A stretch of DNA of 64,000 nt from Halolamina sediminis (GTDB taxonomy: Archaea > Halobacteriota > Halobacteria > Halobacteriales > Haloferacaceae). The notes below the pieces were generated by a model. It was not told where the DNA came from, searched no databases, and saw only the letters and a list, made by a program, of their open reading frames with translations. Of this stretch, positions 1 to 64,000 are shown piece by piece. Numbering within the stretch: position 1 is the first letter of the stretch; each line of letters starts with the position of its first letter. The translations under genes were made by a program, and so were the position numbers. The stretch spans positions 682,001 through 746,000 of the forward strand of contig NZ_CVUA01000001.1 in the NCBI RefSeq assembly GCF_001282785.1, written 5' to 3'.

Positions 1-694
1 CGGCTGCCTGCCGCAGTCGGTCCCGGGTCAGCTCCGACAGCGCCCACGATTCCGAGTCGTCGAGCGCGAGCCCGTCGAGCGCGTCGCGGGCGCCCGCGTC
101 GGTCCAGAACCCCCACGTGGCGTCGGGGTCGGCGCCGGTCTCGCCCGCTGCGTCGGTCCGTGCGGTCGCTTCCGGGTCCGGGTCGGGCTGCACCCACCGG
201 AACTCGGTACCGGGGTCGAAACCGTTGAACCGCGAGGCACCCAGCCCGCCCGTGTTCCACGAAAAGACCATGTTCCGGGCGACGCGTCGGCCCGTCTCGT
301 ACAGCCAGTGGAAGCCGGCGTCGTTCAGCGCCCGGGAGAGCCCCCGGCCGCGGTACTCGGGATCGACCCGCATCGCCTGCATCCATCCTTCGTGTTCGCT
401 GAGCCCGACCGCCTGACAGATTCCCACTGCGCGGTCGTCGGCTACCTCGTCGACGTCGTCGGGGTCGACGGCATCCACGTCCTCGGGCGCCGGCGGCGAC
501 GCGGTCGTGTCGACGGCGACGAAGGTTCGCGTGTCCGGGTCGTCGGACTCCATCCACCGCGGGAACGCGTCGGGGATGTAGTCGCCGCTCTCCCACGTGT
601 CGGCGGTGAACGCGGCGACTGCGGGGTAGTCGCCGGGGACCGCTTCCCGGACCACGATCTCGTCGTCGTCGGCGTAGTCGATTCCCCCAGTCAC
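1..694 (-). CDS. GNAT-type N-acetyltransferase, C-terminal part beyond window
   Basis: The reading frame on the minus strand starts with GTG at 694 and runs off the left edge, so only the first 231 residues are visible. The middle carries the acetyl-CoA binding signature of the GNAT fold (MRVDPEYRGRGLSRALNDAG), followed by an aromatic-rich segment around a conserved NTGG. The substrate cannot be inferred. The GTG start overlaps the TGA of gatD in a GTGA tetranucleotide, so the two genes are almost certainly co-transcribed and translationally coupled, with gatD first. A short acidic spacer (repeated Asp/Glu/Val after residue 60) is typical of haloarchaeal loop insertions. Confidence 0.8.
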   Translation of the reverse strand, partial: MTGGIDYADDDEIVVREAVPGDYPAVAAFTADTWESGDYIPDAFPRWMESDDPDTRTFVAVDTTASPPAPEDVDAVDPDDVDEVADDRAVGICQAVGLSEHEGWMQAMRVDPEYRGRGLSRALNDAGFHWLYETGRRVARNMVFSWNTGGLGASRFNGFDPGTEFRWVQPDPDPEATARTDAAGETGADPDATWGFWTDAGARDALDGLALDDSESWALSELTRDRLRQAA

Positions 695-1959
695 GTCCAG
701 GGCTGTGACTCCTCGGTGAGCTCGCCTTCCAGATCCCGGCCCATCGCGTCCGCGGGGTTGTTCGTGTTCGCGAGCGCCCACATCAGCTTCACCTTCGCGG
801 TGCCGGGGAGCGTGTCGCCCGACTCCACGACGCCGGCGTCGAGCAGGTCCCGCCCGGTGTCGTACACGCGGTCACAGACCCGCCCCTCGAGACACTGGGA
901 GGTCATCGCGACGGTCGTGCCGTCCTCGACCAGTTCTTCGAGCCGCGGGATGATGTCGGTGTGGACGTGGCCGAGCCCGGTCCCCTCGACGATCACGCCG
1001 TCCTTCCCGTCGAGGTAGTCCCACGCCGCCGGATCCATCCCCGGCGTCGGCTTGACGAGCTCCACGTCGGTCGCGAGCTCGGAGTGGATCGCGAGCTCCC
1101 CCTCTCCGCGGGCGGTGTAGTCGTCGTGGAAGGAGACGCCGGCAGCGTCGCCCTGCCCGTCTTTCGCTCTCTCGTAGTCGACGGTGCCGAGCGGCTCGCC
1201 GCCGACGGTCTCGAAGGCGTCACGGCGGGAGGTGTGGTTCTTCCGGACGCGCGTGCCGCGGTGGAGCGCGCAGTCGTCGTCGGAAGGGGTGGCGTGCATG
1301 CAGACCATCACCTCGGCGGCGTCGGCGGTCGCCGCCTCGACGGCACAGACCGCGTTCATCACGTTGTCCGAGGAGGGCCGGTCCGCCGAGCGCTGGCTGC
1401 CGGTGAACACGATCGGGACCGGCGTGTCGAGCATGTACGACAGCGCGGCCGCGGAGAACTGCATCGTGTCGGTGCCGTGCATCACGACCACGCCGTCGGC
1501 GCCGGCCTCGATCTCCTCTTTCACGGCTTCGGCGAGCTCCTGCCAGATCGCGGGGGTCATGTTCTCGCTCAGGATGTCCGCCACGACCCGGCCGCGGTAG
1601 TTCGCCCGCCCCGCGAGTTCGGGGACGGCCCGCAGCACGTCCTCGGCGTCGAAGCGCGCGGTGACGGCGCCGGTGCGGTAGTCGACGGTGGAGGCGATGG
1701 TGCCGCCGGTCGAGACCAGCGCAACCGTCGGCAGGTCGGCGTCGAACTCGATCTCGGAGGCTTCGCCGCCGGCCTCGCTCTCTTCGATGTCGTACACGCC
1801 GGACTCGACAACCTCGACGTCGGCTTCCTCCCGGCTGATCCCGACGTTGTAGCCGCCGTCGAGCTTGAGCACGAGATGGTCCTCGTCGGTCGTGGGCATC
1901 AGGACGCCCTCGTCGGTCGCGTCGTCGTGTTCGACGCGGACACGGTCCCCTGGGTTCAT
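691..1959 (-). CDS. gatD: Glu-tRNA(Gln) amidotransferase subunit D (GatD)
   Basis: GatD is the asparaginase-like glutaminase of the archaeal GatDE enzyme. It releases ammonia from glutamine (or asparagine), which GatE uses to convert Glu-tRNA(Gln) into Gln-tRNA(Gln). The 422-residue product has the small N-terminal GatD beta domain (about residues 1-70) followed by the L-asparaginase domain, with the first catalytic threonine motif STGGTIAS at 83-90 and the second motif HGTDTM at 161-166. ATG at 1959 gives the normal family N-terminus (MNPGDRVRVEHDD); in-frame starts further upstream add 40 low-complexity residues and are rejected. GatE is not in this window. The downstream acetyltransferase overlaps its stop codon. 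Confidence 0.95.
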   Translation of the reverse strand: MNPGDRVRVEHDDATDEGVLMPTTDEDHLVLKLDGGYNVGISREEADVEVVESGVYDIEESEAGGEASEIEFDADLPTVALVSTGGTIASTVDYRTGAVTARFDAEDVLRAVPELAGRANYRGRVVADILSENMTPAIWQELAEAVKEEIEAGADGVVVMHGTDTMQFSAAALSYMLDTPVPIVFTGSQRSADRPSSDNVMNAVCAVEAATADAAEVMVCMHATPSDDDCALHRGTRVRKNHTSRRDAFETVGGEPLGTVDYERAKDGQGDAAGVSFHDDYTARGEGELAIHSELATDVELVKPTPGMDPAAWDYLDGKDGVIVEGTGLGHVHTDIIPRLEELVEDGTTVAMTSQCLEGRVCDRVYDTGRDLLDAGVVESGDTLPGTAKVKLMWALANTNNPADAMGRDLEGELTEESQPWT

Positions 1960-2087
1960 GGGCGGAACTTTCCGTCGGTCGGACTTCAAACTGCTTCTTT
2001 GGGCGGGTCTTCGGTTGCTTGGCAGTCCCCCGGATCCACCTGCGAGCGGGCGCAAGACCCATGCCCTCGGGCGTCCCACGTCGACCC

Positions 2088-2570
2088 ATGCAGCGCTCCC
2101 TCGAACGCGACGACGAGACGACCGCCGAGGCGGAGGCGTCGAGCGACGGCGGCCGGCTCGCGAGCGTCCGGCGGCGCGTCGGTCGCGTCTTCTCGATCCG
2201 CGGGTTCCTGCTCGCGCTCGCCGTCGTCGTCGCGGGCGTCGCCGTCGGCGGCGCGATCGGCGGGTTCGTTCCGTTCCTGGGGACGGTCGGCCGGATCGTC
2301 GGCGTGTTCGCGGCGACGTTCCTCCTCGGCGCCGTTCGCTCCCACCAACAGTACCTCGAAGTCGCCGTCGCGGGCGCGGCTGTCGCGGCGGTGCTGGCGG
2401 TGACGCAGGTGTTCAGCGGCGTGTTCCTTCCGATCGGCGTCGAGTGGCTCCAGCAGTACGGGCTGGCGCTGGGGGCGATCGGCGCCGGCAGCGGCGCGGT
2501 CGCATCGGTGTTGGGGCACTACTTCGGCCGTGACCTCCGTGACGGGCTGACGAAGTCGATCGAGGGGTAG
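2088..2570 (+). CDS. Conserved small membrane protein, function unknown
   Basis: A 160-residue protein with an acidic and then arginine-rich cytoplasmic N-terminus (about 1-40), a first hydrophobic segment followed by a glycine-rich turn (roughly 45-75), a second segment around 78-95, and two more up to about 140. It ends in a short charged tail. I do not recognise the family. The start is set at ATG 2088 (MQRSLERDDE) because the upstream in-frame ATG codons add an arginine/proline-rich stretch that looks like non-coding shadow. It is transcribed divergently from gatD and followed by a gene-free region holding a dispersed repeat. Confidence 0.65.
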   Translation: MQRSLERDDETTAEAEASSDGGRLASVRRRVGRVFSIRGFLLALAVVVAGVAVGGAIGGFVPFLGTVGRIVGVFAATFLLGAVRSHQQYLEVAVAGAAVAAVLAVTQVFSGVFLPIGVEWLQQYGLALGAIGAGSGAVASVLGHYFGRDLRDGLTKSIEG

Positions 2571-2628
2571 GCGGCGACTTCGATAGCGTCTCGACCGTCG
2601 ACCGTTCGGTCCGGGAGTACCCGGACAG

Positions 2629-3006
2629 CGACCGCAACAGCAGCTCGTTCGTCGACTACTTGCGACCGCAGTGCGCCGGGCACGAGGCCCGGCGCGGCAC
2701 CGAGTCCCCACCCCTCCCCCCGCGCTCGCCGACCGCTGGCAAGCGCGAGGCGTCCACCGCCACCGCACCGCCGTGGCTGTTGGCGCGCGACGTGAGCAGG
2801 GCGGGATCGGCGGTCCCGCTGGCAGTGCGGGCGACGCGTGGGTCGCCCGCACGACGCCTCCGTGGGCGAACGAGCGCGCGAGGTCCTCGCGAGTGAAACG
2901 AGCGAGGGCACGAGAGAGCTTTGCTCTCTCGGAGGACGAGCGAACGGACGTGAGCGAGTCGGCTGGGGAGGATTGTGGGCTGTGCGGCGCGGTTGCAGTC
3001 ACAAGT
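2629..3006 (+). repeat. Dispersed haloarchaeal hairpin element, copy 1
   Basis: The core begins ACTTGCGACCGCA (2658-2670) and ends TGCAGTCACAAGT (2994-3006), an imperfect 13-bp inverted repeat (11 of 13 match). An outer arm GCGACCGCAACAGCAGCTCG lies at 2629-2648. Conserved blocks shared with copies 2-4 include GAGTCCCCACCCCTCCCCC, GCGTCCACCGCCACCGCACC and GTCGGCTGGGGAGG. Variable hairpins sit between them, for example a perfect 9-bp stem at 2673-2695 (GCGCCGGGC/GCCCGGCGC) and CGAGAGAGC/GCTCTCTCG around 2921-2937. It is placed between two co-directional genes. Confidence 0.85.
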
Positions 3007-3155
3007 GGTCATGCTCACTCCGCGGTGATGTTTGCGGCTGAAAACCAAACTCCGCAGTCGTGTTCGTAGTCCCCCCGGTATCCCCTGCTTCGGAGCCCTG
3101 GACACCACCGTCGACCTAGACCCACCCAGCCAAAAATCCGACTACCTGCTCCGAA

Positions 3156-3168
3156 AACGGCATACCCC
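3156..3168 (+). promoter_or_regulatory. TATA-like box before aminotransferase gene
   Basis: ACGGCATACCCCC sits with its A/T centre about 27 nt before the ATG at 3189, the spacing expected for a leaderless haloarchaeal transcript. Very similar boxes precede the RimK-type ligase and the DUF457-like membrane protein. Confidence 0.4.
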
Positions 3169-3188
3169 CGCCACCCACACCACTCCGC

Positions 3189-4289
3189 ATGGAGTACGAG
3201 GAGCCGAAGTTCTTCCAAGTGATGGGCTACGTCGGCGAGGCCGAGCACGACGTGGTCGACATGGTCAGCGGCAATCCCGACTGGGAGCCCCCCGAGGCGC
3301 TCCGTGAGGGGCTGAAAGAGTACGCCGAGTTCGAGCCCGACCGCTTCCAGTACCCGCCGAGCGACGGCACCGCCGAGCTCAAAGCCGAGATCGCCCAACG
3401 CCGCGGCGTCGACCCCGAACGGGTGGTGATCACCAACGGCACCGGCGAGGCGAACTACCTCGGGATGGCCGCCGCGCTCGAACGCGACCTCGGCGACGAG
3501 GTGCTGTTGACCGATCCGGTCTACCCCTACTACCCCGGGAAGACGCGGATGCTCGGCGGCGAGCCGACGTTCGTCCCCGCCAACCGCGACGGCAGCCTCG
3601 ACGTGGCCGCCTACCGCGAGGCGATGAGCGACGACACCGCGCTCGTGGTGCTCAACACGCCGAACAACCCCACCGGCGCGGTGTACGACCACGCGAAGGT
3701 CGAGGAGATCGTCCGACTCTGTGAGGAGCACGACGCCCTCGCAGTCGTCGACGAGGTGTACGACCACTTCGACCTCTCGGGGACGTTCGAGTCCGCGCTC
3801 ACGATCGACTCCGACCGTCGGATCGTCACCTCCGGCTTCTCGAAGTCGCTGGCGATCACCGGCTTCCGTGTCGGCTACGCCATCTTCCCCGAGTGGCTCG
3901 CCGAGAACGCGAAAGCCCGCCACATGCTGGTCAACGTCGCGACCACGCGCCCGGGCCAGCACGCGGTCCTGCGCGGACTGGAGGGTGCCGACGCCGCCTA
4001 CTACGAGGCGGCCCGTGAACTGGTTCGCGAGCGCGTGGACACGTTCACTGACGCGCTGGACGCCGCGGGCGCTGAGTACACCCGCCCCGACGGCGCGTTC
4101 TACGTAATGGCCCGCTTCGACGGCTACCCCGGAACCATGGCAAACGTCGAGCGACTCATCGACGAGGCCGGCGTTGCCGGGATGCCCGGTGAGGGGTTCG
4201 GCGAGGCGTACGACGACTGGCTCCGCTTCGCGCTGGTGACGCCGCGGGTCGAGGAGGCGGCCGATCGGTTAGCGGAGTTCTTCGCGTAA
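3189..4289 (+). CDS. PLP-dependent aminotransferase (class I/II, AspC-like)
   Basis: A fold-type I pyridoxal-phosphate aminotransferase of 366 residues, transferring amino groups between an amino acid and a 2-oxo acid. Visible landmarks are SGNPDW near residue 27, the NPTG substrate-binding motif at 160-163, the PLP-nitrogen aspartate at 188 (VVDEVYDHF), the Schiff-base lysine at 219 in SGFSKSLAITGFRVG, and the carboxylate-binding arginine region downstream. Length and motif order match the archaeal aspartate/aromatic aminotransferase group; the substrate cannot be decided from sequence. The gene is preceded by a TATA-like box and stands alone. Confidence 0.9.
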   Translation: MEYEEPKFFQVMGYVGEAEHDVVDMVSGNPDWEPPEALREGLKEYAEFEPDRFQYPPSDGTAELKAEIAQRRGVDPERVVITNGTGEANYLGMAAALERDLGDEVLLTDPVYPYYPGKTRMLGGEPTFVPANRDGSLDVAAYREAMSDDTALVVLNTPNNPTGAVYDHAKVEEIVRLCEEHDALAVVDEVYDHFDLSGTFESALTIDSDRRIVTSGFSKSLAITGFRVGYAIFPEWLAENAKARHMLVNVATTRPGQHAVLRGLEGADAAYYEAARELVRERVDTFTDALDAAGAEYTRPDGAFYVMARFDGYPGTMANVERLIDEAGVAGMPGEGFGEAYDDWLRFALVTPRVEEAADRLAEFFA

Positions 4290-4359
4290 CACCCTTTTGG
4301 CTGCCTTTGTTCGGCTCTCGCCGATGGCGGTCCCACCGTCGGCTGGCCACCGAGAACGG

Positions 4360-4385
4360 TCGATAAACTAGATATCGGGATATCG
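4360..4385. promoter_or_regulatory. AT-rich inverted/direct repeat upstream of 4443 gene
   Basis: Within very GC-rich surroundings the sequence TCGATA (4360-4365) is mirrored by TATCGA (4380-4385), and GATATCGG is followed directly by GATATCG (4371-4385). This could be a promoter or operator for the gene starting at 4443, with a leader of about 50 nt. The assignment is tentative. Confidence 0.3.
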
Positions 4386-4442
4386 AAAGAGGGTCGACAC
4401 CGCCACACAACGCTCAAGCGCCCCGAGCGAGAACGCCCGCCA

Positions 4443-4808
4443 GTGTCGACCCGCGAGGAGAAACGCGAGCTCGGCCTCGAACTGCTCGCCCATCTGGAAG
4501 ACGAGGAGCTCTCGCTGGCGGAGACGATTGACCGGCTGGAGGCGGTCACCACCAGCCCCGCGCTCACCCGGCAGATCCTCGACGACGCCGAGAAGCGCGG
4601 GCTGATCGAGCGCGAGGACGGCCGGCTGCGCACCCGGACCGGCGGCACGTTCGTCCGGTTCGAGAGCGGGGTAGTCGAACGCGAGGGCGACTACGACTGC
4701 CGACGCTGCGGCGCGAGCATCTCGACGGGTCACTTCGTCCAGTTCGAGAGCGGGGAGTTGGGGCCGTTCGGTCCTTCCTGCGTGCGGAAAGTGCTCGGAC
4801 GAGAGTAA
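4443..4808 (+). CDS. Winged-helix plus Cys-motif protein (DUF5830-like)
   Basis: A 121-residue protein starting with GTG. Residues 5-65 look like a winged helix (ETIDRLEAVTTSPALTRQIL then DDAEKRGLIER). The C-terminal part has Cys86, Cys89 and Cys113 in CRRCGASI...GPSC, consistent with a small metal-binding or zinc-ribbon-like unit. It resembles the haloarchaeal family annotated as DUF5830, an assignment from memory that a profile search should confirm. It is probably a DNA-binding or regulatory protein; the target is unknown. It is convergent with the methyltransferase gene that follows. Confidence 0.7.
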   Translation: MSTREEKRELGLELLAHLEDEELSLAETIDRLEAVTTSPALTRQILDDAEKRGLIEREDGRLRTRTGGTFVRFESGVVEREGDYDCRRCGASISTGHFVQFESGELGPFGPSCVRKVLGRE

Positions 4809-4829
4809 TCCCTCCGCCGGCGTTCGGAT

Positions 4830-5627
4830 CTACCGTTCGCCAGCGATCACGTCGACTGTCGCATCCTCCTCGTACGGCTCGTCGAACTCGGTCAGTCGCT
4901 CCCGGACCGCACTCTCGAAGCGCTCGCGGTCGTCGCCGAGGACGGCGGGCGAGCAGAAGGAAAGCGAGAGCAGGTAGCCGACCACGCCGTCGGCGTCCCA
5001 CTCGCGTTCGACGTCGAACACGCATTTCTCGGCGCTGAAGCCGTGCTCGTCGAGCAGATCGGCCCACGACTCGTCGTACTCGACGGGGCCAGTGCGTTCG
5101 GGCGGATCGTCGAGGTACTCGGTGAGGACCTCGTACACCGCGTCCTGCCAGTCGGCGGTGCCGCGGGCCAGCCACTCGGTGTCGCTCAGCAGCGCGACGC
5201 CGCCACCGGCTTCGGTGATGTCGTACAGCGTGTCGAGCGTCCGCCCCTGGTTCATCCAGTGGAACGACCGGCCCATCACGGTCAGTCGGAGCGGGTCGAA
5301 CTCGTCGGCCATCGCCGGCAGGTCGGCGTCGCTGCCGACCCGCCACTCGGTGTTCTCGGCGCCGACGACGCTCGCGCGTTCGCGGGCGTGGTCGAGCATC
5401 GCCTCGTTCGGGTCGACGCCGACGACTTCCTCGACGTGGGGCGCCAGCGTGACGCCGAGGCGGCCGGTACCACAGCCGAGGTCGAGCAGCCGGCCGGTGC
5501 CGTCGAGGAACCGCTCGCGCAGGGCGTCGATGGCTTTGTCGTCGTACTCCGGACGATAGACGGCGTACTGCTGGGCGGTCGTCGCGAAGCGTGCCGCCGG
5601 ATCGTCGGTCGTCGCATAGTCGCTCAT
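4830..5627 (-). CDS. Class I SAM-dependent methyltransferase
   Basis: A 265-residue protein with the Rossmann methyltransferase motif I LLDLGCGTGRLG (DLGCGTG at 49-55) and the acidic motif II VVGVDPNEAMLDHAR at about 68-82, followed by a motif near WRVGSDADLPAMADEFD. The N-terminus (FATTAQQYAVYRPEYDD) is typical of the UbiE/trans-aconitate-type small-molecule methyltransferases. The substrate is unknown. ATG at 5627 gives a family-like start. It lies downstream of, and on the same strand as, the HVO_0476-type gene with a gap of about 40 bp, so co-transcription is likely. Confidence 0.88.
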   Translation of the reverse strand: MSDYATTDDPAARFATTAQQYAVYRPEYDDKAIDALRERFLDGTGRLLDLGCGTGRLGVTLAPHVEEVVGVDPNEAMLDHARERASVVGAENTEWRVGSDADLPAMADEFDPLRLTVMGRSFHWMNQGRTLDTLYDITEAGGGVALLSDTEWLARGTADWQDAVYEVLTEYLDDPPERTGPVEYDESWADLLDEHGFSAEKCVFDVEREWDADGVVGYLLSLSFCSPAVLGDDRERFESAVRERLTEFDEPYEEDATVDVIAGER

Positions 5628-5666
5628 GAGGAGAAACGGGGGGACCGATCGGAGAAATCGCTTCCG

Positions 5667-6326
5667 CTACCAGGCCGACCAGGCGCTGGTCCGCTCGTCG
5701 CGGCCGAAGACGCGCTTGATGTCCTTCGCGAACGCGAGGTCGCCCTCGTGGTCGAGCTTCTTGTGTCGGTAGTCGTCCGCGATCGCGTCACGGAGCTGGA
5801 GGCTGTCGACCGTGAACTCGTCGTCGCCGAGCTCGTGGCTCTCGCCGACGACGAACTCGAAGTCGCCCGGGAGGAACACCTTGGTGCTGCGGGACTGCTC
5901 GTTGCGCCCGTCGCCCTCTTTGGGGTGGATGGTGACGTTGACGCCGACGTTGTCGACGACGCGGGTCCAGACGGTCTCGACCTCGTCCATCTCGGCGTGT
6001 TCGGTGCGGCGCTCGGGGCCGACCTCGATGCTCGTGACCTCGACCTGCTGGATCGCCGCCTCGGTCTCGACGACGAACTCGTCGCCGGCCTCGACCGACT
6101 CCTCGCTCTCGGCATCGAGGGTGGTCTTGTACGAGTCGCCGTCCTGTGAGACCACCACGTCGACAGTGATCTCGTCGGGGGTCTCGATCGTCTGCTTGTG
6201 GACGTGGCCACACTCCGTACAGCGAACCGTCGACTGCCCGCCCGGCGACAGCACCTCGTGGACCGTCTGCTCGTGGGGCGAGCAGGACGGACAGGTGAGG
6301 GGGACGCGCTCGGCTGAATCGCTCAT
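5667..6326 (-). CDS. HVO_0476-type zinc-finger protein
   Basis: The 219-residue product begins with a treble-clef or zinc-ribbon-like knuckle pair, Cys12/Cys15 and Cys36/Cys39 (TCPSCSP...VRCTECGHVHK). Beta-rich acidic sequence follows, and a conserved basic end (FAKDIKRVFGRDERTSAWSAW). The whole sequence matches the archaeal family known as HVO_0476 family zinc-finger protein, whose molecular function is not established; a nucleic-acid-related role is plausible. A TATA-like box 26 nt upstream implies a leaderless transcript. The SAM methyltransferase lies downstream on the same strand. Confidence 0.88.
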   Translation of the reverse strand: MSDSAERVPLTCPSCSPHEQTVHEVLSPGGQSTVRCTECGHVHKQTIETPDEITVDVVVSQDGDSYKTTLDAESEESVEAGDEFVVETEAAIQQVEVTSIEVGPERRTEHAEMDEVETVWTRVVDNVGVNVTIHPKEGDGRNEQSRSTKVFLPGDFEFVVGESHELGDDEFTVDSLQLRDAIADDYRHKKLDHEGDLAFAKDIKRVFGRDERTSAWSAW

Positions 6327-6347
6327 ACCCGTGGTTCCCGTTCGAGC

Positions 6348-6356
6348 GGTTTAAGC
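6348..6356 (-). promoter_or_regulatory. TATA-like box before HVO_0476-type gene
   Basis: On the minus strand GCTTAAACC is centred 26 nt upstream of the ATG at 6326, matching the spacing of leaderless archaeal promoters. Confidence 0.45.
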
Positions 6357-6379
6357 CCGCGTTTTCGCGGGTCGGCTAC

Positions 6380-7087
6380 TCACGGGAGCGCCCGCAGGTC
6401 CGCCAGCATCTCGTCGAGATCCTTCGTCGACGCCGCGAGCGAGAACCCGTCCCGCTTTGCGAGCGTGGGCGCGTGGTCCCACACGTCCTCGGGCTCGATC
6501 CCGTGGAGCACGACCGCGTTGGGCGTCGGCGTCAGCACGCGCAGCGCCACCAGCGGCGACTCGCCGCGGGTCACCTCGGTGAACACGAGCGCACGATCGG
6601 TCGACTCACCGTAGAGGCGGTAGAACTCCTCGCTGGAGAGGCGGGTGATTGCCTCGATGCTGTCGATCACGGTGTGGCCGTTGACGTGCTCGGCGCCGCC
6701 GTCGGCGAGTTCGGTCGCGCCGGTGGCCTCGTAGAACTCGGCCATCGGGACCGCGCGGGTGTACTCCCGGAGATCGAGCACGATGTCGCTCTCGAACCCC
6801 GCGGTCACCACCCGCGCGTACTGGCGGATGTGCGCGCCGCCGCGGGCGGCGTCGATCGCGAGCAGTCCCTCCACGAGCCGGCGGACGACGCCGATCCCGG
6901 GGCTCTCCCGGCGGCCGCTCTCGTAGTCCGAGACGACCGACGAGGAGACGCCGAGCTCCTCGGCCAGCGCCGTCTGGGACACCTCGAAGTCGGTGCGCCA
7001 CTTCCGCAGCGTCGCGCCCGGGTCGTCGGAGATCACCACTTCGCCGGCGATCCGGCGGGCGAGTCGGCGCTCTGCGTTCTCGGTCAC
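6380..7087 (-). CDS. HTH transcriptional regulator (COG1709-like)
   Basis: The 235-residue protein has an XRE/lambda-type helix-turn-helix at about residues 26-65 (LRKWRTDFEVSQTALAEELG, then SSSVVSDYESGRRESPG). A large C-terminal domain with alternating hydrophobic strands (about 95-235) is likely a ligand-sensing or dimerisation module. This architecture is that of the archaeal predicted regulators grouped as COG1709. GTG at 7087 is chosen because the upstream extension in the same frame is unlike any protein. It is divergent from the pentapeptide-like gene at 7215, so the 127-bp spacer may carry its operator. Confidence 0.78.
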   Translation of the reverse strand: MTENAERRLARRIAGEVVISDDPGATLRKWRTDFEVSQTALAEELGVSSSVVSDYESGRRESPGIGVVRRLVEGLLAIDAARGGAHIRQYARVVTAGFESDIVLDLREYTRAVPMAEFYEATGATELADGGAEHVNGHTVIDSIEAITRLSSEEFYRLYGESTDRALVFTEVTRGESPLVALRVLTPTPNAVVLHGIEPEDVWDHAPTLAKRDGFSLAASTKDLDEMLADLRALP

Positions 7088-7182
7088 GGCTGTGGCTGGG
7101 TGGGGGACTGAGAAAGGCGTATCGGAGCGGTTCGTCGGGGCGGCGTCGGTGAGCGGTTCCCAGCGACTAGAAACCATAACGA

Positions 7183-7198
7183 ACATTAATGTAGTATC
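7183..7198 (+). promoter_or_regulatory. TATA-like box before pentapeptide-like gene
   Basis: ACATTAATGTAGTATC is the only AT-rich stretch in the spacer and lies about 25 nt before the ATG at 7215. It contains the palindrome ACATTAATGT, which could also serve as a regulator site for the divergent HTH gene. Confidence 0.45.
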
Positions 7199-7214
7199 CG
7201 CCGGCTTCTCCCGT

Positions 7215-7553
7215 ATGGACCTCGATTGGCAGGATTCCGGTGGGTACGTGGCGATCGGCCTGTTGGCGATCGTGCTGGTACTGACGCTGGCGGGCGTCGA
7301 AACGATCGCGGGGTACGAACTGTTAGCCGCCGGGCAATCGGCGTTCGGGTTCCTCGCCGCGGGCAACTTCAGTCTCGGCGTGTTGTCCGCCGGTATCTTC
7401 TCGGTCGGGGTGTTCTCGGTCGGGGTGTTCTCGGTCGGAATCTTCTCGATCGGGATCTTCGCCGTCGGGCCGTTCGCCTTCGGGATGTATGCAGTCGGCT
7501 TCTACGCGGCGAAACAGCTCGGTGAGTCCCCGAGCCGTGACGACTCCGACTAG
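7215..7553 (+). CDS. Pentapeptide-periodic glycine membrane protein
   Basis: A 112-residue protein of unknown function. Residues 11-37 form a conventional hydrophobic transmembrane segment. From residue 40 to 95 a glycine recurs at exactly every fifth position (40, 45, 50 and so on to 95), giving eleven tandem units of pattern x-[FLY]-[SA]-x-G, such as IFSVG and VFSVG. The spacing recalls pentapeptide-repeat right-handed beta-helices, but the usual Asp/Asn is absent and the outward faces are hydrophobic. The tail is short and charged. ATG 7215 fits a TATA-like box 25 nt upstream. It is convergent with the NYN gene. Confidence 0.72.
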   Translation: MDLDWQDSGGYVAIGLLAIVLVLTLAGVETIAGYELLAAGQSAFGFLAAGNFSLGVLSAGIFSVGVFSVGVFSVGIFSIGIFAVGPFAFGMYAVGFYAAKQLGESPSRDDSD

Positions 7554-7637
7554 CGGGGCTCGCTTCCCACCTCCACGAACCGCCGGTCGAAAAGACTGTG
7601 AGTACCCCCGCTTCGGGCCGGACACCCCCGAACCGGC

Positions 7638-8084
7638 CTACTCCTCCAGCGTCACACTCTCGTCGGCCGCCGACCGCAGCGCGTCCGAGCGCCCGTAGCT
7701 CCCCGGCGCGATCGCCAGCGTCCGCACGCCTTCCCGCCCGGCCAGCTCCAGCGCGGGCTTGAAGTCCGTGTCCCGTGAGGCGATCGCGACGGTCTCGACA
7801 CCGTTCCGGAGCACGAACTCGGCCACGTCGACGGCGAGTTTCACGTCGACGTCGCCGCTGGTCGTGATCACCTCGAACCCGTGAGCCTCCGCCGCCCGGA
7901 TCAGACTGCCCGGCGCCTGCTCGTTCAGGTAGAGCCGCGCCGACACGACCCGGCTCGAGGCGGCCGCGGCCGCACGCACGTCGTCCAGATCCACGTCGAA
8001 CTCGTCGCGTAACACGTTCGGCCCGTCGACGAACAGCGCAACCCCCTCTCGCTGCTCGCCGAACAGCCGCCGCACCCAGTCCAT
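7638..8084 (-). CDS. NYN domain protein (LabA/DUF88-like predicted RNase)
   Basis: A 148-residue single-domain protein of the NYN (PIN-like) nuclease fold. It shows the first acidic motif FVDGPNVL (Asp20, Asn23), the second GDVDVKLAVD (Asp78, Asp80), and SRDTDFKPAL (Asp105, Asp107), which together form the predicted metal site. Proteins of this group are thought to cleave RNA; the archaeal target is not known. The ATG at 8084 gives the usual short N-terminus. It is divergent from the subtilase gene with about 160 bp between. Confidence 0.85.
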   Translation of the reverse strand: MDWVRRLFGEQREGVALFVDGPNVLRDEFDVDLDDVRAAAAASSRVVSARLYLNEQAPGSLIRAAEAHGFEVITTSGDVDVKLAVDVAEFVLRNGVETVAIASRDTDFKPALELAGREGVRTLAIAPGSYGRSDALRSAADESVTLEE

Positions 8085-8207
8085 ACATCTGCCTGCGCCC
8101 GCCCCGGGATATCGCTTCCGGGACTCGTCGATCGTCGTGCGAACTGATGATAGAAACCGTTTCTAAGAATAATTAACGAGCTAACAAGAAATATTCGGAC
8201 TTTTTCG

Positions 8208-8222
8208 ATAGAAATATAAGTT
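8208..8222 (+). promoter_or_regulatory. Promoter of the secreted protease gene
   Basis: The spacer from about 8148 to 8225 is markedly AT-rich. AGAAATATAAG at 8210-8220 is a good TATA-like element about 33 nt before the ATG at 8248, leaving a leader of only a few nucleotides. The extra AT-rich DNA upstream could bind regulators of protease expression. Confidence 0.5.
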
Positions 8223-8247
8223 CGATCTTCCGTTGTGATGGCACACC

Positions 8248-9837
8248 ATGTCAGACGGTGACAGCAGCCAACGCGGTCGACGGAGCGTTCTGAAAGGTAT
8301 CGGCGCGCTGGGCGCCACTGCGGCCTTTGCGGGCGTGAGCACCGCGACCCCGGGCCGCGGCGCCGGGCCGAAGAAGGAGGAGATCCTCGTCGGCGTCTCC
8401 GCGACGGCCGACGACATCACGAGCACCGTCGCGAACTACGTGCCGGGCAACGCCGAGGTCGTCCACAGCAACGACACGCTGCACTACGTCGCGGTGAAGT
8501 TCCCGAGCACGGCCGCCGATAAGGCCCGAGAGAACTTCATCGAGGCCATCACGAAGAAAGACCACATCAAGTACGCCGAGAAGAACGCCACCCACGAGGC
8601 GCTGGCGACGCCGAACGATCCGCAGTTCGGCGACCAGTACGCGCCCCAGCAGGTGAACGCGCCGACGGCGTGGGACACGACGTTCGGGAGTTCGGACGTG
8701 ACGATCGCCGTCGTCGACACGGGCGCACAGTACGACCACCCGGACCTCGCGGGCAACTACGCCAGCGACCCGGGACAGGACTTCGTGGATAGCGACGGTG
8801 ATCCGGCGCCGGACGACGCCCAGAGCGAGTACCACGCGACCCACGTCTCCGGCTGTGCGGCGGCGGTCGTCGACAACGGCACCGGCGTCGCCGGGCAGGG
8901 GAACTCCACGCTGATCAACGGCCGCGCGCTGGACGAGAACGGCAGCGGCTCCACCGCTGACATCGCCGACGCGATCCAGTGGGCCGCCGATCAGGGCGCC
9001 GACGTGATCAACCTCAGCCTCGGCGGTGGCGGCTACACGGAGACGATGAAGAACGCGGTGAGCTACGCCACGAACAACGGCGCGCTCGTGACCGCGGCGG
9101 CGGGGAACAACGGCTCCTCGTCGGTCTCCTACCCCGCGGCGTACTCCGAGTGTCTCGCGGTCTCGGCGGTCGACGACGGCGAGAACCTCGCGTCGTTCTC
9201 CCAGTACGGCAGTTCGGTCGAACTCGCCGCCCCGGGCGTCGACGTGCTCTCGACGACGACGGAGACCCGCGGCGGGTACGAGCAGCTTTCGGGCACCTCG
9301 ATGGCGACGCCGGTGGTCTCCGGCGTCGCCGGCCTCACGCTGGCCCAGTGGAACTCGCTCTCGAACAGTGACCTCCGGAGCCACCTCAAGAATACGGCCG
9401 CCGACATCGGGCTCTCCAGCGACGAGCAGGGGAGCGGGCAGGTCGACGCCGCGGCAGCAGTTACCACCGAGCCCGGTAGCGGCGGCGGGGACGGCGGCGA
9501 CGGCGGCGACGGCGGCGACTCCACGTCGTCGTCGGTCAGCGGTAGCCTCTCGGGCTACTGGGACTACGACGACTACAGCTACGCGTGGAACTACAGTAGC
9601 CCCTCGCAGGTCGTGATCGAACTCGACGGCCCCGCTGACGCCGACTTCGACCTCTACGCCAACACCGGCACCACCGCGAACGCGACGCCGAGCGACTACG
9701 ACTACGGCTCCTACACCGCCGACAGTCAGGAGACGATCGTGATCGACGCCCCCGACGACGCCACGGAGCTCCAGGTCGACGTGGACTCCTACAGCGGTTC
9801 GGGGAGCTACACGATGACGGTCACCGAGTACCAGTAA
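8248..9837 (+). CDS. Tat-exported subtilisin-like protease (halolysin type)
   Basis: An S8 serine endopeptidase of 529 residues. It has a Tat signal (RGRRSVLKGIGALGATAAFAG, Arg11-Arg12), a propeptide of the inhibitor I9 type (about 43-118), and a catalytic domain with Asp157 (VVDTG), His196 (HATHVSG), the oxyanion Asn287 and Ser351 (GTSMATP). A Gly/Asp linker (409-424) leads to a C-terminal beta domain of PPC type (about 430-529). The order and size match haloarchaeal extracellular proteases such as halolysins. The HGTH motif reads HATH, so the residue after the catalytic histidine is Ala. It likely degrades extracellular protein at high salt. Confidence 0.93.
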   Translation: MSDGDSSQRGRRSVLKGIGALGATAAFAGVSTATPGRGAGPKKEEILVGVSATADDITSTVANYVPGNAEVVHSNDTLHYVAVKFPSTAADKARENFIEAITKKDHIKYAEKNATHEALATPNDPQFGDQYAPQQVNAPTAWDTTFGSSDVTIAVVDTGAQYDHPDLAGNYASDPGQDFVDSDGDPAPDDAQSEYHATHVSGCAAAVVDNGTGVAGQGNSTLINGRALDENGSGSTADIADAIQWAADQGADVINLSLGGGGYTETMKNAVSYATNNGALVTAAAGNNGSSSVSYPAAYSECLAVSAVDDGENLASFSQYGSSVELAAPGVDVLSTTTETRGGYEQLSGTSMATPVVSGVAGLTLAQWNSLSNSDLRSHLKNTAADIGLSSDEQGSGQVDAAAAVTTEPGSGGGDGGDGGDGGDSTSSSVSGSLSGYWDYDDYSYAWNYSSPSQVVIELDGPADADFDLYANTGTTANATPSDYDYGSYTADSQETIVIDAPDDATELQVDVDSYSGSGSYTMTVTEYQ

Positions 9838-9841
9838 CGTC

Positions 9842-9864
9842 GTCGGGCCCTCGCCCGGCCCGAC
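9842..9864 (+). terminator. Hairpin just after the protease gene
   Basis: GTCGGGCC (9842-9849) and GGCCCGAC (9857-9864) form a perfect 8-bp stem with a 7-nt loop four bases after the protease stop codon. A run of six T (9954-9959) lies further on. Either could end the transcript; archaeal termination relies mainly on the T-run. Confidence 0.4.
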
Positions 9865-10049
9865 CCGGCAGGTGAGGGCGAGGAACCGGGAAGGACGACG
9901 GCGGCAACCGACAAAAGGTCAGACAGCCCACACAGCGTCCGTCACCCGGAGGATTTTTTCTCGTACCTGTTACAGTGTCGGGGTATGTCTGTGACACCAC
10001 GCCATGTGGGTCATACCGCCGCCCGCGTGACGGCGATGGGTGGTCTAAC

Positions 10050-12392
10050 GTGGTAGAACGAACTCGTACCCTCGGCTTCCGCGTCGCGTTCGCGCTGGGG
10101 CTGGGCACGATGATCGCAGCGGGGATTTTCTCGCTGTCCGGGACCGCCGTCTACCGGATCGGCTCCAGCGCGGTCATCTCCTTCGTCATCGCGGCACTGG
10201 TCGCGAGCATCACCGCCGCGGCGTACTCGGAGTTCGCGTCGATCTACTCCGAGAACGGCGGCGGCTACCTGTTCACCTCCCGCACGTTCGAGGAGCGGGA
10301 CCTGCTGACCTACGCCATCGGCGCGTCGCTGTTTCTGGGGTACACGGGAACGACCGCCTTCTACCTCGCGACGATGGACGAGTGGTTCTTCCTGTTCATC
10401 CTCCCCGAGTCGGTCGGGTCGGTGCTCCCCCACGGGACGGTCGGGATCACTGCCGCACTCCTGCTGGGAACGCTGAACGCGCGGGGGACCGAGGAGTCCG
10501 GCGCGTTCCAGGTGATCGTCACGGCGGCGAAGGTGGCGGTCCTGTTCGTGTTCATCGGCGGCGCGATCAACTTCGCCGGCCCCGGGCAAGCGACCGCGAC
10601 GTTCACCGGCAGCTTCGGCAGCGTGATCGGGCAGTCCACCGACATCCTCTCGGTGGCCGCGCTGGCGTTCATCACCTTCTTCGGCTTCTCCGCCATCGCG
10701 GCCTCGGCGGGCGAGATCATCGACCCGAAGAACACGGTGCCGAAAGCGATCGCGGCCTCGATCGTCACGGTCACTGTGCTCTACACGTTCGTCATCGTCG
10801 CGATGGTGAACACGCCGGAAACCATCGCCGGCCAGCCACGCGGCGAGGTGCTACAGGCTGGCGAGACCGCGATGGGGAAAGTCGCCGCCGCGTTCCTCGG
10901 TCCGTTCGGGCAGCTACTGATCGTCGCGGGCGCCGTGTTCTCGATGGTATCGGCGTCGAACGCGTCGATCCTTGCGGCCTCCGGAATCGGCTCGCTGATG
11001 GGCCGGCAGGGCGACGCCCCCCGAAAGCTCTCCCGGATCCATCCCGACTACGGGACGCCGTTCTTCTCGGTGAGCGCCGCGACCGCGGTGATCGCGGGGC
11101 TGATCTTCGTGTTCATCACGCTGTTTGGCCACCACGGCCTGCTCGGCAGCGTCGACGTGGTCCCGACGCTCGGTCTCAACCCACTGACAGGGTTCGCGAC
11201 GTTCAATCTCCTCGTGCCGCTGTCGGTGGTGAACATCGCACTGATCTACTCCCGGCGGAACAAGCCCGATCTCACCCGCGGCTTCGAGATGCCGCTCGTT
11301 CCCTACCTCCCGATCCTGGGGGTGATCGCCAACGTCGCGCTGGTGTACAAGCTGCCGACCCTCGGCGTGATTATCGGGGTCGCGCTAACGCTGACGGTCG
11401 TCGGCGCCTACGTCTTCTGGGGCGGCGCGCCCGAGGCCGAGGAGCTGGTCCACGAGGCCGCGGGTGAACGCCAGGTGATCAGCTCCGTCGGCGACGCCGG
11501 CGGGGGCCGGACGCTCCCGAGCGTCGACGACCGCTTCACGGTGCTGGTGCCGGTGAACCGCCTCGAGCGCGCGGTCGACCACGCGCGGTTGGCTTCGCGC
11601 ATCGGCGAACTGTACGACGGGGCGCCGGTCGTGAAGGTGCTCAACACCGTCGACGTGCCGGATCAGGCCGACTCGACGGCGTTTCTGGACACGGCCGAGG
11701 AGCGCATGCGGAAGCTGGAGTCCGAGCTCGCAGCGATCGAGGACGAGGTGTCGGCTGACCTGCTCGCGGAGGGGCACGTCTCCCGGGACGTGGCATTCGA
11801 TATCCTTCAGACCGCCCGCGACGACGAGGTCGACCGCATCCTGATGGGGATCCCCGAGGAGCACCCCCACATCACCGAGCAGGTGGAGTACGAGGCGCCG
11901 TGTGACACGCTGTTCGTCGGGGGCGGGGAGCAGCCCGACGACCTCTCGCGGGTCACTATCGGCGCCGGCGGCGGCCCGCACCACAACGCGCTGCTCGACC
12001 TGGCCGAACGGCTGGGCGACGTGGGGAGCCGCATCGACGTCGTGAGCGTCGAGCCGGAGGGCGAGAGCGGGATCGCGGAGGACGTCGAGCCGACGCTCGC
12101 GGTGTTCGACGACGACGAGGACGTCCACGTCCACAATCTCGCCGGCGAGAACATCGCGGCGACACTGGTCGAGCAGGCCGCCGAGCGCGACGCAACGCTG
12201 ATAATCGGCGCGACCCGAACCCGGTTCCTGCGCCAGTGGGTGTTCGGCTCCACGACCGACCGCGCGGTGTCGCTGGCCGAGGAGCAGGGCGTGCCGGTGA
12301 TCGTCTACGCGACTGCCGCGGCCGGCGGCTACCGTGGCCGCCTCAGCGAGGCGCTGTTCGCGCCGTACCGCTACCTCCGCAAGCACCTGTAG
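10050..12392 (+). CDS. APC-family amino acid permease with two UspA domains
   Basis: A 780-residue membrane protein. Residues 1-470 hold about twelve transmembrane helices of the amino acid-polyamine-organocation family, starting with the conserved GLGTMIAAGIFSLSG substrate-site helix. The cytoplasmic C-terminus carries two universal-stress-protein domains (from about 494 and 633), with the nucleotide-binding GA(T)RTRFLRQWVFGST motif near residue 720. It probably imports amino acids under control of a nucleotide-binding tail. GTG 10050 places the first helix at the start; the in-frame GTG at 9975 adds 25 residues unlike the family. Confidence 0.88.
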   Translation: MVERTRTLGFRVAFALGLGTMIAAGIFSLSGTAVYRIGSSAVISFVIAALVASITAAAYSEFASIYSENGGGYLFTSRTFEERDLLTYAIGASLFLGYTGTTAFYLATMDEWFFLFILPESVGSVLPHGTVGITAALLLGTLNARGTEESGAFQVIVTAAKVAVLFVFIGGAINFAGPGQATATFTGSFGSVIGQSTDILSVAALAFITFFGFSAIAASAGEIIDPKNTVPKAIAASIVTVTVLYTFVIVAMVNTPETIAGQPRGEVLQAGETAMGKVAAAFLGPFGQLLIVAGAVFSMVSASNASILAASGIGSLMGRQGDAPRKLSRIHPDYGTPFFSVSAATAVIAGLIFVFITLFGHHGLLGSVDVVPTLGLNPLTGFATFNLLVPLSVVNIALIYSRRNKPDLTRGFEMPLVPYLPILGVIANVALVYKLPTLGVIIGVALTLTVVGAYVFWGGAPEAEELVHEAAGERQVISSVGDAGGGRTLPSVDDRFTVLVPVNRLERAVDHARLASRIGELYDGAPVVKVLNTVDVPDQADSTAFLDTAEERMRKLESELAAIEDEVSADLLAEGHVSRDVAFDILQTARDDEVDRILMGIPEEHPHITEQVEYEAPCDTLFVGGGEQPDDLSRVTIGAGGGPHHNALLDLAERLGDVGSRIDVVSVEPEGESGIAEDVEPTLAVFDDDEDVHVHNLAGENIAATLVEQAAERDATLIIGATRTRFLRQWVFGSTTDRAVSLAEEQGVPVIVYATAAAGGYRGRLSEALFAPYRYLRKHL

Positions 12393-12437
12393 CCGAGAGC
12401 CCCAGACCTATTAGCCGTGCCCGCCAACCTCGGCGTA

Positions 12438-13328
12438 ATGGCGACGTGTGACGAGTGTGGGAAGCAAGAGAACATGCCCTACGAGTGTCGCCGGTGTGGC
12501 GGCTCGTTCTGTGCGGAGCATCGACTCCCGGAGAACCACGACTGTCCGGGGCTGGAGTGGGACGACCCCGTCGGCGTGTTCGATCAGGCCGAGGAGCGCG
12601 ACGCCGGCAGGAGCGGGGGAAGCCGCGCCGGCCTCCGACGCCGTGCGCGCTCGCTCTGGCGGAGCTACGTACAGAACAACGCGACGTTCGTGTTCCTGCT
12701 GTTGATGTGGGTGGCGTGGGTGATCCAGCTCGCGCTCCGCGTCTTCGCGCCGACGCTGGAGCCGACGCTGTTCTGGCTCCAGTCCGAACACCCCGAGTAC
12801 GTCTGGACGTGGGTCACGTCGGTGTTCGCCCACGGCGGCATCGTCCACATCGCGGCCAACAGCATCGGGATCTTCTTCTTCGGCCAGGTGGTCGAGCGCC
12901 GCATCGGCACCAAGCGCTTCGTCGGGCTGTTCCTCGTCTCGGGGGCGGTCGCCGGGCTCGCACAGATCGGGGCGAGCATCGCGCTCTCCCCCGGCATCCC
13001 GACCTCGGTCGTCGGCGCCAGCGGGGCGCTGCTGGCGATCATGGGCGTGCTCACCATCTTGAACCCGGGGCTGACCGTCTACCTCTGGTTCTTCCTCCCG
13101 GTGCCGATCTGGGCGCTCACCATCGGCTTCGCCGCGCTCAGCCTGCTCCAAGGGTTCGGGCAGATCGCCGGCGGCGCCGGGATCGCCCACTGGGCCCACC
13201 TCGCCGGGCTCGCGATCGGGCTGGCCTACGGGCTGTACGTCCAGGACCAGGTCGAGCCGCCGAGACAGCTCCAGTTCGGCGGCGGCCGTGGACCGGGCGG
13301 CCCCGGCCGCGGCGGCGGACGGTTCTGA
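12438..13328 (+). CDS. Rhomboid intramembrane protease with AN1-like zinc finger
   Basis: The 296-residue protein begins with an AN1-type zinc finger (Cys4, Cys7, Cys17, Cys20, Cys25, His28, His34, Cys36), then a basic linker, then six to seven transmembrane helices. Rhomboid catalytic elements are all present: HxxxN (His137, Asn141) in helix 2, GASG with Ser195, and His254 in HLAGL. A glycine-rich tail ends the protein. It cleaves transmembrane substrates within the bilayer; the zinc finger probably recruits partners in the cytoplasm. It lies 45 bp after the permease and 3 bp before the endonuclease V gene. Confidence 0.92.
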   Translation: MATCDECGKQENMPYECRRCGGSFCAEHRLPENHDCPGLEWDDPVGVFDQAEERDAGRSGGSRAGLRRRARSLWRSYVQNNATFVFLLLMWVAWVIQLALRVFAPTLEPTLFWLQSEHPEYVWTWVTSVFAHGGIVHIAANSIGIFFFGQVVERRIGTKRFVGLFLVSGAVAGLAQIGASIALSPGIPTSVVGASGALLAIMGVLTILNPGLTVYLWFFLPVPIWALTIGFAALSLLQGFGQIAGGAGIAHWAHLAGLAIGLAYGLYVQDQVEPPRQLQFGGGRGPGGPGRGGGRF

Positions 13329-13331
13329 GCC

Positions 13332-14186
13332 GTGGTACTCGACCGACCCGAGTTTCGCCCCGACCCGGCGCTCTCCCGTGAGGAGATGGAGGCGCTCCAG
13401 CGCGAGATCGCCGATGCAGCCGTCTTCGCCGACGACCTCCCGTTCGATCCCGCGACTGTCGGTGTGGACGGGCCAGTCGAGGCCGACAGCACCGGTAACG
13501 AGCGGCTCGGCAGCAGCGACGCGCCGGTGATCGTTGGGGTCGACCAGTCGTTCCTCGAGGAGCGCGCGGTGTCGGCGATCGTCGCGGTGCAGGACGGTGC
13601 CGTGATCGAGCGGACCCACGCGGTGACGCCGCTGTCGATCCCCTATATCCCGGGCCTGCTCGCGTTCCGCGAGGGCGGGCCGATCCTCGCGGCGTTCGAA
13701 GCGCTCGCCGTCGACCCCGACCTCGCGGTGTTCGACGGCTCCGGCCGGATCCACTTCCGGCAGGCCGGGATCGCGACCCACGTCGGTGTCGCGCTCGGCC
13801 TGCCCAGTATCGGCGTCGCGAAGAACCTCCTCTGTGGGACGCCCGCCGAGCCCGTCGATGACCGTCCCGCGGGCTGGTCGACCCCGATCGAGGCCGACGA
13901 CAGCGTGGTCGACCGACGGGAGACCACGGAGAAGCGAGCGGGGAGTGAAACGACCCGCGAGCAGGATGTCGAGGCGCACGCGGGCACCACGATCGGCCAC
14001 GCTTACCAGTCCCGACAGTGGGATCGGAATCAGTCGATCAACCCCCTGTACGTCTCGCCGGGCCACCGCGTCTCGGCGTCGACGACGGTCGAGTTGGTGG
14101 ACGCGCTGTGTGCGGGGTACAAGCTCCCCGAGCCGACCCGGCTCGCGGATCGCTACGCCGACGACGTGAAGGCAGAGCACGAGTAG
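13332..14186 (+). CDS. nfi: Endonuclease V (deoxyinosine 3' endonuclease)
   Basis: Repair nuclease that nicks DNA one base 3' of deoxyinosine; related enzymes also act on inosine-containing RNA. The RNase H-like core shows the acidic residues Asp71 (VGVDQSF), Glu114 and Asp135 (VFDGSGR), and the conserved C-terminal PLYVSPGHRVS segment. At 284 residues it is longer than the usual 220-250, because of an acidic insertion around 174-215 and an N-terminal extension. GTG 13332 follows the rhomboid stop by three bases, so the genes are likely one operon. Confidence 0.92.
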   Translation: MVLDRPEFRPDPALSREEMEALQREIADAAVFADDLPFDPATVGVDGPVEADSTGNERLGSSDAPVIVGVDQSFLEERAVSAIVAVQDGAVIERTHAVTPLSIPYIPGLLAFREGGPILAAFEALAVDPDLAVFDGSGRIHFRQAGIATHVGVALGLPSIGVAKNLLCGTPAEPVDDRPAGWSTPIEADDSVVDRRETTEKRAGSETTREQDVEAHAGTTIGHAYQSRQWDRNQSINPLYVSPGHRVSASTTVELVDALCAGYKLPEPTRLADRYADDVKAEHE

Positions 14187-14279
14187 CTCGCGCTGCCCTC
14201 TGTCCGGCGCGGCTCCTCGTGCCGCGCCGACCGGCTCCCTTTGCGCACACTTAACCCTCGGCCCGCCCAGCCTCCAGCC

Positions 14280-15110
14280 ATGCGACCGGAGACGGTGCTG
14301 ATCACTGGCTGTTCGTCCGGCATCGGCCGCGCCACCGCCGAGGCGTTTCTCGACGACGGGTGGACGGTGTACGCGACCGCGCGGGACACCGACGATATCG
14401 CCGATCTCGAGGCCCACGAGAACTGCGTGGTCGACGAGCTCGACGTGACCGACGACAGCGACGTGCGCAACGTCGTGAACCGGATCCTCCGCAACGAGGA
14501 CCGGATCGACTGTCTGGTCAACAACGCCGGCTACGCCCAGTTCGGCCCGACCGAGGAACTGCCCGTGGAGGCCGTCGAGGACCAGTTCGCGGTGAACGTC
14601 TACGGCCCCCACCGGCTCACGCGGGCGGTGCTCCCGCACATGCGCGAGGCTGGCGCGGGGACGATCGTGAACCTCTCCTCGGTGGCCGGGCGGGTGTCGA
14701 TGCCCGGCGGCGGCGCCTACTCGGGCTCGAAGTTCGCGCTGGAGGCGATGACCGACTCGCTGCGCTGGGAGGTCGAGGGCCACGGCATCGACGCGGTGCT
14801 GATCGAGCCCGGCCCGGTCCGGACGAACTTCACCGACCGCGCGAGTGAGGAGAGCGACGCGGCCGAACGGACCGGCGCCTACGAGTGGTTCTGGTCGGCG
14901 TTTGAGGACACGCAGGTGCTCGGCGGCGACGGCCCCGGCGCGGTCGAACCCGAGGCCGTCGCGACGACGATCGTCGACGCCGCGAACCTCACGGACCCGC
15001 CCGCGCGGATGCCCGTGGGGACGTTCGCGACGCTGTTGGTGAAGAGCCGGTTCGTCCCGGACTCGGTGGTCGATCTGGGGATGCGGTTCGCGCGGAAGCG
15101 GTTCGATTAA
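14280..15110 (+). CDS. Short-chain dehydrogenase/reductase
   Basis: A classical SDR of 276 residues with NAD(P)-binding TGCSSGIG (9-16), NNAG (81-84) and the catalytic Ser134, Tyr147 and Lys151 (YSGSK). The arginine in ATARD at 35 suggests NADP preference. PGPVRTNF around 178 is the usual lid motif. The reaction is oxidation or reduction of an unknown hydroxyl or ketone substrate. It follows endonuclease V on the same strand after about 90 bp, and is followed by a repeat-filled gap. Confidence 0.9.
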   Translation: MRPETVLITGCSSGIGRATAEAFLDDGWTVYATARDTDDIADLEAHENCVVDELDVTDDSDVRNVVNRILRNEDRIDCLVNNAGYAQFGPTEELPVEAVEDQFAVNVYGPHRLTRAVLPHMREAGAGTIVNLSSVAGRVSMPGGGAYSGSKFALEAMTDSLRWEVEGHGIDAVLIEPGPVRTNFTDRASEESDAAERTGAYEWFWSAFEDTQVLGGDGPGAVEPEAVATTIVDAANLTDPPARMPVGTFATLLVKSRFVPDSVVDLGMRFARKRFD

Positions 15111-15625
15111 GCGGAGTTCGGGTGCGAAGTTCTCTCGATTTTCGTGGCGCGTATGTGATGCAGCGGATCGTTCTCACCGTCGCTCTCTTGGAAGCAGCCG
15201 CAACCGCGAACAGCAACAGCAGCTTGATCGTTGGCACCTTGTGACCGCACCGCCCGCACAGCCCTCGACCCTCCCCAGCCGACTCCCTCCTTCGCTTCGC
15301 TCAGTCGGTCGTCCCTCGCGCTCGGTTCGCGTCCGTCGACGCGAACGCTTCGCGCCGACAGCCACCGCGGTGCGGTGGCGGTGGACGCCTCGCGCTCGCC
15401 AGCGGTCGGCGAGCGCGGGGGGAGGGGTGGGGACTCGGCGCTGTGCCGTTGACGAGAATCTCCGATTCTCGTCTGCCAATCAGAAATCTTCGATTTCTGA
15501 TGATGGGCCTCGTGCTCGGCACCTCGCGGTCACAAGTGGCCAAGCATCGAGATGCCGTTGCCGTCGCGGTAGCAGCCGGCTACTCGATCACGGAAAATCT
15601 AGAAACCACACTGTTCACCCACTAA
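15111..15625. other. Gene-free convergent region with repeat copy 2
   Basis: A 515-bp gap between the convergent SDR and ArsA-type genes. Apart from repeat copy 2 and its outer arms (about 15193-15580) I see no gene or RNA. The last 45 bp are AT-richer and may contain terminators for both neighbours. Confidence 0.75.
15193..15580 (-). repeat. Dispersed haloarchaeal hairpin element, copy 2
   Basis: Inverted relative to copies 1 and 4. The core runs from CCTTGTGACCGCA (15237-15249) to GCGGTCACAAGTGG (15526-15539). The right outer arm is very close to the left arm of copy 4: about 42 of 46 bases match after reverse complementing. Two perfect 10-bp hairpins (GACGAGAATC/GATTCTCGTC and ATCAGAAATC/GATTTCTGAT) occupy the slot next to the inverted repeat, where copies 1 and 4 have a GC-rich hairpin. 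Confidence 0.85.
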
Positions 15626-16735
15626 TCAGTCCAGACACGCCGCAACCACACGCAACGCAGCTTCCCCACGTACGTCGTCGGCCAGCAGCGGCACGCGCTT
15701 CACGTCGCGGCCGCGGTACAGGTCGCTTGCTCGCCCCAGCGCGTCCTGTTGCACCGACCACCGGCGCTGGCAGAACTCACACTCCTCGAGATTGGGCGTG
15801 ACGATCCAGCCGTCGTCGACGTCGTCGAGATCCGCCACGTCGGCGGGATCCTCCATCACGCGGTTGACCACGAGCGTGCTGACCGGGATGTCGAACTCGT
15901 CCAGGCGCTCGACGAGGCGTTCGGATTCGGTGACGCTCATCGTCTCGGGCACCATCACCACCCGGAAGTCCGTCCGTTCGGGATCCCGAAGCAGCGTGCG
16001 CAGGCGTTCGATTCGCTCCTTGAGCTCGTCGAGGTCCTGCCTGCCCGCCCCTTCCTCGTCGTCGCCGCCGAACACGCCCTTGATGCCGTCCATCATCCCG
16101 GAGAACTGCTGGCGGAGCTTCACCATTCGCCCGACCATCGTGTCGAGCATCTCGGGGAGCTGGAGCAGCCGCAGCGTGTGCCCCGTCGGCGCCGTATCGA
16201 CGACGACGCGGTCGAACCGCGGGTCGTCCATGTGCTCGATTAGCTTCTGCATCGCCGCGGCCTCGTCGGCGCCGGGCATCGTGCCGCCGAGCAGCGACTC
16301 CATCCCCGCGCCGTCGCCGAGCATCCCCGCGAGGTCGCCGACTGGGCCTTCCTCCTGCTGGGCGGCGAAGAAGCCCTCCTCCATCGCGGCGTCGGGGTCG
16401 ATCTCGACGCCCCACAGCGGCACGTCCTCCCGGAGCCGGCTCGGGTGGGCCGGGATGTCGGTGTCGAGCGTGTCCGACAGCGAGTGTGCGGGGTCCGTCG
16501 ACACGACGAGCGTCTTCGTCCCGGCTGCGGCGGAGGCAAGCGCCGTCGCCGCGGCGCAGGTAGTCTTCCCGACACCGCCTTTCCCGCCGTAGAGGACGTA
16601 CTCCGGCGCGTCGACAGTCTCGGGGAGGGCAGTTTCCACGTCGAGCGTTTCGGGGGCGTCGTGGCTGGCCGACGCCACGTCGACGGACTCCTCGTCCTCG
16701 ACGGCGTCGACCGGCTCCACGTCGATCTCGCTCAT
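15626..16735 (-). CDS. ArsA/Get3-family ATPase
   Basis: A 369-residue P-loop ATPase with the deviant Walker A GGKGGVGKTT (50-59), switch I STDPAHSLSD (79-88), switch II DTAPTGHTLRLLQLP, and a CxxC pair near residue 318 (ECEFC), as in the Get3 branch that binds zinc at the dimer interface. Archaeal members are proposed to chaperone tail-anchored membrane proteins or to act in metalloid handling; there is no arsenite gene cluster here. An acidic N-terminal extension of about 45 residues precedes the domain. It lies 49 bp downstream of a tungstate-type binding protein on the same strand. Confidence 0.88.
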   Translation of the reverse strand: MSEIDVEPVDAVEDEESVDVASASHDAPETLDVETALPETVDAPEYVLYGGKGGVGKTTCAAATALASAAAGTKTLVVSTDPAHSLSDTLDTDIPAHPSRLREDVPLWGVEIDPDAAMEEGFFAAQQEEGPVGDLAGMLGDGAGMESLLGGTMPGADEAAAMQKLIEHMDDPRFDRVVVDTAPTGHTLRLLQLPEMLDTMVGRMVKLRQQFSGMMDGIKGVFGGDDEEGAGRQDLDELKERIERLRTLLRDPERTDFRVVMVPETMSVTESERLVERLDEFDIPVSTLVVNRVMEDPADVADLDDVDDGWIVTPNLEECEFCQRRWSVQQDALGRASDLYRGRDVKRVPLLADDVRGEAALRVVAACLD

Positions 16736-16784
16736 TGCCGGCTGTGGGCGACGAGGCCTTGTGTGTCTCTCGGTCCGGGGACGA

Positions 16785-17678
16785 TCACCGAGCCCAGTCG
16801 CTCGGCACGTACTGCCCGAACTTCGGCGTTTCCCGCGCTCCGAGCGGCCGGAAGGCCCGCTCGCCGTCGACGCGGAACTCGCCGATCGTCGAGCGCGCGG
16901 GCCCGGTCAGGTGGCCGACGAACGCCATCGCCAGCGTGTACGCCACGTCGTGGCGGGCCGGGTTCGTGGGGATGGCGGCGTACTCGTTGCGCAGCAGCGC
17001 CGGCGGGTCGTCGATCCCTCGATCGACGTGGGCCGTCAGCGACCCCTCGCGCACCGTGAGGAACGTGCCGCGGTCGGTCAGCGTGTACGCGCTCATTCCC
17101 TCGGCGACGGCGAGCGTGTCGCCCATCCCCTGCCCGGTCTCGCGGTACCAGTCGCCGCCGGGGTCGACGGCCGCCGCCTCCCAGATGCGCTGCTCGCGGA
17201 TGTGGGTGCCCGAGCGGTCACCCCGGGAGACGAACGCGGCTTCGGCGTCGGCGATCGCGCGAAAGGCGGTGGATGGGTCGCTCCCCGCGACGCCCGCAGG
17301 ATCGTCGGGCGGGCCGACGAGCAGGAAGTCGTTGACCATCAGCCTGCGACGGTTGAGGCCGTGACCCGACCGAACGAACTGATCCTCCAGCGGCCGGGCG
17401 TGGACGACGACGAGATCGCAGTCGCCGTTGCGGGCGGTCTCCAGCGAGCCGCCGGTGCCGCGCGGCAGCGTCCGAACCGAGGCGCCGAACGACTCCTCGA
17501 ACCCCGGCACGACGGCGTCGAGCAGCCCGCTGTCGTACGCCGTCGTCGCCGTCGCGAGAGTGAGCGCCCCCGTCCCGTCGGACCCGGCGGTGTCGCCCTC
17601 GCTCGACCCGGCGGTGCAGCCGGCGAGCGCCAGCGTGCCGCCGACGCCGACGGCCTGCAGATAGCGGCGCCTGTCCAT
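16785..17678 (-). CDS. Tungstate/molybdate-type ABC substrate-binding lipoprotein
   Basis: The 297-residue product has a twin-arginine-like start (MDRRRYLQAVGVGG) with lipobox LALAGC, so it is probably a Tat-exported lipoprotein. The mature part carries the TupA-type oxyanion-binding pattern: TATTAYDSGLLDAV near 43, a GTGGSLETARNGDCDLVVVHA stretch, and SRGDRSGTH near 150. This supports tungstate or related oxyanion binding. No permease or ATPase gene of such a transporter is adjacent, so it may work with components encoded elsewhere. A TATA-like box 27 nt upstream implies a leaderless message. Confidence 0.82.
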   Translation of the reverse strand: MDRRRYLQAVGVGGTLALAGCTAGSSEGDTAGSDGTGALTLATATTAYDSGLLDAVVPGFEESFGASVRTLPRGTGGSLETARNGDCDLVVVHARPLEDQFVRSGHGLNRRRLMVNDFLLVGPPDDPAGVAGSDPSTAFRAIADAEAAFVSRGDRSGTHIREQRIWEAAAVDPGGDWYRETGQGMGDTLAVAEGMSAYTLTDRGTFLTVREGSLTAHVDRGIDDPPALLRNEYAAIPTNPARHDVAYTLAMAFVGHLTGPARSTIGEFRVDGERAFRPLGARETPKFGQYVPSDWAR

Positions 17679-17699
17679 GCCGGAACAACTGCTCGACGT

Positions 17700-17709
17700 T
17701 TCAAATAGC
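17700..17709 (-). promoter_or_regulatory. TATA-like box before TupA-like gene
   Basis: Minus-strand GCTATTTGAA is centred 27 nt before the ATG at 17678. Next to it on the plus strand ACTGAA occurs twice nine bases apart (about 17711-17725), a possible regulator site in the divergent spacer. Confidence 0.4.
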
Positions 17710-17780
17710 TACTGAAGTAACTGAAAGTGGTTCTCACTCGCGACCACAAGCCCCATCGCCCTCCGGCGAGGAGGACGGCC

Positions 17781-18419
17781 GTGCAGCGACGCACTCGTGC
17801 GGTACTGGGGCTCGCAGTCCTCCTCGCCGTCGGGGTGGGCGCCGCGCTCACCTCGCCGCGGTGGGTGCTCGCCCGGCTGGACTGGCTGGCCGCGGACCCC
17901 CTGCGCTTTACCGCCGCGCTCGTCGCGCTGGCGCTGGTCCGGCCGCTGCTCGCGTGGCCGACCACGCTGATCGCCGTCGTCGTCGGCTACGGTTGGGGGC
18001 TGCGCGGGCTCCCGATCGCGCTGGCGCTGATCGCGCTCACCAGCGTCCCGCCGTTCCTGCTCGCCCGACGATCCGCCGATGGCGGCCGGTTCGCAACCGC
18101 GGGCGCGCGAGCGATGGACGCCACGGGCGACCTGCGCGGCGTGATCGTCAGCCGTCTGCTCCCGGCGCCCTCGGACGCCGTCTCGGTCGGGGTCGGCCTC
18201 TCGGGTGTCCCCTTGCGGGCGTTCCTCGTGGGGACCGCGATCGGTGAGCTCCCGTGGGCCGTCGCCGGCATCGTCGCCGGGCAGTCGATCGAGCGCGTGC
18301 TCCGGGAGGGGTTGGGCGCCGTCATCGACTCGCAGTTGATTCTCGCGGCCGGCGTCGCCGCCGTCCTCCTGCTCGCCGGGCCGGCGTACCGCCACCTCGC
18401 CGGCGCGGACGCGGGCTAG
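17781..18419 (+). CDS. TVP38/TMEM64-like (DedA-related) membrane protein
   Basis: A 212-residue polytopic membrane protein. Helices at about 8-28 and 45-70 precede a re-entrant region with LIAVVVGYGWGLRGLP, and a second half with SRLLPAPSDAVSVGVGLSGVPLRAFLVGTAIGELPWAV, the repeat pattern of VTT-domain proteins proposed to act in lipid scrambling or transport. GTG 17781 is chosen because GAGGAGG lies just upstream as a ribosome-binding site; an earlier in-frame GTG at 17727 would add 18 basic residues. It ends one base before the stop of the convergent gpmI. Confidence 0.72.
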   Translation: MQRRTRAVLGLAVLLAVGVGAALTSPRWVLARLDWLAADPLRFTAALVALALVRPLLAWPTTLIAVVVGYGWGLRGLPIALALIALTSVPPFLLARRSADGGRFATAGARAMDATGDLRGVIVSRLLPAPSDAVSVGVGLSGVPLRAFLVGTAIGELPWAVAGIVAGQSIERVLREGLGAVIDSQLILAAGVAAVLLLAGPAYRHLAGADAG

Positions 18420-19949
18420 CTACTCGAACAGCGACTCGCCGGTCATCTCCTCGGGCTGCTCTCTCCCCAGCAGCGAGAGGACCGTCGGCGCCACGTCGGG
18501 TAGCGAGCCCCGCTCGCGGATCGTTCGGCCGTCGGCGTCGCCCTCGGGCGAGACGTAGATCAGCGGGACGGGGTTGAACGTGTGAGCGGTGTGGGGCGAC
18601 TCAGGGGTTCCCATGTCGTCTGCGTTACCGTGGTCGGCAGTCACGAGCAGGTGTGCGCCCGCCGCCGCGACCGCGTCCGCGAGCCGACCGAGTTCCCGGT
18701 CCACCGCCTCCACCGCTGCGACCGCGGCGTCGAAGTCGCCGGTGTGGCCCACCATGTCCGGGTTGGCGTAGTTGAGCACCAGCGCATCGGGGTGGCGCTC
18801 GTCGTCGGCGATCGTCGCGACCGCGGCGTCGGTCACCTCCGCCGCCGACATCTCGGGCTGGAGGTCGTACGTGGCAACGTCGGGTGAGGCGACGATGCGG
18901 CGTCGCTCCCCGTCGAACGGCGACTCCCGGCCGCCGTTGAAGAAGTAGGTGACGTGGGGCTCCTTCTCGCTCTCGGCGACCCGGAGCTGGGACTCCCCGT
19001 TTTCGGCCCACACCTCCCCGAGCGTCCGCTCGGGGTCGTTCGGCGGGAACGCCACGGGGAACGGGTACGTCTCCTCGTAGCGCGTCATCGTCGTCAGCCG
19101 GATCTCGGGGCGATCGAGCGCGAACGGCCAGCCGTCGGTGTTCACCCCGCCGAGCAGCCGACAGAGCTGCCGAGTTCGGTCGGCCCGGAAGTTGAACGCG
19201 ATCACCGAATCGCCGTCCGCTAGTGCTGGACGGCCCGCGATCAGCGTCGGCTCGACGAACTCGTCCGTCTCGTCGCGCTCGTAGCTCTCCTCGACTGCGG
19301 CGACCGCAGAGTCGGTTTCGTATCGCGCCTTTCGATTTACGATCGCGTCGTACGTCTCCCGGGTTCGCTCCCAGTTGTGGTCGCGGTCCATCGCGTAGTA
19401 CCGGCCCGTGACGGTGGCGACGTGGCCGGTTTCGTGCTCGCCGATGACCTCTTGGAGTTCGGTGAGGTACTCGACGCCGCTTCTCGGTGCCGTGTCCCGC
19501 CCGTCGGTGAACGCGTGGGTGACGGCGTCGACGCCGCGTTCGGCCGCGAGTTCGATCAGCGCGTGGAGGTGCGCCTGGTCGGAGTGGACGCCGCCGTCGC
19601 TGACCAGCCCCACGAAGTGGACCCGGCCGTCGTGGTCGGCGGCGTACGCGAACGCGTCGCTAATGGCGTCGATGTCGTCGAGTTCGTCCGCTGCGATGGC
19701 GTCGTTGATCCGGGTGTACGGCTGCTTGACGACGCGGCCGGCGCCGAGGTGGGTGTGCCCGACTTCGCTGTTGCCCATCTGTCCCTCGGGGAGCCCGACC
19801 CGGCGTCCGTGGGCGGTCATCGTCCCGAACGCCCCCGCTTCCCGGAGCGCGTCGAAGTTCGGCGTCGCCGCCGCGCCGACTGCGTCCCGGCCGGTCTGAT
19901 CGTCCGGGGCGAGCCCCCAGCCGTCGAGAACGACGAGTGCTGCGTCCAT
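18420..19949 (-). CDS. gpmI: 2,3-bisphosphoglycerate-independent phosphoglycerate mutase
   Basis: Interconverts 3- and 2-phosphoglycerate in lower glycolysis and gluconeogenesis. The 509-residue length and the motifs match bacterial-type GpmI: first metal site VVLDGWGLA (residues 6-14), phospho-serine Ser61 in GQMGNSEVGH, the phosphotransferase insert (FTDGRDT), and the C-terminal metal site TADHGNADDM. ATG 19949 is the family start; a longer in-frame extension is not protein-like. It is divergent from a Tat-exported protein and sits in a window that also has pgk and gap. Confidence 0.95.
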   Translation of the reverse strand: MDAALVVLDGWGLAPDDQTGRDAVGAAATPNFDALREAGAFGTMTAHGRRVGLPEGQMGNSEVGHTHLGAGRVVKQPYTRINDAIAADELDDIDAISDAFAYAADHDGRVHFVGLVSDGGVHSDQAHLHALIELAAERGVDAVTHAFTDGRDTAPRSGVEYLTELQEVIGEHETGHVATVTGRYYAMDRDHNWERTRETYDAIVNRKARYETDSAVAAVEESYERDETDEFVEPTLIAGRPALADGDSVIAFNFRADRTRQLCRLLGGVNTDGWPFALDRPEIRLTTMTRYEETYPFPVAFPPNDPERTLGEVWAENGESQLRVAESEKEPHVTYFFNGGRESPFDGERRRIVASPDVATYDLQPEMSAAEVTDAAVATIADDERHPDALVLNYANPDMVGHTGDFDAAVAAVEAVDRELGRLADAVAAAGAHLLVTADHGNADDMGTPESPHTAHTFNPVPLIYVSPEGDADGRTIRERGSLPDVAPTVLSLLGREQPEEMTGESLFE

Positions 19950-20036
19950 GCGGGAGCGGTGGGCTGGCCGGCGTATCACGCCTTCGGTGGGCCGACAGAC
20001 CCATACCCGTTCGCGGAGAACCGGCATCAACGACCG

Positions 20037-22340
20037 ATGGATCTGGACGCGCTCGGCAGACGCCGCCTGCTCGCGCTCTTCGCCGGCAGCGGTGCGGCGG
20101 CGGGCGGCGCGTACATGTTCTCCGGCGGGCAACCGGCCGACACCGACGCGATCGGGGCCGAGGAGTCACACCGGCTGGCCGAGGCTCACGCGCCGACGCT
20201 GTACTACGGCGCGCGCGAGCAGTGGCCCGCCACGGACCCCCGCGAGTACGCGACCGAGCGCGACGGCGAGACGATCGTCGACGGGTTCGACGCGCTCGAC
20301 GGCTACACCGAAGACGGTCGCGAGGCGGACTACCCCCACCCGACGGTGTTCTACCACGCCATCGACTACCCCGACTCGTCGCTGTCCTGCGTGCAGTTCT
20401 GGATCTACTCCGCGTTCGACCAGTTCTCGACCAACTTCCACTGGCACGACTGGGAGGTGTTGCACGTGTTCGTCGACCGGTCGGCGGACGGCACGGCGAC
20501 TATCTCGGACACCGAGGGATCGACGACCACCGGCACCGACCAGTCGGCGTCCGTTGACACGGGCGAGCCGGTGCTGTTCGTCGCCTCGGCACACTCCCGG
20601 AAGGTGCCGAACAACGAGCACCTCGACCCCGACGTGAGGCGCGCGTCGATCATCAGCGAGGTCGGCTCCCACTCCAGTACGCTCGGGGTGAACGCCCGGC
20701 CGACGACGTTCCAGCGCACCGCCGTCGACGGGCTCGCGCCGGACATCAGCAACGACCCGATCGAGGTGATCTCCGGTCAAGCCTCGCTCCCGCTCGCGTA
20801 CGGGCTCCCGCGGGACGAGGGGCTGATCCTCCCCTACGCGATCCCGGAGTACGACGGCGATCGGCTTCCGGAACACGACCGACTGCCGAACGTCCGCCCC
20901 GGGGATCTGGTCCCGGACGAGCTCACCGTCGATTCGTACGGCGAACTCGCGAGCCCCCCTGCGGACATCCCGGAACGCGAGGGCGACGTGGCGTTCGTCC
21001 CGGACACCCGTGCGGACGCCAGCGCCGACGCCGATGCGCGGTACGAGCTGGTCGACGCCGAGGAGCTCCGCCACATTGACGCGTTCACCGGCCCGCAGCT
21101 GAGCTTCAGCTTCACCGTCCCGGAGTTCGTCGAGAACGCGATCTCGGGCCACATCACGACCGTCGGCGTGCCGTGGGAACAGCCCCGATTCGACAACCCG
21201 GCGACCGACATCAGCGACCCCCAACACCGGGCGGCGCTGGCCGACCGCTACGAGCCGATCGAGGCCGGGGGCGACGTGAGCCGCATCCTCGGGGCGGTCC
21301 GGGAGGCGACCGGTGCCGACGACGCCCCGGGGAGCAACGGCGTCGCGCTGCTCACGCCCTCGATCGAAACCGTCGCACTGCTGGAGAGCGATCCCGAAGC
21401 CGTCCCCTCGTTCTCGGGCGTACTCGCCGTGGAGGACCCCGAGGAGGGTGAGCACCAACTCACCGTCAACGGCGCGGGAATGGCCCCCTACAGCGAGAAA
21501 CTGACCCACGAGGGCGGTACGACTCGCGCCGGGGTCGACGGCGCGATCCCGATGAGCGCCAACGAGGACGCCGTGAAGATCCGCGGGGAGAGCGCCGAAG
21601 GGACCACCCTCGAATCAGTCGCGCTCGACGACGACTTCGCCGGCACGGTGTACGACGGCCGCCCGCCGGGGGAGGGCGGGCGGTTCGGCATCTACGTCCA
21701 CCGCGAAGGCGCCTACACCGCCGAGATCCGGGACGACTCGGGTGGGCGAGGGGCGCGCCGGGTCAACCCCGACGCCGACGACGAGGCGATCGACCTCCCC
21801 GAGATCGAGACGGGGAAGGCGGCGCTGACCAATTTCCTGCTCCGGTTCCTCGTCGAGACGCGGCTGCAGGCCGCAGCACTGCGGGACGACGAGAATATCG
21901 ACGACGTGCCCACCGGGCAGAACATCGACGACGAGCGGGTGGCGAGCGTCGTCGCGACCGCACGGGAGAACGCCGGAGATCTCGTCGACGGGATCGATGA
22001 CGCGGTCGAGAGCCTGCTCGACGAGGCGGACGAGACGGACGCCGATGACAACGGGAACGAGGGCAACGGCGGACCCGGGGGCGGTGTCGCCGGCATCGTT
22101 CGGCGCGTCGACGCCGCAGTTCTGGTCGCCGTCGCCGCCCGGGCGGCCGCTCGCGACGACCGCCCGGACGACGCCGACCGTCGGCTGGAGTCGCTCCGGA
22201 CGCGGCTCTCCACCGTCGACGAGTCCGTCGAGGGTGAGGGACTCCCGGGCGAACTGGCGTCGTTCGTGACCCGTCGAACGGCGAGCGTTCGGTCGCGGAT
22301 CGACGCGGCGATCGAGGCTGACGTGGAGACGGCGTCGTAG
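20037..22340 (+). CDS. Large Tat-exported protein with HxHDWE motif (NLP/Vps62-like)
   Basis: A 767-residue protein of unknown function. It has a Tat signal with Arg-Arg-Arg at 8-10 and a hydrophobic stretch (LLALFAGSGAAAGGAYMF). Residues 35-260 contain repeated aromatic strands and the motif FHWHDWEVLHVFVD (His135, His137, Asp138, Glu140). This recalls the metal-binding GHRHDWE heptad of necrosis-inducing proteins and the related DWE motif of Vps62-like proteins. The middle is beta-rich; the C-terminal 150 residues are helical and acidic with a Gly/Asn linker near 680. It is probably a folded, cofactor- or metal-binding exoprotein. The NLP relation is inferred from the motif only. Confidence 0.7.
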   Translation: MDLDALGRRRLLALFAGSGAAAGGAYMFSGGQPADTDAIGAEESHRLAEAHAPTLYYGAREQWPATDPREYATERDGETIVDGFDALDGYTEDGREADYPHPTVFYHAIDYPDSSLSCVQFWIYSAFDQFSTNFHWHDWEVLHVFVDRSADGTATISDTEGSTTTGTDQSASVDTGEPVLFVASAHSRKVPNNEHLDPDVRRASIISEVGSHSSTLGVNARPTTFQRTAVDGLAPDISNDPIEVISGQASLPLAYGLPRDEGLILPYAIPEYDGDRLPEHDRLPNVRPGDLVPDELTVDSYGELASPPADIPEREGDVAFVPDTRADASADADARYELVDAEELRHIDAFTGPQLSFSFTVPEFVENAISGHITTVGVPWEQPRFDNPATDISDPQHRAALADRYEPIEAGGDVSRILGAVREATGADDAPGSNGVALLTPSIETVALLESDPEAVPSFSGVLAVEDPEEGEHQLTVNGAGMAPYSEKLTHEGGTTRAGVDGAIPMSANEDAVKIRGESAEGTTLESVALDDDFAGTVYDGRPPGEGGRFGIYVHREGAYTAEIRDDSGGRGARRVNPDADDEAIDLPEIETGKAALTNFLLRFLVETRLQAAALRDDENIDDVPTGQNIDDERVASVVATARENAGDLVDGIDDAVESLLDEADETDADDNGNEGNGGPGGGVAGIVRRVDAAVLVAVAARAAARDDRPDDADRRLESLRTRLSTVDESVEGEGLPGELASFVTRRTASVRSRIDAAIEADVETAS

Positions 22341-22450
22341 CCGGGGGGTGGGTTCGGGGCGCCGTCGGGCCGGAAAACGGGCGCCGTCGCCGGGATCGGG
22401 ACCGTCCCCGAGTGAGACAGCCTTTTTGCTCCCTGCCGCCAAACCCGAGT

Positions 22451-23113
22451 ATGGACTCGGCGGTACTGCTGAACCTCCTGGGCAACGAGAACCGCCGGCG
22501 CATCCTGCGGTTGCTCTCGCATAAGTCCTGTTACGTCACGGAGATCAGCGAGTACCTCGGCGTGAGCCCGAAAGCCGTCATCGACCACCTGCGGAAGCTG
22601 GAGGAGGCCGGGCTGGTCGAGAGCCACACCGACGACCAGCGGCGGAAGTACTTCCACATCGCCCGCGCGGTCCGGCTGGAGGTGAGCGTCTCGCCGCACA
22701 GCTTCGGCGCCAAGAGCGCCTACCCCGCCAGCCGCGGCCTCGACATGACCGGTCGCTGCTCGCATCTGGATATCGACATCGACGACCGGCCCGAGGGCGA
22801 CGGGCTGGAGGGGCTAGCCAAGGAGTTCGATCGCCTCCAGAGCCTCGAACGCGAGCTCTCGCTGGCCCAGCGCTGGGTCGACGGCCGGCTGAACGAGGTG
22901 CTCGACCGGCTCAACGGTCACATCGGCGCCGAGGCGGACTCGCGGTTCTACGCCGCGGTGCTGTCGGCGGTCGTCACGACCGACGGGTCGCTCCGGGCGA
23001 TCGCGGAGGCGGTCGACGCCGACACGGCCGCCGTCGAGGACGGGCTGGAGCAGCTGACCGAACGCGGGCTGCTGCGGGAGGTCGACGAAGCGGGCGAGTG
23101 GGAGTTGGCTTAG
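22451..23113 (+). CDS. ArsR-like winged-helix transcriptional regulator
   Basis: The 220-residue protein begins with an ArsR-type winged helix (about 3-75): LLNLLGNENRRRILRLLS, CYVTEISEYLGVSPKAVIDH, then LRKLEEAGLVES and a wing ending KYFHIAR. After a linker comes an amphipathic coiled coil (LQSLERELSLAQRWVDGRL, about 135-160) and a second small HTH-like region (RAIAEAVDADTAAVEDGLEQL). The sensed signal is unknown. It stands between a Tat-exported protein gene and a repeat-filled convergent gap. Confidence 0.85.
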   Translation: MDSAVLLNLLGNENRRRILRLLSHKSCYVTEISEYLGVSPKAVIDHLRKLEEAGLVESHTDDQRRKYFHIARAVRLEVSVSPHSFGAKSAYPASRGLDMTGRCSHLDIDIDDRPEGDGLEGLAKEFDRLQSLERELSLAQRWVDGRLNEVLDRLNGHIGAEADSRFYAAVLSAVVTTDGSLRAIAEAVDADTAAVEDGLEQLTERGLLREVDEAGEWELA

Positions 23114-23666
23114 ACGTTCCCGTTGAGGAGGTTCCGACAGCAACAGGTTCGGGGTGTTTTCCTTCGATGGGTGTTCCGACAGCAACAGCAGGTCGATCGT
23201 AGACCACTTGTAACCGCACCGCACAGCCCTCAATCCTCCCCGGCCGACTCGTTCCTTCGCTACCGCTCAGTCACTCGTCCTCCGAGGGAGCGGAACTCCC
23301 TCGTGCCCTCGCTCGGTTCACTCACGAGGACCTCGCGCGCTCGTTCGCCCACGGAGGGGCTCTCGTCGCGCGCCGACCGCCGCGGCGGTGCGGTAGCGGT
23401 GGACGCCGCGCGGCCGTCGACGAGAGCGAAGCTCTCGTCTGCCAATCAGAAATCTCCGATTTCTGATGACGGCACCGGTCGCCGGCCCGCGGGGGAGGGG
23501 TGGGGACTCGGCGCACTGCGGTCGCAAGCAGTCTCGCGTCGAGATGCTGTTGCTGTGGCGGTCGCTGTCCCAGAAGTCAACAAATCGAGCTACTCTTGCC
23601 GCCGAGATCGAGCGTCGATACGAAACACCCTCGCTTCAGAAAAGTACGAACACGACGACCCGAGAG
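23114..23666. other. Gene-free convergent region with repeat copy 3
   Basis: A 553-bp gap between convergent genes. It holds repeat copy 3 and its right outer arm (to about 23572). Before it, TTCCGACAGCAACAG occurs twice (about 23130-23145 and 23174-23188), a short direct repeat. No gene or structured RNA other than the element is visible. Confidence 0.75.
23181..23572 (-). repeat. Dispersed haloarchaeal hairpin element, copy 3
   Basis: The core runs from CCACTTGTAACCGCA (23204-23218) to TGCGGTCGCAAGCA (23517-23530), with the right outer arm GTCGAGATGCTGTTGCTG following. Orientation is as copy 2. It has the hairpins GACGAGAGC/GCTCTCGTC and ATCAGAAATC/GATTTCTGAT, here in the middle slot, and CGAGGGAG/CTCCCTCG near 23284-23304, each a variant of a hairpin in another copy. 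The conserved blocks GGAGGGGTGGGGACTC and CTCCCCGGCCGACTC are present. Confidence 0.85.
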
Positions 23667-25013
23667 TCAGCTCCGAACGAGACTCGCGCCGTCGAACTCC
23701 GTCCGGGTGAAGTCGAGCTGCATCAGGTCGAGGATCGTCGGCGCGATGTCGAGCAGGTCGCTGTCCTCGATGTCCGCATCGGGCGTGTCGATGAACAACG
23801 AGGCGTTGTCGAAGCTGTGCATCCCGTTCCGGGGGCCGTCGGCGAACACGTCGGTGCCGCCGGTGAAGCCGGCCTTGAGGTCGAACCCGTGGTTGGGGAT
23901 GGCCACCAGATCCGGCGCGATGTCGTCGTGGTCGCCGCGGAACGCCTGCTCCTTCTCGACGACGCGCTCACAGACTTTCTGCCCGTCGGGCCCTTCGAGC
24001 GCTTCGAGTTCTGCCTTGAGCTCGTCGCGGACCTCGTCGTACTCTTCCTCGGGGACGCTCCCGCGGGGCTCGCGGTCCTCGAGGTTGATGTAGAACCGGC
24101 CCGGGATCAGCGAGTACGCCCGCGTGTCGTCGGCGAGATCACCGAGCTCGTCGTGGTCGTCGTCCTGGTAGGAGAGCCAGCCCTCCTGCTCCAGCCACTC
24201 GTTGAGGTGGACCTCGTAGTCGAGGCTGGTGAACCCGTGGTCGGAGGCGACGACCAGCGTGGCGTCGTCGGGGAGGTCCTCGCGGATCTTCCCGATGTAC
24301 TCGTCGACCTGCCGGTAGAACTCCATGAACGCCTCCTTCTCGGGCCCGTCGCGCTCGTAGTCCTCGAACAGGAAGTGGTTCACCCGGTCGGTCGTCATGA
24401 ACACGCCGAAGAACAGGTCCCAGTCGTCTTGATCGAGGTAGTGTTTGAACGCCTCGTAGCGCTTATCGAGCGTCGCGTGGGCGTCGTCCATGAACGCCGA
24501 CTTGTCGTCGTGGCCCTGCTTCACGTCGGCGTCGATCTTGTAGTCGATCGACTGGAGGTACTCCGCGAGCTCGTCGGGGTAGGCGGCCTTCTCGACCGAG
24601 GGCGAGAGAAAGCCCGACACCATGCGCTGGACGTTGCGCTGGGGCGGGAACGTCACGGGGACGTTCAGCACCGTCGCGTCGCGGCCGTCGTTGGCGACGC
24701 GGTCCCAGAGCCGCGTCGCCTGCACGTCTCGGCCCATCGGGACGTACGTGTCGTACGTGCCGATCTCGCGGTCTTGGAAGCCGTAGACGCCGGTCTCGCC
24801 GGGATTGACGCCCGTCGTGAGCGACGGCCAGCAGGCGCTCGACTCTGGCGGGACGATGCTGTCGATCGGACCGGCGCTCCCCTCCTCGGCGAGCGCGGCG
24901 AAGTTCGGGAACTCGTCGGGGTGGTCGTCCAGCAGACTGAACGGTACGCCGTCGATACCGAGAAAGACGACCCGGGGATCGCCCTCGCCCCGGAGTCGGT
25001 CGAACAGTCCCAT
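23667..25013 (-). CDS. Alkaline phosphatase superfamily (nucleotide pyrophosphatase-like) hydrolase
   Basis: A 448-residue metal-dependent hydrolase of the type I phosphodiesterase/nucleotide pyrophosphatase branch. The metal-binding start is VVFLGIDGVPFSLLD (Asp21). Next come the nucleophile region ACWPSLTTGVNPGETG around 60-75, the central FFGVFMTTDRVNHFL, ASDHGFTSLDYEVHLNEW, and a C-terminal GMHSFDNASLFID. It has no signal peptide, so it acts in the cytoplasm. The substrate (nucleotide, phosphonate or sulphate ester) cannot be told. The ATG at 25013 is chosen because the longer frame upstream overlaps the promoter of the next gene and lacks family similarity. Confidence 0.85.
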   Translation of the reverse strand: MGLFDRLRGEGDPRVVFLGIDGVPFSLLDDHPDEFPNFAALAEEGSAGPIDSIVPPESSACWPSLTTGVNPGETGVYGFQDREIGTYDTYVPMGRDVQATRLWDRVANDGRDATVLNVPVTFPPQRNVQRMVSGFLSPSVEKAAYPDELAEYLQSIDYKIDADVKQGHDDKSAFMDDAHATLDKRYEAFKHYLDQDDWDLFFGVFMTTDRVNHFLFEDYERDGPEKEAFMEFYRQVDEYIGKIREDLPDDATLVVASDHGFTSLDYEVHLNEWLEQEGWLSYQDDDHDELGDLADDTRAYSLIPGRFYINLEDREPRGSVPEEEYDEVRDELKAELEALEGPDGQKVCERVVEKEQAFRGDHDDIAPDLVAIPNHGFDLKAGFTGGTDVFADGPRNGMHSFDNASLFIDTPDADIEDSDLLDIAPTILDLMQLDFTRTEFDGASLVRS

Positions 25014-25150
25014 AGGTGGTCGTACCGCCGAGCACCTTAAGAACCTTCCCTCTACGGAGCGTTTCCGGCCCGCGGTCGATCGCTCGACGACGTCGATACC
25101 GGGGGTGGCAGACATCGGCGCCGAAAGTGTGTCGGCATCGACGCCGGTGG

Positions 25151-25200
25151 TGTGACATGGGGGCACAAGATTTATCTAGTAGTGTGACATACTGTGACAT
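25151..25200 (+). promoter_or_regulatory. TATA box flanked by three TGTGACAT repeats
   Basis: TTTATCTA at 25171-25178 is a TATA-like box about 28 nt before the ATG at 25203. The octamer TGTGACAT occurs at 25151-25158, 25183-25190 and 25193-25200, in the same orientation. The last two start 10 bp apart, one helical turn, and overlap the expected transcription start. This arrangement looks like an operator for a repressor or autoregulator. Confidence 0.5.
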
Positions 25201-25202
25201 GC

Positions 25203-25376
25203 ATGGCGACGTCAGAGCAGCACTCCGCCGACGAACTGTTCGACGAGTTCCTCGAAGATCGCGGGCACGACACACGGGGATGGGAGGAGTCCTATAACAA
25301 GAAACAGTGTCCGGACTGCGGCGGCCTTCACGAGTCCAACGCGGTGGAGTGTTCGGTCTGTGGCTGGCGCCCCTGA
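25203..25376 (+). CDS. HVO_0416-type small zinc-finger protein
   Basis: A 57-residue protein with an acidic helical start (ADELFDEFLEDRGHD) and a zinc ribbon formed by two CPDCG/CSVCG knuckles near the C-terminus (KKQCPDCGGLHESNAVEC, then SVCGWRP). It closely fits the haloarchaeal HVO_0416 family zinc-finger micro-proteins; the function is unknown, with regulation or protein interaction likely. ATG 25203 agrees with the TATA box; an in-frame GTG at 25194 lies inside an upstream repeat and is less likely. The gene is divergent from the phosphatase-like gene. Confidence 0.85.
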   Translation: MATSEQHSADELFDEFLEDRGHDTRGWEESYNKKQCPDCGGLHESNAVECSVCGWRP

Positions 25377-25448
25377 GTCACTGACGCGCCCTCTTCGCCT
25401 TTCTCGCGAACCCACTCCCTTATGGGGGATGGGCCCGTGTAGCCTCCA

Positions 25449-27320
25449 ATGACCGAGACGGACGCGCACGTCACACGCCTGTTCGGCGGCCCCGGGAGCG
25501 GGAAGACGACGGCCCTCCTCGATCGGGTCGAGGGGCTGTTGGAGGACGAGGACGTCACCGTTCGGGACGTTCTCGTGGTCTCTTACACCCGTGCGGCCGC
25601 CGCGGAGATCCGCGAGCGCTTGGCCGAACGGCTCGACACGTCGCCGCGGGCGCTGCAGGGGAACGTCTGTACGATGCACGCGAAGGCGTACGAACTGCTC
25701 GACCTCTCGCGGGGCGACGTGGTCGGCGAGAGCGACAAGGAGGAGTTCTGTGAGGAGTACGGCGTCGAGTACGAGGACGAGAAATCGGGCGCCGGCCGGC
25801 GGACCGCCCGGTCGACGACGCTGGGTAACAAGGTGATCGCAACCTCCCAGTGGCTCCAGCGTACCGACCGCGACGTCGCGGACTGGTACGACGTGCCGTT
25901 CAAGTGGGATGTGGAGGAGGTCCGCCTCCCGCCGGACATCGACCCCAACGCACAGGAGGGAAACAAGTACACGCCGACGTGGCCCTCGGACGACGACCGC
26001 CTCGACGTGCCCGAGGCGATCCGCGGCTGGCGCAACTACAAGGGCGAGAACAGCGTCATCGGCTTCGCCGACATGCTCGAACGCGTCGCCCAGCGCTCGC
26101 TCCAGCCCAACGTCGACTACCTGATCATCGACGAGTTCCAGGACATCACGACGCTACAGTCCAAGGTGTACGAGGAGTGGAAACCCCACCTGGAGAAGGC
26201 GCTGATCGCCGGCGACGACGACCAGGTCGTGTACGCGTGGCAGGGCGCCGACCCCGACCTGCTGCTCGACGAGGACGTCGACGAGGACGTGGTGCTCCCC
26301 AACTCCTACCGCCTCCCCTCCCGCGTGCTCAACGTCGTCAACAAAGAGATCCGCCACATCGACAAGCGACAGGAGAAGGATCTCCGACCGCGGAAGGAGG
26401 GCGGCGCCGTGGAGGCTGCGGAGTCGCCGTCGATGCTCGAACTCGTCCGGAACGTCCGGCACACGATCGAGCAGGAGAACGCCCGCGAGGACGGCGACGG
26501 GAGCGTGATGCTGCTGTTCCGGGCCCGCTACCAGATGTTCGACTTCGTCGACGAGTTCATCGACGAGGGGATGCCCTTCTCCTCGCTGACCGACCAGCGG
26601 CTCTGGACCGACCGGCTGACCGACTACGTGCGGGCGATCGAGGCCGTCGACGCCGGCGAACGTCTCACCGCGCTCCAGGCTCGCCGGCTGGCGGATATAC
26701 TCCAGGAGTCTGCCTTCGGCAGCGGCGACCGCGACGACCTCTACGACCTCATCGACGAGGTCGAGGAGCAGTCCGCGGAGGACGACCTCGCGGAGATCCC
26801 GGTCGCGCCCGACGCCGTCGAGGACGCGGTGCCGTTCATGCCCGGTCCGCGAAGCGCCGCGGACATGGCCCGGAAGATCACTTCGTTCCAGCGCAAGTCG
26901 ATGAAGGCGTACTTCGAGGGCGACTACCGGAAGATGGACCCCGACCGCGTCCGCGTCGGCACGATCCACTCCGCGAAGGGCCGCGAGGCCGACCACGTGT
27001 TCGTCGCGACCGACCTCACCGAGAAGGTGGTCGAGCAGATGGCCGCCCAGGCCGACCAGCAGGGGCTCGAAACGCCGGGTGAGGAGGAGTTCACCAAGAC
27101 GACTGACCCCGTACCGGTCCTCACTGACAACGAGCGCCGCGTGTTCTACGTCGGGATGTCCCGGGCACGCGAGCGGCTCGTCCTGATGGAGAACCTCGTC
27201 ACCGGCGCGCCGACGCTGCCGATCAGCGTGGTGCTGTTCAACGAGCTCAGAGACGAGCCGCCGTCGGAGCTGATCGACGAGGTACAGGAGTCCCTGGAGG
27301 CGCCCGAACCGGAGCCGTGA
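25449..27320 (+). CDS. UvrD/Rep-family ATP-dependent DNA helicase
   Basis: A superfamily 1A helicase of 623 residues. Motif I is GGPGSGKTT (13-21), motif Ia SYTRAAAAEIRERLAERL, motif II DEFQD (228-232), motif III AGDDDQVVYAWQGA, motif IV near NSYRLPSR, motif V IHSAKGREADHVFV and motif VI YVGMSRARERL. It is shorter than bacterial UvrD (about 720) and is an archaeal stand-alone form. Its role is DNA unwinding in repair or replication restart. The M24 peptidase gene starts inside its stop codon (GTGA), so the two are coupled. Confidence 0.92.
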   Translation: MTETDAHVTRLFGGPGSGKTTALLDRVEGLLEDEDVTVRDVLVVSYTRAAAAEIRERLAERLDTSPRALQGNVCTMHAKAYELLDLSRGDVVGESDKEEFCEEYGVEYEDEKSGAGRRTARSTTLGNKVIATSQWLQRTDRDVADWYDVPFKWDVEEVRLPPDIDPNAQEGNKYTPTWPSDDDRLDVPEAIRGWRNYKGENSVIGFADMLERVAQRSLQPNVDYLIIDEFQDITTLQSKVYEEWKPHLEKALIAGDDDQVVYAWQGADPDLLLDEDVDEDVVLPNSYRLPSRVLNVVNKEIRHIDKRQEKDLRPRKEGGAVEAAESPSMLELVRNVRHTIEQENAREDGDGSVMLLFRARYQMFDFVDEFIDEGMPFSSLTDQRLWTDRLTDYVRAIEAVDAGERLTALQARRLADILQESAFGSGDRDDLYDLIDEVEEQSAEDDLAEIPVAPDAVEDAVPFMPGPRSAADMARKITSFQRKSMKAYFEGDYRKMDPDRVRVGTIHSAKGREADHVFVATDLTEKVVEQMAAQADQQGLETPGEEEFTKTTDPVPVLTDNERRVFYVGMSRARERLVLMENLVTGAPTLPISVVLFNELRDEPPSELIDEVQESLEAPEPEP

Positions 27321-28540
27321 CGCCGGCGCTCGCGCCCGGAGCCCCCGACGTTTCTCCGGACCACCCCCCCGCTCCCGGAACTGACCTATCGCCGATCGCA
27401 GCGGCGGTCGAGGAGGCCGACGCCGCCGGGTTCGTCGCCGTCGGCGACCGCTTCGACGACGACGTGCGGTACCTCTCACGGTTCGTCGGCCCGGACCGGG
27501 CGTACGCCGTCGTCGTGACGCCGGACCGGGCCGCACTGACCGCGCCGGCGCTGTTCGACGAGCAGGCCGAACGGGAGTTCGTCCGCGGCGCTCCCGACGA
27601 CGGGATCGCCCGCGAGATTCGGACGGAGAAACAGCGCGGTCCCGCGGGCGTCCGCGCAGCCGCCGCGGTCGACGACCTCGCTCCCGCCGCCGCCGACTCG
27701 ACGGTTCTCACTCCGGCGAGCATCCCACACGACGCCGCGCTCTACCTCGAAAACGCCGGCTACGAGCTCCGGTCCACGACTGCCGTCGCCGACGCCCGTG
27801 AACGGAAGACCGAGGCCGAACTCGCTTGCCTCCGCCGAGTACAGGCAGTCACCTGCCGCGGCATGGCCCGCGCCGAAGCGGTCCTCGCGGCCGCCGAACC
27901 AGACGGCGACGATCTGCTGTTCGAGGGCGACCCGCTCACGACCGAACGCCTGCGCCGTGAGGTCGACGCGGAGATGGCGCGTCACGGTGTTCGGAGCGCG
28001 GAAAACACGGTTGTCGGCGCCGGTTCGACCGCCGCGGATCTCCACTACACCGGGAGCGACCACGTCGCCCCGGGCGAGACGGTGCTGCTCGATATCTCCC
28101 CGCGCGGCCCGCACGGCTACTACGGCGACCTCACCCGGACGTTCGCCGTCGCAAGCGAGGGCGGCTGGGAACGCCGCGCGTTCGTCGCGGTCGAGCAGGC
28201 ACACGAGACCGCCCTCGAACACGTCGAAGCGGGCGTGACGGCCGGAACGGTCCACGAGGAGGCCGCCGCCGAACTCACCGCCCACGGCTTCCGTATCGAC
28301 TCGGACGAGGTCGGTCTCACCCACGGCGTGGGACACGGCGTCGGCGTCAGCCTCCACGAGGGGCCATCACTGCGGGTCGAGACGCCGCTGGAACCGGGGA
28401 ACGTGATCACGATCGAACCGGGCGTTTACGACCCGGAGATCGGCGGCGTCCGGATCGAAGACCTCGTCGCTGTCACCGAAAACGGCTACGAACGGCTGGC
28501 GACCTACCCCGTCCGGTTCACGCCGACGTCTCCCGAGTAA
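27317..28540 (+). CDS. M24 aminopeptidase P-type (Xaa-Pro) peptidase
   Basis: The 407-residue protein has a creatinase-like N-terminal domain (to about 165) and a pita-bread metallopeptidase domain with all five metal ligands: Asp259, Asp271 (DISPRGPHGYYGDLTRT), His340 (HGVGHGVG), Glu367 (IEPGVY) and Glu381 (VRIED). The supporting histidine His347 is present. It probably removes N-terminal residues preceding proline, recycling peptides. GTG 27317 overlaps the helicase stop codon. Contrast it with the degenerate homologue at 50094-51188 in this window. Confidence 0.9.
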   Translation: MTPALAPGAPDVSPDHPPAPGTDLSPIAAAVEEADAAGFVAVGDRFDDDVRYLSRFVGPDRAYAVVVTPDRAALTAPALFDEQAEREFVRGAPDDGIAREIRTEKQRGPAGVRAAAAVDDLAPAAADSTVLTPASIPHDAALYLENAGYELRSTTAVADARERKTEAELACLRRVQAVTCRGMARAEAVLAAAEPDGDDLLFEGDPLTTERLRREVDAEMARHGVRSAENTVVGAGSTAADLHYTGSDHVAPGETVLLDISPRGPHGYYGDLTRTFAVASEGGWERRAFVAVEQAHETALEHVEAGVTAGTVHEEAAAELTAHGFRIDSDEVGLTHGVGHGVGVSLHEGPSLRVETPLEPGNVITIEPGVYDPEIGGVRIEDLVAVTENGYERLATYPVRFTPTSPE

Positions 28541-28544
28541 CGCG

Positions 28545-28562
28545 TCCTCGACTTTTTGAGGG
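28545..28562 (+). terminator. Hairpin with T-run after M24 peptidase gene
   Basis: CCTC and GAGG bracket a loop containing TTTTT (28552-28556) within 25 bp of the stop codon, the kind of short T-run used for archaeal transcription termination. Confidence 0.4.
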
Positions 28563-28729
28563 AGAACGCGGCCAACCGCCTCGTGGCCTGAACGCGGCCG
28601 CAGGGTGATCCGGGCGGGAGAACGGCGCACCTCCTGCGGCATCGTCGGACGACATCCGACTGCCAGCTCCCGTCAGCGTCGACGTGCGCCGTCTGTCCGC
28701 CACGGTCGGGAGCCACCGCTCTCGGCGAT

Positions 28730-28981
28730 CTACTGCTCCTCGTCCGACTCCTCGGGGTTGGTGACGACCCCTTCGACCGCGCGCTCGGCGGCCATCCCCG
28801 GCAGGTCGCCGGGCGTGGTCAGATACTTGGGGAGTAGCACCATCAGCGCCGCGATCGCGAGAAAGGCTCCGCCGACGGCGGTGTCGCCGCCGAGCAGTCG
28901 CTCGACCGCGTAGATTCCCAACGGGATCGCGAACACGAGGCTGCCCGCGACGCCGACGGTCTCCAACAGGCCGAGTCGCAT
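28730..28981 (-). CDS. Small two-helix membrane protein, function unknown
   Basis: An 83-residue protein with transmembrane segments at about 5-28 (LETVGVAGSLVFAIPLGIYAV) and 36-53 (AVGGAFLAIAALMVLLP), followed by a soluble acidic tail. I do not recognise it with certainty; proteins of this pattern are common and conserved in haloarchaea. ATG 28981 is the start that gives a membrane-first topology. It is divergent from the riboflavin synthase gene. The 189 bp downstream (28541-28729) contain no credible gene. Confidence 0.6.
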   Translation of the reverse strand: MRLGLLETVGVAGSLVFAIPLGIYAVERLLGGDTAVGGAFLAIAALMVLLPKYLTTPGDLPGMAAERAVEGVVTNPEESDEEQ

Positions 28982-29072
28982 CACCCGGGCGTAGATGGGC
29001 GGCGGCCAAAACGTTCCCGCCACAGAACTGAGAGTGGAAACGCTCTTGAGACGCCACCGCGGAGTATCGGGC

Positions 29073-29669
29073 GTGTTCACCGGCATCGTCGAGCGGACGG
29101 GCGAGATCACCGACGTGAGCGAGACCGAAGACGGGCGCCGCCTCACTGTCGCGGCGTCCGGGCTGGACGATCTCCACCACGGCCAGTCGATCAGCGTCAG
29201 CGGCGTTTGCCTGACCGTCGAGGCGTTCGATCCGGAGGGGGGTTGGTTCGAGGTGTTCCTCGCGGCGGAGACGGTCGAGAAAACGTACCTCGGCGAGCTC
29301 GGCGTCGAGGACGCCGTCAACGTCGAGCGCGCGCTCCCGGCGGACGGCCGCTTCGACGGGCACGTGGTTCAGGGTCACGTCGACACCACGGCGACGGTCG
29401 AAGCGATCGAGCAGGTCGGCGAGGACTGGCGCTACACGTTCTCGCTGCCCGAGTCGGTCAGCCAGTACGTCGTCTCGAAGGGATCGATCGCGGTCGACGG
29501 GATCAGCCTCACCGTCGCCGAGCGCGACGAGGGGCGCTTCGAAGTCGCGATCATTCCCGCCACCCGAGAGATCACGACGCTGTCGGAGAAGTCGGTTGGC
29601 GACCCGGTCCACTTGGAGGTCGACGTGGTCGCGAAGTACGTCGAGCGGATGACGCAAGGCTACCAGTGA
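29073..29669 (+). CDS. ribE: Riboflavin synthase (alpha-subunit type)
   Basis: Catalyses dismutation of two 6,7-dimethyl-8-ribityllumazines to riboflavin. The 198-residue protein is an internal duplication of the lumazine-binding barrel: MFTGIVERTG at the N-terminus with GQSISVSGVCLTV, and the second half with GHVVQGHVDTTATVEAIE and KGSIAVDGISLTV. The second half ends with the YVERM tail. GTG 29073 is chosen because FTGIVE must be at the very N-terminus in this family. This is the bacterial/eukaryotic-type enzyme, not the archaeal RibC type found in methanogens. Confidence 0.93.
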   Translation: MFTGIVERTGEITDVSETEDGRRLTVAASGLDDLHHGQSISVSGVCLTVEAFDPEGGWFEVFLAAETVEKTYLGELGVEDAVNVERALPADGRFDGHVVQGHVDTTATVEAIEQVGEDWRYTFSLPESVSQYVVSKGSIAVDGISLTVAERDEGRFEVAIIPATREITTLSEKSVGDPVHLEVDVVAKYVERMTQGYQ

Positions 29670-29678
29670 GCGCGCGAC

Positions 29679-29747
29679 GGTCAGTAGGCGTTCGGCGAGC
29701 CGGTCAGTAGGCGTTCGGCGAGCCGGTCAGTAGGCGTTCGGCGAGCC
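29679..29747. repeat. Three exact 23-bp tandem repeats
   Basis: The 23-bp unit beginning GGTCAGTAGGCGTTCGG occurs three times end to end without a change (29679-29701, 29702-29724, 29725-29747), and a partial fourth copy overlaps the stop codon of the minus-strand regulator. It lies in the 80-bp convergent spacer between ribE and the regulator. Confidence 0.95.
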
Positions 29748-29749
29748 GA

Positions 29750-30034
29750 TCAGTCGGCTTGGCCCGAGCAAGCGTCGGCGCCGCAGTCAGCCTGCATCGG
29801 CTCTGGTGGGTTCAGCTGATAGAGGTTCTGGCGGGCGTCGGCGAAGTAGACGTCCTCGTCCACGACGCCGATCCCCTCCAGGCGTTCGAGCGCGTACCGG
29901 ACCGTCCGAGCGGAGAGCATCGACTCCTCGACGATCCCCTTCTGGGTCAGCGGACCGTCGTACTCGAGCACTTTGAACACGAGCTTGGCGCTTGGCGGGA
30001 GGTCGTCGAGGGCCTCCTCGTCTGTCTCGGTCAT
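29750..30034 (-). CDS. Small winged-helix (MarR-like) regulator
   Basis: A 94-residue protein consisting of one winged helix: LPPSAKLVFKVLEYDGPL, TQKGIVEESMLSARTVRYAL, ERLEGIGVVDEDVYFADARQ. It ends in a tail with two cysteines (DCGADACSGQ). It is a DNA-binding regulator of a type common in haloarchaea; the target is unknown. Two adjacent ATG codons (30037 and 30034) are both compatible with the TATA-like box at 30061; I list the inner one. It is divergent from the EMC6-like gene. Confidence 0.8.
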   Translation of the reverse strand: MTETDEEALDDLPPSAKLVFKVLEYDGPLTQKGIVEESMLSARTVRYALERLEGIGVVDEDVYFADARQNLYQLNPPEPMQADCGADACSGQAD

Positions 30035-30060
30035 CATTTCGGATCGAAACCCTCCACCGG

Positions 30061-30068
30061 GATAAATC
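30061..30068 (-). promoter_or_regulatory. TATA-like box before the MarR-like regulator
   Basis: Minus-strand GATTTATC is centred 27-30 nt before the tandem ATG codons, consistent with a leaderless transcript. Confidence 0.45.
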
Positions 30069-30148
30069 TTCGTGGACTGGTGACGCACCCCAGCACTGTC
30101 TGGGGTCCAAGCGAACTCCTTTTGTCGGCGCGCCACGGAGTCGCGCCC

Positions 30149-30460
30149 ATGGCTACGGAGAGTTCTCGCGGGCTTTCGGATCACGTCCGCGGGGTGACCG
30201 TCACGACCCTCGCCTGTCTGTCCGGCGTGGTCGCGACCGCCGTGAGCGGGGTGGTGTTCGCCGACCCCACGTCGGTGGGGATGACGACCCAGCTGGCGGT
30301 CGTCGCGGCGTTCGTGATCGTCCAGCAGCCGATCCTCTACGCGATCGGCGTCGACATCGGCGAGTTCGGGATCAAGGACAACCTCTACATCGCGTTCATG
30401 ACGTTCGCGCTCTGGTTCCTGAGCTACACCGTCGTGCTCTCGACCGGAGTGAGCTTCTGA
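30149..30460 (+). CDS. EMC6-like small membrane protein
   Basis: A 103-residue protein with a short hydrophilic N-terminus and three predicted membrane helices (about 18-38, 46-66 and 80-100: CLSGVVATAVSGVVFA, LAVVAAFVIVQQPILYAIG, YIAFMTFALWFLSYTVVLS). It matches the archaeal EMC6-like family, related to a subunit of the eukaryotic ER membrane protein complex. Its TGA shares an A with the ATG of the RLI gene, so the two are translationally coupled. This membrane-protein/ribosome-recycling pairing recurs in haloarchaea to my knowledge. Confidence 0.8.
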   Translation: MATESSRGLSDHVRGVTVTTLACLSGVVATAVSGVVFADPTSVGMTTQLAVVAAFVIVQQPILYAIGVDIGEFGIKDNLYIAFMTFALWFLSYTVVLSTGVSF

Positions 30461-32274
30461 TGTCGAGCGACAGTATCGCGGTCGTGGATCTGGACCGCTG
30501 CCAGCCCGACCGATGTAACTACGAGTGTCAGAACTTCTGCCCGCCCAACCGGACGGGCAAGGAGTGCATCACGCTCCGGGGTGAGGACGCCGACGAGGGC
30601 GACCCCGACCAGATCCACATCTCCGAGGAGATCTGTCTGGGTGAGTCCTGCGGGATCTGCGTCGAGAAGTGTCCGTTCGACGCGATCGAGATCATCAACC
30701 TCCCGTCGGAGCTCGACCAGGAGCCGGTTCACCGCTACGGCGAGAACGCGTTCTCGTTGTACGGGCTGCCGACGCCCGAGCCGGGGAACGTCACCGGGAT
30801 CCTCGGCCCGAACGGGATCGGGAAGTCGACTGCCGTCCACGCGCTGGCCGGCGAGATGACGCCGAACCTCGGCGAGTTCGAGGGGGAGGCCGACTGGGAG
30901 GCGGTGCTCGACCGCTACCGCGGCACGGAGCTCCAGACGTACCTCCAGGACCTGATCGACGGCGAGATCTCCGTCGCGCGCAAGCCCCAGTACGTCGACC
31001 AGATCCCCAACCAGTTCGACGGCGAGGTCCGGCAGCTGCTCGAACGGACCGACGAGCGGGGCGAACTCGACTACCTCGTCGACGAGCTCTCGATCCGGCC
31101 GGTGATGGATCAGGACATCGACTCCATCTCGGGCGGGGAGCTCCAGCGCGTCGCGATCGCGGCGGCGCTGGCCCGCGACGTCGACTTCTACTTCCTCGAC
31201 GAGATCACCCCCTACCTCGACATCAGTCAGCGGATGACCGCCGCACGGCTGATCCGCGAGATGGCCGACTCCGGCGAGCGCTCGATGCTCGTCGTCGAGC
31301 ACGACCTCGCGATCCTCGACCTGCTTGCGGACACGCTCCACATCACCTACGGGGAACCCGGGGCGTACGGCGTCGTCACCGACCCCAAGTCGGTCCGCAA
31401 CGGCATCAACGAGTACCTCACGGGCTACCTCGACAACGAGAACATGCGCATCCGCCCCGAGGAGATCACCTTCGAGCAGCACGCGCCGCGTGCCGCGACG
31501 AAGGGCGAGCCCCTCGTCGAGTACCCCGAGATGCGCAAGTCCTACGGCGAGGGCGAGTTCTCGCTCGACGTCGAGTCCGGGACGATCTACGAGTCGGAGG
31601 TGCTGGGCGTCGTCGGCCCGAACGGGATCGGGAAGTCGACGCTCGCGAAGATGTTCACCGGCGCGCTGGCGCCCGACGAGGGTGAACTCGACACGCGGCT
31701 CGACATCGCGTACAAGCCGCAGTACATCGAGATCGATCAGCCGATGCGTGTCGACGCGTTCCTCTCCTCGATCACCGACCAGTTTGGCTCCTCCTACTGG
31801 AACACCGAGATCGCCCAGCCGCTCCAGCTGGAGGGGATCATGGAGCAGAACCTCGACGACCTCTCGGGCGGGGAGCGCCAGCGCGTCGCGATCGCGGCGT
31901 GTCTCTCGGAGGACGCCGACCTCTACCTGCTCGACGAGCCCTCGGCCCACCTCGACGTGGAGCAGCGCGTGCAGGCTACCTCGGCGATCCGCCGGTACAC
32001 CGAGAACCACGACGCGACGGCGATGGTGATCGACCACGACATCTACATGATCGACCTGCTGTCGGACCGCCTGATGGTGTTCGACGGCGAGCCCGCCCAG
32101 CACGGGACCGCCCGCCCGCCACAGGAGATGCGCGCGGGGATGAACGACTTCCTCGCGGATCTGGACATCACGTTCCGCCGCGACGAGCGCACGGGGCGGC
32201 CGCGGATCAACAAGCCGGGGAGTCAGAAGGACCGCGAGCAGAAGCGGAACGGCGAGTACTACTACTCGGACTGA
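30460..32274 (+). CDS. ABCE1/RLI ribosome-recycling ATPase
   Basis: ABCE1 splits ribosomes into subunits after termination and contributes to initiation. The 604-residue protein has two N-terminal 4Fe-4S clusters (Cys14, 19, 23, 27, 36, then Cys59, 64, 67, 71), then two ABC nucleotide-binding domains. Walker A GPNGIGKST lies at 116-124 and occurs again near 388, and signatures SGGELQR and SGGERQR are present. The hinge and the conserved C-terminal basic stretch are present. It is fully intact and of normal length. It is coupled to the upstream EMC6-like gene. Confidence 0.97.
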   Translation: MSSDSIAVVDLDRCQPDRCNYECQNFCPPNRTGKECITLRGEDADEGDPDQIHISEEICLGESCGICVEKCPFDAIEIINLPSELDQEPVHRYGENAFSLYGLPTPEPGNVTGILGPNGIGKSTAVHALAGEMTPNLGEFEGEADWEAVLDRYRGTELQTYLQDLIDGEISVARKPQYVDQIPNQFDGEVRQLLERTDERGELDYLVDELSIRPVMDQDIDSISGGELQRVAIAAALARDVDFYFLDEITPYLDISQRMTAARLIREMADSGERSMLVVEHDLAILDLLADTLHITYGEPGAYGVVTDPKSVRNGINEYLTGYLDNENMRIRPEEITFEQHAPRAATKGEPLVEYPEMRKSYGEGEFSLDVESGTIYESEVLGVVGPNGIGKSTLAKMFTGALAPDEGELDTRLDIAYKPQYIEIDQPMRVDAFLSSITDQFGSSYWNTEIAQPLQLEGIMEQNLDDLSGGERQRVAIAACLSEDADLYLLDEPSAHLDVEQRVQATSAIRRYTENHDATAMVIDHDIYMIDLLSDRLMVFDGEPAQHGTARPPQEMRAGMNDFLADLDITFRRDERTGRPRINKPGSQKDREQKRNGEYYYSD

Positions 32275-32350
32275 TTCTCGGTCGTTTTCGGTGATTCCCT
32301 CGTTGTTTGGTTGCTCGACCAGCCGTCGGGACCGGTACCAGTGGGTTTGC

Positions 32351-32615
32351 CCAGCGACCGCGACGGCAACAGCATCTCGAAGCATGGCCACTTGCGACCG
32401 CAGTGCGCCGGACACAGGGTCCGGCGCAGCACCGAGTCCCCACCCCTCCCCCCGCGAGCGCCGTAATTGGCGCTCGCGAGGCGTCCACCGCCACCGCACC
32501 GCAGCCGGCGGTGGCGCGCGACGTGAGCCCCTCCGTGCGCGAACGAGCGCGCGAGGGACGACTGACCGAGCGAAGCGAGGGAAGGAGTCGGCTGGGGAGG
32601 CGTGTGGGCTGTGCT
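32351..32615 (+). repeat. Dispersed haloarchaeal hairpin element, copy 4 (right end lost)
   Basis: The left outer arm and terminal repeat are intact (CAACAGCATCTCGAAGC, then CCACTTGCGACCGCA at 32388-32402). The internal hairpin GCGCCGGAC/GTCCGGCGC (32405-32427) is a compensatory variant of that in copy 1, and CGCGAGCGCC/GGCGCTCGCG fills the middle slot. Conserved blocks continue to GAGTCGGCTGGGGAGG and GTGTGGGCTGTGC, after which the right terminal repeat is missing and different sequence begins. Confidence 0.82.
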
Positions 32616-32627
32616 GTCGGGTGGGAC

Positions 32628-32745
32628 TGAAAGGGGCTGCCCGCTCGGCGACGGCGGCCGACGCAAGCACCGCAGGGAGCGGAGCGACCGAGGAGCGCAG
32701 CGAGGCCCCCGAGCCGAGCGGGCAGGGGCTTTCACGGTGTTGTCG
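32628..32745. repeat. Long inverted repeat next to repeat copy 4
   Basis: GAAAGGGGCTGCCCGCTCGG (32630-32649) is mirrored by CCGAGCGGGCAGGGGCTTTC (about 32712-32731), pairing except at a three-base block. About 60 bp of GC-rich sequence with short GNAGCG repeats lies between. It abuts the truncated end of repeat copy 4. Confidence 0.7.
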
Positions 32746-32806
32746 TCCACTCACTCGGAATCACGTTTCCCAGAACCTCAAGCAAACAACCCCACCGATA
32801 CCACGA

Positions 32807-32819
32807 AGCTATACCCCAT
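32807..32819 (+). promoter_or_regulatory. TATA-like box before RimK-type ligase
   Basis: AAGCTATACCCCA lies about 30 nt before the ATG at 32845; the leader would be only a few nucleotides. Confidence 0.45.
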
Positions 32820-32844
32820 CGCGACCCCGACATCCATACAGAAG

Positions 32845-33726
32845 ATGCTCCGGCTCGCCGTCGCAACCCAGCGAGAAACCTACGAGCGCATCCGCGACCC
32901 CCTCGCCGAGCGCGACATCGAGGTGGTCCCCGTCCGCGCCAGCGAGCGCACGCTCTCGCTCTCCTCGCCCGACCTCCCGAGCGTCGACGCGGGTCTCGTC
33001 TTCCCGTCACGCTTGATGGAGGGCGGCGCCGTCGCGGTCGCGCTCGGCGTCCCGTGGGTGAACGACCGCGAGGCGATCCTCACCTCCCGCAACAAGGCGG
33101 AGGTGCTCGCCGCGCTCTCGGCGGCCGATATCCCGACCCCCGAGACGACGCTGGTCTCGAACCCCGTCGAAGACGAGAGTGTTGCCGCCGCGGCCGAGAG
33201 CCTCCAGGCCCGTGTCGACGCCGCAGAGCTCGTCATCAAACCCAACTCCACCACCCGCGGCGTCGGCGTCGCCCGCGTGGCGGATCCGGACTCGCTGCTC
33301 GGCGTGACTGACTACCTCGACCTCGTCCACGACTTCCGGGCGACCGGCGACCGATCGTTCCTGCTCCAGGAGTACCTCCCCGACGCCCGTGATTACCGCG
33401 CGATGATCGTCGACGGCGAGTACGCCGGCGCCGTGGAGCGCCGGCTGCCCGAGTCCGAGACCGCCGCGGGCAAGTGGAAACACAACGTCCACCGCGGCGC
33501 AGTCGCCGAGGGCGTCTCGCTCTCGAAAGATGCTCGCGAACTCGCAGAGAGAACGGCCGACGTGCTGGAGATCGACTACCTCGGCGTGGATCTGCTCGAA
33601 ACCGACGACCGGCTCGTGGTCAACGAGACCAACGCGCGCCCGACCGTCGACGATGCGACGAAGTACGAGCCGGAGTTCTACGATCAGTTGGCAGAATTGA
33701 TCCGGAAGACGGCCGAGAGCCGCTAG
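32845..33726 (+). CDS. RimK-family alpha-L-glutamate ligase (ATP-grasp)
   Basis: A 293-residue ATP-grasp ligase. ATP-binding elements include ILTSRNKAEVLAALSAADIP (about 73-92), VIKPNSTTRGVGVARV in the glycine-rich loop (near 131), LLQEYLPDARDYRAMIVDG, and the metal-binding C-terminus LVVNETNARPTVDDATKYEP. The family adds glutamate to a carboxylate of a protein, coenzyme or LysW carrier. In methanogens the MptN branch glutamylates tetrahydromethanopterin. The haloarchaeal substrate is uncertain (possibly a folate or F420-like coenzyme). Its TAG stop overlaps the stop of the opposing Hsp20 gene in CTAG. Confidence 0.85.
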   Translation: MLRLAVATQRETYERIRDPLAERDIEVVPVRASERTLSLSSPDLPSVDAGLVFPSRLMEGGAVAVALGVPWVNDREAILTSRNKAEVLAALSAADIPTPETTLVSNPVEDESVAAAAESLQARVDAAELVIKPNSTTRGVGVARVADPDSLLGVTDYLDLVHDFRATGDRSFLLQEYLPDARDYRAMIVDGEYAGAVERRLPESETAAGKWKHNVHRGAVAEGVSLSKDARELAERTADVLEIDYLGVDLLETDDRLVVNETNARPTVDDATKYEPEFYDQLAELIRKTAESR

Positions 33727-34064
33727 GAGAGGTCGATGTCGGCGGCGTCGTCGAGCTTCTCGAAGCTGACTTCGAGTACGCCGTTGTTGAACGTCGCCTC
33801 CGCGGAGTGTTCGTCGACTCGGGTCGGGAGCCGCACGCGCTCGCGGTACTCGCCGGCGGCGATCGTCAGCGTCTCGCCGTCACACTGCAGCGAGATCTCC
33901 TCTTTCTCCGCGCCGGGGAGGTCCGCGACGAGCCGGAGCTGGTCGCCCTCGTCGAAGGCGTCGACGTGCGCGTCGGCGCCGTCGTCCTCCGGGCCACCAC
34001 CCATCATCCGCTCGATCTCGTCGAAGATGTCGCCGAACGGGTCTTCGCGGTCGTCCCTACGCAT
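33723..34064 (-). CDS. Hsp20/alpha-crystallin small heat-shock protein
   Basis: A 113-residue ATP-independent chaperone that holds unfolding proteins. The N-terminal arm is short (DPFGDIFDEIERMM). The alpha-crystallin domain has the strand pattern LRLVADLPGAEKEEISLQ, LTIAAGEYRERVRLP and the conserved ATFNNGVLEVSF (the A-x-x-x-N-G-V-L-E hallmark). ATG 34064 is the natural start. The gene is divergent from pgk and convergent with the RimK-type gene. Confidence 0.88.
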   Translation of the reverse strand: MRRDDREDPFGDIFDEIERMMGGGPEDDGADAHVDAFDEGDQLRLVADLPGAEKEEISLQCDGETLTIAAGEYRERVRLPTRVDEHSAEATFNNGVLEVSFEKLDDAADIDLS

Positions 34065-34194
34065 GGGCGTCCGTACATCAGGGCCGGGCAAAAGCCTTCT
34101 GTCGGCGGGGGTCGCCGCTCGTTCGCGTGGTTTTCCCCACCCCGGACGCCGAAACCGTTCGGTTTGAAGTGTCCCAACAACGAATCGCGCGACG

Positions 34195-35424
34195 ATGGGT
34201 TCTTTCGCGACGCTCGACGCGTTCGACGAGCGGTTCTCCGAGGCGCGGGTACTGGTCCGACTCGACCTCAACTCCCCGATCGAGGACGGCACGGTCCGGG
34301 ACAACCGCCGGTTCGAGCGCCACGCCCGAACCGTCGCCGAGCTGGCCGACGCCGGCCACCGGGTGATCTGTCTGGCCCACCAGGGTCGCCCCGGCCGCGA
34401 CGACTTCACGCATCTCGACCAGCACGCCGGCGTGCTCGCCGCCCACCTCGACCGGGACGTCCAGTTCGTCGACGACATCTGCGGGCCGACCGCAATCGAC
34501 GCGATCGAGGACGCCGACCCCGGCGACGTGCTGTTGCTCGACAACGTCCGGATGGACGACGACGAACTCGCCGACCGCGAGCCCGAGGACCACGCCCAGT
34601 CGCGGCTGGTCACTCGCCTCGCCGAGGCCGCGGACGCCTACGTCAACGACGCCTACTCCGCGGCCCACCGCGGTCACGCCTCCCTCGTCGGTTTCCCGTA
34701 CGCGCTCCCAGCCTACGCCGGCCGGGTGATGGAGACGGAGTACGACGCCAACTCCGCGATCGCCACCCGCGAGTTCGACGGACAGGTGACGATGGTCGTC
34801 GGCGGCACCAAGGCGACCGACGTGATTCAGGTGATGGACGCGATCGGCGACAAGGTCGACGCGTTCTGTCTGGGCGGCATCGCTGGCGAGCTGTTCCTCC
34901 GTGCGGCCGGCCACTCCGTCGGCTACGACATCGGCGACTCGGACCGCTACGACCAGCAGTGGGCCGAGAACGAGGAGACGATCCGCTCGGTACTCGACGA
35001 GCGCGGCGACCAGATCCACCTGCCGCTGGATCTGGCCTACGAGAACGAGTACGGCGGCCGCGCCGAGATCGCGCTCTGGCAGATCGACGAGAAGAGCACC
35101 TCCTTTCTCGACATCGGTTCGGCGTCGATCGACACCTTCCAGGAGATCGTCGCCGACAGCGAGGCGGTGTTCGTGAAGGGCGCGCTGGGCGTGTTCGAGG
35201 ACGAGCGTTTCGCCGACGGCACCGTCGAGGTGCTCGAACAGATCGCCGAGACCGACTGCTTCTCGGTCGTCGGCGGCGGCGACACCTCCCGCGCGATCGG
35301 GATGTACGGGCTCGAGGAGGCGCAGTTCTCACACGTCTCGATCGCTGGCGGGGCGTACATCCGCGCGCTCACGGGCGAGCCGCTGGTTGCCGTCGAGGCG
35401 CTGGCAGCGAACCGGCCCGAGTAG
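34195..35424 (+). CDS. pgk: Phosphoglycerate kinase
   Basis: Transfers phosphate between 1,3-bisphosphoglycerate and ADP. The 409-residue protein has the N-terminal substrate motif RVLVRLDLNSPIEDG with Asp24, the basic patch AHQGRPG near 60, NDAYSAAHRGHAS near 149, VVGGTKATD and the nucleotide-binding GGGDTSRAIGMYG near the C-terminus. It is intact and of normal length. It is convergent with gap: the two stop codons are three bases apart, so the two sequential glycolytic enzymes face each other. Confidence 0.96.
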   Translation: MGSFATLDAFDERFSEARVLVRLDLNSPIEDGTVRDNRRFERHARTVAELADAGHRVICLAHQGRPGRDDFTHLDQHAGVLAAHLDRDVQFVDDICGPTAIDAIEDADPGDVLLLDNVRMDDDELADREPEDHAQSRLVTRLAEAADAYVNDAYSAAHRGHASLVGFPYALPAYAGRVMETEYDANSAIATREFDGQVTMVVGGTKATDVIQVMDAIGDKVDAFCLGGIAGELFLRAAGHSVGYDIGDSDRYDQQWAENEETIRSVLDERGDQIHLPLDLAYENEYGGRAEIALWQIDEKSTSFLDIGSASIDTFQEIVADSEAVFVKGALGVFEDERFADGTVEVLEQIAETDCFSVVGGGDTSRAIGMYGLEEAQFSHVSIAGGAYIRALTGEPLVAVEALAANRPE

Positions 35425-35427
35425 GGA

Positions 35428-36459
35428 CTACCGCTCGAACGTCCGGCCCAGCCCCATCCCGAGGGTCTCGTTGGTGGTCGCGATGCTCTCGGCTTTGCTC
35501 GCGGAGTCGGTGATCGCCCGGATCGCGTCGACGTTCTCGGGCACCACGTCTGACTCCTGGTGGATCGCTTGGAACAGGTAGAGATCGTCGCCCCGTACGG
35601 CGATCGACTCGCCCCAGATGCAGTTCTCCCAGATGTCCCCGCGGGAGCGCCCGGCGTCCAGCGCGAACTGCTTGAGCTTGCCGGCGCCGTCGATCCCCGC
35701 GTACTCGGGGATCAGGAACAGCCGGGACTCCTCGCGTAGGAGCTCCCGAACGTCCTCGGCGTCGGCGTCGCTCTCGAGCGTGACGTTCACCGAGTGCATG
35801 TGCATCAGCGTCGCCGGCACCTTCAGCCCGAGCGTGTCGATGTCGAGGTCGGGGAAGATCGTCTTCACGTCCGGGCCGTGGTGGCTCGGCAGCGAGACGG
35901 GGTCGGGGAGGATGTCGTCGATCGGGCCGCGACCGGTCTGGCCGGGGTCGCCGCCGCGCCGGACGAGCGTCACGCGGGACTTCTCGACGCCGTACTCCTC
36001 TCGGAGCGGCGCGAGCAGCCGGGAGAGCCCGGTGGTGTTACAGGAGACGACGCGGACGTGGTCGGCGCCGACCGCGTCCTCGAAGTTCGCGCGGGCGTTG
36101 AACGACGTGTCCGCCACGTCGGCGTCCTCGCCGCCCTGGTAGATCGCGGGCGTGTCGTGGGCCTCGTACACCTCGCGGTTCTGGGCGCCGATGCCGCTGG
36201 GCGTCGCGTCGACGATCACGTCCGCGGTGCTCACGAGGTCGTCGAGGTCGCCCGCGACGGCGATGCCCGCCTCGTCGAACAGCTCGCGGCGTTCCTCGAC
36301 AGCCGCGTAGAGGTCGAACCCCTTCGAGACGGCGGCCTCGGCCTCGAAGTTGGGCGAGGTCTTGGCGACGCCGACGATCTTCATGTCGCGCTGTGCGACG
36401 ACCGCGTCGGCGACGCGTTTCCCGATCGTGCCGTAGCCGACCACACCGACTTGGATCAT
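35428..36459 (-). CDS. gap: Type II (archaeal) glyceraldehyde-3-phosphate dehydrogenase
   Basis: Phosphorylating GAPDH making 1,3-bisphosphoglycerate. The 343 residues start with the Rossmann motif [17 protein letters not shown]. The archaeal-type catalytic centre is SCNTTGLSR with Cys140, and the conserved [13 protein letters not shown] and LMHMHSVNV segments follow. This is the archaeal class II enzyme, distant from bacterial GapA, which some haloarchaea also have. It is divergent from the M29 aminopeptidase gene and convergent with pgk. Confidence 0.95.
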
Positions 36460-36555
36460 GGTTCGAGATGGGGCGCTAGCCGATAAGTAGGCGGCGGTTC
36501 CGCCCGACTGCCGCCCGTCGCAACATCTATTCACCCTTCGGGCGAACTTCGCTCC

Positions 36556-37500
36556 GTGACCGATCTTCGCAACGCCGCCGAGACGGCGATCCACCAGTGT
36601 CTCGATCTCGGAGCCGAGGAGTCGATCGCGATCGTGACCGACGACGAGCGCCGCCCGATCGCGGAGGCGCTGTACGAGGTAGCCGCCGAGGTAACCGACG
36701 ACGCGACGTATCTCCAGTACCCGCCGGGCGAGCAGCACGGGCAGGAGCCGCCCGAGCCCGTCGCGGCGGCGATGAAGAGCGCCGACGCGTTCCTCGCGCC
36801 GACGACGCGCAGCCTCTCGCACACCCGGGCCCGCTCGGCCGCTTGCGAGGCGGGCGCCCGCGGCGCGACCCTCCCGGGAATCACCGAGCGCGTGATGGTC
36901 GAAGGGCTCGACGCCGACTACGAGGCCATCGCCGAGCACTGTGAGGCGGTGCTCGAACAGGTCGAGAACGCCGACGAGGTCCGGGTGACCAGCCCCGCCG
37001 GGACCGACATCACGTTCGACGTCGACGGTCGGGGATGGCACGAGGACACCGGGATGATCCGTGAGTTGGGGAGCTTCTCGAATCTCCCCGCGGGCGAGGT
37101 GTTCGTGGCCCCTGAGAGCGCCGACGGGACGTTCGTCGTCGACGGGACGATGATGCCCCACGGGCTGCTCGAGGAGGACCAAGAGCTCCGATTCGAGGTC
37201 GACGACGGCCACGTCACCCACATCTCCGACGAGGCGGTTCGGGAGAACGTGGACGCTGCCCGCGAGGAAGTCGGCGACGCCGCGACCAACGTCGCGGAGC
37301 TCGGGATCGGGACCAACGTCGGTGTCGACGAGCTCGTGGGTTCGGTGCTGCTCGACGAGAAAGCCGCCGGCACGGTCCACATCGCGATCGGCGACAACGC
37401 CTCGATCGGCGGGGAGACCGAGGCGCCGATCCACCTCGACGGGATCCTCCGCGCGCCGACGGTGTACGCCGACGGCGAGGAAATCAGCCTGCCCGAGTGA
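36556..37500 (+). CDS. M29-like aminopeptidase
   Basis: A 314-residue protein of the AmpS/thermophilic aminopeptidase group. It begins GTG ([18 protein letters not shown]). Recognisable segments are [21 protein letters not shown], the metal-site region [21 protein letters not shown] near 176-196, [16 protein letters not shown] with Glu, and [24 protein letters not shown] with His and Asp at the C-terminus. These agree with the two-metal site of the family, though ligand identities are inferred. It probably acts in cytoplasmic peptide turnover. Confidence 0.82.
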
Positions 37501-37510
37501 GACTGTCGGG

Positions 37511-38848
37511 CTATTCGACGTACTCGTACAGCCGCTCGTTCATCCGGCCGCGGCCGGCGAACACGAACTCGCCGTCGGGCGTGGTGAACTCCTCGACGTC
37601 GACGGTCATGTCGTGGTTGTGGACGTCGTGGATCTGCTCGTACTCCTCGAAGTCGAGATCGTAGCGCGCGTCGAGCTGTTCGTCGATGTTCAGCTTCTCG
37701 ATCTCGTCGAGCCAGCCGTCGGCGACGGTCTCGGCGTGGATCTCCGCCTGCGCGCCCGAGCCGTAGGAGCCGACGAGGAGCTTCTCGCCGGCGAGATCAC
37801 GACCCTCCGCGGCGGCCTGCTTCAGCGCGCTCGCGCGGGCGACGTGGACCGAGCCGGTGTACCAGTTCCCGACCTCTCGGGCGATCGACAGCGTCGGCTC
37901 GATGGTGTCGGCGTACCACGACTGGTACGTGTCGGTGCGCTTGAGCTCGTCCATGTACTCCTGGATCGCGTCCTCGTAGGCGTCCCAGTCCTCGAACTCG
38001 CTCTCGCGGGGCTGGCGCCCGATCTCGTCGGCGAGCTCGTCCTCGATCTCGGTGTCGCGGATCATGTGCCGGTAGCCCAGCAGGCCCGCCTTCCGGACCA
38101 TCCCCGGGAACGGCGTGTGGAACGGGATGTACGTGAAGTCGTCGGGGTGCATGTCCCACGCGACGGACTCGAAGTCCTCGACGGCCTCGCGCATCCGGGC
38201 GAGGTACACCTGCATCGAGCGCTTGCCGTCGACGCTCGGGAACTGCTGGTTCGGCTTCAGGAAGTCGGTCTCGTCGGCGCTGCCGTACCCCTGCTCCGTC
38301 GAGAGTTCGACGAGGCTGGGGTCCTCGGTGATCAGCATCGCGACAGCGCCGGCGCCCTGGGTCGCCTCCCCGCTGGAGCCGCGGGCGTAGAGTGCGGTGT
38401 CGGTCGCGACGACGATCGCGGAGCGGCCGCGGTTGCGGCCCGCCTTGATCCAGTTGTACGCATCGTCGATTGACTGCGTCCCGGCGATGCAGGCGAACTT
38501 CCGCTCGCCCTTGTTGGCGTGGTGGAAGTCGCCGTCGTACACCTCCTCCAGACAGCCCGCGATGTACGTGGAGACGGGCTTTGAGTTGTCGAACGCGGAC
38601 TCGGTCGCCACGTCGATGCGGCCGATGTCGTCCGGCTTCAGGCCCTTGCGGTCCATCAGGCGCTTGGCGGCGTTAGCGCCCATCGTGACGATGTCCTCGT
38701 ACACGTCCGGGAACGAGGAGTTCTCCAGCCCCAGCCCCTTCCGGTACTTGTCCGGGTCTTCGTCCTTCTCCGGGGCGAACGTGCCCGGGAGATCGAGTTT
38801 GGTCTTGCCCGCCCAGATCTCGACGGCGTCGATGCCCACGGTAGTCAT
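37511..38848 (-). CDS. hmgB: Hydroxymethylglutaryl-CoA synthase
   Basis: Condenses acetyl-CoA and acetoacetyl-CoA to HMG-CoA, the committed entry to the mevalonate pathway for archaeal isoprenoid lipids. The 445-residue thiolase-fold enzyme has catalytic Cys120 (FACIAGTQS) and the general base His244 in [10 protein letters not shown], plus Glu83 in the ATESAFD motif. The length matches the haloarchaeal enzyme. A TATA-like box 25 nt upstream of ATG 38848 gives a leaderless transcript. It is convergent with the aminopeptidase gene. Confidence 0.95.
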
Positions 38849-38869
38849 GGTTCCGTGTGTGACGGTTGG

Positions 38870-38876
38870 CTATTTG
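38870..38876 (-). promoter_or_regulatory. TATA-like box before HMG-CoA synthase gene
   Basis: Minus-strand CAAATAG is centred 25 nt before the ATG at 38848. A second AT-rich block (38907-38920) lies further upstream in the same spacer and could be a terminator of the pilin-like gene above it. Confidence 0.45.
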
Positions 38877-38930
38877 GGTTTGTCGATGAGGGTTACGTCG
38901 ATTGTGGAAATAAATAATTAGAGGTGTCGG

Positions 38931-39863
38931 TTATCCTGCTTGGAACTCGATCGTCTCACTCGCCGTGTTGCCCGCTTCGTCGGTAACCGTGATCGTGATT
39001 AGGTAGGTGTTCCCGCCAGTGTAGTCATCTTGTACAAGAGTGGTTTCCCCGGCTGTAGATGCACTGTACGAAGCTGCATCGACTTGGCTCCGATAGAACA
39101 GCACTCTTTGCTCCATCGTAATGGATACATCCGAAATCTTTCGGTTATCGTACACCTCCCAAGACACTGTAACGTTCGCCTTTGAAGCCGTGTAAGGGCC
39201 GAAGAACCCTTGTCTCTGCTCAGTCGTCGTGTTGTCCGCAATTATCTCGAATGACTCGATAGTTGGGTCTGTGGTGTCAGGCCCTGACGGGGTTGCGGTG
39301 GGAGTAGCGGTGGGCGTCGCGGTGAGTGTCGCGGTGGGTGTCGCGGTGGGTGTTGCGGTGGGTGTTGCGGTGGGTGTCGCGGTGGGTGTTGCGGTGGGCG
39401 TTGCGATGGGTGTCGCGGTACTGGCAGGCGTGCTCGTAGTGACCGTCCGCATCCACTCCTCCCCCACGGCCCACTCCTCACTGTAGAGTCGGCTCTCGCT
39501 AGGCAGATGGTACAGCGTCACGCCGACGACAGACCCGCGGCTGACGTTCGCATACTCGGAGACGTTCACCGACCACGTCTCCCCAGGTGTGAACTCCTCC
39601 CCGAGTGGGGGGTAGGCGACCCGGCTCCCGTTCACCTCGACGGAGAGCCGTAGCTCTCCCGCACCGACGGAGTCACCCCCGGCGTGAGTGATCGTCACGT
39701 TCGGGGGATCGGTGTCGCCCTCGATGGAGAACAGCGGTCGGTCGCCGCCGTCGTCGAGCGTCGGGAGATAGAAAGCGCCGAAGGCACCGACCGAGAGCAC
39801 GAGGACTCCCGCGAGGAGGATGACGCCGATGGATTCGGACTGTGCGCGGGTGTCTAGGAGCAT
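38931..39863 (-). CDS. Type IV pilin-like surface protein with Ala-Thr-Pro-Thr repeat
   Basis: A 310-residue secreted protein. The N-terminus is a type IV pilin/archaellin class III signal (RAQSESIGVILLAGVLVLSV), probably processed by the prepilin peptidase PibD. Then follow a beta-rich domain (about 40-145), a low-complexity stalk of repeated ATPT tetrapeptides (about 148-192), and an Ig-like domain resembling an archaeal PKD/Ig fold (VTVSWEVYDNRKISDVSI, ITVTDEAGNTASETIEF). Base composition is lower in GC than the surrounding core genes. It sits directly downstream of a second pilin-like gene on the same strand and is likely cell-surface exposed. Confidence 0.78.
   Translation of the reverse strand: MLLDTRAQSESIGVILLAGVLVLSVGAFGAFYLPTLDDGGDRPLFSIEGDTDPPNVTITHAGGDSVGAGELRLSVEVNGSRVAYPPLGEEFTPGETWSVNVSEYANVSRGSVVGVTLYHLPSESRLYSEEWAVGEEWMRTVTTSTPASTATPIATPTATPTATPTATPTATPTATPTATLTATPTATPTATPSGPDTTDPTIESFEIIADNTTTEQRQGFFGPYTASKANVTVSWEVYDNRKISDVSITMEQRVLFYRSQVDAASYSASTAGETTLVQDDYTGGNTYLITITVTDEAGNTASETIEFQAG
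39289..39420. repeat. 12-bp minisatellite encoding the ATPT stalk
   Basis: About eleven imperfect copies of the 12-bp unit GCGGTGGGTGTC (plus-strand view) run in tandem inside the pilin-like gene and encode the ATPT repeat on the minus strand. Unit length is a multiple of three, so copy-number change would lengthen or shorten the stalk without a frameshift. Confidence 0.9.
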
Positions 39864-39874
39864 ATCTGGTGGGG

Positions 39875-41887
39875 TCAGCTCTCGACTTCGCCAATGCTCG
39901 GCTCGCCCACCACCTGGTCATCGTCCTCCACTTCCGCGTTCAATGTCGCCGCATTCCCCGCCTGATCCAGGATCTCCATCCCCTCGACTTGTAACTGTGT
40001 GTTCTCGGAGTCGAGCGACGCCGACCGTTCGTTCTTTGCTTGGACAGTTGACTGTCGGAGATCGATCCCGTTCGTCGCCGACAGCGACACCTTTCCATTC
40101 GTCGACTCGATCGTCGTCCGTCTAGCGTCTAGGGCACCAATTGAATCGATACTTACCTCGTTTTTCGCCTTGATCGCCCCGTCGGTGATGTCGACGCTCC
40201 CCTCGGGCACGATTGTGATTTTCCCGTTGCTCGACTCCATGGTCGCTCCCCGTGCGCTGAGTGCTCCTTCGGGGCTCAGCTTGATTTCGTTTTTCGCCTT
40301 GAGGGCCCCGCTATTGATATCGAGTTGCCCCTCGGGGTCAAGTGTGACTTTTCCGTTCCGGGACTCGACAGTTCCCCCGATAGTCGTATCCCCGACGTCA
40401 CTCGAGACTGTAAAGTCGTTCTTGCTTGATACGGTCGCCCTGTCTTTGACGGTGAAACTCCTCGCCTCGTCAATGCTGATCTTGTCGTTCGTACTCAGCG
40501 AGTCGGCGATGACCAAATCCGTGTTCGGATTCGAGTAGCCGTTCAGGTCGGATGCCGTGTAGCGCGTCTCACCGCTCTGGTACTGGCCGTCCCCGTTCGT
40601 GTCGTTGAATGCAACGTACTCGTTTCCGCTACCGTCTGACCCCGGGACACCGCCACCGCCGTTGTTGCCGGTACCGCTCCCGTCGATGTTCACAACGGTG
40701 AGGTTCACTTGAGCGCGCTCCGCGGCCGAGCTGTTGTCGTCGAAGGTCGCTTCCATCGTAACTGATTGCGCATTTCCGTCTATGTTGTCGGGTGCTCGGT
40801 ACTGTACGTCGATCTTGCCGTCGTGCTCGCTGGTGTTCGCCGTGGTGGTCGACCTACAACTGCTTGGATTGTCTATGTAGACACATCCTAACATGTTGTT
40901 GATCGAGATCGTCACATTCCGTTCACCGGTCGGATTGTTGAGCTCGTCCCGAAGTTCGAACCGAACGGTCTGCTCAGTGTTCTCGCTGACCGTCGAATCA
41001 CCACTGACTGCAGTCAGATACACCGCCGCAGTCTGCCCTTCACTGCCGACCGTGCCGACACTAACCTTCGAGACACTGAGTTCGTAGTTCCCAGGCTCCA
41101 GCACCAACCTGATGCGGTCGAACTCCTCGTCGACCGAGCCTGCTGGCTCGACAGTCAGCACTCGTTCCTCGCTAGTCAAGTCTTCCCAATGCTCGACGCT
41201 CAGCCGAGTCGCGAGCGTGATCGTGACGTTTTGATCGCTGTCGATCTCGACCGTGTTCTCTGAACTGCTCACCGAGCGGACATCGAGGGAGGTGGCGTAC
41301 GAGCCACCTTTACTGAGATCCCCCGCGAGGAGGACGAGATTGATACGGTTCCCCTGAATCAGCTGCTGGTCGGTGGTGGGTATCTTCGCGTCTTGTTGTG
41401 CGTTGAAAACGACACCAGTGCCGGTATCAATCCCCGTATCGGGCGCGTTCTGGTACTCGTTGTAGTTCGGGGAGTAAACGATCGCTCCCGTATTGAACGC
41501 CCGGTCGCTCCCGTTCCAGTAGTCACCTACATCCCCATCTGCGGTCGCGTTCCCAATTGTGACGTTCACGCTCTCATCACTCGTCCCCACGGTCTCGATG
41601 TTGCCCGACGGTGGTGGTGGATTAATGAACACCGCACGGGCGGGGTATCTGGTGCCCAACTGCACTGTCGTCGCGGTCGTTCGTCCGGTCCGTCCCGCTG
41701 TGAGCAGGTCGTTCCGGAGGTCAAGCATATCCATCCCGACCGCCTGATTGTGGTTGTACTCGATCTCGGCGTTCTGTTGGGGGACGACCGTCGTCTGGTA
41801 CGTAGTGAGGGCGATAACGAGAAAGCCGAACAGCAGTATCGCCCCGACTTGGATGGACTGCCCCCGGTCGTCACCCCAGAACTCCAT
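39875..41887 (-). CDS. Type IV pilin-like surface protein with beta-solenoid C-terminus
   Basis: A 670-residue surface protein. The class III signal and hydrophobic helix are RGQSIQVGAILLFGFLVIAL, followed by a pilin-like helical extension (VVPQQNAEIEYNHNQAV). A long beta-rich ectodomain follows, containing a Cys pair near 350 and a DTNGDGQYQSGET acidic loop. From about 485 to 634 it has seven regularly spaced KNE/NGK units (Asn490, 511, 533, 554, 576, 597, 619), a 21-22 residue period typical of a beta-solenoid. It is co-directional with the next pilin-like gene 11 bp downstream. The family of the central part is not recognised. Confidence 0.75.
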   Translation of the reverse strand: MEFWGDDRGQSIQVGAILLFGFLVIALTTYQTTVVPQQNAEIEYNHNQAVGMDMLDLRNDLLTAGRTGRTTATTVQLGTRYPARAVFINPPPPSGNIETVGTSDESVNVTIGNATADGDVGDYWNGSDRAFNTGAIVYSPNYNEYQNAPDTGIDTGTGVVFNAQQDAKIPTTDQQLIQGNRINLVLLAGDLSKGGSYATSLDVRSVSSSENTVEIDSDQNVTITLATRLSVEHWEDLTSEERVLTVEPAGSVDEEFDRIRLVLEPGNYELSVSKVSVGTVGSEGQTAAVYLTAVSGDSTVSENTEQTVRFELRDELNNPTGERNVTISINNMLGCVYIDNPSSCRSTTTANTSEHDGKIDVQYRAPDNIDGNAQSVTMEATFDDNSSAAERAQVNLTVVNIDGSGTGNNGGGGVPGSDGSGNEYVAFNDTNGDGQYQSGETRYTASDLNGYSNPNTDLVIADSLSTNDKISIDEARSFTVKDRATVSSKNDFTVSSDVGDTTIGGTVESRNGKVTLDPEGQLDINSGALKAKNEIKLSPEGALSARGATMESSNGKITIVPEGSVDITDGAIKAKNEVSIDSIGALDARRTTIESTNGKVSLSATNGIDLRQSTVQAKNERSASLDSENTQLQVEGMEILDQAGNAATLNAEVEDDDQVVGEPSIGEVES

Positions 41888-41926
41888 ACACCTACTCAGA
41901 CGCCCGGCACGCAAAAAGGTGCGCTG

Positions 41927-42514
41927 TCAGTCCTCTTCTTCAACGGTTTCCGGCGACGCCAGCGCGTTCTGCAGCGACTCGAGCCCGTTGACCCACTCCG
42001 CGACCAGCCCGTACTCCATCTCCTCGGCCAGCGCGGGGTCGATCTCGTCGCCGTCGATCACGCGCGTCCCGGCCTGAACGATGTAGCCGACCGCGGTGTC
42101 GATGTCCTCCTCGGCCTCGGCGTCGCCGGCGGCGTCGATGTACTCCTCGACGCTCGCCTCCTCGGCCGCCCCTGCGGCGATGTACTCCTGGGCGGCGTAG
42201 AACACGACTTCGAGGCTCATCTGGACACTCTCGATCAGCATCGCCTTCTCCTCGTTTTCGAGGGGCGCCTCGGCGAGTACGATCTCCTGCATCTCCGTGA
42301 GCTCGTCGTGGGCGCGCTCCTCGTCGATCGTGCCGTCCTCGTAGGATTCGACTACCTTCGCGACCGCGATGGCGGTGTCCTCTTGGAGGTTCATCAGGAG
42401 GCGCGCGGAGTCCTCGTCCTCGAGGTCCAGATCCTCCTCGCGCAGGCGATCGATCCAGTTCTGCCAGCGCTCCTCGGTGTAGAACGTCTCCACGGGCTCG
42501 TCTTCGTCGGTCAT
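41927..42514 (-). CDS. DUF2150-family conserved archaeal protein
   Basis: A 195-residue, very acidic, all-helical protein without transmembrane segments: FYTEERWQNWIDRLREEDLD, LMNLQEDTAIAVAKVVESYE, and SLEVVFYAAQEYIAAGAAEE. It fits the euryarchaeal DUF2150 family, of unknown function. ATG 42514 is the family start. It lies upstream of the pilin-like pair on the same strand, with about 40 bp between it and the next gene. Confidence 0.85.
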   Translation of the reverse strand: MTDEDEPVETFYTEERWQNWIDRLREEDLDLEDEDSARLLMNLQEDTAIAVAKVVESYEDGTIDEERAHDELTEMQEIVLAEAPLENEEKAMLIESVQMSLEVVFYAAQEYIAAGAAEEASVEEYIDAAGDAEAEEDIDTAVGYIVQAGTRVIDGDEIDPALAEEMEYGLVAEWVNGLESLQNALASPETVEEED

Positions 42515-42596
42515 GCCCCCATGTGCTCCCCCAGGACGCAAAGGGTTTTCCTATCGGCTACACCGAGCGAGACACCACATAGCACGGTCGAGCGGC

Positions 42597-43484
42597 TTAC
42601 TCCTCCCGATCGAGCGTCGCGACGGTGTCGATCCCGTACACGTCTTTCGGCGTCTCGACGTGGGCGTGCACCACGGCGTCGTCGTGACCCTCTTCCAGTA
42701 GCCACCGAACGCGCCGCGGGACGGTCTTCGGCCCCAGCACCGCCCCCGGCCGGTCCGGATCGTCGACGAAGTCCGTCTCCATCAGGAACGGCTCGCCCGC
42801 CTCGGCGGCCGTCAGCAGGCGTTCTTTCTCGCTCATCACGCTCGGCGTCGGCCCCGCGAGCTCGCCGCCGGCGTAGTGCTTTACCACCTTCTCGGCCGGC
42901 AGCCCGCGCGCTTCGGCCCACTCGGCGACCTCGGTGAGGTCGTCGGTTCCCTCGGTGTGGAGTTGGACCGCGCAGTCGTGCTCGGCGCCCAGTTCGAGCC
43001 CGTGTTTGAGCACCGCGTTCGAGGCGTCCCACACCGCGTCGCTGACTTCGTAGTGGGGGCGCCCTGTCTTGAGTGCCAGCGCGCGCTCGTCGCCTGCATC
43101 GGACGGCGGCGACGTCCGGCCGCCGCCGGAGACGTACTCCGCGGCGAGGTCGAGCCCGGACTGCATCAGGTCCCGGGCTTCTTCGGGGCTGTACCCCTCC
43201 TCGAGCAGGTGGCTGATCAGCCCCGGATGCACGCCAAGCACGGGCCACGCCGTCCCGGGCAGGATCTCGTTTGCGTCGGCGACGGCGTCGAGCGTCGCCT
43301 CGAACGCTCGCCGGAAGTCGGCCCGTTCGCTCGGCACTGGCCCGAGGTGCCACGAGGGCTTGTTCACGACGAGCAGGTGGGTGCCGCCCAGTCGCTCGAA
43401 GTCCCGGACTGCGTCCATCCCCTGTCCGTGCTCGGGATCGAGGTGGAGGTGGTTGTCCAGCACCGGCGTGTCGAGTTCGTCCAT
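42597..43484 (-). CDS. TatD-related metal-dependent hydrolase
   Basis: A 295-residue amidohydrolase-fold protein of the TatD/archaeal hydrolase type. It starts with the metal motif VLDNHLHLDP (His12, His14) and has VLGVHPGLISHLLEEGYS near 83, VQLHTEGTDDL, VVKHYAGG with a conserved Lys/His, and FLMETDFVDDP with the terminal Asp. The substrate is unknown; TatD enzymes are DNases, but the archaeal subfamily may act on small molecules. It stands as a single gene divergent from the DUF457-like membrane protein. Confidence 0.82.
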   Translation of the reverse strand: MDELDTPVLDNHLHLDPEHGQGMDAVRDFERLGGTHLLVVNKPSWHLGPVPSERADFRRAFEATLDAVADANEILPGTAWPVLGVHPGLISHLLEEGYSPEEARDLMQSGLDLAAEYVSGGGRTSPPSDAGDERALALKTGRPHYEVSDAVWDASNAVLKHGLELGAEHDCAVQLHTEGTDDLTEVAEWAEARGLPAEKVVKHYAGGELAGPTPSVMSEKERLLTAAEAGEPFLMETDFVDDPDRPGAVLGPKTVPRRVRWLLEEGHDDAVVHAHVETPKDVYGIDTVATLDREE

Positions 43485-43572
43485 ACCCGTACGGCGGGGC
43501 GACCGACCCTTGAACGCTGTCCTGTCGCGCCGGCGCCCTGCGGGCTGTCGACCATCGCTGTGGCCGACACAA

Positions 43573-43584
43573 ACGCTATACCCG
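43573..43584 (+). promoter_or_regulatory. TATA-like box before DUF457-like gene
   Basis: ACGCTATACCCG is centred about 27 nt before GTG 43605. It strongly resembles the boxes at 3156 and 32807. Confidence 0.45.
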
Positions 43585-43604
43585 TGTGTCGCTCACCCAC
43601 ACGC

Positions 43605-44243
43605 GTGCCATCGACGCTGGTCCACGTCGCCGTCGGCGGTCTCGTCGGCGCCGCGCTGCTGGGCGATCGGTTCACGCCGAAAGCCATCGCGGTCGTGCTG
43701 ATCGCCGCCGCGGTTCCCGATCTGGACTCCTTCCTCGCTCCCGTGATCGCGGGCGCCCACCGCTCCGCGCTCCACACGCTCTTCCTCCCTACGCTGCTCG
43801 GCGCGGTCGTGTACGCCGACAGCCGACGCGACCGTTCGTGGCTTCGACAGCGGTGGGGCAGGAACGCACCCTACGTCGCCGCCGTCGCGGTCGTCGCGCT
43901 GCTTGCTGGGGGGATCCTGCCGGACATGGTCACCAACGGCGTCAACGCGCTCTGGCCGCTTCACGACCAGTTCTACACGGTCGACGGCGAACTGAAACTC
44001 TCGACGACGGAGGGCGTGGTGCAGACGTTCGTCGATCTCTCGCCGACCCCCGAGGAGACTTCCCGGCCGTCGACCACCGAGAACACGCGGTACAGCACCG
44101 GCGCGAACCCGACGCCGTGGCAGGAAGACGACGGGCCGGTCGAGCGCGTGTTCCCGCTGGTGACGGCGGGCTGGCAGCTCATGCTCGTCGGGCTCTCGGC
44201 GGCGACGGTGGGCGTGCGCTCGTGGCAGACTCGCGGGCGCTGA
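43605..44243 (+). CDS. YdjM/DUF457-like membrane metal-dependent hydrolase
   Basis: A 212-residue protein with four to five membrane helices. It starts PSTLVHVAVGGLVGAALLG and continues with VPDLDSFLAP and HRSALHTLF, the conserved Asp/His pattern of the YdjM (DUF457) integral membrane hydrolase family. A soluble loop (about 110-175) separates the last two helices. Its biochemical role is unproven; the family is linked to phosphate-ester hydrolysis at membranes. GTG 43605 fits the TATA-like box. Confidence 0.8.
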   Translation: MPSTLVHVAVGGLVGAALLGDRFTPKAIAVVLIAAAVPDLDSFLAPVIAGAHRSALHTLFLPTLLGAVVYADSRRDRSWLRQRWGRNAPYVAAVAVVALLAGGILPDMVTNGVNALWPLHDQFYTVDGELKLSTTEGVVQTFVDLSPTPEETSRPSTTENTRYSTGANPTPWQEDDGPVERVFPLVTAGWQLMLVGLSAATVGVRSWQTRGR

Positions 44244-44308
44244 ACCGCACGTCCCCGGATCCCCCGCGGGAGCGATAGCCTCAACACCGATCGGGCGCCA
44301 CGGCACCC

Positions 44309-44794
44309 ATGGAGATCCGCCCGTACGAACCCGACGACGCGGAGGGGCTGTGGGACTGCAAGCGCGCCTTCGAACTCGGCCTCGGCAGCGGCACCGGCGG
44401 CGAGCAGAAGCAGGCGAAGTACGAGGGAAAACTCGACGCGGAGTACCGCGAGGCGTGGTTCGAGTGGGTCGAGCGCTGTGTCGACGCCGACCCGCGGTGT
44501 GTCACGGTCGCGGCCGAGGAGGAGGGCGTGGTCGGCTACGTGTTCGTCCTGCCCGAATCCCACCGGTTCATCTGGGACGCCGCCGTCCTGAACGAACTCT
44601 ACGTCGCGCCCGACCACCGCGGGACCGGTGTCGCCGACGACCTGATGGACGCCGCCGTCTCGCTCGCCCGCGATCAGGACCTCCCCTTGGACCGTCTCGT
44701 GCTCGACGTGGACCGGGAGAACGAGCGGGCGGGGGCGTTCTACGAGCGCCACGGCTTCGAGCACTGGGGCGAGATGGTCGCCCGGAAGCTCTGA
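44309..44794 (+). CDS. GNAT acetyltransferase (RimI-like)
   Basis: A 161-residue single-domain N-acetyltransferase with motif A LNELYVAPDHRGTGVADDLM (acetyl-CoA pyrophosphate loop) and motif B LDVDRENERAGAFYERHGFE. A lysine/glutamine-rich helix (GGEQKQAKYEGKLD) near residue 30 is a loop insertion. The substrate is unknown. It is convergent with two further acetyltransferase genes on the opposite strand. Confidence 0.85.
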   Translation: MEIRPYEPDDAEGLWDCKRAFELGLGSGTGGEQKQAKYEGKLDAEYREAWFEWVERCVDADPRCVTVAAEEEGVVGYVFVLPESHRFIWDAAVLNELYVAPDHRGTGVADDLMDAAVSLARDQDLPLDRLVLDVDRENERAGAFYERHGFEHWGEMVARKL

Positions 44795-44800
44795 GGGGAT

Positions 44801-45475
44801 CTACCGGAACTCGACGGTGGTGTTGGCGCCGTCGGCCTCGCGCCACTCCGGCTGGCTCACCGAATACTCGATCGTGTCGTGGACGATCCCGTCGTCGAAG
44901 CTCACGCGGTTCCGGAACCGCCCGGCGCGCCGGCCGCCGTGGCGCTCGACGTACTTCGTGATCGCGCGCTCGGAGTTCTCGTTCTCGGGGAGGTGTGAAA
45001 CCCGGACCAGATCGAGGTCGAGACGATCGAACGCTAGCCGGAGCAGCGCGTCGGCGCGCTCGCCGGAGTAGCCGCGTCCCCAGAACGGTTTGCGGAGCCA
45101 CATTCCGAGACCCCCGACCCGTGAGTCCCAGTCGGCGAACAACCCCGCCGTCCCGGCGAACTCGCCCGCCCCGTCGCCGGGCTCCGCCTGGCTGCCAGCG
45201 GAGCGTCGCTCCTCACGGGGCTTCCCCTCGCGGAGACGGAGCAGGTACATCGCTCCCTCATCGTTCTCGGTGCGCTCGGCCACGTCCGCCAGCGTCTCCG
45301 CGACGCCGTGTGGGTGGTCGTACGGGCTCCACGTGAGGTACTCGGTGGTCTCCTCGATGTCCGGCGCTCCCTCGCGCCAGTGCTCGTACAGATCGAGCGC
45401 GTCCGCGTCGGCGGTGTCCGCCCCCACCAGCCACAGTCGGTCGGTCAGCACCGTCTCGGGGAACAGGTCGCTCAC
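44801..45475 (-). CDS. GNAT acetyltransferase (RimJ/RimL-like), paralogue B
   Basis: A 224-residue RimJ/RimL-type acetyltransferase. TVLTDRLWLVGADTADADALDLYEH marks the start, MWLRKPFWGRGYSGERADALL the acetyl-CoA loop, and NENSERAITKYVERHGGRRAGRF motif B. It shares its key motifs and architecture with the gene just upstream, so the two are tandem duplicates. Its GTG start overlaps the upstream TGA (GTGA). Possible roles are N-terminal protein acetylation or small-molecule modification. Confidence 0.87.
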   Translation of the reverse strand: MSDLFPETVLTDRLWLVGADTADADALDLYEHWREGAPDIEETTEYLTWSPYDHPHGVAETLADVAERTENDEGAMYLLRLREGKPREERRSAGSQAEPGDGAGEFAGTAGLFADWDSRVGGLGMWLRKPFWGRGYSGERADALLRLAFDRLDLDLVRVSHLPENENSERAITKYVERHGGRRAGRFRNRVSFDDGIVHDTIEYSVSQPEWREADGANTTVEFR

Positions 45476-46110
45476 GCCCAGAGCTCCCCCTCGTGGTCGA
45501 GGAACGTCACCTCGTGGTCCGGGTCGGCGTCGTGGTACTCCGACTGCGTGACGCTGTAGCGCACGACGTCGACGGGCCCGTCGCCGTCGCTGTGGAAGTT
45601 CCGCAGCGTCCCCTCGCGGCGGCCGCCCATGCGGTCGATGTACTTCTCGATCGCTCGTTCCGACTGCTCGTTGTCGGCGTCGTGGGTCACGGTGACAACC
45701 TCGAGATCGAGGTGTTCGAACGCCAGCTCGGCCAGCGCCAGCGCGCGCTCGCCCGAGTAGCCCCGCCCCCAGAACGGCTTGCGGAGCCACGTGCCGAGCT
45801 CGGCGCTGTCGGTGTCCCAGTCGAGCGTGAGGCCGCCGAAGCCGGCGATCTCGCCGGCCCCGTCCTCACTCTTCTTCGGCCGGATGACGTAGTCGGCCCC
45901 CTCGTGCTCCTCGCGGAGCTCGACGCCGCCTTCGAGGAACTCGACCGTCGCCTTCGGGTGGGGGTGTGGCTCCCACGGCAGGTACTCGGTGATCTCGTCG
46001 ATGTGTGGGTGGCCAGCCCGGCAGTGGTCGTACAGCTCGAACACGTCGACGTACTCGGGCGTCCGTGGCTCCAGCCGGAGTCGCTCGGTCTCGATGATCG
46101 CGGGGAACAT
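45472..46110 (-). CDS. GNAT acetyltransferase (RimJ/RimL-like), paralogue A
   Basis: A 212-residue acetyltransferase starting MFPAIIETERLRLEPRTPEY, with LRKPFWGRGYSGERALALAE and NEQSERAIEKYIDRMGGRREG. The long shared motif WLRKPFWGRGYSGER with the downstream gene shows recent duplication and divergence. ATG 46110 is the family start; longer in-frame openings run into the promoter region of the VapB-like gene. The two paralogues form a coupled operon. Confidence 0.88.
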   Translation of the reverse strand: MFPAIIETERLRLEPRTPEYVDVFELYDHCRAGHPHIDEITEYLPWEPHPHPKATVEFLEGGVELREEHEGADYVIRPKKSEDGAGEIAGFGGLTLDWDTDSAELGTWLRKPFWGRGYSGERALALAELAFEHLDLEVVTVTHDADNEQSERAIEKYIDRMGGRREGTLRNFHSDGDGPVDVVRYSVTQSEYHDADPDHEVTFLDHEGELWA

Positions 46111-46282
46111 ACTCGTGAGGATGTCGGGGAACTGAAAAAGTCTGCCTCGGCTGTGGGGAGCGCTTGCATACGACGTACCACCGAACGGTTCATCCCGCGG
46201 CGGCCGACTCGCCAACGATGGTGTACTCGATACACTCGCTAGCTTCGACGGGGTTTCGACGCTGACGACGGCATCGGCTATT

Positions 46283-46330
46283 CTGTGGGATAATCCGGGT
46301 ATCTGGGGAATAATTTTGTATCTTCCCACA
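46283..46330 (+). promoter_or_regulatory. AT-rich promoter with inverted repeat before VapB-like gene
   Basis: TGTGGGA (46283-46289) is mirrored by TCCCACA (46324-46330), bracketing an AT-rich segment with GAATAATTTTGTAT (46308-46320) that can serve as TATA box. The start codon is at 46343. Autoregulation through such operators is usual for toxin-antitoxin operons. Confidence 0.45.
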
Positions 46331-46342
46331 TAACACGCGTCT

Positions 46343-46573
46343 ATGTCGGACGTGACTCTCGACGATCGAGGGCGGCTAACGCTCCCGAAGGAGATGCGGG
46401 AGCGGTACGGGGACCGCTATCGTGTCGTCGAACTCCACGACGGTATCAAGCTCGTTCCGATCGCCGACGACCCGCTTGCCGCGCTCAGAGAGGAGTTCGC
46501 CGATATCGATAAGTCGGCTGAGGAGTTTCGCGACGAGGCGCGCGAGGCGGCACTCGAAGAGGCGGGCCACTGA
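46343..46573 (+). CDS. AbrB/SpoVT-type antitoxin (VapB-like)
   Basis: A 76-residue protein with an N-terminal swapped-hairpin AbrB domain (DVTLDDRGRLTLPKEMRERY, about 2-47) and an acidic helical tail (EEFADIDKSAEEFRDEAREA) that probably covers the toxin. The stop TGA is immediately followed by the ATG of the PIN-domain gene. It would bind its own promoter and neutralise the toxin. Confidence 0.87.
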   Translation: MSDVTLDDRGRLTLPKEMRERYGDRYRVVELHDGIKLVPIADDPLAALREEFADIDKSAEEFRDEAREAALEEAGH

Positions 46574-46948
46574 ATGTACGCGGAAACAGATTTCCTGCTC
46601 GCACTCCTCAAAGACGAAGATTGGCTCGGTGACGCAGCCGAGTCAGTGTACCGGGAGTATCGGGACGAGCTGTGGACCTCGCAGTTCACGCTCATCGAAC
46701 TCCTGCTTGTCGCGTATCGTGAAGAGCGGGATACCGCACAGATCGTGACGAACGCCGCCGAGCTTATCGAGGTTCGTGGCGACGTCGATACGGTCGTCGC
46801 GGCAGCGACGTACGTCGAAGCCCACGACTTCACTCCGTTCGACGCGCTCCACCTCGTCGAGTCGGACGGCGATACTGTCGTCTCCAGCGACGGGACGTAC
46901 GAGGGGTTCGCACCACGACTCGACCTGACGGAGGTGGGTGAAGACTGA
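46574..46948 (+). CDS. PIN-domain toxin (VapC-like ribonuclease)
   Basis: A 124-residue PIN-domain protein with the acidic set Asp6 (YAETDFLLAL), Glu42 (TLIELLL), Asp90 (FDALHL) and Asp106 near SSDGTYEG, forming the magnesium site of VapC endoribonucleases. It lies directly after the antitoxin with no spacer. The targets of haloarchaeal VapC are not known. The pair lies between acetyltransferase genes and rfcL, and its composition is somewhat lower in GC than its neighbours, consistent with mobility. Confidence 0.87.
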   Translation: MYAETDFLLALLKDEDWLGDAAESVYREYRDELWTSQFTLIELLLVAYREERDTAQIVTNAAELIEVRGDVDTVVAAATYVEAHDFTPFDALHLVESDGDTVVSSDGTYEGFAPRLDLTEVGED

Positions 46949-46990
46949 TGCTCCGGAACAACTAACCACCGCAGCCACCTCCCTCCGGTA

Positions 46991-48445
46991 ATGGCTGATT
47001 GGACCGAGTCCTACCGGCCCGACACGCTCTCGGCGGTCCGGGGGAACGACAAGGCCCGCGACGCCTTCGAGGAGTGGGGGCAGACGTGGGATGACCACCG
47101 GGAGGCGGTGATCCTCTACGGCAGCCCCGGGGTGGGGAAGACCTCCGCGGCCCACGCGCTGGCGTCGGACATGGGCTGGGAGACGGTCGAACTCAACGCC
47201 TCCGACCAGCGCACCGCCGACAAGATCGAGCGGTTCGCCGGCCGCGCGGCGCGCAACGAGACCCTCGGCGGCGACTCCACCGACGAGGGGGGGCGCCAGC
47301 TCGTCATCGTCGACGAGGCCGACAACATCCACGGCAACTACGACCGGGGCGGCGCACAGGCGATCACCAAACTGGTGAAGGAGTCGAACCAGCCGATCGT
47401 CCTGATCGCCAACGAGTTCTACGAGATGAGCCGCGGGCTCCGGAACGCCTGCCAAGACATCGAGTTCCGAGACGTGTCCGCGCGCTCGATCGTCCCCGTC
47501 CTCCGGGACATCTGCCGGAAGGAAGGGGTCGAGTTCGACGCCGACGCGCTCCAGCGCATCGCCGACGCCAACAGCGGCGATCTCCGCGGCGCGGTGAAGG
47601 ACCTGCAAGCGACCGCCGAGGGGAAAGAGCACCTCACCGTCGAGGACGTGGTCACCGGCGACCGCGACACCACGGCGGGCATTTTCACTGTCCTCGACGC
47701 GATTCTGAAGGAGGAGGAGAGCGCACAGGACGCGCTGCACGTCGCCTACGACGCCGACGAGACGCCGGACGACCTCACGGCGTGGGTCGAGGACAAGGTG
47801 ATGAAGGTGTACGAGCCCGAGGAGACCGTCCGGGCCTACGAGTTCCTCGCGAACGCCGACCGCTGGCTGGGCCGCGTCCAGGCCACCCAGGACTACTCCT
47901 ACTGGCGCTACGTCACCGACAACACCGCCGCGGGCGTCGCAGCCTCGCGGGACGGCACCTCCGGCGGCTGGACGCAGTACGGCGGGCGACCACAGATGTG
48001 GCCCGCCTCGGACGCGACGATCGACGAGATCTGCCGGAAGATCGCGGTCTCGGGCGGGCTGAGCATCGAGACCGCCCGGCGGGAGGTGCTCCCGTTCCTC
48101 TCGGCGATGATCCACCACTGCAAGCCCCGCGAGCTCGCGGTCGCCGTGACGGCGTACTTCGAGTTCGACGAGGAGGACCTCGCGGCGGTCTCGGGTAGTG
48201 GCGAGTCCACCAACAAGGTACAGGGGATCGTCGCGGACGCCGAAGAACTCCGCGAGGAACAGATGGAGGAGCACGCCGGCGGCGCGTTCGCGGGCGAGCT
48301 CCCGGACCGTGAGGACGAGGCCGAGGAGGCAGCATCCGGCGACGCCGAGTCGACCCCGGAGGACGACGCGGCGGAACCGGAGCCGGACGACTCCGAGGAG
48401 GAAGAGGCGGACGACTCGCAGGCGGGGCTCTCGGACTTCGTCTAG
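46991..48445 (+). CDS. rfcL: Replication factor C large subunit
   Basis: The clamp-loader subunit that, with RfcS, opens and loads the PCNA ring. The 484-residue protein has the AAA+ box WTESYRPDTLSAVRGND, Walker A GSPGVGKT (44-51), Walker B LVIVDEADNI near 105, and sensor and arginine regions in SARSIVPVLRDICRKEGVEF. The helical C-terminal half ends with a very acidic tail and a short ...QAGLSDFV that may be a PCNA-interacting peptide. ATG 46991 is the family start. Confidence 0.95.
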   Translation: MADWTESYRPDTLSAVRGNDKARDAFEEWGQTWDDHREAVILYGSPGVGKTSAAHALASDMGWETVELNASDQRTADKIERFAGRAARNETLGGDSTDEGGRQLVIVDEADNIHGNYDRGGAQAITKLVKESNQPIVLIANEFYEMSRGLRNACQDIEFRDVSARSIVPVLRDICRKEGVEFDADALQRIADANSGDLRGAVKDLQATAEGKEHLTVEDVVTGDRDTTAGIFTVLDAILKEEESAQDALHVAYDADETPDDLTAWVEDKVMKVYEPEETVRAYEFLANADRWLGRVQATQDYSYWRYVTDNTAAGVAASRDGTSGGWTQYGGRPQMWPASDATIDEICRKIAVSGGLSIETARREVLPFLSAMIHHCKPRELAVAVTAYFEFDEEDLAAVSGSGESTNKVQGIVADAEELREEQMEEHAGGAFAGELPDREDEAEEAASGDAESTPEDDAAEPEPDDSEEEEADDSQAGLSDFV

Positions 48446-48454
48446 TCGGCGTTC

Positions 48455-48937
48455 TCAGTCGACGGTCGTCGCCCGCGCAGTCACTCGCTGCTGTCTAACG
48501 GTGACGACTATCGTGTCGGCGCCGGTCGGGCCGGGCAGCGCGGCGTGGAGCACGATCCGCGTGCGGTCGCCGTCGCCCCCGTTCCCGGAGTCGACGACGG
48601 CTTCGAACGCCCAGCGTCCCGCTCGCGGGAAGAAGTCGGAGACCATCCGCTCGCCGTCCGCCCGGAGCCGGTACTCGCCGGTCGCCTCGGGCTCCTCGAA
48701 ATCGACGTCCCGGGGCGTCTCCGGGGTCGCCGTCGGCGACTCCGTGATTCCGATACCGCCGCCGCTACCCCCGTCGCGCTCGGGGAGCTGCGCTGCACGG
48801 ACCGTGACGGTGACGGGCTCGCTCCGGCGGTTCCGGACGTGGAGGCCGCCGGGGACCGTGTTCTCCCGGAGCGACCGGCCACAGCCGGCGAGCGCGACGG
48901 GGACGGCGGCGAGGACGGCGCGGCGTGACCGCTGCAT
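48455..48937 (-). CDS. Predicted secreted lipoprotein, function unknown
   Basis: A 160-residue protein beginning with a twin-arginine-like peptide MQRSRRAVLAAVPVALAGC that ends in a lipobox Cys, so it is probably a Tat lipoprotein. The mature part is beta-rich with a Ser/Gly/Pro linker (about 50-75), similar to other short haloarchaeal surface lipoproteins of unknown role. It is preceded by a tandem 68-bp repeat and is convergent with rfcL. The role is not known. Confidence 0.7.
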   Translation of the reverse strand: MQRSRRAVLAAVPVALAGCGRSLRENTVPGGLHVRNRRSEPVTVTVRAAQLPERDGGSGGGIGITESPTATPETPRDVDFEEPEATGEYRLRADGERMVSDFFPRAGRWAFEAVVDSGNGGDGDRTRIVLHAALPGPTGADTIVVTVRQQRVTARATTVD

Positions 48938-48975
48938 GGGCAGTAGCTGTCGGGGTGAGGGGAAGAGGGTTTGGA

Positions 48976-49111
48976 CTGCCGACCTCGGCGAGAGCACGGA
49001 GCCGACGACGGTCGGCGATACGCTCCTGATGGCGGGGTCGTGCCTGCCGACCTCGGCGAGAGCACGGAGCCGACGGCGGTCGACGATACGTTCCTGATGG
49101 CGGGGTCGTGG
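48976..49111. repeat. Two tandem 68-bp direct repeats
   Basis: The segment starting CTGCCGACCTCGGCGAGAG occurs at 48976-49043 and again at 49044-49111 with only a few substitutions. It fills the spacer between the ctaA stop and the lipoprotein start and contains short GC palindromes (CCGACGACGGTCGG). A third partial unit (GTGCCGAAAAC) follows. Confidence 0.88.
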
Positions 49112-49144
49112 GTGCCGAAAACGGGGAGAGGCGACGTCGCTGTC

Positions 49145-49987
49145 TCAGGCCAGCGAGTGGCGCTCCTCGCCGGAGCCCTCGCGGGCCGCGTAGGCCACGA
49201 CGGCTGTCGCGACGAACGCGACGAGGTAGAGCAGCCCGTTCACGAGGCGAGCCTCGTCGGTGTACACCACCAGATCGCGGCCGAGCAGCGTCACGAGGAA
49301 CATCGCGGCGCCGGCGACGAACACGCCCGGCCGGTAGCGCGCGAGCGACGTGTCGGGCAGCCAGACGGCGGCGGCGACCAACGCGGCGAAGGCCGCCAGC
49401 GCGGTCAGCGCGAACGCACCCTGTGCGGGCGGCCCGTAGTCGATCAGCGGGCTGACTCGGCTGACCAGGAAGTTCGCGGGGATCACCAGCAGCGCCGCGC
49501 CGACGGCGAGTCGGCCCCGCTCGAACAGCGAGCGTTCGTAGTGGCCGCGGTAGGCGGTGAGCGTCGACAGCGTCAGCGCGGTGAAGATGCTCAGCGCGAA
49601 CAGCAGGTGGGCGGCGTGGGTCGGCACCGAGTACCCCCACGGGATCGCACCGTTGAGCGTCACCGTGATCGCGCCCACGGAGATCTGGAACGGGAGGAGG
49701 ACCAGTGCCGCCGTGGCGTACAGCGCCGTCCGGCGGTTCTGATCGCCGCGCCACGCGGCGGCGACGACGCCAACGATCACGAACCCGGTGATCATCGCGA
49801 CGAGGCGGTGGAACCACTCGATGAAACTCGGGATCGTCTGTGGCAGCACACCCCCGTCACACAGCGGCCACTGCTGGGAGCAGGCCAGCCCGGAGCCCGT
49901 CGCCGCGGTGTAGACGCCGAGCGCGACCAGAACCCCGGTGAGCGCCGTGGTGAACAGGGCGAACCGCCGGTAGCTGGGACGCTTCAT
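49145..49987 (-). CDS. ctaA: CtaA/COX15-like heme A synthase
   Basis: Makes heme A for terminal oxidases by oxidising the heme O methyl group. The 280-residue protein has eight membrane helices. Conserved features are the first-helix TGSGLACSQQWPLCDG (with Cys residues in the extracellular loop), the heme-binding IEWFHRLVAMITGFVIVG and PTHAAHLLFALSIFTALTL histidine helices, and VTLNGAIPWGYSVPTHA. ATG 49987 starts the family form. It stands alone, with about 100 bp to the divergent peptidase-like gene. Confidence 0.88.
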   Translation of the reverse strand: MKRPSYRRFALFTTALTGVLVALGVYTAATGSGLACSQQWPLCDGGVLPQTIPSFIEWFHRLVAMITGFVIVGVVAAAWRGDQNRRTALYATAALVLLPFQISVGAITVTLNGAIPWGYSVPTHAAHLLFALSIFTALTLSTLTAYRGHYERSLFERGRLAVGAALLVIPANFLVSRVSPLIDYGPPAQGAFALTALAAFAALVAAAVWLPDTSLARYRPGVFVAGAAMFLVTLLGRDLVVYTDEARLVNGLLYLVAFVATAVVAYAAREGSGEERHSLA

Positions 49988-50093
49988 TCGCCGGAACTCG
50001 GGCTCGCGGTCACTTGGGCGTTCCGTTGCAGGCGCGCTCGCGCGCGGGAGTCGGAGTCGGGGCGTTCAAGTCGCCGCCGCCGCCAGCGCCGGT

Positions 50094-51188
50094 ATGGTCG
50101 ACCTCGACGCCCGCGCCGACCGCCTCGACGCGTATCTGGCGGCGACGGGCGGGGACGCCGTCTGGTTCGCCCGGCCGAACGCGTTCGCGTGGCTCACCGG
50201 CGGGCGGAACACGCCCGCCGACGAGGACGGCGTCGGCGTCGCGGCCGCGGGCTACGTCCCCGACGGCGCGCCTGCGTTCCGCGCCGTCGCGCCCGCAGGC
50301 GAGGCCGAACGCATCGGTAGCGAGGAACTCCCCGACGCCTTCGCCGTCGAGGCGGTGCCGTGGTACGAGTCCCTAGGGGAGGCTGTCGCCGCCGAATCGC
50401 CCGGCCCGGGCGCCGCCGACTTCGACGCTCCCGGACTGGACGGCGTCGACGCCGGTTCGCTCCGGCAGCCCCTCGCCGCCGAGGACGTGGAGCGCTACCG
50501 CTCGCTGGCGGAGGAGACCGCCGCCGCGGTCGAACGCGTCTGCCGGGAGCTCGAACCGGGCGACGCCGAGTACGAGGCCGCGTCCGCGCTGCGGATCGCG
50601 CTCTCCTCGGGCGAGATGACCGCCCCCGTGGTCCGCGTCGCGGGCAGCGAGCGCGCGGAAGCGTACCACTCCCCGCCGGCGGGCGCCGACGAACTCGGCG
50701 ACTACGCGGTCGTGACCGTCACCGCCGAGCGCCGCGGGCTCCACGCCTCGCTCACGCGAACGGTCGCGTTCGACCCGCCGGAGCGTTTCGAGGCGCAGTT
50801 CCGCGCCGCGGCGCGGGCCGAGGCGACCGCGCTGGCGGCGACCCGCGAGGCGGCGGCCGACGGCACGGCCGGGGAGGTGTTCGCGGCGATCCGCGAGGCG
50901 TACGACGAACTCGGCTTCCCGGACGCGTGGCAGCACGGCGAGCAGGGCGGCGCGGCGGGGTTCACGCGGCGCGAGTGGCTCGCGGCGCCCGATGCGAGCC
51001 ACGACGTGCGGGCGCCGATGGGTTACGCGTTCAACCCCGTGGTCGGCGGCGCACGGAGCGAGGACACCTACCTCGTGGGGGACGACGGCTTTGAGTGTCT
51101 GACGGCGACGCCGAACTGGCCCACGTTCGACGCCGCGGCGGTCGGCTTCGATCTGACGCTCGAACGTCACGCGCCGTACGCACCCTGA
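50094..51188 (+). CDS. Degenerate M24 (aminopeptidase P-like) protein, probable pseudoenzyme
   Basis: The 364-residue protein shows the M24 fold: an N-terminal creatinase-like domain (WFARPNAFAWLTGGRNTP near 22-40) and a C-terminal pita-bread domain. The metal site is lost. In the alignment with the intact homologue at 27317-28540, the two Asp ligands become Val207 and Ser219, the ligand His of HGxGH becomes Gly in QHGEQGG, and the first Glu becomes Asn314. Only the last, Glu323 (SEDTYLV), remains. It therefore cannot be a normal metallopeptidase and may bind peptides or proteins. It is intact and not frameshifted. Confidence 0.75.
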   Translation: MVDLDARADRLDAYLAATGGDAVWFARPNAFAWLTGGRNTPADEDGVGVAAAGYVPDGAPAFRAVAPAGEAERIGSEELPDAFAVEAVPWYESLGEAVAAESPGPGAADFDAPGLDGVDAGSLRQPLAAEDVERYRSLAEETAAAVERVCRELEPGDAEYEAASALRIALSSGEMTAPVVRVAGSERAEAYHSPPAGADELGDYAVVTVTAERRGLHASLTRTVAFDPPERFEAQFRAAARAEATALAATREAAADGTAGEVFAAIREAYDELGFPDAWQHGEQGGAAGFTRREWLAAPDASHDVRAPMGYAFNPVVGGARSEDTYLVGDDGFECLTATPNWPTFDAAAVGFDLTLERHAPYAP

Positions 51189-51306
51189 CACTCGACAGCG
51201 AGAACGGAGTTCGGCGACCTCAACGACGAGAACGTGGTTCGACAACCGTCGAACCTGGTTACGACGCGGTGGATAGCTTTTTGACCACGCCGAGTCAGTC
51301 GGGCGT

Positions 51307-53562
51307 ATGGGACTCGACGACGACGCACGGGAGTATCACCGAACTGATCCGCCCGGCAAGATCGAGATTTCGACGACGAAGCCGACGAACACGCAGCGGG
51401 ACCTCTCGCTCGCGTACTCGCCCGGTGTCGCGGCGCCGTGTCTCGACATCGACGAGGACGAGGAGCGGGCGTTCGAGTACACCGCCAAGGGGAACATGGT
51501 CGGCGTCGTCTCGAACGGGACGGCCGTGCTCGGACTCGGCGATATCGGCGCACAGGCGTCCAAGCCCGTGATGGAGGGGAAGGGCGTGCTGTTCAAGCGT
51601 TTCGCCGACATCGACGTGTTCGACATCGAGCTCGACGAGACCGACGTGGACGCGTTCTGCCGGTCGGTCGAGGCGATGGAGCCCACCTTCGGCGGGATCA
51701 ACCTCGAAGACATCGCGGGCCCGGAGTGTTTTGAGATCGAACAGCGCCTGCGTGAGTCGATGGACATCCCCGTGTTCCACGACGATCAGCACGGGACCGC
51801 GATCATCAGCGGCGCGGGGCTGCTCAACGCGGTCGACATCCTCGACAAGGACATCTCCGAGATGGAGATCACGTTCTCCGGCGCCGGCGCGTCGGCGATC
51901 GCCACCGCGAAGTTCTACGTCGAACTCGGCGCCGACCCCGACAACATCACGATGTGTGACTCCTCGGGGATCATCACCGAACAGCGCGCCGAGAACGACG
52001 ACGTGAACGCGTACAAGAAGGAGTTCGCCCGCGACCTGCCCGAGGGCGACCTCGCGGACGCGATGGAGGATGCGGACATGTTCGTCGGCCTCTCCGTCGG
52101 CGGCATCGTCTCACAGGAGATGGTGGCGTCGATGGCCGAGAACCCGATCGTGTTCGCGATGGCCAACCCCGAACCCGAGATCGACTACGAGTCGGCCCGC
52201 GCGGCCCGCGACGACACCGTGATCATGGCCACCGGCCGCTCGGACTACCCGAATCAGGTGAACAACGTGCTCGGGTTCCCGTTCCTGTTCCGGGGCGCGC
52301 TCGACGTGCGCGCGACGAGCATCACCGAGAACATGAAGATGGCCGCCGCGGAGGCCCTGGCCGAACTCGCCCGCAAGGACGTACCCGACGCGGTCGTCAA
52401 GGCCTACGGCGACCAGCCGCTCCAGTACGGCCCCGAGTACGTCATCCCCAAGCCGGTCGACCCGCGCGTGCTGTTCGAGGTGGCGCCCGCCGTCGCCGAG
52501 GCGGCGATGGAGGAGGGGGTCGCCCGGACGGAGATCGACACCGAGGCGTACTCCGAGAAGCTCGAAGCCCGGCTGGGCAAGTCCCGCGAGATGATGCGGG
52601 TCGTGCTCAACAAGGCGAAAAGCACCGACCAGCGCATCGCGCTCGCGGAGGGGACCGACGAGAAGATGGTCCGCGCCGCCGCCCAGATCCAGGAGCAGGG
52701 GATCGGCGACCCGGTGCTGCTCGGTAACAGCGACGAGATCGAGGGGATCGCCGACGAGCTCGGGCTCGACTTCACCCCGGAGATCGTCGACCCACGCGTC
52801 GACGAGACGGAAGGGTACGCCGACCGGCTGTACGAGCTCCGCCAGCGCAAGGGGGTCACCCGGAGTGAGGCGAGCGAGCTGATCCGCCGAGACACCAACT
52901 ACCTCGGGAGCGCGATGGTGGAGGCCGGCGACGCCGACGCGCTACTGACGGGTCTGACCCACCACTACCCGTCGGCGCTCCGGCCGCCGCTCGAAGTGAT
53001 CGGCACCGCTGACGATGCCGACTACGCGGCCGGCGTTTACATGCTGACGTTCAAGAACCGCGTCGTGTTCATCGCGGACGCGACGGTGAATCAGGACCCC
53101 AACGAGGAGGTGCTGGATGAGATCACCAGACACACCGCCGAGCTCGCACGACGGTTCAACGTCGAACCGCGTGCGGCGCTGCTGTCCTACTCCAACTTCG
53201 GCTCCGTGGAGAACGAGGGCACCCGCAAGCCCCGCGCCGCCGCCGCCAGCCTGCGTGAGGACCCGGACGTCGACTTCCCGGTCGACGGCGAGATGCAGGC
53301 CGACACCGCGGTGGTCGAGGAGATCCTGACCGACACCTACGAGTTCTCCGAACTCGACGAGCCCGCGAACGTGCTCGTCTTCCCGAACCTGGAGGCCGGC
53401 AACATCGCGTACAAGCTGCTCCAGCGCCTCGGCGGCGCGGAGGCGATCGGCCCGATGCTCGTGGGGATGGACGAGCCCGTCCACGTCATGCAGCGCGGCG
53501 ACGAGGTCAAGGACATCGTCAACCTCGCCGGCGTCGCCGCCGTCGACGCACAGGGAGAGTAG
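51307..53562 (+). CDS. maeB: NADP-dependent malic enzyme with PTA-like domain
   Basis: Oxidatively decarboxylates malate to pyruvate with NAD(P). The 751-residue MaeB architecture has an N-terminal malic domain ([18 protein letters not shown], then [13 protein letters not shown]), an NAD-binding domain ([21 protein letters not shown]), and a C-terminal phosphotransacetylase-like domain (from about 430: [26 protein letters not shown]-like segment, [26 protein letters not shown]). The fused PTA region is regulatory in MaeB enzymes. ATG 51307 follows a promoter-like AT-rich spacer. Confidence 0.93.
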
Positions 53563-53713
53563 TCGCCGACACGGGCGCCGGTCGTACCGGCAATCCGCGC
53601 CGTTTTCCCCCGAATTTAGGCACAACAGCTGCTTTTACTCCCGGGTTCTCACAGTGTTTTACTGACGGATTCCGCCGCCGGCGGGCGGTATGCGGTGTGC
53701 GTCCCCGCCACAG

Positions 53714-53721
53714 GGTATAAG
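53714..53721 (+). promoter_or_regulatory. TATA-like box of the ABC importer operon
   Basis: GGTATAAG is about 28 nt before ATG 53746, in an AT-rich spacer with several T-runs (from about 53601) that may terminate the malic enzyme transcript. Confidence 0.5.
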
Positions 53722-53745
53722 TCAATCCGCCCCATCCGACTGTCT

Positions 53746-55407
53746 ATGGCTGACAAAGACAGTCCGGACGTGAGTCGACGGAAGTTCCTCGGCTTCGCTG
53801 GCGCGGCGACGGCGACGGCCGTCGCCGGCTGCGGCGGCGGCGGGGGGACCGACACCGAGGGCAGCGGCGGCGACACCGACACGCCGACCGACGGCATGGG
53901 AACGGAAACCGAACCCGAGCAGACGGCGACCGAGCGGCCGGAGCCGGAGACCCGCGACGGTTACCTCCAGCGCGCGAACCGACTCACCCACGAGCAGGCG
54001 CCGTGGGTGTTCCTCAACCGCCAGTACTCGGTGTACGGCAAGAGCGACGACATCGAGTGGCAGGCCCGCGCCGACGAGTTCATCAACGCCTACGCGATCT
54101 CGCCGGCGACCGACAGCGGCGACGACGTGGTCATCAACCAGTCCAGCATGGACAGCGGGCTCGACCCGCAGGACCACCGCGAGACCCCGACAGACAACAT
54201 CGTGATGCAGGCGTACGAAAAGCTGCTCGACCGTGACCGGGAGGGCGGCATCGTCGACTCGCTGGCTGACGACTACAGCCGGCAGGAGGAGGGCCGGGTG
54301 CGGTTCCACATCCGCGACGGCGTCTCGTTCCACTCAGGCGACAACCTCACGCCGGAGGACGTGGCGTTCTCGATCAACCGGATCGTCGACCCCGACACGG
54401 GCGGGCTCGCCAGCCCCCAGCAGGATCAGCTCGCGGGCGTCACCGGCGCCGAAGTCGTCGACGGCGAGCGTGCGGTCGACGTGATGAGCGAGGGGCTCAA
54501 CCCCATCGTGTTCTCGCTGTTCGCGAGCTACGGGCCGATCGTGAACAAGTCCTGGATCGAGTCCAACGAGGGCTCCTACATCAACCAGAACATGGACGGC
54601 ACCGGGCCGTTCGTACTGGAGACGTACGAGCAGGGCGTCGAAGTGGTGTTCAACCGGAACACTAACTACTGGCGAGAGTCCGCGGAGATCAGCAGCCTGA
54701 CGTTCCGGTCCTCGAGCGAGTCGAGCACGCGCGTGAACTCGCTGCTCTCCGAGGAGTCGGACATCGTCGTCAACGTCCCGCCCCAGGAGGTGAACCGGGT
54801 CGAGCAGAGCGACAGCGCGAGCATCGCCGCGGCGCCGTCGACGCGGGTCATCTTCAACGCGATGCGCTACGACGTGGAGCCGTTCGACTCCCCCGAGTTC
54901 CGCCAGGCGGTCAACTACGCGATCGACCTCGAGAGTATCGTCGAGAACGTGCTCAGCACGTTCGGCGACCAGACCGCACAGCCGACGCTCGACGGGTTCT
55001 TCGGCTACAACGGCGATCTCGACCCGTACCCGTACGATCCCGAACAGGCGGAGGCGCTGGTCGAGGAGTCCGGCTACGGCGGCGTCGAGGTCGAGCTCCA
55101 CACGCCGGTGGGGCGCTACCTCAACGACGTCCAGATCGCTCAGGCCGTCGCGGGCTACCTCGACGACCTGGAGAACGTCTCCGCGAGCGTGAACCAGCGT
55201 GACTTCCAGGCGCTGGCCAGCGAGATCCTCGACGGGGATATCGAGACCAGCCCCCACTGGTACCTGCTCGGCTGGGGCAACACCACGTTCGACGCGAGCC
55301 AGACGCTCATCCCACTGCTCACCAGCGACGGGAACCTCACGAGCTGGTCCAGCGACGAGTTCGACCGACTCATCGAGGAGGCCCAGGGCCTGCCCAGCGA
55401 AGAATAG
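53746..55407 (+). CDS. ABC importer substrate-binding Tat lipoprotein (dipeptide/oligopeptide type)
   Basis: A 553-residue periplasmic-binding-protein-like protein of family SBP_5. The Tat lipoprotein signal is SRRKFLGFAGAATATAVAGC with a poly-Gly linker after the lipid Cys. The mature domain has the DppA/OppA pattern (YEKLLDRDREGGIVDSLAD, NLTPEDVAFSINRIVDPDTG, FNAMRYDVEPFDSPEFRQAV). It captures peptides or similar solutes and delivers them to the permease. It is the first gene of a five-gene operon; the permease ATG directly follows its stop TAG. Confidence 0.9.
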   Translation: MADKDSPDVSRRKFLGFAGAATATAVAGCGGGGGTDTEGSGGDTDTPTDGMGTETEPEQTATERPEPETRDGYLQRANRLTHEQAPWVFLNRQYSVYGKSDDIEWQARADEFINAYAISPATDSGDDVVINQSSMDSGLDPQDHRETPTDNIVMQAYEKLLDRDREGGIVDSLADDYSRQEEGRVRFHIRDGVSFHSGDNLTPEDVAFSINRIVDPDTGGLASPQQDQLAGVTGAEVVDGERAVDVMSEGLNPIVFSLFASYGPIVNKSWIESNEGSYINQNMDGTGPFVLETYEQGVEVVFNRNTNYWRESAEISSLTFRSSSESSTRVNSLLSEESDIVVNVPPQEVNRVEQSDSASIAAAPSTRVIFNAMRYDVEPFDSPEFRQAVNYAIDLESIVENVLSTFGDQTAQPTLDGFFGYNGDLDPYPYDPEQAEALVEESGYGGVEVELHTPVGRYLNDVQIAQAVAGYLDDLENVSASVNQRDFQALASEILDGDIETSPHWYLLGWGNTTFDASQTLIPLLTSDGNLTSWSSDEFDRLIEEAQGLPSEE

Positions 55408-56406
55408 ATGTCCTACGGACGGTTCCTGCTGAAGCGGGGGCTGCAGGGGATCGGCGTGGTCTGGGGCGTCGTCACCATCGTGTTCATGCTCCGGTTCATC
55501 ACGCCGGGCAGCCCGGTGGACGCGGTTGCGCCGCTCGATGCTAGCCAAGAGCTTCGCGATCGGATCGCCGCGGAGCTCGGGCTGGACCAGCCGCTGTACG
55601 TCCAGTACCTCGACTACCTCTGGGACCTGCTCCAGGGCGACATGGGCTACTCCTACATCTCGGGGATCGAGGCGAGCGCGCAGGTATTCTCGAAGCTGCC
55701 CGCCACCCTGGAACTGGCCGTCGCCAGCAGCATCATCGCGATCGGGCTCTCGATTCCGCTGGGCGTGATCAGCGCGACTCGGCGCCACGAGCCCGCCGAC
55801 TACGCGGCGACGACGTTCTCGCTGGTCGGTATCTCGACGCCGAACTTCTGGCTGGGGATCATGCTGATCCTGGTGCTGTCGGTGGAGTTCGGGCTGTTCC
55901 CGACCAGCGGCCGCGCGTTCGGCTTCGGCGCCGCGTTCAGCATCCTCGTCAACCAAGGTGTCGGCCCCGGCATCGACGCGTTCTGGCAGTGGCTCCGGCA
56001 TATCATCCTCCCCGCGGTGACACTGGGGACGTACTTCACGGCGCTGATCACCCGGCTCACCCGCTCGGGGATGCTCGAGGAGCTGGGCCAGTCCTACGTG
56101 CGGGCGACCCGTGCGAAGGGGCTGCCCGAGTCGCTGGTCCGGTACAAGCACGCGCTGCGGAACACCCTGATCCCCGTGATCACCGTGCTCGGCCTCCAGC
56201 TCGGCACGCTGATCGGCGGCGCGGTCATCACCGAGGCGGTGTTCTCCTGGCCGGGGCTGGGCACGACGCTAATCAACGCGATCAACGCCCGTGACTGGCC
56301 GATCCTGCAGGCGACGCTGGTGGTGATCGGCAGCGGCTTCGTGATCGTGAACCTCGTCGTCGACGCCGTCTACGCGTATCTCGACCCACAGGTGGTCGCT
56401 GAATGA
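55408..56406 (+). CDS. ABC importer permease (DppB-like)
   Basis: A 332-residue inner permease with about six membrane helices (LQGIGVVWGVVTIVFMLRF at the start) and the cytoplasmic EAA loop TRLTRSGMLEELGQSYVRA followed by RATRAKGLPESLV. It pairs with the downstream DppC-like permease to form the translocation path. The ATG follows the substrate-binding stop, and its TGA overlaps the next ATG (ATGA). Confidence 0.92.
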   Translation: MSYGRFLLKRGLQGIGVVWGVVTIVFMLRFITPGSPVDAVAPLDASQELRDRIAAELGLDQPLYVQYLDYLWDLLQGDMGYSYISGIEASAQVFSKLPATLELAVASSIIAIGLSIPLGVISATRRHEPADYAATTFSLVGISTPNFWLGIMLILVLSVEFGLFPTSGRAFGFGAAFSILVNQGVGPGIDAFWQWLRHIILPAVTLGTYFTALITRLTRSGMLEELGQSYVRATRAKGLPESLVRYKHALRNTLIPVITVLGLQLGTLIGGAVITEAVFSWPGLGTTLINAINARDWPILQATLVVIGSGFVIVNLVVDAVYAYLDPQVVAE

Positions 56407-57446
56407 TCTCCCCACGAACGCTCCGAAACCTCAAGAAAGAGCTGCGATCGAGCGCGCTCGCGAAGCTGGGTATCGTGCTCGTGCTGGTCATGATCCTGGT
56501 CGCGGCGTTCGCTCCCTTTATCGCGCTGCACAACCCGACGAACCAGGACCTCGAAGAGAACAACCTCCCGCCGCTCGGCTTCAGCCGAACCACCGAGGAA
56601 ACCTCCTCGGAGATGGTCAACGGCTCGCTCCAGATCGTCAACGAGACCGTCGCGATAAATGCGACCGCGAGCCACCCGCTGGGCACGAACTCGCTCGGCC
56701 AGGACGTCTACTCCCGGGCGGTGTACGGCGCCCGCACGTCGATGATGGTCGGCGTCCTCGGGACGCTGCTCGCCGCCGTTCTCGGGGTAAGCGTCGGCCT
56801 CGTCGCCGGCTTCTACCGTGGCCGTGTCGACGACGCACTGATGCGTTTCGCCGACGTGTCGCTTGCGTTCCCATCGCTGGTGCTCGCGATCGCGCTGATC
56901 GGGCTCTGGGGGCGGGCAGCCGTCGACGTCCCCGACCCGTTCGTGGCGTTGGGGATCGTCGACCCTGTCCGGGCAGCCCTCGGCTTACCGACCGGGATGC
57001 CCGAATCCTTCGTCCTCCCCGGGACGGTGATCATCGTCGTCGGACTGGTGAACTGGGTGTGGTTCGCCCGGATCGCCCGCGGCGAGGCGCTGTCGATCCG
57101 CGAGGAGGAGTACGTCAAGGCTGCCCGCGCGCTGGGCGCCAGCGACGCCCGGATCATCGGTCGGCACGTCCTGCCCAACGCGACGACGCCGATCCTGGTG
57201 CTCGCGACGATCCAGGTCGCCGCGATCATCCTGCTCGAGTCCTCGCTCTCCTTCCTCGGCTTCTCGGGGACGACGCTCTCTTGGGGGTTCGACATCTCCC
57301 AGGGGCGTGGCTACCTCTCCAGTGCGTGGTGGATCGCCACGGTGCCAGGGCTGGCGATCGTGCTCGCGGTGATCGGCGTCAACCTCGTCGGCGACTGGCT
57401 CAGGGACGCCTTGGACCCCGGTATCGAGGGGGAGGGGGGTGTCTGA
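56403..57446 (+). CDS. ABC importer permease (DppC-like)
   Basis: A 347-residue permease of the DppC type with the N-terminal cytoplasmic segment, a first helix near 20-42, a large external loop (about 42-100) and five further helices. The EAA loop is ARIARGEALSIREEEYVKAA with RALGASDARIIGRHVLPN. It overlaps the preceding gene by four bases. Confidence 0.92.
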   Translation: MISPRTLRNLKKELRSSALAKLGIVLVLVMILVAAFAPFIALHNPTNQDLEENNLPPLGFSRTTEETSSEMVNGSLQIVNETVAINATASHPLGTNSLGQDVYSRAVYGARTSMMVGVLGTLLAAVLGVSVGLVAGFYRGRVDDALMRFADVSLAFPSLVLAIALIGLWGRAAVDVPDPFVALGIVDPVRAALGLPTGMPESFVLPGTVIIVVGLVNWVWFARIARGEALSIREEEYVKAARALGASDARIIGRHVLPNATTPILVLATIQVAAIILLESSLSFLGFSGTTLSWGFDISQGRGYLSSAWWIATVPGLAIVLAVIGVNLVGDWLRDALDPGIEGEGGV

Positions 57447-57447
57447 G

Positions 57448-58641
57448 ATGACCGACGAGATCCTCAAAGTGCGGAACCTCACGACCCGCTTCTTCACCGA
57501 GGAGGGGCAGGTCAACGCCGTCGAGTCCGTCGACTTCGACGTGCGGGACGGCGAGACGTTCGGCATCGTCGGCGAGTCCGGCTCCGGGAAGTCCGTCACC
57601 GCGCTCTCGCTGATCGACTTGGTGGAGACGCCGGGCCGGATCGTCGAGGGCGAGGTGTGGTACCGCGACGCCGATCTCGCCGAGGAACACCGGGAGTCCT
57701 ACCCCGACGCCGTCGACGGCGACTACGTCGACGTGCGCCAGCTGCCCGAGTCGACCCGACGGTGGCTCCGCGGGCCGGCGTTCGCGACCATCTTCCAGGA
57801 CCCGATGAGCAGCCTCAACCCCTCGATCACCGTCGGTGAACAGATCGCCGAGGCGGTCGAGGTCCAGCGCCGCGCCCGCGCGAACCCGCGGCGTACCCGC
57901 TCCCGGACGCAGGGGTACGGGCTCGGGCGACTGCTCGTCGACTCCGTGCTCCCCTCACGGGACTACGTCTCCGAGGAGAGCCACGAGCGCGCGGTCGAAC
58001 TGCTCGAACGGGTCGGCATCCCCGACCCCGAACAGCGCGCCGAGGAGTACCCCCACGAGTTCTCGGGGGGGATGCTCCAGCGCGCGATGGTCGCACAGGC
58101 GCTGGCCGGCGAGCCCGACGTGCTGATCGCCGACGAGCCGACGACCGCGCTCGACGTGACGATCCAGGCGCAGATCCTGAACCTCCTGCGAGACCTGCAG
58201 GAGGAGGAGGACATGAGCGTCGTCCTGATCACTCACAACCTCGGCGTGATCGCGCGGATGTGCCAGCGCGTCGGCGTGATGTACGCCGGCGAGGTGGTCG
58301 AACGCGGCGCGCTCGAGGACGTGTTCCAGAACCCCGTCCACCCCTACACCGAGGGGCTGCTGGGGTCGATCCCGGACATCGAGGATCCGGCGCCGCGGCT
58401 CTCGCCGATCGAGGGGAACGTCCCCAGCCTGCTGGACGCGGAGATGGGCGAGGAGTGCTACTTCGCCGATCGGTGTCCGAAGGCGATGGAGTCCTGTCTC
58501 CACCGCATCGACGAGCACGAGGCGGAGTCGACGGTCGACGACGCCGCCCACCACGTGCGCTGTGTACTCGCCGATCGGGAGTACGACGAGTCCGAAGCGC
58601 TTGGGCCCGAGGCGAAACAGGAGGTGATCACGGATGACTGA
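57448..58641 (+). CDS. ABC importer ATPase (DppD-like)
   Basis: A 397-residue ATPase with Walker [10 protein letters not shown] near 43-51, signature [16 protein letters not shown], Walker [14 protein letters not shown], and the C-terminal oligopeptide-transporter domain with Cys residues ([18 protein letters not shown]) that may bind an iron-sulphur cluster as in related Dpp/Opp ATPases. A basic insertion ([16 protein letters not shown]) precedes the helical domain. ATG 57448 is preferred over the in-frame GTG 57439 because a GGAGGGGGG ribosome-binding site then sits at the right distance. Confidence 0.9.
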
Positions 58642-60145
58642 TCGCGGCGACGACGCGCTACTGCAGGTCCGGAACCTCCGGAAGTACTACGAGGACGGCG
58701 GCGGGCTGCTCGACCGCCTCCTCGGCAACGAGGCGACCAGCGTGAAAGCCGTCGACGGCGTCAGCTTCGACGTCCACGAGGGCGAGACGCTGGGGCTCGT
58801 CGGCGAGTCCGGCTGCGGGAAGTCCACCACCGGCGAAACGCTCCTCCGCCTGCGGGAGGCGACCGGCGGCACGGTCGCGTTCGACGGCGAGGACGTGTTC
58901 GATCTCGACGACGAGTCGCTGTCGGCGTTCCGCCGGCGAGCCCAGATCGTGTTCCAGGACCCGTTCTCCAGCCTCGATCCGCGGATGACCGTCGGCGCCA
59001 TCGTCGCCGAGGGGATGCGGATCCACGGGCTGCCGGAGTCGGACCCGACGGTCGCAACCGACGCCGAGATGACCGTCGAGGACGGGATCGACCGGATGAT
59101 CGACGTGACCGTCGCCGACGACCTCGACCGCGTGGTCGAGGCGGGCGACGACGGCGTCGCCCGCGTCCCGGTGACGGTACGGCGCGTCGAGACGGACGAC
59201 GAGGACGGGGTGGCGTACGACGCGACCGTCGACGCCCACGAGGAGCTGCTCGGCGCGACCGTCGAGGAACGCGACGGCGAGCTCCACGTCTCGGTGACCG
59301 TCACCGGCTCGGACCGGGGGATCCGCAACGCCAGAGCCGGCGCACTGCTCGAACGCGTGGGGCTCTCGGCCGATCAGGTCGACCGCTACCCACACGAGTT
59401 CTCGGGCGGGCAGCGCCAGCGCGTGGGCATCGCCCGCGCGCTCGCGCTCGACCCGGAGTTCATCGTGCTCGACGAGCCCGTGAGCGCGCTCGACGTCTCG
59501 GTACAGGCGCAGGTGCTGAACCTGCTCGACGACCTGCAGGACGAGTTCGGGCTGACGTACCTGTTCATCGCCCACGACCTGAGCGTCGTCAGACATATCT
59601 GCGACCGCGTCGCGGTGATGTATCTCGGCAAGATCGCGGAGCTCGGGCCGACCGACGAGATCTTCGAGAACCCCGATCACCCCTACACCGAGGCGCTGCT
59701 CGAGAGCGTCCCGCGCGCGGAGGTCGAAGAGCAGGGCCGCCGCGTGGCGACGCTCTCCGGCGACGTCCCGTCGCCGCGGAACCCGCCCTCGGGCTGTCGG
59801 TTCCGGACGCGCTGCCCGAAGGTGATCCCGCCCGATGACGTCGACATCGAACAGTCGGCGTTCCGCGGCGTGATGGATCTCCGCGAGAACGTCGAGGCCG
59901 GCAGGCTCGACCCCGAGGAGATCCGAGAGATCGAACCCGCCGAGTACCGCAAGCAGGAGATCCCGGGGATCGCCGGCGAGAACGCGGCGGTCGTCGACGA
60001 GGCGCTCGAAGCCGTCGCCGACTGCGAGTTCGACACCGCCGCGGCGACGTTGCGAGAGCGCTTCGAGACGGTGTGTGAGACGACGCCGCCGGACGACGAG
60101 CCCGGCGCCGACGGCGAGGTCGTGGCCTGCCACCTCCACGACTGA
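58634..60145 (+). CDS. ABC importer ATPase (DppF-like) with large insertion
   Basis: A 503-residue ATPase, longer than the usual 320-340. Walker A is GESGCGKST (57-65), then the Q-loop ([15 protein letters not shown]), then an insertion of about 95 residues (135-232) rich in Asp/Val that looks like a small beta domain. The signature SGGQ (257-260), Walker B (276-281) and the DppF C-terminal Cys-containing extension follow. It couples ATP hydrolysis to peptide uptake with DppD. It overlaps dppD by eight bases. Confidence 0.9.
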
Positions 60146-60216
60146 GTTCTCACCGACCCCCTCGTTTCTGACTGTGGGCAGCAACGTTCACGTAGCCCCC
60201 GCCCCACGGTTCGACT

Positions 60217-60714
60217 ATGAACGCAGCCGACGTGATGACCGCCGACGTTGAGACCGTCGCACCCGACGACGAGGTAGGCGAGGTGCTCGCCCGCCTCGCG
60301 GACGTGAAATTCAGCGGCTTCCCGGTCGTCGACGAGGGGCGCCTCGTCGGCGTCGTCACCGAGGGCGACCTCGTCAACCTGTTCGAGGTCGAGGACCGCG
60401 TGCTCTGGATCCCGATCGGCATCCCGCCGATCGTCGACACGCTGACGTACGCGTTCGACCTCCCGGGCGACGACGTGGATATCGCCGCCCACGCCGACGA
60501 CCCGATCAGCTCGGTGATGACCGAGGATCCCGTGACCGTCGGCGTCGACGCGAGCATCGACGCGCTGCTGGACCTGCTCGCGAACCCCGATCGCGACATC
60601 AACCGACTGCCCGTGCTCGACGGCGACGAACTGGTCGGCATCATCACCCGACAGGACCTGCTGCGCGGGCTCCGCCGGGAACGGGACGCGGCGGGTGCGG
60701 CCGGCGCGGAGTAG
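60217..60714 (+). CDS. CBS-domain pair protein
   Basis: A 165-residue protein made of two CBS motifs (MTADVETVAPDDEVGEVLAR with FPVVDEGRLVGVVTEGDL; and MTEDPVTVGVDASIDALLDLL with LPVLDGDELVGIITRQDLL). An inserted segment (about 63-86) between them, VLWIPIGIPPIVDTLTYAF, is unusual. Such modules bind adenosine nucleotides and regulate partner proteins; the partner is unknown. It is a stand-alone gene. Confidence 0.9.
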   Translation: MNAADVMTADVETVAPDDEVGEVLARLADVKFSGFPVVDEGRLVGVVTEGDLVNLFEVEDRVLWIPIGIPPIVDTLTYAFDLPGDDVDIAAHADDPISSVMTEDPVTVGVDASIDALLDLLANPDRDINRLPVLDGDELVGIITRQDLLRGLRRERDAAGAAGAE

Positions 60715-60777
60715 CGACGGCGCGCCGACCGCCACCGAAACAGTACCCCTAAGCCGTCGCTGGTCCTCGCTCCGGTC

Positions 60778-61698
60778 GTGTCTCGCTACCGGAACCTCGC
60801 GCTCTTTCTGACGCTCGCTGCAGTCTGGGGCTCGGCGTTCATGGCGATCAAGGCCGGGCTGGCGGTGTTCCCGCCGGTGCTGTTCGCGGCGATCCGGTAC
60901 GATATCGCGGGCGTGTTGATGCTCGGCTACGCGTGGTGGGTGCTCGACGACCCGATCCCGCGGGGCCGGGATCAGTGGGCCAGCGTCGCCGTCGGCGCGG
61001 TGCTGGTGATCGCAGCCTACCACGCGCTGCTGTTCGTGGGCGAGGCCGACGACGCCGTCACCAGCGCGTCGGCGTCGGTGCTGGTCGGCCTGAGCCCGAT
61101 CCTGACGACGGGGTTCGCCCGGCTGTTCGTCCCGCAGGAGCGCCTCGAACCCGTCGGGTTCGTCGGGCTGTTGCTCGGACTGGCCGGCGCGGTCGTGATC
61201 GCTGACCCCGATCCGGCGAACCTGCTTGCCGGCGGGATGGGAGCGAAGCTGCTGATCGTCGCCGCGGCGGCGTCGTTCGCGCTGGGCAGCGTGCTCACTC
61301 GCTGGCTCGACACCGAACTCCCCATCGAGGCGATGGAGGGGTGGTCGATGCTGCTCGGCGCGCTCCTGATGCACGTCGTGAGCGCGGGGCTGGGGGAGTC
61401 GTTCGCGGGCATCGAGCTGAACCTCCTGGCCGTGCTGAGCATGGGCTACCTCTCGATCCTCGCCAGCGCGGTCGGGTTCCTGATCTACTTCGACCTGCTG
61501 GACCGGCTGGGCCCGATCGAGATCAACCTCGTCTCCTACGTGGCGCCGGTGTTCGCGGCCGTTTCGGGCTGGCTAGTGCTCGACGAAGTGGTCACCGTCG
61601 AGACGGTCGCGGGCTTTCTGCTGATCCTCGCGGGCTTTGCGCTGCTGAAACGCCGCCAGATCGCCTCGGAGCTCGATCGGGTCCGCGTCGGCAGTTAG
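60778..61698 (+). CDS. EamA/DMT-family transporter
   Basis: A 306-residue drug/metabolite transporter with ten membrane helices formed by two EamA repeats: first WGSAFMAIKAGLAVFPPVLFAAIRY, then a second beginning near GMGAKLLIVAAAASFALGSVLTRW. The substrate, possibly an amino acid or metabolite exported from the cell, is not predictable. GTG start. Its TAG shares bases with the TAA of the convergent amidohydrolase gene. Confidence 0.88.
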   Translation: MSRYRNLALFLTLAAVWGSAFMAIKAGLAVFPPVLFAAIRYDIAGVLMLGYAWWVLDDPIPRGRDQWASVAVGAVLVIAAYHALLFVGEADDAVTSASASVLVGLSPILTTGFARLFVPQERLEPVGFVGLLLGLAGAVVIADPDPANLLAGGMGAKLLIVAAAASFALGSVLTRWLDTELPIEAMEGWSMLLGALLMHVVSAGLGESFAGIELNLLAVLSMGYLSILASAVGFLIYFDLLDRLGPIEINLVSYVAPVFAAVSGWLVLDEVVTVETVAGFLLILAGFALLKRRQIASELDRVRVGS

Positions 61699-62909
61699 AC
61701 CCGCTCCCCGCCCTTGTACACCGCCGCCGGCTCGTGGAGGGTCGAAATGTCAGACAGCGGTGAGTCCGCGAACGCGACGAGGTCGGCGTAGTTGCCGGCC
61801 GTGAGCGTCCCGACGTCGTCGGCAGGCACCGTCTCGGCTGCCGTCGCCGTGCCGGCGACGATCGCCTCGTGTTCGCTCATGCCGATCTCTTCGACGAACA
61901 GCTCCGCCTCCAGCGCGTTCTCGCCGTGAGCGACCGGTTCGGGCCCGAGGAAGTCGGTGCCGAGCGCGATCGCCACGCCCGCCTCGTAGGCCCGCCGGGT
62001 CGCCTCGAAGTGAGCCTCGCTGGCCTCTCTAGCCTTCCGCAGGCCGTACTCGGGCACGCCGAACTCCTCGCCGCGCTCGACGAGTCGGTGCATGATCGAC
62101 AGCGTCGGGACGAACACCGCGCCCGTCTCCTCGAACAAGTCGAGACACTCCTGATCGATGTAGAAGCCGTGTTCGATCGTGTCGACGCCGTTTTCGAGGG
62201 CGGCCTTGATTCCCGGCGCGCCCTGTGCGTGGGAGGCGACCGGGATGCCGACGCGGTGGGCCTCCTCAGTGAACGCCCGGATCTCCGCGTCGGTGAACTG
62301 GCTCTGGCTGGGGGCGTCCTTCTCGCTGAGCACGCCGCCGGTGGTCATGATCTTGACGAGGTCGGCGCCCTCGCGGATGCGCTCGCGGGCTCCCTTCCGG
62401 CACTCGTCCGCGCCGTCGACGATCTGGCTCCCGCCGCCCTCGTCGCTCGTCGCCCACTCGTAGGGGAGGTAGTGACGGTCACCGTGGCCCGCGGTCTGGG
62501 AGAAGCTGCTGCCGCTGGTGAACACGCGTGGCCCCGGGATCGTCCCGTCGTCGACGGCGCGTCGGATCGGGAGGCCGGCCTCGCTGCCCACGTCCCTGAC
62601 GGCGGTGAAGCCGGCTTCGAGCAGCGTCCGCACGTCGGCGGTCGCCCGCGCGGTCGCGAGCTCGGTCGACTCCCGGATCCAGTCGAACGGCTCCATCGAC
62701 CGACTCCCCTTGAGGTGGAGGTGGGCGTCGATCAGCCCCGGGATCACGGTCTCGCCGGCGTGGTCGATGCGCTCGGCGTCGTCGGGCGCCGCGACGGCTT
62801 CGGCGGGCCCGACCTCGACGATCCGACCGTCCTCGACGAGTATCCGGGCGTCGCTGATCGGCTGTTTGCCGGTGCCGTCGACGAGCGTGCCGCAGTCGAT
62901 GTACTCCAT
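61695..62909 (-). CDS. Amidohydrolase-family (imidazolonepropionase/prolidase-like) protein
   Basis: A 404-residue amidohydrolase with metal motif DAHLHLKG (His63, His65), the metal-bridging lysine region ADLVKIMTTGGVLSEKD, PVASHAQGAPGI, DTIEHGFYID and terminal GTDFLGPEP. It matches the COG1228-type group, which includes imidazolonepropionase-like and Xaa-Pro dipeptidase-like enzymes; the substrate is unknown. ATG 62909 places the small beta domain (MEYIDCGTLVDGTG) at the start. It is cytoplasmic with no signal. Confidence 0.87.
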   Translation of the reverse strand: MEYIDCGTLVDGTGKQPISDARILVEDGRIVEVGPAEAVAAPDDAERIDHAGETVIPGLIDAHLHLKGSRSMEPFDWIRESTELATARATADVRTLLEAGFTAVRDVGSEAGLPIRRAVDDGTIPGPRVFTSGSSFSQTAGHGDRHYLPYEWATSDEGGGSQIVDGADECRKGARERIREGADLVKIMTTGGVLSEKDAPSQSQFTDAEIRAFTEEAHRVGIPVASHAQGAPGIKAALENGVDTIEHGFYIDQECLDLFEETGAVFVPTLSIMHRLVERGEEFGVPEYGLRKAREASEAHFEATRRAYEAGVAIALGTDFLGPEPVAHGENALEAELFVEEIGMSEHEAIVAGTATAAETVPADDVGTLTAGNYADLVAFADSPLSDISTLHEPAAVYKGGERV

Positions 62910-63001
62910 GCTTTTCGGTAGCGAACCACATCTGTTAGTGGTTCGGCTCCCGGCAGCCCCGACAACGCCGGACTCATCCCCGGGCGGGCCCAACCGCGCC
63001 C

Positions 63002-63568
63002 ATGAGCGACTCGACGCCCGCAGACTGGAAGACACAGCTCCGACGGAACCGCGAGGAGAAAGACGAGTTCTTCGCCGAACACCCGCAGTCGCCGGTCCCG
63101 CCGGAGCACCGCGACGCGTTCGACGGCCTCGACTACTTCGACCCCGACCCCGCGTTCCGGGTCGAGGCCGAGGTGACCGCCCACGACGAGCCCGAGCCGG
63201 TGGAGATGGAGACGACCAACGGTCCGCCGACCCGTTACCTCCGGGTCGCGACGTTCGCGTTCGAGCTCCGGGGCGAGGAGTGTACACTCCACGCCTACCG
63301 ACAGGAGAACAGCGAGGACGACACGCTGTTCGTCCCGTTCCGGGACAAGACGACGGGCCAGCAGACGTACTCCGGGGGGCGGTACATGGAGTTCGAGCCA
63401 GAACAGGAGCTCGGGGACGCCGACATCGTCACGCTCGACTTCAACCTCGCGTACTCGCCGTTCTGTGCGTTCAGCGAGACGTTCGCGTGCCCGCTGCCGC
63501 CCGAGGAGAACTGGCTCGAAGTGGTCGTCCCCGCCGGGGAGAAGACGCCCGACCTCGGCGAGGACTGA
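63002..63568 (+). CDS. DUF1684-family protein
   Basis: A 188-residue soluble protein with the DUF1684 pattern: N-terminal WKTQLRRNREEKDEFFAE, the central FVPFRDKTTGQQTYSGGRYMEFE, and the hallmark LDFNLAYSPFCAFSETFACPLPPEENWL. The family is of unknown function and widespread. ATG 63002 is the family start, 92 bp after the divergent amidohydrolase start. Confidence 0.88.
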   Translation: MSDSTPADWKTQLRRNREEKDEFFAEHPQSPVPPEHRDAFDGLDYFDPDPAFRVEAEVTAHDEPEPVEMETTNGPPTRYLRVATFAFELRGEECTLHAYRQENSEDDTLFVPFRDKTTGQQTYSGGRYMEFEPEQELGDADIVTLDFNLAYSPFCAFSETFACPLPPEENWLEVVVPAGEKTPDLGED

Positions 63569-63581
63569 GCCGTCGGCCGAC

Positions 63582-64000
63582 CTACGGCACCACGAGATCG
63601 ACGACCGTCTCGCCGTCGACGACGAGGTTGTACGCCTCCTCGTCGTCGTTCCACAGCACGAGCGCGTTCTCCATCGACAGCACTGCGCCGTAGTCGGCCT
63701 CCCCCAGCGCGCGGTTAAGTTCGGTGTGCTGGGTGAGCACCGCGTACTGTTCGGTGTTCTCGCTGCCGTCCCCGATCTTGAAGATCGGGTTGGGGTCGGC
63801 GCCGTACTCCCGCGTCCGTTCGCCCTGCCGGCTCAGGTCGGGGCTGAGCTTCACCGTCAATAGGTCGATACGGTTGCTGACGTGGCGCTCCATCTCCCCG
63901 GCCTTGGCGTGGCGGTCGGCGGAAGCGACGATCTGGCTCCGTCGCTTCCCGTCCGGGCGCAACAGCGCGTACGCGAACTGGACCGACGTTTTCGTGAACG
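63582..64000 (-). CDS. Conserved haloarchaeal protein, N-terminal part beyond window
   Basis: The frame runs from a stop at 63582 to the right window edge (at least 139 residues visible) without a credible start, so the gene continues outside. Visible residues (QFAYALLRPDGKRRSQIVA, VSNRIDLLTVKLSPDLSRQG, and VLWNDDEEAYNLVVDGETVV at the C-terminus) form an alpha/beta pattern with conserved Arg and Asp residues. I do not recognise the family; it is not a shadow frame because codon bias is normal and acidic residues dominate. Confidence 0.7.
   Translation of the reverse strand, partial: FTKTSVQFAYALLRPDGKRRSQIVASADRHAKAGEMERHVSNRIDLLTVKLSPDLSRQGERTREYGADPNPIFKIGDGSENTEQYAVLTQHTELNRALGEADYGAVLSMENALVLWNDDEEAYNLVVDGETVVDLVVP

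Follow-up and report, generated by a model that had tools for sequence, protein, structure and literature searches.

A conserved archaeal family of small membrane proteins with twelve apolar pentapeptide units, possibly a lipid-embedded solenoid

For the tandem five-residue repeats of the PF01469 family (Pentapeptide_2), modelling has given a beta-solenoid in which each coil takes 10 residues (PMC9663297), a fold on which four methods concur (PMC11795689). Among the canonical pentapeptide-repeat proteins of PF00805 (MfpA, Qnr, HglK), HglK couples transmembrane segments to its repeat (PMC8145042), as does the protein described here. This protein is encoded within a 64,000-nucleotide stretch of DNA from Halolamina sediminis, referred to below as the window. 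It passed no Pfam cut-off and had no match in NCBIfam or PHROGs, and no solved structure was found for it in the PDB by sequence or profile.

The gene occupies positions 7215..7553 of the + strand and encodes 112 amino acids plus a stop codon, with a transmembrane helix followed by an apolar repeat of 12 × 5 residues; the reading frame, coordinates and length given in the original prediction were correct. The orthologues share the ATG start. Their differences per site at codon positions 1, 2 and 3 were 0.27, 0.15 and 0.57, and the mean pN was 0.21 versus a pS of 0.67. Since third codon positions were the most divergent and pN was far below pS, 7215..7553 is a real gene of the + strand, and comparison of the orthologous sequences indicates that it is under strong purifying selection. 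Antisense coding was rejected: the opposite strand is partly open, and both the codon-position differences and the pN/pS values assign the gene to the + strand. The frame of an HTH regulator on the minus strand extends open upstream into the antisense of the repeat gene (7090-7366), giving an ORF of 328 aa that reaches 7366 and is probably a shadow ORF. An AT-rich stretch ~20-45 nt 5′ of the ATG (7170..7214, + strand) may be a promoter of a short-leader transcript; a bacterial promoter scan gave no match, a null result expected in an archaeon. The gene is single-copy in the 2.84 Mb haloarchaeal genome.

A single transmembrane helix ahead of the repeat had been predicted, and was found at residues 10-28 (TM1, GYVAIGLLAIVLVLTLAGV; 7242..7298, + strand), with KD window values of up to 2.36. 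It is followed by a short acidic loop, ETIAGYELLAA (residues 29-39; 7299..7331, + strand), whose E29 was retained in 17/17 rows of alignment A2; the wider loop is nearly free of K and R across 24 sequences, in which one R only was found. The repeat itself (residues 40-99; 7332..7511, + strand) has the unit consensus G-x-[FLY]-[SA]-x and consists of GQSAF, GFLAA, GNFSL, GVLSA, GIFSV and GVFSV (units 1-6), and GVFSV, GIFSI, GIFAV, GPFAF, GMYAV and GFYAA (units 7-12). Glycine is present at residues 40, 45, 50 and onward to 95, that is, at 12 consecutive positions with a spacing of five over a 56-residue span, exactly as first described, while the longest period-5 glycine run in 200,000 shufflings of residues 34-112 was 7. 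The tandem units of the original prediction were likewise present, and their number had to be corrected from eleven (from residue 41) to twelve, because unit 1 (GQSAF) and units 11-12 (GMYAV, GFYAA) are in register. The polar C-terminal tail (residues 100-112; 7512..7550, + strand) is basic in many orthologues (e.g. QRHIRSSE, KKHLRK).

Fewer than half of the genomes of the order have a full-length relative, with 58-82% identity. Two motifs of the family were used to scan 84,980 species of bacteria and archaea, a search blind to relatives without those motifs; of the 17 loci identified, 15 were haloarchaeal, 2 were from Methanophagales and none was bacterial. When the phylum was searched with a profile, more distant members came to light: L044 and L045, from a single genus of family f19, and L046, from family f37, whose frame is broken. 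The distribution of orthologues is patchy, covering Halobacteria, Methanophagales (ANME-1) and one genus of another family in the phylum; the gene was present in 3/51 genomes of the Methanophagales family, and full-length matches occurred in 2/112 f19 genomes. Twelve units were counted in 24/24 aligned members, and the strict five-residue period, which the original prediction had proposed to look for in homologues, was retained, with one glycine substituted in unit 1 of Halopenitus. In a tree of limited resolution, the two f19 members and the two from Methanophagales were separate from the haloarchaea. Judged from these sequences, the family is conserved across distantly related archaea, and it is unnamed in the libraries searched.

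Several copies were observed in other states. In Halorientalis regularis (L031, 5001-5306), which is outside the 24-member set, three units have been lost in-frame, leaving nine instead of twelve, and the syntenic copy of H. pallida (L028) has twelve units, carries F-to-S and F-to-V changes and lacks an ATG where the gene usually begins; the repeat gene is possibly decaying in this lineage. The reading frame of L046 (G318) breaks between TM1 and the repeat, either because the gene is broken or through an error in sequencing. G148 has two full-length copies of close similarity (L003 and L019), ~1.4 Mb apart. One Methanophagales copy (L041 in G314, 1234-2274) lies where its contig ends, close to an ORF which by eye resembles an IS66-type transposase, and may be mobile. 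Low-scoring matches in Methanosarcina-like genomes were discarded as low-complexity or antisense frames.

In the window, the repeat gene is neighbored by genes for an HTH regulator, an NYN-domain protein, a CPxCG zinc-finger protein and a subtilase. A comparison of neighborhoods across genera revealed no neighboring gene common between genera, and an operon logic was rejected, as the remaining neighbor matches represented either the opposite strand of the repeat gene itself or within-genus synteny. A viral origin was rejected as well, since the single related IMG/VR match and seven pattern matches look like chance reading frames. Under the BLAST low-complexity filter, which limits such searches, tblastn against phages and plasmids returned nothing, and a relative used as the query retrieved, at E values of up to 10, no more than weak matches in copper resistance proteins.

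For residues 40-99, a solenoid embedded in lipid is slightly favored over a helical hairpin, with a probability of roughly 0.38. The hairpin is itself a serious candidate, though still short of an even chance: the protein would be an ordinary alpha-helical one, in which TM1 is followed by two hydrophobic helices (~residues 52-72 and 78-98), the small residues (G, S, A) permit tight helix packing or oligomers, and the five-residue period is left over from growth of the gene through duplication of units and is maintained by the demands of packing. The variability among 24 homologues bears on both readings: its power is 0.24 at a rotation of 144 degrees per residue, equivalent to a period of 2.5 residues, and does not exceed 0.02 in the helix band near 100 degrees. 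The mean entropy by unit position was 0.02 (G), 1.08 (x), 0.32 (F), 0.56 (S/A) and 1.14 (x). Such variability, locked to the unit, implies that the units are equivalent, as expected of a solenoid. In contrast, an alpha-helix rotates by 140 degrees per unit, so that G and F would spiral through all faces and the units would not be equivalent; the missing 3.6-residue component and the lack of a consistent helix face from a glycine at each fifth residue both count against the hairpin.

The composition of the repeat was also informative. Units 4-11 contain no D, E, K, R, H, N or Q in 24/24 sequences, polar residues are confined to units 1 and 3, and Tyr to units 2, 11 and 12. The repeat is therefore wholly apolar between polar ends, in agreement with the hydrophobic faces originally proposed. 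Its hydropathy forms one hump without a central dip, and the marks of a hairpin turn (a hydropathy dip, a polar residue or a turn motif) were sought in the 24 sequences and none was found. An apolar middle, a single hump and polar or Tyr-containing ends would suit one object with two ends better than a hairpin. On the other hand, ~48 residues free of D/E/K/R/H/N/Q correspond to about two transmembrane lengths, P86, which occurs in one haloarchaeal clade, is tolerable as a kink, and proteins of the cytoplasmic membrane are nearly all helical; these three points count for the hairpin. On an additive insertion-energy scale, TM1 scored −1.4, and the repeat was marginal as a transmembrane helix, with a best window mean of 0.0 versus −2.3 for TM1, which weakens the hairpin. 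Leu makes up 4% of the repeat, compared to 16% of the transmembrane segments of the window proteins. The constant unit number, the poor transmembrane-helix energy and the scarcity of Leu were all counted for the solenoid, which is also fitted by the unit-locked variability, the absence of a 3.6-residue signal and the unbroken apolar stretch with its single hump.

Structure prediction pointed in another direction. With a 17-sequence alignment, AlphaFold2 produced a model with a pLDDT of 63 and a pTM of 0.25, comprising helices at residues 5-33 (the helix of TM1), 36-48 and 52-103, while the isolated repeat without an alignment was predicted as a single 63-residue helix with a pLDDT of 89.8. Both runs, one of low confidence and the other alignment-free, gave helix with no strand and no turn. 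The helix in itself favors the hairpin; its turnless form, an uninterrupted rod of 52 or 63 residues (~80-95 Å), speaks against it. Such a rod is too long for one crossing and lacks the turn of a hairpin, and so is not a credible model of the membrane protein. AlphaFold2 is said to over-predict beta-solenoids for repeats (PMC11795689), and its helical output therefore weighs against the solenoid; it is also said to assign high confidence, for one and the same sequence, sometimes to a solenoid as well as to a long helix (PMC11795689). Of the membrane solenoid put forward in the original prediction, the apolarity and the period were supported, and the fold itself is still a proposal, for which AlphaFold2 gave helices instead. 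Two outcomes together would have refuted it, loss of the period in homologues and confident ordinary transmembrane helices; the period was kept and the predicted helices were rods of 52 or 63 residues, not ordinary transmembrane helices, so that the solenoid is neither disproved nor established.

As a lipid-embedded solenoid, the protein would represent a family of small integral membrane proteins of archaea, each encoded by a lone gene. Residues 10-28 would form an ordinary transmembrane helix, and each five-residue unit of the solenoid would lie in an identical environment, with G and F/L/Y directed inward and the S/A and aliphatic positions facing lipid or neighboring chains. The similarity of units at lag 2, at unit position 5 (p 0.006; 0.066 familywise over 15 tests), is a borderline hint of a ten-residue, two-unit coil, while a 20-residue coil was rejected, as units four apart showed no similarity above chance. 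The likeliest coil of two units (10 residues) would give six coils of ~4.8 Å, or ~29 Å; the closeness of this value to the bilayer thickness is arithmetic from an unproven coil and not a result. In a single crossing by the repeat, the hydrogen bonds would run parallel to the membrane normal and its two ends would lie at opposite surfaces, one end marked by Q/E/D41 and N51, the other by Y92/Y97 together with the basic tail. In this complete form, a beta-solenoid across the cytoplasmic membrane built of twelve apolar pentapeptides, two per coil in six coils and about one bilayer thick, the model is doubtful. The protein may act as a rigid membrane element, alone or as an oligomer, serving as an anchor, scaffold or pore lining. 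Several points count against the solenoid. The topology of the protein is judged on few charges, and the haloarchaeal N-termini are acidic. The nine units of L031 are unexplained by a fixed six-coil span unless this copy is decaying. Finally, we know of no beta-solenoid within a cytoplasmic membrane.

It is quite improbable that the repeat is hydrophobic and beta-rich or elastin-like, anchored by TM1 and self-assembling at the outer or inner surface into a fibre, cross-beta stack or coat. Its high V/I/F/G/S content and equivalent units would suit inter-chain stacking, and a non-integer coil count or the nine-unit copy of H. regularis would matter less, but a surface apolar throughout would be unusual anywhere outside the membrane, the unit number is otherwise constant, unlike that of most fibre-forming repeats, and elastin-type proline is missing. 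A canonical quadrilateral beta-helix of the PF00805 type, with four units per coil and faces of unusual hydrophobicity, is very improbable: the twelve units would fill exactly three coils, and by eye the PRP register can accommodate G at i-2 with F at i, but the real unit order gave no PF00805 match, units four apart are not similar, and three coils (~14 Å) are too short for the membrane.

To our knowledge, membrane-spanning proteins are either alpha-helical bundles or outer-membrane beta-barrels. A lipid-embedded short-period solenoid, if true, would be a third way across membranes, and with 112 residues the protein is small enough for quick testing. If helical, it would still be a useful hard case for structure prediction, because sequence statistics and AlphaFold2 disagree. 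Any structural or pore-lining role can only be inferred, the genomic context being uninformative on this matter.

Compared with known families, the archaeal repeat shares with PF00805 the five-residue period and one F/L per unit. No PF00805 match was obtained for the window protein or any listed relative, and when ten within-unit orders of a relative were compared with this model, two rearranged orders matched and the real one did not, which upholds the contrast with canonical pentapeptide-repeat proteins drawn from the start. In the PF00805 consensus, [STAV][DN][LF][STR]G, glycine comes two residues after L/F, whereas in the archaeal repeat it comes three after F, and D/N are missing except for N51. 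A long, canonical-looking pentapeptide-repeat protein (A-N-L-x-x) was noted at L063 (G296), on the strand opposite the match. The GLTT repeat (PF01744) has a similar G-x-x-x-x unit; the window protein scored 10.2 bits against a cut-off of 21, which was passed by several relatives (L026, L028, L032, L035, L045), although this short low-complexity model probably matches the pattern rather than ancestry.

Oleosin and caveolin are long hydrophobic hairpins with an uninterrupted apolar stretch of 40-70 residues. Compared by description, the archaeal repeat differs from them in having a strict period of five and neither a proline knot nor a central turn.

The match to Pentapeptide_2 looked a strong lead at first, and pointed to the ten-residue-coil solenoid modelled for PF01469. 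The window protein scored 14.8 bits (E 0.026) with PF01469 and the relatives listed 13.7-17.5 bits, all below the gathering cut-off of 26.4 bits, which was exceeded by no protein in the whole genome. However, L045 with scrambled unit orders gave E values of 0.0009, 0.004 and 0.021, compared to 0.004 for the real order; this lead was dropped because the match is not register-specific, and the sub-threshold scores lend no real support to the solenoid. In an f19 genome (G498), L049 is a near-perfect GLFNT repeat frame with a pattern near that of mycobacterial MPTR, and is probably simple-sequence DNA. The archaeal repeat resembles PF01469 of the mycobacterial PPE-MPTR proteins (XNXGX) in its five-residue tandem unit with G and in the fixed place of the side chain two residues before G, and is distinguished by being apolar, short (12 units) and placed after a transmembrane helix, with S/A replacing the N of PF01469.

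Follow-up and report, generated by a model that had tools for sequence, protein, structure and literature searches.

Why should two pilin-like genes of conspicuously low GC content lie between core genes of a haloarchaeal chromosome, and were they imported as a unit or did they diversify in place? We addressed this question in a stretch of 64,000 nucleotides from Halolamina sediminis (hereafter, the window), for which an initial annotation had proposed a horizontally acquired or fast-evolving cell-surface module. How haloarchaea come to engage one partner, surface or virus and not another is, to our knowledge, mostly unsettled, and a fixed carrier at a fixed address with a swapped exposed domain would provide a testable candidate for such a determinant.

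Two pilin-like genes between hmgB and the DUF2150 gene

Open reading frames and profile matches in the window located two genes for class III (pilin-like) proteins, both on the minus strand, at positions 38931-41887, bounded by hmgB and the DUF2150 gene (Table 1). The pair with class III signals that the initial annotation had described was recovered with exact coordinates, and both flanks were confirmed by profiles. Judged by eye, the two proteins open with class III-type leaders, DDRGQSIQVGAILLFG and DTRAQSESIGVILLAG, which we take to carry the class III cleavage motif. An invertible cassette in the window was considered and dismissed, as no long inverted repeats surround the genes (longest pair, 31 nt at 74%).

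Table 1. Coordinates of the locus, its flanks and its parts, in window positions
Feature	Position	Strand	Remarks
DUF2150 gene, upstream flank	41927..42541	-	PF09920, 6.1e-63; conserved neighbour; likely ATG at 42514
Gene 1, 670-aa class III (pilin-like) protein, conserved head and variable tip	39875..41887	-	
Gene 1 residues 1-306: leader, 60-residue helix, conserved beta head	40970..41887	-	alignments A1 and A3; model
Gene 1 residues 307-402: most of Ig domain, Big_1/invasin/SbsC type	40682..40969	-	structure match spans 286-402
Gene 1 residues 421-670: distal part with predicted beta-solenoid	39878..40627	-	model; relatives in other genomes
Gene 2, 310-aa class III Pilin_N protein	38931..39863	-	PF07790, 1.4e-07
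12-bp tandem repeat (VNTR) coding for ATPT stalk	39292..39419	-	11 units here, 23 in H. pelagica CDK2 (G002)
Gene 2 Ig-like domain	38934..39287	-	GC3 0.593
Recent exchange with the G002 lineage, approximate extent	38907..39314	.	five differences, all amino-acid changing
hmgB, downstream flank	37511..38848	-	NF041302, 4.3e-266

With its leader, identified by eye, and a modelled hydrophobic N-terminal helix, gene 1 has the features of a type IV pilin-like protein. AlphaFold predicted a long helix at residues 7-67 followed by a beta head (pLDDT 88, pTM 0.84). The model continues with an Ig domain at residues 286-402, which matched invasin and SbsC folds with Z of about 11 in structure comparison, a low-confidence linker (residues 403-422) and a beta-solenoid at about residues 445-645, in which the blocks of 445-610 reached pLDDT 89-97; the beta-solenoid suspected earlier is thus predicted. 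The conserved part is formed by the first ~305 residues, comprising the pilin helix and the beta head. Residues R8, G15, Q31, N39, E43, G78, R84 and N89 are invariant in alignments A1 (32 members) and A3 (55 members), and the leader region R-A/G-Q/A/V and the helix are kept across both. Against solved structures, Foldseek found no match to the head at E ≤ 0.001 and the best Z from VIA-align 2 was 2.8, an absence that does not demonstrate a new fold. The window's gene 1 had no Pfam match in any part at E ≤ 0.01, Pilin_N (PF07790) included, and Pilin_N matched two of 32 relatives weakly.

Gene 2 scored 32.7 bits against the Pilin_N cut-off of 25.2 and is built from a Pilin_N part, an ATPT stalk and an Ig-like end. 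The stalk noticed in the initial annotation is real, being encoded by 10.4 copies of the 12-bp tandem repeat. Among congeners, G005 lacks gene 2 at the locus, the G002 copy has lost two single bases near its start relative to the window, and the copy in H. salifodinae (G003) carries an in-frame stop ahead of the stalk. Gene 2 may thus be dispensable, or the drafts may be faulty, which counts against the explanation that we favor below; the interruptions in G002 and G003 may be sequencing errors.

Base composition and chromosomal position of the locus

The higher AT content relative to the flanking genes, from which a foreign origin had been suspected, was borne out by both sliding-window GC and GC3 percentiles. 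In 500-base windows, the GC content of the locus was 0.53-0.67, mostly 0.56-0.61, and that outside it mostly 0.66-0.71. The background for percentiles comprised 345 genes, gene 1 among them, from the window and 20 other 20-kb stretches of its genome (464 kb in all); they were called with a simple codon model from ORFs of at least 120 aa, a crude set that surely includes false genes. Gene 1 had the lowest GC of all 345 (0.582), and its GC3 of 0.734 stood at the 2.0th percentile, or at the 2.3rd when the background was restricted to 261 acidic proteins. Gene 2 stood at the 1.7th percentile (GC3 0.716) and is internally split, its first part having a GC3 of 0.827 and its Ig domain, at 0.593, falling below every sampled gene (minimum 0.670). 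At the opposite extreme was hmgB (GC3 0.957, 97th percentile), with the DUF2150 gene at 0.918; because hmgB is unusually codon-biased, the contrast at its border is partly due to hmgB itself. Across loci, GC3 of gene 1 was below that of hmgB in 29 of 29 and below that of the DUF2150 gene in 28 of 33 (locus L057, where the motif was not found, was left out). Low GC3 is therefore typical of gene 1 over the long term and gives no sign of recent import.

The position of the locus was followed in two samples. DUF2150 matched 56 of 60 relatives, and 40 of the 56 matching loci plus the window made up a set of 41, in 34 of which a gene 1 homologue adjoins the DUF2150 gene. Both flanks were present in 34 loci, counting the window, and gene 1 separates them in 30; in the remaining four, the gap from DUF2150 to hmgB is just 133-471 bp. 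The second sample, 80 named loci representing the best 80 of 101 matches to gene 1 and sharing some genomes with the first, had gene 1 between DUF2150 and hmgB in all 62 loci with both neighbours; in the other 18, one or both neighbours were missing from the sequence covered. Among the 62, again from the best 80 of 101 matches, gene 1 is on the DUF2150 strand in 58 and inverted in four. Its orientation has thus been flipped in place in some genomes.

Gene 1 was found in all seven Halolamina genomes searched, and a head-domain profile matched 324 of 392 Halobacteriales genomes at 1e-10, with matches in 291 of 345 good-quality genomes and 78 of 95 genera; a scan of genome contigs with the single gene 1 sequence found no relative. 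Three near-identical gene 1 copies in one genome (G204) were set aside, since the stretches that contain them, more than 13 kb long and 99.96% identical, resemble an assembly duplication or a large repeat. In the head-domain tree, sequences group mostly by genus and family. The 65-row tree needs two changes for the Halolamina heads, but a single clade for the genus withstood the AU test (p 0.356) and Halolamina stays together in a tree of 14 rows (81/85), so the trees do not establish multiple origins of Halolamina heads. The tree position of the G003 head is unsettled, which counts against the explanation that we favor below.

Could the two genes have come recently, as an island, from a lower-GC archaeon? 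Their low GC and GC3, and above all the GC3 of the gene 2 Ig domain, would fit such an acquisition, but it is contradicted for the locus by the same position across the order, by the lineage-like head tree and by a low GC3 that is typical of gene 1 wherever it was compared with hmgB. We therefore regard recent insertion as highly improbable, and the horizontal origin proposed for the locus was not upheld. On the evidence of these comparisons, the locus is old and positionally fixed; for the gene 2 Ig domain by itself, import from a lower-GC archaeon is possible.

Variable tips across haloarchaeal genera

Proteins encoded by gene 1 loci range from 364 to 1,117 aa, and their conserved heads are joined to unrelated tips. 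Big_1 was detected in 24 of 32 relatives at E ≤ 0.01 and in 28 of 55 at E ≤ 0.001, mostly below the curated cut-off in members inspected singly. Distal domains elsewhere include PKD, PA14 with a weak GLEYA match, Laminin_G_3 (laminin-G), CARDB, fn3 and others, and several members have a distal part without any named domain. Solenoids related to that of the window occur in 34 of 392 genomes, its own included, and in four genomes (G342, G250, G093 and G230) solenoid relatives lie away from the gene 1 site.

A conserved N-terminus followed by a variable C-terminus might also describe a polymorphic toxin carried by a pilin-like part, an analogy raised for the VARTIG proteins of Thermococcales in the part of that account available to us (PMC8416519). 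However, the recognized distal domains are Ig, PKD, lectin-like, PA14 and solenoid types, no toxin enzyme family is among the domain matches inspected, and gene 2 is exported and is no evident immunity gene. We give this reading next to no credence.

Abrupt borders are visible in the DNA. We compared six close pairs from four other genera: Haloarcula (two pairs), Halobellus (one), Natrinema (one) and Haloferax (two). In these pairs, most DUF2150 and head chunks align at about 69-98%, DNA similarity disappears between about residues 290 and 400 of gene 1, and it resumes at hmgB or, in Haloarcula, directly past gene 1. Broader pair comparisons, in which pairs are not independent, placed the tip boundary by a motif in 28 of 90 proteins and at residue 310 in the others. 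Among 48 pairs with hmgB identity of 90-95%, 33 gave no BLAST match past the Ig region, and the other 15 matched over at least half; among 23 pairs with hmgB identity of at least 95%, three had no tip match and 20 did, some at only about 36% identity. Given that 20 of these 23 pairs keep a matching tip, replacement is not frequent at every scale.

Exchange within Halolamina

Within the genus, the flanks and the pilin locus have different histories. All 22 of the 200-bp flanking chunks align with each of six congeners (means of 86.7-89.9%). Of 13 chunks from the pilin locus, nine align with G002, three with G003 and none with the other four congeners. The genus also includes H. rubra (G004) and H. 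pelagica CGMCC 1.10329 (G006). A tree of five flanking genes, built from DNA alone (the gene labels "amp" and "gapdh" are guesses), joined the window to G005 at 99/99 and rejected its union with G002 (AU p 1.2e-4). The gene 1 head tree showed the reciprocal pattern, joining the window to G002 at 100/100 and rejecting G005 (AU p 6.9e-6); both AU p-values are optimistic because the clades were chosen after the identities had been seen. Relatives had been expected to share the locus with matching composition and gene phylogeny if the annotated module were neither acquired nor fast evolving. They do share the locus, but within the genus the phylogenies do not match.

Divergence at fourfold sites separates an older from a recent event. 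The gene 1 heads of the window and G002 differ at 43 of 150 fourfold sites, an ordinary level indicating that the shared allele is not recent. By contrast, their gene 2 Ig domains differ at 0 of 52 fourfold sites and show no synonymous codon difference, whereas fourfold differences number 22 of 85 in the remainder of gene 2, its first part (Fisher 1.4e-5), and 44 of 207 in hmgB (Fisher 3.8e-5). The difference inside gene 2 indicates a recent interspecies exchange of the Ig domain. The exchange tract extends from the VNTR or its edge to before hmgB, its left border depending on the alignment register. In a sample that evidently lacked G002, the only close relative of this domain besides itself was in G003 (79% identity), others reaching at most 47% over part of it. 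We found no silent donor copies in the window's own genome, where the solenoid and the gene 2 Ig domain match only themselves; the donors are therefore likely other genomes.

An explanation without interspecies exchange would have the distal part simply mutate fast. Surface domains frequently evolve fast, and the heads of 31 relatives, with one exception, are only 26-42% identical to that of the window. However, plain divergence fits poorly with abrupt borders flanked on both sides by intact DNA similarity, with the reciprocal conflict between flank and head trees, and with identical beside ordinarily diverged fourfold sites within gene 2. As the sole cause it is refuted by the tract and the tree conflict, if these are confirmed in further strains, and we consider it improbable. 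The idea of a fast-evolving surface module was supported, and that of exchange held for alleles and distal domains within a fixed locus, as seen in the tree conflict, the gene 2 tract and the loss of distal DNA similarity, but not for import of the whole locus.

Proposed pilus association and function

A phylum-wide search at 1e-5 matched 193 of 294 genomes, although many weak matches cover little past the helix. The best-scoring homologue outside the order (L245) aligns across the head into the Ig domain. Of six outside-order homologues that we fetched, four adjoin a T2SSE ATPase or a T2SSF/TadC gene, with the other of these next in line; the remaining two have no obvious pilus genes nearby, as judged by eye. 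The window's own genome has six places with T2SSE-family matches, two PilB3_C matches and one match to a PibD-type peptidase. Taken together, the neighbours outside the order and the machinery in the own genome favor reading gene 1 as a minor or tip pilin with a link to pili, an order-wide and mostly unnamed protein tied to pilus machinery through its homologues in other lineages. In the loci read within Halobacteriales, gene 1 lies away from pilus machinery, which counts against this reading; the separation agrees with the view, given in the available portion of a published survey, that in haloarchaea the pilins for ATPase/TadC modules are encoded in trans (PMC4858521).

The same separation would suit membrane-anchored stalks, in which class III helices hold both proteins as single S-layer-spanning molecules with no pilus and the exchange of tips is unchanged. 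The gene 1 proteins are also very large for pilins, and their Ig domain resembles those of S-layer SbsC and invasin. Against stalks stand the ATPase and TadC genes adjoining the outside-order homologues, and the 60-residue helix and class III leader, which fit a pilin. We see stalks as a lesser but real prospect. Weighing these observations, we think it probable that gene 1 encodes a minor or tip pilin linked to pili, and that homologous recombination exchanges its alleles and distal domains at an old, fixed locus.

In the mechanism that we propose for this pilin, a PibD-type peptidase would cut off the class III leader of gene 1, and the long helix would be inserted into a filament built by PilB/PilC. 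As the predicted structure suggests, the conserved beta head and the Ig domain would hold a distal binding domain outward; the fold types, exposure and variability of the tip suggest that it binds something. Gene 2 would encode an accessory protein of the Pilin_N type, with an ATPT stalk that varies in length and an Ig-like domain at the end. Homologous recombination between species would replace distal domains and, at times, entire alleles; it would be anchored in the DUF2150 gene and the gene 1 head and in hmgB, or, for gene 2, in the VNTR and hmgB.

Comparison with known systems

Titles and abstract openings, to which our literature search extended (most subscription papers and all supplements lay outside it), held no description of this locus. 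Proteins with variable regions have been listed for haloarchaea, in several families, and for Thermococcus, in a pilin; the gene 1 family is not among them in the accessible text (PMC9425974). The Ig domains of invasin, intimin and SbsC share the fold of gene 1 residues 286-402, but their anchoring and context differ and the fold alone is common. Also comparable is arCOG02911, for which a role as minor pilin has been predicted in the type IV pili of clade 2 Euryarchaeota. As far as the portion of the account at hand goes, it shares with gene 1 a class III leader, an all-beta body and variable length, and it is linked to PilB/TadC loci in several lineages, as gene 1 homologues are in four of the six outside-order loci; by this description alone, its members measure about 250-550 aa, whereas many gene 1 homologues are longer and have modular tips. 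The fixed site between DUF2150 and hmgB and the exchange of tips are features of gene 1 that we did not find in that portion (PMC4858521).

Two archaeal systems invite a functional comparison, here based on the accessible parts of their descriptions. UpsA of Sulfolobales was shown to set species-specific aggregation before DNA exchange (PMC7064770) and is, like gene 1, a pilin with a region of low conservation; UpsA, however, is a small pilin subunit from a UV-induced operon with an exchanged region at residues 84-98, whereas in gene 1 whole domains differ. VARTIG of Thermococcales is a large surface protein with a hypervariable distal Ig module exchanged between species and not within a genome (PMC8416519), and the gene 1 locus likewise has a hypervariable distal domain exchanged between species. 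VARTIG belongs, by description only, to another protein family (arCOG07710) and resides in variable islands with multi-gene sets. Island organization of this kind was absent from the loci that we compared, in which the flanks are constant and enclose one or two genes, and gene 1 further differs in its fixed site, its pilin carrier, its tips of many folds and its one mappable exchange tract. Our findings bear on the statement of the VARTIG authors that they found nothing comparable to this level of variability outside Thermococcales (PMC8416519). Tentatively, the locus might be a haloarchaeal counterpart of VARTIG and UpsA: a single-site recognition locus in most haloarchaeal genera, with a pilin carrier and strain- or species-specific tips, which would be kept diverse by interspecies recombination and selected for partner choice (aggregation, mating) or virus escape.

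Orientation and copy number of gene 1

Gene 1, which encodes the 670-aa class III pilin-like protein, shows repeated in-place inversion in some genomes. It lies on the strand opposite to the DUF2150 gene, with its site unchanged, in loci L038, L043, L048, L052, and L071, and likewise in the set L116, L126, L133, L137, L144, and L150. At four other loci (L049, L062, L067, and L068) gene 1 is absent, and the gap between the DUF2150 gene and hmgB is just 133–471 bp. Because these two flanking genes are nearly adjacent in loci without gene 1, their pairing seems to be independent of the pilin.

Several genomes carry more than one gene 1 match: five were found in G119, three of them in tandem on contig C2, and three each in G033 and others. 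Such paralogues could possibly serve as an in-genome reservoir; the genome containing the window has no such set. In genome G204, a stretch of more than 13 kb with the DUF2150 gene, gene 1, and hmgB is present in three copies at 99.96% identity, probably reflecting assembly duplication.

Coordinates of the G204 copies and of an ORF in the window
Feature	Sequence	Position	GC3
G204 copy	C1	about 3142000-3156000	
G204 copy	C3	4000-18000	
G204 copy	C3	70000-84000	
ORF in second low-GC patch	window	46574-46948	0.742

Gene 2 interruptions and a second low-GC patch

Gene 2 encodes the 310-aa Pilin_N protein. Of the three Halolamina having its Ig-like domain, two carry an interrupted copy of the gene: H. 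pelagica CDK2 (G002, L033) has two one-base deletions, and H. salifodinae (G003, L034) has an in-frame stop ahead of the stalk. These breaks may represent either sequencing error or on/off variation.

Elsewhere in the window, GC content dips again at 46000-47000. Judging from its sequence, we take the ORF in this patch to resemble a VapC-type PIN toxin.
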